Shown here: piece after piece, positions 1 through 21,373 of the stretch
Numbering within the stretch: the first letter of the stretch is position 1
Layout of the letters: each line of letters starts with the position of its first letter
Assembly (NCBI GenBank): GCA_903854795.1
Contig: CAINXF010000163.1
Coordinates: forward strand, 1-21,373
Direction: 5' to 3'
Length of the DNA: 21,373 nucleotides
Origin: Candidatus Kerfeldbacteria bacterium
GTDB taxonomy: Bacteria > Patescibacteriota > Patescibacteriia > SBBC01
Notes under the pieces: model-generated
What the model was told of the DNA's origin: nothing
Seen by the model: only the letters and a program-made list of their open reading frames with translations
Databases searched by the model: none
Made by a program: the position numbers and the translations under genes

Positions 1-252
1 TCCAGTGAACCACGAGAACGGATGTAACAAATATTTAAATACCCCGCTCCCCAACGTGAGCAAGTACAGTACGCCGGTGCGATGCAGGGTATACAGCGTA
101 AAACTCGTCACGAACACTATAACCAGTCCGAACAACACAAACAACGCACCGATGTACCACCGATGGAGCACGAAGCTCCGTCTCGGTCGCATGACGAGGT
201 GTTGATCCTTGATTTTGTTCATGACCTGCTGGTCGATGGGTTCGGTGCTCAT
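1..252 (-). CDS. Membrane protein, possible anti-sigma partner (partial, runs off left edge)
   Basis: An open frame of 84 codons starts at the ATG at 252-250 and continues beyond base 1. Its start overlaps the stop of the ECF sigma factor gene (ATGA), so the two are probably translationally coupled. The visible protein has a basic, soluble N-terminus of about 33 residues (MSTEPIDQQVMNKIKDQHLV at the start, then RPRR), one strong membrane segment at about 33-57, and a second hydrophobic stretch beginning near 60. I do not recognise the family. Position directly behind an ECF sigma gene and a short cytoplasmic tail before a membrane segment suggest a membrane-bound anti-sigma factor or regulator, but this is inferred from context only. 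The C-terminal part is missing from the window. Confidence 0.7.
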   Translation of the reverse strand, partial: MSTEPIDQQVMNKIKDQHLVMRPRRSFVLHRWYIGALFVLFGLVIVFVTSFTLYTLHRTGVLYLLTLGSGVFKYLLHPFSWFTG

Positions 253-827
253 AGTGGTGGGGTATTCGTACTGAGAATTTTTCGTAACGCGGTCCTGCCG
301 CGGTTGATCCTGACGCCCACGGTCGACACCGGGATATGCAGAACGTCGGAAATTGATGCGTAGCTCAATTCCTCGAAGTAGTACAGTATCAAGGGCTCAC
401 GATACTTCTGGTCGAGCTTATCAAGGCCCTTCCTGAGGAATTCGCGCATCTCGGCACGATCGTGATCGTCCTCTGGTGACTCCTGGGTACGGTGTGGTAT
501 GAGGACATCCGCATCAAATACGGTCGTCGGATGCCGTGTCGCCCGACGCATCTCGTTCACGAAGGCATTATGTGCGATGCGATAGATCCACGGTGAAAAC
601 CGGCGGCTCTTATCGAAGCTCCGTAGATTCTCATACGCACGGAGGAACACCTCCTGGACAATGTCTTCGATGTCCTCACGGCCCGAAAGGAACCGACGGC
701 CATACCGTAGGAGCTTCTGCTCGTACCTTCTCACGAGCATGCCGAACGCCTCAGTCTTTCCTTCGAGCACGCGCGTTACGAGCGTCTCGTCGGAAATTTC
801 TTCGGTAGTGCTTAGTATGTCGACCAT
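249..827 (-). CDS. ECF-type RNA polymerase sigma factor (sigma-70 family)
   Basis: This 192-residue protein directs RNA polymerase to a set of alternative promoters. Region 2 lies at about residues 28-95: RRYEQKLLRYGRRFL, then DIEDIVQEVFLRAYENL, then FSPWIYRIAHNAF, the usual core-binding and -10 recognition helices. Region 4 lies at about 133-186, with LDKLDQKYREPLILYYFEE followed by the helix-turn-helix LSYASISDVLHIPVSTVGVR. Regions 1 and 3 are absent, as in ECF factors, and the length is typical. The start is the ATG at 827; GAAGG lies about 7 bases upstream. The downstream gene overlaps by 4 bases and encodes a membrane protein, the common sigma/anti-sigma arrangement. The target regulon cannot be told from the window. 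Confidence 0.95.
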   Translation of the reverse strand: MVDILSTTEEISDETLVTRVLEGKTEAFGMLVRRYEQKLLRYGRRFLSGREDIEDIVQEVFLRAYENLRSFDKSRRFSPWIYRIAHNAFVNEMRRATRHPTTVFDADVLIPHRTQESPEDDHDRAEMREFLRKGLDKLDQKYREPLILYYFEELSYASISDVLHIPVSTVGVRINRGRTALRKILSTNTPPL

Positions 828-862
828 TAGTACACCTTCAAATATGCATTATTACACAACGA

Positions 863-1750
863 CTACTTAGCGGGTTCACCTTTATAGAGTGGGACGCTTT
901 TCTCCACTGCCGCATCATACACCGAATGGAAAATGGGGAACATCTTCATGTCGGCCCCGTGATGCTTGACGAGCGTCTGGACGCTGAACAATCCTTCGCT
1001 CTCAAGGTGAGTACTTCGCACGTCATCGAGTTGCTCGCCCACCGTCCTGTTCCTCGATTCGCTGTCAAAGGCGGTCTCGACAAAATCCGCAAAACCCGCC
1101 GTCCCGCGTATCGTCGATTGCTGCGCGCCGAGGACTACACCAATTTTGACCATTTCCTCCTCTGCGTCCTTGACCAACTGCGCGACCGCGTGATCGTCCT
1201 TCTTCAACCCGATCGCCTGTCCGACCGCGAGTGCGTATATGTTCTTGAGTACGCCCGCGAGTGCGACGCCACGGACATCATCGGAGTACTCGAGCGAGAG
1301 GTTCGAACCACGGAACATCGTCGCCACTGCATCGTACGACTTTCGCGATGACGTCGCCACCACGCCGGCACACGCAGCGCCGTCTCTTAGCTTGTATGCC
1401 ATCATCGGCCCGCTCAAAAGCGCTACGCTACGATCAGGTCCGGCCACCTCGGCAAGCACCTCGTCCATCGTCTTGCCGGTCGAGATCTCGATACCCTTCG
1501 CAAGCGAGACGACCACGGTCGACGGCTCCACGTACGGCCGTACTGCAACGAACGCGGGTCGCACTGCCCACGATGGTACGCATAGGAACACCGCGGTCAC
1601 TCCAGGGATGATCTTTCGGAGCAAGGCTGGATTATCCTGTTCCTGCGCCGTGATGTTCCATGTGGCGACAGCGACACCTTGCCGCTCCAACGCTGCGGCA
1701 ATTGCGGTCCCGATCTTCCCAGTCCCGACGATGGTCGCGTGGAGCTCCAT
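863..1750 (-). CDS. gpsA: NAD(P)-dependent glycerol-3-phosphate dehydrogenase-like protein
   Basis: The protein (295 residues from ATG 1750) probably interconverts dihydroxyacetone phosphate and sn-glycerol 3-phosphate, the entry to glycerolipid synthesis, in the cytoplasm. The N-terminal Rossmann fold shows VGTGKIGTAIA at 8-18, followed by VVSLAKGIE (80-88) and LSGPMMA (112-118). The C-terminal catalytic domain has LAGVLKNIYALAVGQAIGL (164-182), which includes the conserved lysine, and the substrate-binding SRNR (232-235) in a GTAGFADFVETAFDSESRNR context. Length is somewhat below the usual 330. A TTG codon at 1762 overlapping the upstream stop (TTGA) is an alternative start; ATG 1750 puts the glycine-rich loop at the normal distance from the N-terminus. 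It follows the GyrI-like and VKOR-like genes in one transcription unit. Another 6-phosphogluconate dehydrogenase-fold reductase is possible, but the motifs favour GpsA. Confidence 0.82.
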   Translation of the reverse strand: MELHATIVGTGKIGTAIAAALERQGVAVATWNITAQEQDNPALLRKIIPGVTAVFLCVPSWAVRPAFVAVRPYVEPSTVVVSLAKGIEISTGKTMDEVLAEVAGPDRSVALLSGPMMAYKLRDGAACAGVVATSSRKSYDAVATMFRGSNLSLEYSDDVRGVALAGVLKNIYALAVGQAIGLKKDDHAVAQLVKDAEEEMVKIGVVLGAQQSTIRGTAGFADFVETAFDSESRNRTVGEQLDDVRSTHLESEGLFSVQTLVKHHGADMKMFPIFHSVYDAAVEKSVPLYKGEPAK

Positions 1751-1758
1751 GACGGCGA

Positions 1759-2262
1759 TCAACGTGCCCGTACGAGATATCTGATCACAGTCTTCGCCTT
1801 TGGTCCGGGCTTCGTCAAATATACTTCTTCATGTGGTCCTGCAAGCGCGTAGCTCTTCTCCTTGATGAACGCGTGGAGCTTTTCAATGGTCGACTTCTCT
1901 CCCGCGTACATTCCAACATAGAGCACCTGCGCGTAACGCCCGGCCTTCAACGTACCGAGTTTCACAAGAAGCTTCGGGTTCTTTTGGATTAGGTCTTTTT
2001 GTTTCACGAACGAGGGGACTTCCAAATTCCAAATGCCGGTCCACTTCGATTTCGGCTTCAAGTGGGCATCGGGCCAAAACGCGGAACACTCGCCGATCGG
2101 CATGTCCTTCTTCTTCGGCTTGAACACCTTAAACTTCGTACCGTAGGCCGTGCCGTAGAGCGCAGGGAACACATCCCCCATCTTGTTGGGATCGCCGACG
2201 GTAGTGATCGTCAAGACCGTTCGTTTCGGGAGCGTGACGATCTCAGGTATGAGCGGTCGCAT
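1759..2262 (-). CDS. GyrI-like / AraC effector-binding domain protein
   Basis: This 167-residue protein resembles the stand-alone GyrI-like small-molecule-binding family. The pattern seen is LPKRTVLTITTVGDPNKMGDV near the N-terminus, a central GIWNLEVPSF strand, VLYVGMYAGEKSTIEKLHAF, and EEVYLTKPGPKAKTVIRYLV at the end, which fits the duplicated beta-alpha-beta-beta SHS2 fold. There is no DNA-binding helix-turn-helix, so it is not a full AraC-type regulator. Members bind hydrophobic ligands or inhibit proteins; the ligand here is unknown. ATG 2262 is chosen; a TTG at 2271 is a weaker alternative. The next gene (gpsA-like) starts at its stop codon and the VKOR-like gene ends just upstream, so the three form one unit. 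Confidence 0.7.
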   Translation of the reverse strand: MRPLIPEIVTLPKRTVLTITTVGDPNKMGDVFPALYGTAYGTKFKVFKPKKKDMPIGECSAFWPDAHLKPKSKWTGIWNLEVPSFVKQKDLIQKNPKLLVKLGTLKAGRYAQVLYVGMYAGEKSTIEKLHAFIKEKSYALAGPHEEVYLTKPGPKAKTVIRYLVRAR

Positions 2263-2280
2263 AGGTAGCAACGGTTGATG

Positions 2281-2757
2281 TTATACGACAGGCTGCGAAG
2301 GGGCCGAGGGTGTGGTGGGAAGTTGCGGCTTTGCGAATGACCTCATGGCCATGGCACTTACCACTAAGACGCCCACATAGAAGAAGAAGCCGTAGACACA
2401 TGCCGGTAGCTGCGTCGGGTGCGGTTTCTGTATGAACAGCTCGTACACCGAGAGCGATGCGGAGAATAGCGTGCCGAGGATGCCGAACGACAGCACCGTC
2501 GTCATGATGCCTTTACTCGAGAGCTTCCTCAAACCAATCAATGCGACGACCGCGAGCACGACGTACATTGCGAATCCGACGACGCACTGCGGCACGCCCC
2601 AGAACTTGACCGGGTTGCTACCACACGTCAGGAACGGGATGAATCCCTTATGACATCCGACTTTTGTGAACAATGTGTAGTACGAAAGATACCCGGAGAG
2701 GAGGAGTCCGAGTGTGGTAAAGACCAGCGAGGTAAGATACGCAATTCGTGGCTTCAT
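2281..2757 (-). CDS. VKOR-like four-helix membrane protein
   Basis: A 158-residue integral membrane protein with four predicted membrane segments (about 7-30, 54-76, 84-106, 118-140) and a polar Pro/Ser-rich tail. The loop TCGSNPVKFWGVPQCVVGFA (44-63) resembles the loop of vitamin K epoxide reductase homologues, where a cysteine and a conserved serine precede a (W/F)G-(I/V)P turn. Cysteines are at 35, 45, 58 and 120. Family VKORs carry a CXXC at the start of the last helix; here the matching site reads ACVYG, so the second cysteine is missing. Bacterial VKORs re-oxidise DsbA-type proteins, and a DsbA-like gene lies about 600 bases away. It is the first gene after the promoter at 2790-2818. 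Redox activity is uncertain because of the missing cysteine. Confidence 0.68.
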   Translation of the reverse strand: MKPRIAYLTSLVFTTLGLLLSGYLSYYTLFTKVGCHKGFIPFLTCGSNPVKFWGVPQCVVGFAMYVVLAVVALIGLRKLSSKGIMTTVLSFGILGTLFSASLSVYELFIQKPHPTQLPACVYGFFFYVGVLVVSAMAMRSFAKPQLPTTPSAPSQPVV

Positions 2758-2789
2758 GAGGGTGATACCAATGTTAAAAGTACTGTTGT

Positions 2790-2818
2790 ACTATACACAA
2801 TTTCGCAACTTTTTTCAA
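2790..2818 (-). promoter_or_regulatory. Sigma70-type promoter for the VKOR-like / GyrI-like / gpsA unit
   Basis: On the minus strand TTGAAA (2818-2813) and TATAGT (2795-2790) are separated by exactly 17 bases, ending about 33 bases before the ATG at 2757. An inverted repeat, AGTAC-TGTT-GTACT at 2779-2792, overlaps the -10 and the expected start of transcription, a position where a repressor could act. Confidence 0.65.
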
Positions 2819-2820
2819 CC

Positions 2821-3372
2821 CTAGATCGCGGCGAACCACGTTTTGAACGACGGATTATTTTGTAGCAACCTGACCTCCTCATTGCACCACGGCGAATAGC
2901 GCGATGGGTCGCCCATAGTCCGTGCCACAAACTGCTCCCACGGCACCCACTCGATCGCCTCGACCTCATCGGGATTCGGCATGACCGCATCACCACTCGT
3001 CGCCACCATCACCGGACAGAACTCGTTCTCGACGACGCCGTCCTTCTCGGCATAGTAACGGTAATCGGGCAACATCATACGCACATCGGCGTGTTCGATC
3101 CCCAACTCATCCTTAAGCCGCCGACGCGCGGCGTCGAGCGCGTCCTCATCAAGACCAGGATGCCCGCAACAGCTGTTCGACCAGACGAGCGGCCAAGTCC
3201 TCTTGCTTGCCGCGCGCTGCTGAAGCAGCAAATCCCCGTTCGACCTGAACAGGAACAGCGAAAAACCGCGGTGCAGCGGCGTGTCGTCGGTATGGACATC
3301 GGCTTTCGGCGCGGTGCCTATCGCTCTGTTGTGCGCGTCCACCAAGACGACCAACTCTGGCGCGTTCGTCAT
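2821..3372 (-). CDS. idi: Isopentenyl-diphosphate delta-isomerase, type I
   Basis: The enzyme interconverts isopentenyl and dimethylallyl diphosphate, supplying the starter for isoprenoid chains. The 183-residue protein has the type I NUDIX fold: LHRGFSLFLF (33-42), LLLQQRA (48-54), WPLVWSNSCCGHP (60-72) with the catalytic cysteine, AARRRLKDELGI (81-92) as the degenerate NUDIX helix, and ENEFCPVMVA (115-124), which matches the ENEVCPV glutamate motif of E. coli Idi. A C-terminal SPWCNEEV region is also normal. The start is ATG 3372, whose ATGA overlaps the stop of the DsbA-like gene, with AAGG close upstream; a longer TTG-initiated frame is less likely. No other mevalonate or MEP pathway gene is in view, so substrate supply is not shown here. 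Confidence 0.93.
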   Translation of the reverse strand: MTNAPELVVLVDAHNRAIGTAPKADVHTDDTPLHRGFSLFLFRSNGDLLLQQRAASKRTWPLVWSNSCCGHPGLDEDALDAARRRLKDELGIEHADVRMMLPDYRYYAEKDGVVENEFCPVMVATSGDAVMPNPDEVEAIEWVPWEQFVARTMGDPSRYSPWCNEEVRLLQNNPSFKTWFAAI

Positions 3373-4535
3373 GCCTTGGTGCAATCCGTCGTCTCACTTC
3401 CCGCGCAGGCCTCGGGTGGCGGTGCCCCTCGCTGCGGACAGGTCTTCGAATAGATGCAGGCGTTGTTGGGCACGGCTTTGATCTGCGCCTGTATCGCGGC
3501 GGCGGAATCCGAGCCGTAGACGACGAGGATCTGGTCGAGGTCCTTGAACACATAGTCACCAAAGGACGTGTTCGGCTGTCCGTTCACGTAGAGGTAGATC
3601 TTATTCGCGCCGGTCGCGCATTTCGTCGTGCTCGCATCGATCGTCAGACAATCGCGATCGAGGCTCATGCCGAACGTCGCGAACAGGTCATTGATCGTGA
3701 TTCCGGCCTTATGGATATGCACGAGCTCGCCGTTGCCGTTATGGAAATGCACGTCCTGGCTCAGGTCCTTGCCGTCTGCGGTCTTCTGGTACTTGTCCTG
3801 TGAAAAGTCGATCGACGTACCATCCACGACCACGCGGATGTCGGCATGGATATGTACGGCTGGCGCGCTGGCGGTGTCCGTCAGCGGCGCATTCTTAATT
3901 GCCGCATCGATTAATGTCTTGAAGGCATCGAGCGTGATCGCGGGCGATATCGCCTTTCCGTTCAGGAAGAACGATGGTGTTCCGCTGACTTTCGCCGCAT
4001 CACCACTCTTGATCTGCAGGGCGATACGATCCTTGATGACCTGTGATTTCACGTCGGTACGGTACTGGTCCATGTTCAACCCGAGCTGTTGTGCATACCC
4101 CTCGAAGGTCGAGGAAGTGTTGCTCATGCTCGCCCAGGTGTTCTGATTATCGAACAAGAGATTGTGCATCTCCCAGAACTTGCCCTGCTTTCCCGCGGCC
4201 TCGGCCGCTTGTGCGCCCGCCATCGCGTTGGGGTGCGCCGATACCAACGGATAGTTCCGATACACGAGCGCGAGCTGGTTCTGATACAGATCAGGCAACT
4301 GCTTCACGATGGCGTAGTACTCCGCGCAGTACGGACATTCGAAGTCGCTGTACTCGATGAGTACGACGCTCGGCGTCTTCGCGCCCTCGACCCAATCGGT
4401 CGCACCGACCGCGTTCAACGGGTATCCATCGACGGTCTTCACCGGTCGTGCTATCCACATGATCGCGTACACGATACCCGCAAGCACCATGGCGCCGACG
4501 GCCCACCAGACAAATTTTGTTACCTTGCGTGCCAT
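3369..4535 (-). CDS. DsbA-family thiol:disulfide oxidoreductase fused to a His-rich domain
   Basis: This 388-residue membrane-anchored protein probably forms or shuffles disulfide bonds outside the cytoplasmic membrane. Residues 8-30 form one membrane anchor. A DsbA/thioredoxin_4 domain follows (about 54-215) with IEYSDFECPYCAEYY carrying the CPYC active site (67-70), an RNYPL strand, the helical insertion, and the cis-proline loop SGTPSFFLNG (184-193). The second half (about 226-345) is a separate domain with paired histidines, VHIHADIRVVVDG, DVHFHNGNG and ELVHIHKAG, and a GMSLDRDC segment. The tail after 356 has four cysteines (360, 366, 377, 385). The His clusters suggest metal binding, which is not proven. 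Its stop overlaps idi, giving a two-gene unit behind the promoter at 4562-4590. Confidence 0.9.
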   Translation of the reverse strand: MARKVTKFVWWAVGAMVLAGIVYAIMWIARPVKTVDGYPLNAVGATDWVEGAKTPSVVLIEYSDFECPYCAEYYAIVKQLPDLYQNQLALVYRNYPLVSAHPNAMAGAQAAEAAGKQGKFWEMHNLLFDNQNTWASMSNTSSTFEGYAQQLGLNMDQYRTDVKSQVIKDRIALQIKSGDAAKVSGTPSFFLNGKAISPAITLDAFKTLIDAAIKNAPLTDTASAPAVHIHADIRVVVDGTSIDFSQDKYQKTADGKDLSQDVHFHNGNGELVHIHKAGITINDLFATFGMSLDRDCLTIDASTTKCATGANKIYLYVNGQPNTSFGDYVFKDLDQILVVYGSDSAAAIQAQIKAVPNNACIYSKTCPQRGAPPPEACAGSETTDCTKA

Positions 4536-4561
4536 AGAAAGAAGTTAAAAAACGTGCGTGG

Positions 4562-4590
4562 AGGATACCATAGTTCCATAATCCCTTCAA
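4562..4590 (-). promoter_or_regulatory. Probable promoter for the DsbA-like / idi unit
   Basis: On the minus strand TTGAAG (4590-4585) and TATCCT (4567-4562) lie 17 bases apart, 27 bases before the ATG at 4535. The 80-base gap between this gene and the ABC permease gene holds no obvious terminator, so read-through from the ABC operon is also possible. Confidence 0.45.
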
Positions 4591-4615
4591 CGAAAACACC
4601 TACCATATATGCTCA

Positions 4616-5842
4616 TTACGACTTTAGCACGACGTTTTCACGTTCGTACATCTTCGTCGTGACGACGATCGCGACCGCGGAACAAACGATGAGCGTCGCG
4701 ACGGTCACCAGGATATGACTCGTCGAGAACGTTCCCACTAGCACCTCCTTGAACAACAGGATGGCGTTGATAGCCGGGAGCGCGAACATCCAGAGCGTGG
4801 TCTTAAGGCCCGGCAACGTGTTGAAGATGACGATCGGCAGGATGATCACGAGATACGCGGGACTGATGTAGCTCTGCGCCTCCTTGAAACTCTTCGCGAA
4901 GATCGAGATCGAGAGCATGATCGCGGAAAACAGTAGCACGAGGAGCAGGCCGACGCCGATAAGGACGGCGATCGTACCGATGCTCATTGAAAAGGCCATC
5001 ACGCCTGAATTGCTCGAACCCGACGCGATCGTGCCGCTCGTGAAGATGTTCGACCCCGAGTATTTCATCGTGAAGTACATGCTCGAGATCGACACGACGA
5101 CGGAGATCATCGCGGTCGATGCCACCGCGAAGAACTTGCCGAGCACGATGGTGATGCGCTTCACCGGGGTGAGCAGGAGCGACTCGATCGTCTTGCGCTC
5201 TTTCTCACCTGCCGAAGCGTCAATCGCGGTGTACTGACCACCCGTGATCGCCCACATCACGATAAACAGCGGTAGGATGAACCCGAGACCGAATCCGCTC
5301 TTTTCCTGATCGGTCGCCACATCCGATGTCTTCAACGACACGCCAACGAGGATCGACGTATCGATCTTCTTGACGGCGAATCGCTGGGTCAACACGGTCT
5401 GGTTGTACGCGGAAATGGCCGCATCGAGACGCGATGGTACGACCGAGGCGTTTTGATTAGTCGAATGAGTGAACAATGTCAACGTGATCGGCGTACGGTC
5501 GGCAAGCGTCTGCTCGTAGCCGTCGGGAACCACGATACCGGCATCGACACGGTCGGCTTTGACGGCATCAGCCAGCGCTCCTGACACCTCGATGACGGAG
5601 ATCTTATCCTGCGTTTTCAAGAACGACACGAGGTCTGGGGCGGCCACGGCATTCTCGAACGCGACGGTAACGGTCCGTGTCTCGAGCTTATTAACCTGGT
5701 ACTCCGAAAACTTTCCGAGGCCGACGATCAGCGCGGGCATCAAGAACAGCGGCAGGACCACCATCGACATCAACGTACGACGGTCACGCACGGTGTCGCG
5801 CATCTCCTTGAACCACACGGTGATGACGGTGCGGAAGTTCAT
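4616..5842 (-). CDS. ABC-2 type transporter permease (NatB-like)
   Basis: A 408-residue integral membrane subunit of an ABC exporter. It opens with the typical motif VWFKEMRDTVRDRRTLMSMV (9-28) leading into the first membrane helix (about 27-43). A large extracytoplasmic domain (about 44-185) follows. The C-terminal half has five to six membrane segments, with GEKERKTIESLLLTPVKR (about 210-227) as the conserved cytoplasmic coupling region of ABC-2/NatB/CcmB-like permeases. It overlaps the ATPase gene by four bases (ATGA), so the two are made together. The family includes NatB (sodium export) and multidrug or lipid exporters; the substrate cannot be read from sequence. Confidence 0.9.
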   Translation of the reverse strand: MNFRTVITVWFKEMRDTVRDRRTLMSMVVLPLFLMPALIVGLGKFSEYQVNKLETRTVTVAFENAVAAPDLVSFLKTQDKISVIEVSGALADAVKADRVDAGIVVPDGYEQTLADRTPITLTLFTHSTNQNASVVPSRLDAAISAYNQTVLTQRFAVKKIDTSILVGVSLKTSDVATDQEKSGFGLGFILPLFIVMWAITGGQYTAIDASAGEKERKTIESLLLTPVKRITIVLGKFFAVASTAMISVVVSISSMYFTMKYSGSNIFTSGTIASGSSNSGVMAFSMSIGTIAVLIGVGLLLVLLFSAIMLSISIFAKSFKEAQSYISPAYLVIILPIVIFNTLPGLKTTLWMFALPAINAILLFKEVLVGTFSTSHILVTVATLIVCSAVAIVVTTKMYERENVVLKS

Positions 5843-6588
5843 GCGTGGGCTCCTTTCTGTACGAGGGCCAAAAACGCGTCCTCGAGGTTCGACGTCTTCG
5901 TATCGTTCTTCAACGTCTCGACCGTGCCATTACCGACGACGATACCGCGGTGGATGATGGCGACGTGCGCACAGAGCTTCTCCGCCTCGTGGAGGATATG
6001 CGTCGAGAACACCACACACTTGCCGAGCTCCTTCATCCGCTGCATGAACTGCACGACGGTCCGCGCCGCGAGCACATCGAGTCCGGCGGTCGGCTCGTCG
6101 AAGAAAACCAGGTCCGGGTCATGGATGACCGACCGCGCGATCGCGAGCTTCTGTTTCATGCCGGTCGAGTACAAGCCGCTCCGACGGTCGATGAACTCGT
6201 CCATGTCGAGAAGGCCGCTCAACTCTGCGATCCTTGCCTTCGTCTTCTCCTTCGGCATGCTGTACAGCGCCGCGAAATATTGAAGGTTCTCCCTGCCCGA
6301 AAACCGCTCATAGACGCCGACGTCGGTCGTGAGCACGCCCAAACGCTTCTTCACTTCCTCCTGCTCCTTTCTGATATCGAAACCGTCGACCATGGTCATA
6401 CCATCGGTCACGGAAAGCACCGTCGATATCACGCGGATCGTCGTGGTCTTTCCGGCGCCGTTCGGCCCGAGCAGGCCGAAGATCTCACCGCGGTGCGCCT
6501 GGAAGGTGACGTGGTCGACCGCAGTGAAGTTATTGAACCGCTTCGTCAGGTTTTGAACGTCCAGAATTAGTCGTTTCTTCTCTTCCAT
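5839..6588 (-). CDS. ABC transporter ATP-binding protein (NatA-like)
   Basis: The 249-residue ATPase energises the permease encoded just downstream. Walker A is GPNGAGKTTT (41-50), the Q-loop region is near VLTTDVGVYERFSGRENL (85-102), the ABC signature is YSTGMKQKLAIARS (140-153) with G-M-K-Q in place of the commoner GGQ, Walker B is LVFFDEPTAGLD (160-171), and the switch histidine is in STHIL (195-199). Both length and the short C-terminal extension fit the NatA/CcmA/DrrA group of exporters. The start is ATG 6588; no good SD is visible. Upstream there is an AT-rich stretch (6598-6660) with weak -10-like sequences, so a promoter is likely in the 130-base gap but cannot be fixed. Confidence 0.95.
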   Translation of the reverse strand: MEEKKRLILDVQNLTKRFNNFTAVDHVTFQAHRGEIFGLLGPNGAGKTTTIRVISTVLSVTDGMTMVDGFDIRKEQEEVKKRLGVLTTDVGVYERFSGRENLQYFAALYSMPKEKTKARIAELSGLLDMDEFIDRRSGLYSTGMKQKLAIARSVIHDPDLVFFDEPTAGLDVLAARTVVQFMQRMKELGKCVVFSTHILHEAEKLCAHVAIIHRGIVVGNGTVETLKNDTKTSNLEDAFLALVQKGAHA

Positions 6589-6659
6589 ATCGTCAATATT
6601 GTAACATTATGCGAAAAAAAAATCACTGTCAGACAACATATCGTATATATAAATACCAA

Positions 6660-6695
6660 CGCCCTTGCCTCTCGATAAGCTGAGAAGCAAGGGCG
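6660..6695 (-). terminator. Hairpin downstream of the lipase gene
   Basis: Arms GCCCTTGC (6661-6668) and GCAAGGGC (6687-6694), extended by C6660-G6695 and by four inner pairs, form a stable hairpin 28 bases after the stop of the large secreted-protein gene. The run of T after the stem on the minus strand is poor, so this may stabilise the 3' end or terminate inefficiently. It also separates this gene from the ABC operon. Confidence 0.5.
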
Positions 6696-6722
6696 CGAAG
6701 AGTGAACGAGCAGTAAGCGATG

Positions 6723-9700
6723 CTAGCGCAGACGGACGATCTTGCCCGTCGCGACCCGTCCGTTCATGACGAGCCGGACGAACAGGACGCCGGTCGGCGC
6801 TGCGTGGCCGTTATCGGTTGAACCGTTCCACCGGAACGCGTGGGCTCCAGCCGGTAGATCCCTCCATTGCCAGTACTTGATCTTGCGTCCCTGGACGTCA
6901 TAGATACTGAACGTCGCGGGAGCGCGGAACGGGGTGGAGAAACGGAACTCGACCGAGCCGATCGACGGGTTCGGCAGTGCCGGACCGAGACTGAATCGTG
7001 ACTGCGTGCCGAGGTCATCGACGGCGTTCACGTTCTGTCCGAGTACGATCGTCCTCGTGATTGTGTTATCGACGTAGCTCGACTCGCTCGGAACTGAGAA
7101 CGGGCTAACCACGACACTAACCACGTGCGTATCGGGAGCAGCGGCGTGCCAAAGCGCCGAAACGGTCTGCGATGCGCCAGAGTTGAGACTCAACGAATCA
7201 ACGCTGAACCGCGTCGACCCGTCGTAGAACTCCACCTTGACGTTGTTGACCGCGTCGACCCCGAGGTTCTGCACTGTCGCCGAGACGACAGCCGAGTCGC
7301 CCGCCACGATGAGATTCCGACCAACGGACACGTCGCCGACCATGGCGAGGTTGTTGATGTGCCGAAGCTCGAACATCGTCGCATCGATGTACGTCGAGCT
7401 GTCTGACAGCACGATTGCCTTCACGTCGACGCGGTACTGGCCGAGCGGTCCGGAGATCGGAACATCCGCTCCGAACACGCCGTCACCAGCTACGCCGTCG
7501 TTGTGACTACCATCATCGAACGCCGAAGCACTCGCCGTACTGCTGTCCGGCTTCGTCACCACGATGCTCCACGCCGATCCGGGAATAGCGGTCCCGGCAT
7601 CGTCGAGGTGCATTTTAAGGTGCGCCGAACCGGGCGAGTTCACCTCGGTCACATCCTGTTCGAGGACGACCTTCTTCGTGGTCACGACGACCACGGTGAC
7701 GGCATATCCCTGCGACTGCGCATAGGCCGAACCGTCGACCACGGCCTGCCACGTTCCCGACGAAGGATTGTCGAGCGTGTACACGCCAAGACCATTGTTC
7801 GCGTCCTCCACGTAGTGCAGCCACGCGTACGTCATCGTGTCCGCCGGTACGAGAAGCGTGCCGTTCGGCATCCGGAGCTTGAACGTCGCTCCGTCCGCCA
7901 CCATCGACACCTGGCACGACGGCGTACTCGGCACCATGAACGGTCGTTCGACCGTCTGGTTCGGCCCGAGATCACCGTCCTCCGACAGCACGATGCTCAT
8001 CACCGTATCGCCCTGCGCCGCGGTCTGCTGCGACCGGAACGCGAGTGATGGCGAAGAGTTCGAGCTAGTCGGCAGACTTCCTCCCGCGAGCAGGTTCTCG
8101 ATGATCGGGAAGAGGTCAGGAGAACCAGTAAGCGTCCCCGAGACGAGCAGCCCTGACGAGTACAGTAGCGGCTGCCAGAAATGTGCCTTTGGACCGAGCC
8201 CCAAGTTACCATCCGTGGCAAAATGGTCTACTCCATTGCAGTAGAGTCGAGCCGACGACGTTCCGACCAAACCGTCATTGGACTCCCCAGCTCCCCAGAT
8301 GAGCCCGGAGAAAGAGCTTACCGGGGGTCCAAACGGTAGTGTCCCAGCGAGTGCCCACTCCTTCAAGCCCGCATCGTACTGGTGATCGATCTCGGGACTG
8401 TGACTCCCCCCGCTGAAAGCACCGAGTACATCGTGACCATTCGGGTTCTGCGGACTGTTCGGATAGCCGTAGTTCAGTATGTTGATTGACTCCGAACCGG
8501 TCTGCAGATCTCCGATAGCGGGTCCCAATACGAGACAGGGTTCGACCTTACCGAGGTACCGTGCCAGCGTCTTGTTCTTATAGGCGAACGACGCGAGGTC
8601 TGACCCATGTTGTGGCGTACCCAGCGTGATGAGCGTCGCGATCCGGCTCCCGGACCGCTTCAGCCTCACATAGTGCCTTGTCACGAGCCCGCCCATGCTG
8701 TGCGCGACGACGTTGACCTTCTCGGCTCCTTCCTGCGTCACGATGTGCTCAAGCGCCGCGTCGATCTGCACCGAGAGCGCATTGATGTTCCCGTTGTTCG
8801 GCGTCAGGCTCGGATTGTAGACGCGGTAGCCGCGTTGTGTCAGGTACGTCGCGAAGTCATTCCACACACTTCCGTCCGAGCAGAGGCCATGAACCAGAAG
8901 AACAGGAAGCTTCCTCGGTTGAGGACTGAATTCCTGGACCCTGTAATTGTCTCTGTCAGTTACGAAGACGTTTTCGCTTGTATCCACTGCAATTCCCCAC
9001 GGGTTGCTGAACTGTCCGTTCCTCGTTCCTGGGCTTCCCCACTTCGTCAGGAACGTGCCCGTGTTCGTGAACTTCTGGATTCGGTTGTTGCCACTATCGG
9101 TTACGTACACATTGCCTGATTGGTCAGTCGCAACCGCATTTGGCCAGAGAAACTGACTATCTCCAGAACCCTGTACACCCCACTTCGTCAGAAACGTGCC
9201 CGTGTTCGTGAACTTCTGGATTCGGTTGTTAAAGCAGTCGACCACGAACACATTCCCATCCTTATCTATAGCGATCCCAGTCGGGTAATTGAACTGCCCA
9301 TCCCCTGTTCCTGAACTTCCCCACTTCGTCAGGAACGTGCCCGTGTTCGTGAACTTCTGAACACGGTTACTACTTGCATCAACGACAAATACGTTGCCCA
9401 AACCATCGACTGTCACCCCGTGTGGGTCCCTACACTGCTCATCTCCCGTTCCGTATCTGTCCCAGCGCATCAGGTACGTACCGTTGCTAGCGTACTTCCA
9501 AATCCCAACACACTCGATATCCGATATGTACGTAAAGCCTGATGCATCAACTGCAATTGCCTGTGGACCGCATAGGCCTGTCCACTTCGTCAGGAATGAT
9601 CCTGTGTTCGTGAATATTTCGACCATATAACGGTAACTATCCACGACGAATACATTTCCCGACTGGTCAAGAGCAACTCCATTCGGTTCTAGGAACTGTC

Positions 9701-9821
9701 CATCGCTCGTCCCGTGAGAACCCCACGCTCGCACAAACGTGGGCGGTTCTTCTGCGAAGACGGACGAGACGGACAGCAACAGCATTGTGACGAGTGCGAA
9801 CAGTATCGTGAAGCTCTTCAT
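6723..9821 (-). CDS. Secreted multidomain lipase: NHL propeller, alpha/beta hydrolase, CARDB, FlgD-like sorting domain
   Basis: A 1032-residue exported protein. Residues 1-24 are a signal peptide ending VFA, before EEPP. Six NHL repeats of about 47 residues (about 28-300; pattern P-x-G-(I/V)-A-(V/I)-D-x-x-G-N-V-(F/Y)-V-x-D) should form a six-bladed propeller. An alpha/beta hydrolase follows (about 305-560): PVLLVHGLCSDGSVW oxyanion region, nucleophile elbow AHSMGG with serine 375, and ESNDGLVG with a candidate acid. After 560 come a spacer, a region with DDGSHNDGVAGDGVFGAD like choice-of-anchor X domains (about 725-815), a CARDB-like Ig domain (about 830-930), and a C-terminal FlgD-like/type IX sorting type domain starting LPNPSIG with WNGSTDNG. 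ATG 9821 is chosen because AGGAGG lies 8 bases upstream and it begins the signal peptide. The gene stands alone between hairpins. Confidence 0.9.
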   Translation of the reverse strand: MKSFTILFALVTMLLLSVSSVFAEEPPTFVRAWGSHGTSDGQFLEPNGVALDQSGNVFVVDSYRYMVEIFTNTGSFLTKWTGLCGPQAIAVDASGFTYISDIECVGIWKYASNGTYLMRWDRYGTGDEQCRDPHGVTVDGLGNVFVVDASSNRVQKFTNTGTFLTKWGSSGTGDGQFNYPTGIAIDKDGNVFVVDCFNNRIQKFTNTGTFLTKWGVQGSGDSQFLWPNAVATDQSGNVYVTDSGNNRIQKFTNTGTFLTKWGSPGTRNGQFSNPWGIAVDTSENVFVTDRDNYRVQEFSPQPRKLPVLLVHGLCSDGSVWNDFATYLTQRGYRVYNPSLTPNNGNINALSVQIDAALEHIVTQEGAEKVNVVAHSMGGLVTRHYVRLKRSGSRIATLITLGTPQHGSDLASFAYKNKTLARYLGKVEPCLVLGPAIGDLQTGSESINILNYGYPNSPQNPNGHDVLGAFSGGSHSPEIDHQYDAGLKEWALAGTLPFGPPVSSFSGLIWGAGESNDGLVGTSSARLYCNGVDHFATDGNLGLGPKAHFWQPLLYSSGLLVSGTLTGSPDLFPIIENLLAGGSLPTSSNSSPSLAFRSQQTAAQGDTVMSIVLSEDGDLGPNQTVERPFMVPSTPSCQVSMVADGATFKLRMPNGTLLVPADTMTYAWLHYVEDANNGLGVYTLDNPSSGTWQAVVDGSAYAQSQGYAVTVVVVTTKKVVLEQDVTEVNSPGSAHLKMHLDDAGTAIPGSAWSIVVTKPDSSTASASAFDDGSHNDGVAGDGVFGADVPISGPLGQYRVDVKAIVLSDSSTYIDATMFELRHINNLAMVGDVSVGRNLIVAGDSAVVSATVQNLGVDAVNNVKVEFYDGSTRFSVDSLSLNSGASQTVSALWHAAAPDTHVVSVVVSPFSVPSESSYVDNTITRTIVLGQNVNAVDDLGTQSRFSLGPALPNPSIGSVEFRFSTPFRAPATFSIYDVQGRKIKYWQWRDLPAGAHAFRWNGSTDNGHAAPTGVLFVRLVMNGRVATGKIVRLR
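9037..9360 (-). repeat. 141-bp intragenic direct repeats coding NHL blades
   Basis: Near-identical segments begin with CCCCACTTCGTCAG at 9037, 9178 and 9319, exactly 141 bases (47 codons) apart. The first two match over about 53 bases with one difference; the third matches over about 41 bases. A diverged copy is at 9581. They code the QKFTNTGTFLTKWG segment of successive propeller blades. Identity at DNA level shows recent duplication or gene conversion. Confidence 0.85.
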
Positions 9822-9936
9822 GACCAAGACCTCCTGTTTCGAGACGCTTCGATGCATCGTTTCGTGTCGTCAGACAACAATACCCACTATTCAGTTGTCG
9901 ACGAACCATCGATAGACTACTTCCCCAAATATCAAA

Positions 9937-9966
9937 AGTAAAGCGCCGTCGCGACGGCGCTTTACT
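9937..9966 (-). terminator. 30-nt perfect palindrome, terminator of the pilus operon
   Basis: The 30 bases form a perfect palindrome (half-site AGTAAAGCGCCGTCG). On the minus strand it lies 12 bases after the stop of the VWA gene and is followed by TTTGATATTT, a fair U-tract. It should fold into a very GC-rich hairpin and end pilus-operon transcription before the lipase gene. Being symmetric, it could also act in the other direction. Confidence 0.75.
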
Positions 9967-9978
9967 GATAGCATTAAG

Positions 9979-11076
9979 TTATTGCTCGTTCCAGCTACCT
10001 TGATGAAGGTTGTACGTCGTGATTATATCTTCAATGTGCTGGTAAATCTGCTGTAATGCCGTATTGTCTGGTGCGATAAATGAAAGTGGCTGGCCGGTAG
10101 TCGGATCCTTACTTGCAAGCGTTTCGAGGAGTGGTTTCGAATTTGGATTATAATGTGCGTTACCTTCGACGAAAACGTTGCCAAAACCAATCGTGATGAT
10201 ATGGATCCCCTGTGATTTTGCCTGCGAAGTAGCATCTATCGTACACTGAAATCCAGTCAAACATCCATCGTTTGGCACGCCATCAGTAAGTAAAATCTCA
10301 TACTGGTTTGAACCGTTTGCAGCGGGAAAATGGTCCTTTGCGAACGTGATAGCCGAAGCGATGTGGGTTGTGCCATCCGGAGGTGCTATCGCTTGGAGAG
10401 CATGGTTGATAACCAACTCATTGTCCGTTAACGGCTGGTACGACTGCCCATTTACCGGAAATACGTCGGAGCTGAAAGTCACCAATCCAATCTGATCATA
10501 TGAGGAATTCATAAAGTTTGAATTGAAATCAATTGCTGCCTTTTGAATGCTTACAAACGGCCTATCACCCCACAGTAATCCCGCAGCAAGGCAGTCGATT
10601 TGGTTCTTACCGGAATAGTCAGAACACCCGACGTGATCATCAGCCATACTACCCGAGCGATCAATCACATGAAAAATTTGTGTCTTGTGGTGAACTGTCT
10701 CTGGCCCCGCGCCAGAATAGCCCGACATAATTCCACGAAGTGTAGTTCCCGAAGTTCCTGCGCCCGTCAGTGTACCATCAGTAGAACCAGGGGAATTCGG
10801 TGTTACGGTAGCGGTACATGTTGCATCTCCAACAGCGAATGATCCGCCATGATATGTGGCATCGGTCCGGAGCTGCAGATACCCCTCTTCGACGCACGAC
10901 TGCGCCGCATAGAACGCCTGCTCGGTCGTCTTGCCGGCGCGCGCCGCGACCGCGGCCTGGAACACGCGCGTGTGGTCGCCGAACGCGAGGATCAGCATAG
11001 CCATCGACGTGAGGAACACGACCGTGAGCGTGATGTTGCCGTCCTGATTGTATGATGGCTTTTTCATATGATTCAT
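9979..11076 (-). CDS. Type IV pilus-associated protein with von Willebrand factor A domain
   Basis: A 365-residue protein, last in the pilus operon. The N-terminus (about 14-32) is one hydrophobic segment after a short basic start, as in PilX-like minor pilus proteins, followed by ARAGKTTEQAFYAAQSCVEE. Residues 130-355 form a VWA domain: IFHVIDRSGSMAD (134-146) is a complete MIDAS DxSxS, with DGTTH (234-238) and LLTDGVPNDG (262-271) as further metal-site loops. It is probably a surface or tip adhesin carried by the pilus; the ligand is unknown. The start ATG overlaps the PilW-like stop (ATGA). The first 72 codons are about two-thirds GC, the rest is about 47% by hand counts, so the VWA part probably has another origin. 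Confidence 0.85.
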   Translation of the reverse strand: MNHMKKPSYNQDGNITLTVVFLTSMAMLILAFGDHTRVFQAAVAARAGKTTEQAFYAAQSCVEEGYLQLRTDATYHGGSFAVGDATCTATVTPNSPGSTDGTLTGAGTSGTTLRGIMSGYSGAGPETVHHKTQIFHVIDRSGSMADDHVGCSDYSGKNQIDCLAAGLLWGDRPFVSIQKAAIDFNSNFMNSSYDQIGLVTFSSDVFPVNGQSYQPLTDNELVINHALQAIAPPDGTTHIASAITFAKDHFPAANGSNQYEILLTDGVPNDGCLTGFQCTIDATSQAKSQGIHIITIGFGNVFVEGNAHYNPNSKPLLETLASKDPTTGQPLSFIAPDNTALQQIYQHIEDIITTYNLHQGSWNEQ

Positions 11077-11555
11077 GACTGCCTGAACGCATAGACCGAT
11101 TCGAACGGCACGGTCACCGGCCCTTGCGTGAACGAAAGCATCACTTTGAGCGACGATGACACCACCTCGAACGGCGACAGCGAGGTGACGGAAGTGGCCG
11201 CGTTGGTCAACATATACAGGTCGGCCGCTGGTGTGACAGAGTTCTTCCCCGTGTAGAGCGCGCCGTCCTTGACCTGGAATGACGTAACGATCGGGTCCGG
11301 CGAACTGGGATCTTTTGCGTACACATCGATCCGCGTCCCAGGTACGTCGAGTTCGACGCGGTACGCGTTCCTGAGCGTATATGAAAGACGTCCTGAGACC
11401 GCGTCGATTTCGCTCTGGATGTTCTGCTGCTGCTTCGTATGCACGCGGACCTTCGTCGCCGCGGTCAAAAAGCTGGTCGAGGCAAGCACGACGATGCTCG
11501 AGAGCCCGAGGTAGAGCACGAGCTCGATGAGGGTGAACCCAGCACCACTTTTCAT
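11073..11555 (-). CDS. PilW-like minor pseudopilin
   Basis: A 160-residue prepilin with class III signal MKSGAG/FTLIELVLYLGL: cleavage by prepilin peptidase after Gly6 would leave Phe at +1 and Glu at +5. The hydrophobic helix runs to about residue 30; the remainder (KVRVHTKQQQNIQSEIDAVS and a beta-rich C-terminus) resembles PilW/GspJ-type minor pilins. The start is uncertain. ATG 11555 gives a normal leader, but the frame is open back to ATG 11681, which overlaps the PilV-like stop (ATGA), and AAGGGG sits 7 bases before ATG 11675. The longer form would have a leader of about 40 residues crossing the left arm of the inverted-repeat element at 11537-11642. The right arm of that element covers codons 1-6 of the short form. 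Confidence 0.82.
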   Translation of the reverse strand: MKSGAGFTLIELVLYLGLSSIVVLASTSFLTAATKVRVHTKQQQNIQSEIDAVSGRLSYTLRNAYRVELDVPGTRIDVYAKDPSSPDPIVTSFQVKDGALYTGKNSVTPAADLYMLTNAATSVTSLSPFEVVSSSLKVMLSFTQGPVTVPFESVYAFRQS

Positions 11556-11642
11556 GTGGTCATTCGACGATGAAATACCAACTTTTTTCTTGACATTCCC
11601 TAATGCACACGCGAAACCTACCAGTGAAAAGTGGTGCTGGGT
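11537..11642 (-). repeat. 106-nt inverted-repeat element at the PilW-like gene start (copy 1)
   Basis: Perfect 18-nt arms TGAAAAGTGGTGCTGGGT (plus strand 11625-11642; reverse complement at 11537-11554) enclose 70 bases. In the mRNA the right arm is the start of the gene (the TG of the ATG and the codons for KSGAG). The hairpin would therefore bury the initiation region. The same layout occurs at 12591-12696. Confidence 0.85.
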
Positions 11643-11677
11643 GAAGCCATGACAATTTTGAGGATTGCGTCGCATGG

Positions 11678-12181
11678 TCATTCCCCTTTCCAATTCGTGA
11701 GATACATGACGAGCGTTTCGGTACGATCGCGACCACGGTCGTTCCATTTCACCGTGACGGTCACCTTCCGCACGTTCGGATCAACGTGCGTGCCACTATC
11801 GGCGAGTTTTAGGGCATCGTCCCGCATGCCTGCGGTCATCACAATTGTCCTCGTAAATCCTTCGATCAGTTCACCTGTCGCGGTCGGGTCAGGGGCCATG
11901 ACGTAATGCGGCGTCGGCACCGCGACGGTCGTGAGCGTGTAGTACGAGTTCGGGCTCGTGAGTGCCACGCCGATCCATGTGTTCTGCTTAATCGCGATCA
12001 CCTGCTCCATCGCTTCACGGGTCAACGCGACCGCGCGGGTTTCTAAACTCGTTGAGGTCACAACGCGCGCGTTCGCGACGATGATCCCGCCGATCGCGAC
12101 GCTGAACAGCGCGAACACGCCGACGGCCACGATGACCTCGAGGATGAGACTGCCACGCTGGTTGGCGCGTATCACGCTCAT
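11678..12181 (-). CDS. PilV-like minor pseudopilin
   Basis: A 167-residue prepilin-like protein starting MSVIRANQRG/SLILEVIVAVGVFALFSV. The leader is basic, ends in glycine, and Glu is at +5 of the mature chain, as required for pilin assembly. The hydrophobic helix spans about 11-33, followed by TSTSLETRAVALTREAMEQV, the usual alpha-helical spine of PilV/GspI-type minor pilins, and a beta-rich C-terminal part. ATG 12181 overlaps the stop of the upstream pseudopilin (ATGA), and its own stop overlaps the next frame in the same way, so the minor pilins are translationally chained. It is likely part of the priming complex at the pilus tip, judged by the family. Confidence 0.85.
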   Translation of the reverse strand: MSVIRANQRGSLILEVIVAVGVFALFSVAIGGIIVANARVVTSTSLETRAVALTREAMEQVIAIKQNTWIGVALTSPNSYYTLTTVAVPTPHYVMAPDPTATGELIEGFTRTIVMTAGMRDDALKLADSGTHVDPNVRKVTVTVKWNDRGRDRTETLVMYLTNWKGE

Positions 12182-12630
12182 GAACCCGCCTCCTCGACCG
12201 AACCAGCCTCGGTCACAGTGATCGTCTTCGTGCCAACGTCCGGCATGGTGACGACGAATGTCGCCGTTGCCATGGGTGCGCCGGTCAACTTCGCAAATGC
12301 GACGTCGGTGCTGCCCGTGCACACCACCAATTCGGACATCGTTACGGTCCGTTCGGGCACCGCCGAAGGCACGGCATACTGGGACACCGTATCGCCAGCA
12401 CACTGCAACTTCCATGACGCACCTTTTTCTGCGGCGATCGACAGACGTTGCGTATCACGGATCATGCCGACGAGCACATCCGCCTGACTATCGAGCGCGG
12501 CATGGCGTCGTGACGCCTGATAGCCAGTGAAGGCCATCGTCCCGAGTATGCCCAACACCGCGATCACGATCAACATTTCCATCATCGTGAATCCCGCACC
12601 ACTTTTTAACTTGTTATTCGAAGGATACAT
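12178..12630 (-). CDS. GspH/FimT-like pseudopilin
   Basis: A 150-residue prepilin with signal LKSGAG/FTMMEMLIVIAVLGIL: predicted cleavage after Gly13, Phe at +1 and Glu at +5. The helix continues to about residue 35, followed by TGYQASRRHAALDSQADVLV and a C-terminal beta domain with a cysteine pair, like GspH/FimT. ATG 12630 is chosen. The frame is also open to ATG 12747, inside the end of pilC, which would give a leader of about 52 residues crossing the left arm of the inverted-repeat element at 12591-12696. There is no strong SD at ATG 12630 (AAGG lies 12 bases away), so translation may depend on coupling or on the leader structure. Confidence 0.82.
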   Translation of the reverse strand: MYPSNNKLKSGAGFTMMEMLIVIAVLGILGTMAFTGYQASRRHAALDSQADVLVGMIRDTQRLSIAAEKGASWKLQCAGDTVSQYAVPSAVPERTVTMSELVVCTGSTDVAFAKLTGAPMATATFVVTMPDVGTKTITVTEAGSVEEAGS

Positions 12631-12696
12631 GACGGTTTGTTGCCTTATTACACTAATCGCGTTCGTAAAATATCTTACTAAAAAGTGGTGCGGGAT
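12591..12696 (-). repeat. 106-nt inverted-repeat element at the GspH-like gene start (copy 2)
   Basis: Perfect 18-nt arms TAAAAAGTGGTGCGGGAT (plus strand 12679-12696; reverse complement at 12591-12608) enclose exactly 70 bases, the same geometry as copy 1. The right arm codes for LKSGAG, the end of the prepilin leader up to the cleavage glycine. The left arm lies 26 bases after the pilC stop. The loop carries the candidate start ATG 12630 and a small GTAA/TTAC inverted repeat. Confidence 0.85.
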
Positions 12697-12722
12697 GAAT
12701 CCACGCTGGCCGGCCGACTTGG

Positions 12723-13931
12723 TTATATGACGTTCGCGAAGTTCCATAACGGCAACATTACCGACGCGACGATGCCCGCAACGACCGCGGCCGTGCAAAG
12801 CAACAGTATCGGCTCGAGGTACGTCGAAAGGTTCGCGGTCCATTGCTGGATGTCGTCGTCGTAGTACCGCGCGACGCGCTCGAACATCTCGTCAAGGTTA
12901 CCAGTCTGCTCGCCGGTCACGATCATCTTATAGAAGACCGGCAGGAACAGCTCGGGATTGCCCCGGAACACGTCACGGAGCTTCACGCCACGTCGGACGA
13001 ACGACTGCGCGGCTGAGAGCGCATAGCGGTAGACCGCGTTGTGGGCGACCGAGCTCGTGAGCGCAAGACTCTCGTCGAACGATACGCCGGCGTGGCTCAA
13101 CATACCGAGCGAACGGCTGATGATGACCAGGTCGATCTTCTTCGCGACCGGTCCGATGAGCGGCATCGAGAGCGTCCAGCGATGCATGAACATCTGGAAA
13201 CGCGGGGACTTACGGACCAAAATACGTAATCCAATAATCACCGCAATGAGCGCCGCGAGCGCATACGCGCCGTACGACGTGATCCAATGGCTCGTGGCGA
13301 TGAGAATCCTTGTTGTCAGCGGCAGCGTGACGTTCGCCTCGTCGTACACCGTCGAGATCTTCGGGATGACGAACAGCATCATCAACACGACCATCACGCA
13401 CATCGTCACGATGATGAGCACCGGGTACGCGAGCGCACCTCGGATGCGGCGCATGAGGCGCATGTCATTCTCCTGCTGACGCGCGAGAAACTCGAGAACA
13501 TCGACGAGCTTGCCGCCACGTTCACCGACACGGACCATGGCGCGGTACACGGAAGGAAACACCGAGGAGTAGCGATCGAACGCCGCGGAAAGTGGCTGAC
13601 CTGATTCGACCGACCGTTCGACCTCGCCGATGATACGTTTGAGCGCGGGGTTCGACGTCTGGTCCTTGCACGAGGCGAGCGCATCCGTGAGCGAAAGCCC
13701 CGCGCGCATCATCGTCATCAGGTTTCTCGTGAACAGCGCGCGGTCCATCGAGGTCACACGGCGCTGGAGCAGCTGCCGGACCTTCGATGGCCCGACGATC
13801 TTCGAAATCGTAACCACCGTGAGGTTATTATGCTCAAGCCGGTGCTGTGCACGGGAACGGTTGACGCCCTTAATAAGGCCGTGCTGTATTGTGTTAGAAA
13901 CATCGAGGGCAGTATATTCGAACGTGCTCAT
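12723..13931 (-). CDS. pilC: Type IV pilus inner-membrane platform protein PilC (GspF family)
   Basis: The 402-residue polytopic protein is the platform that links the cytoplasmic motor to the growing pilus. After an N-terminal lead (MSTFEYTALDVSNTIQHG) there are two T2SSF domains: one at about 62-190 with FTRNLMTMMRAGLSLTDALA and VGERGGKLVDVLEFLA, and one at about 265-390 with ISRSLGMLSHAGVSFDESLA and VTGEQTGNLDEMFERVA. Membrane segments are near 165-190, 215-240 and 370-395. Length is normal. ATG 13931 gives the usual family N-terminus, 10 bases after pilB; a longer frame to 14006 is unlikely. The downstream pseudopilin follows with the copy 2 inverted repeat in between. Confidence 0.95.
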   Translation of the reverse strand: MSTFEYTALDVSNTIQHGLIKGVNRSRAQHRLEHNNLTVVTISKIVGPSKVRQLLQRRVTSMDRALFTRNLMTMMRAGLSLTDALASCKDQTSNPALKRIIGEVERSVESGQPLSAAFDRYSSVFPSVYRAMVRVGERGGKLVDVLEFLARQQENDMRLMRRIRGALAYPVLIIVTMCVMVVLMMLFVIPKISTVYDEANVTLPLTTRILIATSHWITSYGAYALAALIAVIIGLRILVRKSPRFQMFMHRWTLSMPLIGPVAKKIDLVIISRSLGMLSHAGVSFDESLALTSSVAHNAVYRYALSAAQSFVRRGVKLRDVFRGNPELFLPVFYKMIVTGEQTGNLDEMFERVARYYDDDIQQWTANLSTYLEPILLLCTAAVVAGIVASVMLPLWNFANVI

Positions 13932-13941
13932 ACGTGGAAAA

Positions 13942-15591
13942 TTATTGAGTTGTTCTGATGACCTCTTCGAGCGTTGTCTCGTGCGCGGCCACCTTCGTGA
14001 AACCATGGTCGCGGATCGTCTTCATGCCGTGATGCGTCGCAATCGCTTCGATGTCATGCGCATTCGCGTGCGACATGATCGCGTCATGGAACCGTCCGTC
14101 GACGACGATCGTCTCATAGATGCCGGTACGGCCACGATGGCCAGTACCGAGGCACTGGTCGCATCCCGCGCCAGTGGCGGCGGATGTGACGACATCACGA
14201 TACGGTGCCGGTAGCGTCGACTGGTCGATGATCTGCGCGCAGGACGCACATACGCGGCGGACGAGACGCTGACCGACGATCGCGCGGAGCGTCGACGCAA
14301 CAAGGTACGGCTCGATGCCCATGTCGATGAGGCGTGTGATCGCCGCGGATGCGCTGTTCGTGTGCAACGACGAGAGCACGAGATGGCCAGTGAGCGCGGC
14401 GTTCACCGCGATCTGCGCGGTTTCCTTATCGCGTATTTCGCCGACCATGATGATGTCAGGGTCCTGACGCAGGATCGAACGCAGACCTTCGGAGAACGTC
14501 AAGCCGACCTGTGGGTTGACCTGGACCTGGTTGACGCCGGTCACATGGTACTCGATCGGGTCCTCGATCGTCGATAGGTTGATGTGCTTCTGCTGCAGTT
14601 CGTTCAAAAGCGCGTAGAGCGTCGTGGTCTTTCCTGAACCGGTCGGACCGGTCACGAGGATGAGCCCATGCGTGTTACCGATAGATTTGCGGAGCGTCGT
14701 AAGGTCACCGGACGAAAGCCCGATCGTGTCGAGCGTGAGCGACGCTGCGTTCGTGTCGAGGAACCGCAACGCCGCCTTCGGACCGTAGAGCGTCGGTATG
14801 ATCGACACGCGGATCGCGACGTTCTCGCCGTTCTCGGAGAACGTGAAGCGGCCGTCCTGCGGGCGGAGGTTCTCGTCGATGCGGAGGTGCGAGAGGATCT
14901 TGATACGTGCGACGACCGGCGCGAGGAGCGCGTGTGGTAACCTGAACATCTCGTGAAGCAGTCCATCAATACGGAACCGCAACATCACAAAATCATCACC
15001 CGGTTCTATGTGAAGGTCGCTGGCGGACGAACGAAGCGCGAAGGCAATCAGATGGTTCAACAGCTTCACCACGGGCATTTCCATCGCCATCGCCTCGGGG
15101 TTACCCGTGAAGCTTTCGGCACGACCGATGAGCTGCTGGATCTGCTCGCGGCTGTCCTCGGCCGACTGGTCGAACGCGGCGGAAAGCACCTGCATGATCG
15201 CGCTCTTCTGCGCGAGGAACGGGATCACGCGCCGCTGGAGCCGCTGCGACGCATACGCGATGAGCTTCGGGTTATCGGTGTTCTCCATGGCGATCGCCAC
15301 ATCATGTTCGTTCGCGAGGAACGGGACGGCCACGTGCTCGAAACACATCTCACGTGGCAGCAAACGCGCCGTATTGAGGTCGATGTCCTCGACCGTAAGG
15401 TCGACGACCGGCACTTTGTACGTATCGCGAAGCATCGGAATAACCGTGCCCGACGAAGCGATCCGTTCTGAGAATATGAAATCCAGCACGTTACCGCCGC
15501 TCATCCGTTCGAAATCACGGAGCTTCGGCAACGCGCGCTTGTTGAGTACGCCTTCTTTCTGGAGGATGTCGACTACGTTTTTCGCGACCAT
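13942..15591 (-). CDS. pilB: Type IV pilus assembly ATPase PilB (GspE family)
   Basis: The 549-residue hexameric motor drives pilus extension. The N-terminal MshEN/T2SSE_N-type domain covers about 45-140. The ATPase domain follows, with Walker A GPTGSGKTTT (315-324), Asp box IEDPIEYHVTGVNQVQVN (342-359), Walker B IIMVGEIRD (380-388) and His box TGHLVLSSLHTN (401-412). Four cysteines (448, 451, 477, 480: CASC and CDQC) form the zinc site seen in PilB/GspE extension motors but not in the retraction ATPase PilT. The start is ATG 15591, first gene after the promoter at 15629-15657. No pilT, pilM-O, pilQ or prepilin peptidase is seen nearby, so these must be elsewhere if present. Confidence 0.97.
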   Translation of the reverse strand: MVAKNVVDILQKEGVLNKRALPKLRDFERMSGGNVLDFIFSERIASSGTVIPMLRDTYKVPVVDLTVEDIDLNTARLLPREMCFEHVAVPFLANEHDVAIAMENTDNPKLIAYASQRLQRRVIPFLAQKSAIMQVLSAAFDQSAEDSREQIQQLIGRAESFTGNPEAMAMEMPVVKLLNHLIAFALRSSASDLHIEPGDDFVMLRFRIDGLLHEMFRLPHALLAPVVARIKILSHLRIDENLRPQDGRFTFSENGENVAIRVSIIPTLYGPKAALRFLDTNAASLTLDTIGLSSGDLTTLRKSIGNTHGLILVTGPTGSGKTTTLYALLNELQQKHINLSTIEDPIEYHVTGVNQVQVNPQVGLTFSEGLRSILRQDPDIIMVGEIRDKETAQIAVNAALTGHLVLSSLHTNSASAAITRLIDMGIEPYLVASTLRAIVGQRLVRRVCASCAQIIDQSTLPAPYRDVVTSAATGAGCDQCLGTGHRGRTGIYETIVVDGRFHDAIMSHANAHDIEAIATHHGMKTIRDHGFTKVAAHETTLEEVIRTTQ

Positions 15592-15628
15592 ATATATAGA
15601 AAAACGTTAGGGTTAGGTGAAACGTGAT

Positions 15629-15657
15629 ACTCTAGCTGATAATGAAAAAAATGTCAA
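15629..15657 (-). promoter_or_regulatory. Sigma70-type promoter of the pilus operon
   Basis: On the minus strand a perfect TTGACA (15657-15652) is followed after 17 bases by TAGAGT (15634-15629). The start of transcription would be near 15622, giving a leader of about 30 bases before pilB. The spacer is T-rich. Confidence 0.7.
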
Positions 15658-15723
15658 GAGCTAAGGTCCGCCCTTGGTCGCAAGTTGGATGAGCCCCACG
15701 TCACCGACGAGGCCAATTCCCGG

Positions 15724-16218
15724 CTAAACTATGCGGTTTTTATTCGTTATCCCCAACTGCTCGTCGAGCGGCGAGTTGGAAAAATACACACGGATATCGC
15801 TCGCGGAGTCCATCAACTCGAGCATTTCCATGGTCGGTCTGGTGATGAGCTTGAAGCCGGTCTGTGACACAAAGCGCTGCTTGAACGAGGCAAAATCGTT
15901 TACAGTGAAGTCCGCGTCACCGCGTTCCGTGCGCGTAGGATCTTGTTTCCTGATCTTTAACAGCTGAAGCTGGCCGGCGACGGTCGCGATCGGCACTATT
16001 CGGAACAACGGTCCGGTCGGTGTATCTTTGACCACATTTCCCATGGTTTTGACAACCGTACACAACTCATCGAACTCCTCGTCTGAATTACAAAAGATGC
16101 AGGCGTAGTTCACGGGTGCGTCGTGCGCGCCGGTCCGGGCGTTCTTCAGGTCGTTCGCGTGCTGGACGATTTTTTGGGCAAGCGCGACACAATCATCGAC
16201 CGTCATAACCACAGTCAT
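15724..16218 (-). CDS. Conserved-looking protein of unknown function
   Basis: A 164-residue soluble protein that I do not recognise. Visible features are an N-terminal helix (VDDCVALAQKIVQHANDLKN), a strand with ACIFCNSDEEFDELC, a TPTGPLFRI segment, a basic LLKIRKQDPTRTERGDADFT stretch, then FASFKQRFVSQTGFKLITRP and MEMLELMDSASDIRVYFSNS. The dense pattern of charged and aromatic residues suggests a folded, conserved enzyme-like or ligand-binding domain rather than a spurious frame. No signal peptide or membrane segment. ATG 16218 overlaps the stop of the upstream membrane protein (ATGA); ATG 16206 is a possible alternative. The two genes are probably co-translated and may work together. Confidence 0.75.
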   Translation of the reverse strand: MTVVMTVDDCVALAQKIVQHANDLKNARTGAHDAPVNYACIFCNSDEEFDELCTVVKTMGNVVKDTPTGPLFRIVPIATVAGQLQLLKIRKQDPTRTERGDADFTVNDFASFKQRFVSQTGFKLITRPTMEMLELMDSASDIRVYFSNSPLDEQLGITNKNRIV

Positions 16219-16634
16219 TTGGTAGTTGCGGAATGGTAATCCGAGCTCCACAGCATCCACCAGAGCGACGTGCGGACTGTTTGGTGTTCATCGATGACGA
16301 GTCGTCCGTCAACTCGTGTTGCGACCGTGTTGATGGTTCCGCGACGATACACCGTAATGTAACCGTCCTGCACGTGATCTTCAACCAACGGCAACGACGT
16401 ATCCGCATGCAGTCGATGTGTTTGTAGATAGGCGTCTACCTTCCCACCGAACGTCGTGCTCATGTTGGCATAAATCACAATAAGTGCGATCGCGATCCCG
16501 AACATCACGAACGCGCCGCCGAACCAATGTGCCACGGCGCCGACCTTCGTGCCACCGGTCTTGACTACGAACCGCACGACTAATACGCCGCATGCGAGCC
16601 AGATCAGAAGGAGGAGAAAAGTAATAAGGTCCAT
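16215..16634 (-). CDS. Small membrane protein of unknown function
   Basis: A 139-residue protein with two membrane segments near the N-terminus (about 4-24 and 35-58) and a soluble C-terminal part of about 80 residues, FGGKVDAYLQTHRLHADTSL, then GYITVYRRGTINTVATRVDG, probably outside the membrane. No known domain recognised. It lies 5 bases after the NUDIX gene and overlaps the following unknown gene, so the three form one unit. Confidence 0.7.
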   Translation of the reverse strand: MDLITFLLLLIWLACGVLVVRFVVKTGGTKVGAVAHWFGGAFVMFGIAIALIVIYANMSTTFGGKVDAYLQTHRLHADTSLPLVEDHVQDGYITVYRRGTINTVATRVDGRLVIDEHQTVRTSLWWMLWSSDYHSATTK

Positions 16635-16638
16635 GGTG

Positions 16639-17148
16639 TTATGAAACTAAATGTCTCTTGGCCTCTTCTAAGAACCTGATATCCCTTGGTACGATGTATG
16701 CACGCCCTTCGATGCTAGTGGGGCGGCACTCATGCAAGGCACGCATCGCATCATCGAACGACATCCAATTGATCTGAAAATCATTTTCAAGTTCTTCGTC
16801 TGTAAAAGAAGGTGGGATCGCGTTTCCATGTACCTTGGCAACATGGCAATATGACGTCTGTTTCATCTTAAATATCTTTCGATACTCGACTATGGAGCCG
16901 ACCTCAGCAATGTCCTTGATTTCTACCCCGAGCTCCTCCATGCATTCCCGCCGTAGTGCCTCAATCCTGTCTTCGCCTGGCTCGATACCGCCGCCAGGGA
17001 GCTTATAGTAGTTCTCCTTCGCGACGAAGAGCAGCGCGATGCGGCTCGTATCGTCCATTACGATCGCGCGCGCTGCTTCCCGTAGCTTATAATCACGAAC
17101 CTCTTCTTCAGTGGCATTTTCAGGATTAAGGGGTAACAGCACTTTCAT
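16639..17148 (-). CDS. NUDIX hydrolase
   Basis: A 169-residue protein of the NUDIX family, which hydrolyses nucleoside diphosphates linked to another moiety. The NUDIX box reads GGIEPGEDRIEALRRECMEE followed by LGV (residues about 53-75), which fits GX5EX7REUXEEXGU with cysteine in the first hydrophobic position. It is preceded by AARAIVMDDTSRIALLFVAK and NYYKLPGGG, the usual strands of the fold. The substrate cannot be told from sequence; ADP-ribose, oxidised nucleotides and diphosphoinositol-like compounds are all possible in the family. The start is ATG 17148 after an AT-rich spacer without a clear SD. It heads the unit with the two unknown genes downstream. Confidence 0.92.
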   Translation of the reverse strand: MKVLLPLNPENATEEEVRDYKLREAARAIVMDDTSRIALLFVAKENYYKLPGGGIEPGEDRIEALRRECMEELGVEIKDIAEVGSIVEYRKIFKMKQTSYCHVAKVHGNAIPPSFTDEELENDFQINWMSFDDAMRALHECRPTSIEGRAYIVPRDIRFLEEAKRHLVS

Positions 17149-17169
17149 AGGAATATAAATATGAAATTT

Positions 17170-17496
17170 CTAAACCACTGACCACGCGGTCACTAGGACC
17201 ATCGCGGCAATCGCCATGAGCAACATGCTGACCCACAGACGGATGCTTTTCCATTGATGCGCACGCACGAGGGAGATTGCCTGCAACAAACATAAGACGA
17301 ATCCGCCAATCAATCCGATACGCAACGACGAAAGACTGCCGTTGACCGACGTCTTCGAAGTACCGAATGTCCCTATAGCCTCGACGATGATTCCGGCGAT
17401 CATCAGCAACACGAAGACAACGGCAGCGGTCCATGCAAACGCTTTAGACCGATGTTTCATCGGCGTGGGTCCGTTATGTGAGAAAGGTTCGTCCAT
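17170..17496 (-). CDS. Small membrane protein of unknown function
   Basis: A 108-residue protein with three predicted membrane segments: about 19-42, 58-79 and 86-106. The short N-terminus is polar with MDEPFSHNGPTPMKHRSK. ATG 17496 has GAGG 4 bases upstream; ATG 17460 is an alternative. No domain is recognised. It is divergent from the plus-strand operon that starts at 17577, and the shared intergenic stretch (17497-17576) contains a weak minus-strand promoter candidate, TTGTAC and TACACT 18 bases apart. Confidence 0.6.
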   Translation of the reverse strand: MDEPFSHNGPTPMKHRSKAFAWTAAVVFVLLMIAGIIVEAIGTFGTSKTSVNGSLSSLRIGLIGGFVLCLLQAISLVRAHQWKSIRLWVSMLLMAIAAMVLVTAWSVV

Positions 17497-17558
17497 ATAG
17501 CCTCAGTCCTCACAGTGTACCCAAGAACTGCGCGCATGTACAACATTTCAACGGACCG

Positions 17559-17604
17559 GTGTAGTACACGTATGTCTTGACAAAACTGCGTTTTCTTATA
17601 TACT
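17559..17604 (+). promoter_or_regulatory. Strong promoter of the plus-strand three-gene operon, with adjacent inverted repeat
   Basis: TTGACA (17577-17582) and TATACT (17599-17604) are 16 bases apart, a near-consensus sigma70 promoter. Just upstream is GTGTA-G-TACAC (17559-17569), a perfect 5-base inverted repeat about one helical turn before the -35, a possible operator. The leader from about 17611 to the first ATG is about 95 bases. Confidence 0.75.
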
Positions 17605-17705
17605 GCAGCATCGCTCGTTTCATCGGTTGCCTCCGGCTTTCTGTCCACGGAGTATGCGGAACTACCGCGCTCCATTCCTGGATGGAATCACCGGAGGGAA
17701 CCTCA

Positions 17706-18131
17706 ATGCGTATCGAATGGACAATCCCTGGGACGACCGAGCCGGAGAAGTGTGACCTCTTCGAGCTCATGGAGCGCGAAGATCGCGGCGAACGTGTCAC
17801 GACGTCCGAGGTGGTCATCTCATATCACTTCCTCGACAAGGACACCGCCCGGGAAATCAGCGCACGCGTGCTGACGCCGACCGAGGCGAAGCTGTTCTAC
17901 CGCCTCCGCGCGATCAACCCGATGCAGTTCCAGACGCCCCGCGCCTGGTGGCAGTTCTGGGTGAAGCGCGAGACGGTCACCTGGCTGCACTATGCCATGC
18001 TGCTCGGCTACACCGAGGACTCCTTCCTAACGGCCTGGAACGGCGTCGGCGGAAGGATCCAGCGGTACCTCAAGACGCGGTCCGAGGACCGCACGGCCAC
18101 CACCACCGCAACAGGAGAGTGCAATGCCTGA
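17706..18131 (+). CDS. Unknown protein A of the plus-strand operon
   Basis: A 141-residue protein that I do not recognise. ATG 17706 is chosen because GGAGGG lies 7 bases upstream; the frame is open further upstream, but those codons overlap the promoter. The protein is soluble. The N-terminal part is acidic (IPGTTEPEKCDLFELMERED); the middle has ISARVLTPTEAKLFYRLRAI; then comes a tryptophan-rich stretch, PRAWWQFWVKRETVTWLHYA, and a basic C-terminus. The aromatic stretch is amphipathic rather than a membrane helix. The stop overlaps the start of the next gene by 8 bases. Strong SDs and the opposite orientation set it apart from its surroundings. Confidence 0.72.
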   Translation: MRIEWTIPGTTEPEKCDLFELMEREDRGERVTTSEVVISYHFLDKDTAREISARVLTPTEAKLFYRLRAINPMQFQTPRAWWQFWVKRETVTWLHYAMLLGYTEDSFLTAWNGVGGRIQRYLKTRSEDRTATTTATGECNA

Positions 18132-18432
18132 AGAATGCAGTCTGCTCGAAGTCGCGCTCTTCATCTGCGCGAGGTTGTCGGTCCTGTGCCACGTCATGAA
18201 GGAACGGAATGACTGGAGCTACGCCGGCCGCGGCATCGAGGATCTTGCCGGGACGCTGGAGCGTCTGCCGTTCAACGATGCGCAGGGCGCGCTCGTGCAC
18301 CGGACGCTCGATCCGCTGGTCAAGCTCGGCACGTATACGTCCCACGACAAGACCATCGTCGAAAGGTGGATGCAGCCGATCGTCAACGCGCTCGAGAAGG
18401 TACCGGGCAAGAAGGTCGAGGTAACCAGCTGA
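18124..18432 (+). CDS. Unknown protein B of the plus-strand operon
   Basis: A 102-residue, probably all-helical soluble protein with no recognised family. ATG 18124 has AGGAGA 5 bases upstream and lies inside the end of gene A, in another frame, so translation is coupled. Residues 1-25 (LLEVALFICARLSVLCHVMK) form a hydrophobic, amphipathic helix; the rest is SYAGRGIEDLAGTLERLPFN, then LVHRTLDPLVKLG and ERWMQPIVNALEKV. Its stop shares an A with the start of gene C (TGATG). Confidence 0.7.
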   Translation: MPEECSLLEVALFICARLSVLCHVMKERNDWSYAGRGIEDLAGTLERLPFNDAQGALVHRTLDPLVKLGTYTSHDKTIVERWMQPIVNALEKVPGKKVEVTS

Positions 18433-18743
18433 TGACGACGTCAACCGCGCTTCCTGATCTGGACGACCTCCACCACCTGCACCCGCATGGTGGAAATCTC
18501 GGCGGTCGCGCACACTTCGCCGGTGACACCATTCGGTACACCAGGGCCGCGCTCCATCACTTCGGCCTGAAACGCATGTGGCGCGCCGTTGACCATCTGA
18601 AAGCACTCGCCACTCTCCACCGTGGCATCAACAAGGAGCAGTCGTTCTACCTCAACGCCGGACGTGGCCGAACCGATGCGATGACGCTGACCGACTACGG
18701 CGTCATCAAGATCCGCATGATCTGGGAGAAATCCTGCCACTAG
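18432..18743 (+). CDS. Unknown protein C of the plus-strand operon
   Basis: A 103-residue protein of unknown family. ATG 18432 overlaps the stop of gene B (TGATG), indicating re-initiation. The N-terminal third is His/Asp-rich (LPDLDDLHHLHPHGGNLGGR), which might bind metal; the rest contains YTRAALHHFGLKRMWRAVDH and LATLHRGINKEQSFYLNAGR, then a C-terminal strand-like segment TLTDYGVIKIRMIWEK. No membrane segment. The gene is followed by a small hairpin and a terminator. Confidence 0.68.
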   Translation: MTTSTALPDLDDLHHLHPHGGNLGGRAHFAGDTIRYTRAALHHFGLKRMWRAVDHLKALATLHRGINKEQSFYLNAGRGRTDAMTLTDYGVIKIRMIWEKSCH

Positions 18744-18822
18744 GTCGCCCTGGCGACCATCGCTCTGTACCACCCGAATGCCCCCGCGAGAGTTCTATTC
18801 TCTCCGGGGGTGCTGTTTTTTT
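18744..18822 (+). terminator. Hairpin plus intrinsic terminator of the plus-strand operon
   Basis: Directly after the stop of gene C is GGTCGCC-CT-GGCGACC (18745-18760). At 18781-18810 a second hairpin pairs CCCCCG and GAGAG with CTCTC and CGGGGG (one C bulged) and is followed by TGCTG and seven T, a good intrinsic terminator. The T-run reaches the stop codon of the convergent AsnRS-like gene. Confidence 0.85.
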
Positions 18823-19816
18823 ACACCAGCTGCATACGGTTCGAGGCGAAAACCACCGATTTGCGGATATCATCGGTCGCTTTGATCCACTGGATGATCC
18901 GTGCCATGCCGAACCCGCAGCCAGCGTGTGGCACGCTTTCCTCCTTCACATGGTCAATGTACCACTGGAAATCGGCGATGTCGCCGCCTTTCTCAAGCAA
19001 TCGCTTGAACATGCGCGAACCTCTGAGTCGCTGCTCGAGTATGTCGGGAAGATGCACGCGTGCGGCCGCGCCGACCGATTCACCCGCGAACGGCAGGATG
19101 AGGTCGCAGCTCAACACCCGGCCCGGGTGCTCACGGTCCGGCAGCATGTTGAAGAACTTCTCGACCTCGATGTGCCTGCCAAAATCGTACATCGGGTCAG
19201 GAAATCGTGTGATGAGCAACGGTACGTCACCGACGTATTTCACGAGCATCTGTTCGCGCTTCGATGAGATGTCCTCACCCCATTCGATCTCTTCGCCAAG
19301 TTCCTTGAGCGTGGCGATCGCCTCGTCGTACGTCAACTTCGGGAAACGCTCGGGCACGCGCGCGAGATGGTCGAGCTTGCGAGGGTCGAGACCGAGCAGG
19401 TGCGGGAGCGGATGCTCGAGCACCTCACGAGCGATGCGATTGACCACCAGCTCGATCTCGCGGAGCAGCTCGTCGAAATTCCCCGCAAACTCGATCTCGA
19501 GCAACTGGAACTCCGTGAGGTGACGACCATCCACGGACGGTTCGGCGCGGAACGATGAGCCGATGCAGTACGCACGCCTCAACTGCGGCACGAGCGCCTC
19601 GAGGTAGAGCTGACCGGTCTGCGCGAGGTACCCCTTCCGGTCGTTGAACCAGCGCACGTTCTCGTCGACCGCGACCTCGAACAACGTGTTGATGTTCTCG
19701 CAGGCACCGGACGCGCGGACGATGCGCGGCACGACGACCTCGGTGTAGCCACGTTCCTCGAGTTCGGCGCGAGCCGACCTGAGCACGTGGTGTGTGAGAC
19801 GGGTGAGATTGATCAT
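18821..19816 (-). CDS. Class II aminoacyl-tRNA synthetase core, AsnRS/AspRS-like without anticodon-binding domain
   Basis: A 331-residue protein made only of a class II catalytic core of the AspRS/AsnRS subgroup. Motif 1 is around YTEVVVPRIVRASGACE (24-40); LAQTGQLYLEALV (64-76) matches the substrate-binding strand; motif 2 is FRAEPSVDGRHLTEFQLLEI (89-108); motif 3 is GCGFGMARIIQWI (299-311). The N-terminal OB-fold that binds the anticodon is absent: the frame starts directly at the core, with a perfect SD (AAAGGAGG) 4 bases before ATG 19816. Core-only relatives are known: archaeal AS-AR proteins make asparagine from aspartate, and bacterial AsnA is also related. An amino-acid or modification enzyme is therefore more likely than a tRNA synthetase, but this is inferred. 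Tandem terminator-like hairpins lie just upstream. Confidence 0.88.
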   Translation of the reverse strand: MINLTRLTHHVLRSARAELEERGYTEVVVPRIVRASGACENINTLFEVAVDENVRWFNDRKGYLAQTGQLYLEALVPQLRRAYCIGSSFRAEPSVDGRHLTEFQLLEIEFAGNFDELLREIELVVNRIAREVLEHPLPHLLGLDPRKLDHLARVPERFPKLTYDEAIATLKELGEEIEWGEDISSKREQMLVKYVGDVPLLITRFPDPMYDFGRHIEVEKFFNMLPDREHPGRVLSCDLILPFAGESVGAAARVHLPDILEQRLRGSRMFKRLLEKGGDIADFQWYIDHVKEESVPHAGCGFGMARIIQWIKATDDIRKSVVFASNRMQLV

Positions 19817-19828
19817 GGTTCCTCCTTT

Positions 19829-19854
19829 AAAAAAATGGACCCTTTCGGGTCCAT
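19829..19854 (-). terminator. Terminator or attenuator immediately before the AsnRS-like gene
   Basis: On the minus strand ATGGACCC-GAAA-GGGTCCAT forms an 8-bp stem with a GNRA loop, followed by a run of T (19835-19829). The run leads straight into AAAGGAGG and the ATG at 19816. If transcription starts upstream, this hairpin would stop it just before the gene unless it is prevented from folding. Confidence 0.65.
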
Positions 19855-19880
19855 TCATTTGATAATTGATATCGTGGGGT

Positions 19881-19905
19881 AAAAAACAGCTCCCTGTCCG
19901 GGAGC
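19881..19905 (-). terminator. Intrinsic terminator upstream of the AsnRS-like gene
   Basis: On the minus strand GCTCCC-GGACA-GGGAGC is followed by TG and six T. It lies 136 bases after the YdcF-family gene and probably ends that transcript. The 200-base stretch 19817-20041 holds this hairpin, the second hairpin at 19829-19854 and no gene that I can support. Confidence 0.7.
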
Positions 19906-20041
19906 GGAGCCCCTCCTGATCGGTGGTTTCCGATGGAGTACGTTATTGGTCATCAGTAGTGATGGTACGCGCCAATCGTCCACATGTCAAAGCGTGCGAT
20001 TCATTGGAAAGACAGACCTACATGGACGATATGCACAACCT

Positions 20042-20683
20042 TCACGCAGTATTCTCGTTTCGGATCCTTTCGATCCGTTCAGACACCATCAGCTTCAACT
20101 CATCTCGAGTAAATTTCGGGTGTTCGGCATACGCGGGATGTATCTGGCTCATGACATCCCAGACCGCTTGATGATCGCCGGCTTTCGCACTGACCCACTC
20201 GGTAAACAGCGAGCTTAACGCTTGTTCGCGGATTTCACGCTCCGTTCGTTCTAATGGCGTCATCGGCAACAGTGCGCCGGTAAAGGTCAAACCATATTCC
20301 GGACCAAACACCTGTTGGCAAATCGACCGAACACGAGGAAGGTGATAATCGGCTGCAACGATATTTAGATCGTGCCAATGGTTCGGGATCACAAAAAGGG
20401 TTTTGACAAAATACGCGTTCCCGATCGTCTCCTTCGAATGGCCTTCTTTCAATACGCATTCGTTCGGACAGCCGAGTTGCACGGCGTACTCTGCCATTGC
20501 ATCCGCTTCCGTCCGCGCCGGTGGCTCAAGCAACGAAGCCGACCACGCGCCCGACATGACAATTACGGGCCCGCGTTTGTACATCCATAATTGGACTGCT
20601 TTTCTAACACGGACTAACGAGTTTTCCTCGAGTGAGCCGTCAGGACGAATCCCTCCTCCAAATACGACGATAGCGTCAGTCAT
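20042..20683 (-). CDS. YdcF/SanA-family (DUF218) protein
   Basis: A 213-residue protein of the DUF218 family (ElyC/SanA/YdcF), whose members act in envelope functions in some bacteria but have no general known reaction. Family features are AIVVFGGGIRPDGSL at the N-terminus (4-18), VRVRKAVQLW (24-33), VIVMSGAWS (40-48), RTEADAMAEYAVQLG (57-71), then KETIGNAYFVKT (84-95) and LNIVAADYHLPRV (106-118). There is no signal peptide or membrane helix, so this copy is probably cytoplasmic, like YdcF. The start is ATG 20683; no good SD is visible. It stands alone between the tRNA gene and the terminator at 19881. Confidence 0.88.
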   Translation of the reverse strand: MTDAIVVFGGGIRPDGSLEENSLVRVRKAVQLWMYKRGPVIVMSGAWSASLLEPPARTEADAMAEYAVQLGCPNECVLKEGHSKETIGNAYFVKTLFVIPNHWHDLNIVAADYHLPRVRSICQQVFGPEYGLTFTGALLPMTPLERTEREIREQALSSLFTEWVSAKAGDHQAVWDVMSQIHPAYAEHPKFTRDELKLMVSERIERIRNENTA

Positions 20684-20750
20684 GTGAATACGTTTATTAC
20701 ACCGTGTCAGCGTAAGGGAGACACGTACTTAATATTTATTCCAGTGCATC

Positions 20751-20770
20751 TAGTCCGGGGTAAGAAGACT
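20751..20770. repeat. Partial copy of the tRNA-Pro 3' end
   Basis: Plus-strand TAGTCCGGGGTAAGAAGACT resembles TGGTCGGGGTAAGGAGACT at the 3' end of the tRNA gene (20815-20833), with two substitutions and one extra C. It could be a remnant of a second tRNA or of an integration event. Between the two lies a TCCGCC/GGCGGA inverted repeat (20770-20795). Confidence 0.45.
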
Positions 20771-20814
20771 TCCGCCTTCGTTTCACTGCGGCGGACGAGC
20801 GGCTATTATTCGTC

Positions 20815-20890
20815 TGGTCGGGGTAAGGAGACTCGAACTCCTGACCTCTTGCACCCCATGCAAGCGCGCTACCAACTGCGCCATACCCCG
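20815..20890 (-). tRNA. tRNA-Pro (anticodon GGG), CCA encoded
   Basis: Read on the minus strand: acceptor stem CGGGGTA/TACCCCG, D-arm GCGC/GCGC with loop AGTTGGTA, anticodon stem CTTGC/GCAAG with loop ATGGGGT (anticodon GGG), variable AGGTC, T-arm AGGAG-TTCGAGT-CTCCT, discriminator A, and a genomically encoded CCA (20817-20815). All arms pair perfectly. The gene serves CCC codons. A promoter candidate lies just upstream. Confidence 0.96.
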
Positions 20891-20899
20891 ACTAGACGA

Positions 20900-20928
20900 A
20901 CTATAGCAATCAGTGACTCGAGTGTTGA
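20900..20928 (-). promoter_or_regulatory. Probable promoter of tRNA-Pro
   Basis: On the minus strand TCAACA (20928-20923) and TATAGT (20905-20900) are 17 bases apart. The expected start is about 3 bases before the tRNA 5' end, which would give a very short leader. Confidence 0.5.
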
Positions 20929-20959
20929 ACCGTATAACCATAGCAAATAATCATTGCAT

Positions 20960-21330
20960 CAACAATGCCGCATGCTATACTACGCGAGCTCTCCGTTTAT
21001 CCTCGCATCATCATTCTCTAATCACATCTTCGGCGGCCCTACATCGTGGTGCCCCGTGGGGTACCTCTGCGGGCCAGGCTATACCGTGAGCCTCGGGCAA
21101 CATCGGTATGGCACTACATCCGGAGAATGTGGTGGCGGATCGACGGAGAGCGTTTTTCTTATCACTAAGAATTCGTCGCGGCGCTACGATGAGGATCAGG
21201 GTGGCCCCGCTTTGCGGGGACGGGACCCTAGCCGAGGCGCAAGACGCGACACCGTATACGGAAGGAGTGGCGTCGGACGAGGAAACCGTAAGGGTTTCCT
21301 TGCCGAATGCAAAGCCCGCCATCTTTCCTC
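20960..21330. other. Hairpin-dense intergenic region without a supported gene
   Basis: About 370 bases hold several strong inverted repeats: around 21048-21065 (GGTGCCCC/GGGGTACC), CCCCGC-TTT-GCGGGG (21205-21219), AGGAAACC/GGTTTCCT (21280-21300) and GCCCGCCA/TGGCGGGC (21314-21343). Open frames of 103 codons (minus, 21322-21011) and 82 codons (plus) exist but look like chance products of structured GC-rich DNA. A structured non-coding RNA or a leader is possible; I cannot name a family. Confidence 0.4.
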
Positions 21331-21332
21331 AA

Positions 21333-21373
21333 GAGTGGCGGGCCATTTTGGTGTGAACAAGGTCAGGTACGGA
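21333..21373 (+). ncRNA. ffs: Probable 5' part of SRP RNA (4.5S/ffs), cut by the window edge
   Basis: The last bases GTGTGAACAAGGTCAGGTAC then GGA match the conserved helix 8 strand of bacterial SRP RNA (GTGAAC, GGTCAGG, and the closing GGA of the GGAA tetraloop). The other strand of the helix lies outside the window, so the fold cannot be checked, and the 5' end is a guess. SRP RNA binds Ffh for membrane targeting. Confidence 0.5.

Follow-up and report, generated by a model that had tools for sequence, protein, structure and literature searches.

Two inverted repeats at the starts of two pilin genes in the window (the whole stretch analysed, 21,373 nucleotides of DNA from Candidatus Kerfeldbacteria) are likely short copies of a mobile element whose long form encodes a GIY-YIG nuclease. 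The copies appear to have landed on the codons of the prepilin cleavage site and to supply each pilin with a replacement leader. Comparison of the sequences directly shows the element's ends and target duplications, its dispersal and the target it prefers, orthologues that lack it, reading frames that stay open, fusions of nuclease and pilin, and rebuilding of the 5' end of rmlB.

The pilin operon and its two repeats

The window contains a minus-strand type II/IV pilus operon in the order ATPase, platform protein, pilin 1, pilin 2 and pilin 3. Pilins 1 and 3 each carry one repeat. The features of the operon, with the evidence for each, are as follows.

13942 to 15591, minus strand: T2SSE-type assembly ATPase (PF00437)
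12723 to 14006, minus strand: T2SSF-type (GspF/PilC) platform protein, longest ORF, 3' end overlapping the old pilin 1 start (PF00482)
12178 to 12747, minus strand: pilin 1 with in-frame insertion (ORF, domain search, orthologue comparison)
12697 to 12747, minus strand: original start and leader of pilin 1, MELRERHITKSAGQRGF (G005 has MEPRQRHQLTVLRPAF joined directly to TMIEV)
12696 to 12699, minus strand: copy 2 target duplication, upstream side, TTCA (sequence)
12592 to 12695, minus strand: copy 2, 104-nt element (TCCCGCACCACTTTTTA ... TAAAAAGTGGTGCGGGA) in pilin gene 1 (repeat search, script, flank comparison)
12592 to 12606, minus strand: copy 2 element end, read as K-S-G-A-G (translation)
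12588 to 12591, minus strand: copy 2 target duplication, downstream side, TTCA (sequence)
11678 to 12181, minus strand: pilin 2, same operon, without element; its cleavage region, G-S-L, offers no GGNTTNAC (ORF, sequence)
11073 to 11681, minus strand: pilin 3 with in-frame insertion, 202 aa; the database protein begins at the original ATG (ORF; N_methyl domain just under cut-off)
11643 to 11681, minus strand: original start and leader of pilin 3, MTMRRNPQNCHGF, upstream of the insertion (ORF; the element-free G021 orthologue starts at the matching place)
11642 to 11645, minus strand: copy 1 target duplication, upstream side, TTCA on the minus strand (sequence)
11538 to 11641, minus strand: copy 1, 104-nt element (CCCAGCACCACTTTTCA ... 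TGAAAAGTGGTGCTGGG) in pilin gene 3 (repeat search, script, flank comparison)
11538 to 11552, minus strand: copy 1 element end, forming the new leader end K-S-G-A-G, with cleavage expected before Phe codon 11535-11537 (translation)
11534 to 11537, minus strand: copy 1 target duplication, downstream side, TTCA, coding for Phe+1 and the first base of Thr+2 (sequence)

Pilin 2 has no Pfam match and is named from its own sequence and its orthologues. In both copies the frame is open from the original ATG through the element, giving leaders of 48 and 52 residues. Used as a database query, the N-terminal part of window pilin 3 matched only the window's own protein. The operon is closed by a VWA-domain protein (PF00092; 9979-11076, minus strand) with an N-terminus that is hydrophobic by eye, and positions 6723-9857 (minus strand) encode a protein of 1044 residues that combines NHL repeats and a lipase-like domain with CARDB/FlgD-like parts at the C-terminus.

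The sequence-only reading had described perfect 18-nt arms around 70 nt on two pilin starts, and a repeat search and a separate script agree on this geometry. The arms of copy 1 lie at 11537-11554 and 11625-11642 and those of copy 2 at 12591-12608 and 12679-12696, with 18 nt per arm, 100% complementarity and 70 nt between the arms in each case. No further perfect inverted repeats were found in the 21.4-kb window (arms of at least 12 nt, loop of 10-150 nt). Matched arm changes at three positions had also been claimed, and comparison of the two copies confirms them at positions 2, 14 and 17 of the plus-strand right arm, with positions 2, 5 and 17 of the left arm as their partners. These covarying arms need no selection on RNA, because the ends vary from one element subfamily to another, while the two ends of any one copy agree with each other. 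The 70-nt loops, described earlier as strongly diverged, are indeed diverged, yet they are related: ungapped identity is 46% against a shuffle mean of 26%, and none of 1000 shuffles reached as high a value. The predicted RNA folds of the two copies have energies of -45.8 and -37.1 kcal/mol (z -6.9 and -6.7; 0/200 shuffles as good).

The outermost base of each arm is part of the duplicated target, leaving an element proper of 104 nt (11538-11641 and 12592-12695). Its gene-side end reads AAA AGT GGT GC[T/G] GG[G/A], which translates as K-S-G-A-G, and the duplicated target then contributes F-T; the right arm thus holds the leader codons up to the cleavage glycine, as had been proposed. The cleavage site before Phe codon 11535-11537 of pilin 3 is one that we assume by analogy with prepilins. 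It had further been remarked that coding need does not explain the left arm. This still holds, and the explanation put forward here is that the left arm is the other end of the insertion, with the old leader beyond it. Consequently, the invertible DNA switch that had been suggested is not needed to account for this arm. Although the arms are inverted and inversion would alter the starts, they correspond to the ends of a family of elements that is flanked by direct duplications, and a switch has next to no probability.

Element-free orthologues and other pilin insertions

In the window pilins, the old start and leader are followed by the element, a repeated TTC A and the mature pilin. The orthologue of pilin 1 in genome G005 is uninterrupted (MEPRQRHQLTVLRPAFTMIEV), as is the orthologue of pilin 3 in G021 (MTLIRKNEKGITLAELVVYLG), the orthology having been assigned by BLAST over the mature parts (E 1e-18 and 6e-25). 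Relatives without the left arm, which the earlier reading would have taken as a sign of chance or of a decaying duplication, do exist: the whole element is absent from pilin 1 of G005 and from pilins 1 and 3 of G021. Here these relatives support insertion. A chance or decaying local duplication of leader codons would suit the presence of the repeat in two genes of one operon, but it is hardly credible in the face of dispersed homologues with matched ends and zero control matches.

Other pilin genes carry related insertions. Pilin 3 of G005 has an element copy of its own, 71 nt long, and a third case in the window's genome is a 53-nt in-frame insertion of the same family at another pilin (G000:C176:1603-1655). 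The surrounding stretch, G000:C176:741-1655 (L322), holds a prepilin peptidase gene followed directly by the pilin with the 53-nt insertion. A scripted table lists 24 pilin insertions, in 14 genomes by hand count. The 4-nt duplication is exact in 14/24 and has at most one mismatch in 20/24. Eight of the 24 are in frame, seven of them open from the old leader into the pilin and one with a stop; the seven compare with 1.7 expected by chance (P 0.002). By the scripted boundaries the other 16 are out of frame, including L100 and L164, where the boundary is one base off, and such insertions would need a start inside the element. The new pilin leader in G035 reads MDFHPKKFPTQKESSLLKSGAG.

Nested copies, observed at L121, L160 and L219 (with stretches of N in the assembled sequence at L121 and L160), are what one would expect if each insertion restores the target on either side of the element. 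Copies with a CCGAG or similar end are found at pilins in 0/15 cases and Gly-ended copies in 10/76, counts that are too small and too clustered to serve as a test; a CCGAG end would put Arg at -1 of the pilin.

Target site and duplication

The duplication has also been probed across the short copies as a whole. A 4-nt direct repeat just outside the CC..GCACCAC end is exact in 33/107 copies, against 4.1 expected from permutations, while the remaining 74 have no exact duplication. A 2-nt duplication was suspected at first and was replaced by 4 nt after alternative boundaries had been compared. The duplicated sequence is TTNA or its complement in 32 of the 33 exact cases.

For the flanking bases, the 29 non-pilin sites with an exact duplication were reduced to 27 by setting aside the array locus L160 and one non-TTNA site. 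GG occupies -3,-2 in 12/27 (background 6.0%, p = 1.7e-8) and C follows TTNA in 19/27 (background 17%, p = 2e-9). Both features are present in 11/27 against a background of 1.2% (p 6e-15), with the caveat that sites in the same genome are not independent. By these counts the preferred insertion target is GGNTTNAC. The pilin codons Gly(-1)-Phe(+1)-Thr(+2), GGN TTY ACN, match it.

Dispersal of the short form

The two-arm pattern has matches in 13/380 genomes of the class, and the control pattern has 0 in all; two of the 13, G107 and G316, look like chance matches (one strand only, no extended ends). Several genomes of the class hold many dispersed copies, and 33 inverted-end pairs lie in the 937 kb read of G035. 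GTDB contigs, scanned for a single spelling of the ends, gave at least 117 loci, mostly labelled Patescibacteria and some with other labels. A pattern search of the phylum matched 1/379 genomes, an undercount as its gap was too short for 104-nt copies. A wider-gap search in the class matched 7/380 genomes with a pattern that also matches GGNTTYAC outside pilins. A scan of IMG/VR for the element gave one contig.

Lengths of the short copies peak at 102-106 nt with variable interiors, and most are about 104 nt without a gene. A mechanical ORF count for 115 copies found no ORF of 90 aa at 58, a small ORF at 9 and an ORF reaching at least 240 nt past the copy at 48; because so many touch a long ORF, "between genes" is not a general description of their position. 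Short copies lie within 16S rRNA gene matches (L085, L124), and one is in frame within a histidine phosphatase gene (L069). Putative insertions in RNase P RNA were read by eye from the flanks at L091, L130 and L357, but Rfam at gathering scores called no RNase P there, and these cases are not claimed.

These dispersed copies, together with the target duplications and the element-free orthologues, bear out the suggestion of a small mobile element with terminal inverted repeats. They also bear on the earlier proposal of an mRNA hairpin at the pilin starts, of which the predicted fold is upheld and a dedicated translation switch is not. The strong fold, the perfect arms in both copies and possible starts in the loop would all suit a hairpin that controls minor-pilin translation, but the same element occurs outside pilins: among distinct CC-type-ended copies at the GTDB loci matched, 10/91 are on pilin starts and 81/91 have no adjoining pilin, with copies in 16S rRNA and phosphatase genes. 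Given also the target duplications and element-free orthologues, a dedicated hairpin is quite improbable. An incidental effect of the element on translation is possible.

The long form and its nuclease gene

Long forms of about 0.3 kb have ends that are the same as or similar to those of the short form and a single small GIY-YIG gene. Three pairs of terminal inverted repeats (TIRs) of 314-325 bp enclose a GIY-YIG ORF (L171, L286 and L135). The first two are the same place in one genome, with the frame broken by TGA, and L135 is in another genome and matches PF01541. The window copies are apparently stripped-down relatives of this nuclease-coding element.

A domain search of 12 element-bearing genomes gave 3-13 matches each, long UvrC-like proteins included, and a search with the nuclease protein across the class gave matches at E 1e-16 in 54/285 genomes. 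In the window's genome no close match to the element nuclease was found (none at E 1e-16) and no long form was seen. Sixty GIY-YIG loci were fetched, of which 44 were scored after removal of 3 duplicates, 12 without a recognised motif at the expected place and 1 off the end. Inverted arms of at least 12 nt surround the small GIY-YIG gene in 21/44 loci, compared with 2/146 control places in the same loci (p 9e-14); the other 23 have no flanking inverted repeat. Three of the 21 are doubtful on inspection, as the arms of L292 belong to short copies nearby, and L305 and L319 seem to be bounded by repeats of another kind. Arm-to-arm spans are 284-329 bp, with three exceptions of 390-521 bp. Exact 4-5-nt duplications flank 6/21 of the TIR-bounded genes, two of these being the same site in two related genomes.

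Some nuclease genes lie inside rRNA gene matches (16S in L295, L338 and L347; 23S in L345 and L352). Among 12 loci scanned, L085 and L338 gave group I intron calls, at places outside the short element and the nuclease gene. In the nuclease copies of G727 (L295, L308), TGA stands where relatives have the Trp of PW-LVYYEA; G727 may read TGA as Trp, or both copies may be broken.

The main alternative is a conventional MITE mobilised by a DDE transposase that has escaped notice, with the GIY-YIG genes as passengers between the same ends. Duplications of 4 nt and ends of 16 nt are typical of DDE elements and fit this proposal, as does the preponderance of copies of about 104 nt without a gene. However, among the end spellings searched, the gene found between such ends is GIY-YIG, with conserved catalytic residues. 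Unpaired ends (at most one mismatch) in the 937 kb of G035 form two longer pairs, of 167 and 131 bp, with no 150-aa ORF, and no DDE transposon sharing the element ends was seen there with the searched end spellings. Among the GTDB loci, two such pairs spanning 2-3.5 kb hold ORFs of at least 150 aa that by eye are not transposase-like. On this evidence a DDE-driven MITE is unlikely.

Nuclease-pilin fusions

Three genomes, G077, G512 and G359, have a nuclease ORF that reads on in frame into a pilin, and the two parts meet at the junction that the short copies also occupy. The G077 fusion has MVIDKKGF upstream, then the nuclease and KSGAG-FTLIELLLYIG; the G512 fusion has MRGF, the nuclease and KTGVG-FTLIEVMLAVV. 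The nuclease part and junction of G077, used as a database query, matched 131 proteins. Among the 120 matches listed, the pilin motif stands behind the nuclease part in 116 and G-A-G precedes the motif in 111; these counts are not a rate, because the query and length limits favour fusions.

In the fusion set (117 sequences), Y16, R26 and E62 are conserved at 99-100%, and in a 50-row alignment Y16, G18, R26 and E62 are invariant and N70 nearly so, residues among which we assume catalytic roles from knowledge of the family. Comparison of the 117 sequences, query included, shows that 5896 of 6404 nuclease-similar pairs have no detectable similarity in the pilin body; the nuclease has thus joined several different pilins. 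Single linkage sorts the pilin bodies into 11 groups, with 45 members in the largest, so the fusions are not all independent events. An AF2 model of one fusion (mean pLDDT 90) has a confident nuclease at about 1-80, a low-confidence linker at 90-108 and a confident pilin helix at 115-168. The solved folds nearest to the model are 1zg2 (UPF0213), I-TevI and Slx1, none at E <=0.001 for the whole model.

Rebuilding of other gene starts

A nuclease element also splits rmlB, the gene for dTDP-glucose 4,6-dehydratase (TIGR01181, E 3e-135 and 1e-140), in G005 and G006, which belong to the window's order. The left piece, which is cut off, reads MTKVLITGGAGF or MKLLVTGGAGF. To the right, the last codons of the element read MKKVLVTGGAG or MRLFVTGGAG and run on into FIGSN or FMGSN. 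The duplication at this site is TTCA in G006 and TTCA versus TTTA in G005. At L335 and L346, the tRNA-Tyr and tRNA-Ala called by ARAGORN have their first 2 and 4 bases inside the element (coordinates compared by hand). The theme shared by the non-pilin loci read is an apparent repair of the start of the interrupted gene, which is a reading of cases and not a count over all loci. The duplication made by a TIR-bounded GIY-YIG gene at L309 (about 1476-1793) is TATG, and it takes in what looks like the start codon of the gene that follows.

Proposed mechanism

The window repeats are presumably non-autonomous copies of an element whose long form, about 0.3 kb with terminal inverted repeats, has the GIY-YIG gene alone. 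Insertion would occur at GGNTTNAC with a 4-nt target duplication, and the site in pilins would be the codons Gly(-1)-Phe(+1)-Thr(+2). Because the element end codes for K-S-G-A-G in the frame set by the duplication, the leader with its cleavage glycine would be regained and the mature pilin left unchanged. Prepilin peptidase cuts pilin precursors at the leader glycine. The long leaders of the window pilins should be removed by this enzyme with a cut at K-S-G-A-G, a proposal based on the position of the junction and on established pilin biology. Both the long and short forms would be moved by the GIY-YIG nuclease in a homing-like manner; the nuclease is taken as the mover because these ends enclose its gene and because the residues it conserves point to an active site. 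Cleavage by known GIY-YIG homing enzymes produces 2-nt overhangs, so that a 4-nt duplication is not predicted by this assignment.

In its general form, we consider it probable that minimal elements of about 0.3 kb with GIY-YIG as their only gene home to conserved sequence near the 5' ends of genes and carry in their own end a copy of the sequence that they displace, be it a pilin leader, the start and glycine loop of rmlB or the opening bases of a tRNA. The nuclease in pilins would be made within the leader and cut off by the host prepilin peptidase without an intein, and the window copies would be gene-less offspring. If this is true, a mobile element avoids damaging its host in two ways, by restoring the start of each gene it enters and by making use of a signal peptidase. 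Such elements could account in part for the abundance of small GIY-YIG genes in Patescibacteria, for some of the non-intron rRNA insertions there and for odd long pilin leaders, and they bear on pilus annotation in these tiny bacteria.

Relation to known elements

Inteins likewise combine a tolerated insertion in a conserved gene with an endonuclease. In contrast, no self-splicing domain was found here, and removal would rely on the host prepilin peptidase. GIY-YIG homing endonucleases of the I-TevI type resemble the catalytic domain of the long form and the fusions (PF01541; conserved Y, R and E), a likeness that does not extend to the window copies. I-TevI is the best solved relative by sequence and the second by fold, after UPF0213 1zg2 (weak E-values). 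Unlike enzymes of that type, the nucleases here have no intron or intein location; they are fused to pilins or TIR-bounded, and the 5' end of the host gene is rebuilt in the cases read.

The MITEs RUP, ERIC and Correia have a similar size, paired ends and a high copy number. The short copies share the features of MITEs in being short and non-coding, with terminal inverted repeats and a target-site duplication (33/107 vs 4.1; 14/24 at pilins). They differ from MITEs such as RUP, ERIC and Correia, which are named in excerpts of PMC10969869, in that no parent DDE transposon was seen (937 kb of G035) and coding sequence is restored.

The nearest described elements, as far as the excerpts of these sources go, are the Rickettsia palindromic elements, palindromic repeats of about 100-150 bp that lie in frame within protein-coding genes (PMC10969869, PMC3767692). 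The likeness, drawn from their description, is in size and in-frame insertion in ORFs, seen here in the window copies, at 7/24 pilin sites and in the histidine phosphatase gene of L069. The elements here differ in their defined ends, 4-nt duplications, target motif, recurrent use of the prepilin cleavage site and nuclease-coding long form. GIY-YIG ORFs have also been described in rRNA genes of CPR bacteria, in insertions resembling neither group I nor group II introns (Tsurumaki 2024, PMC11270868), and several TIR-bounded copies here lie within rRNA genes. The main text of that paper makes no mention of inverted ends, palindromes or pilins; inverted ends and targets in pilin and other protein genes belong to the elements here. 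No literature joining GIY-YIG nucleases or MITEs to pilins was found in a search with thin coverage of subscription papers and preprints, and excerpts of PMC12455944 contain nothing on such elements.

Other palindromic repeats

Five 43-bp palindromes occur in G035 (L244 16959-17002, L249 18338-18381, L255 3787-3830, L264 4824-4867 and L283 12566-12609). They have the outer 11 nt of the element end, CCCCGCACCAC, with a different interior, one side of L283 having a changed base, and they are perhaps a second, shorter derivative. The DROJ01 loci (L061, L063, L064, L066, L071 and others), from a MAG labelled Bacteroidetes HyVt-532, hold many copies of about 105 bp with a different end, TATACTGCACCACTTTAGG, and may represent an unrelated or distant family. 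In the JALVSO genome (L079, L087, L148), CCGAG-ended copies lie between or near the halves of another palindrome, CCGGGATGAC / GTCATCCCGG.
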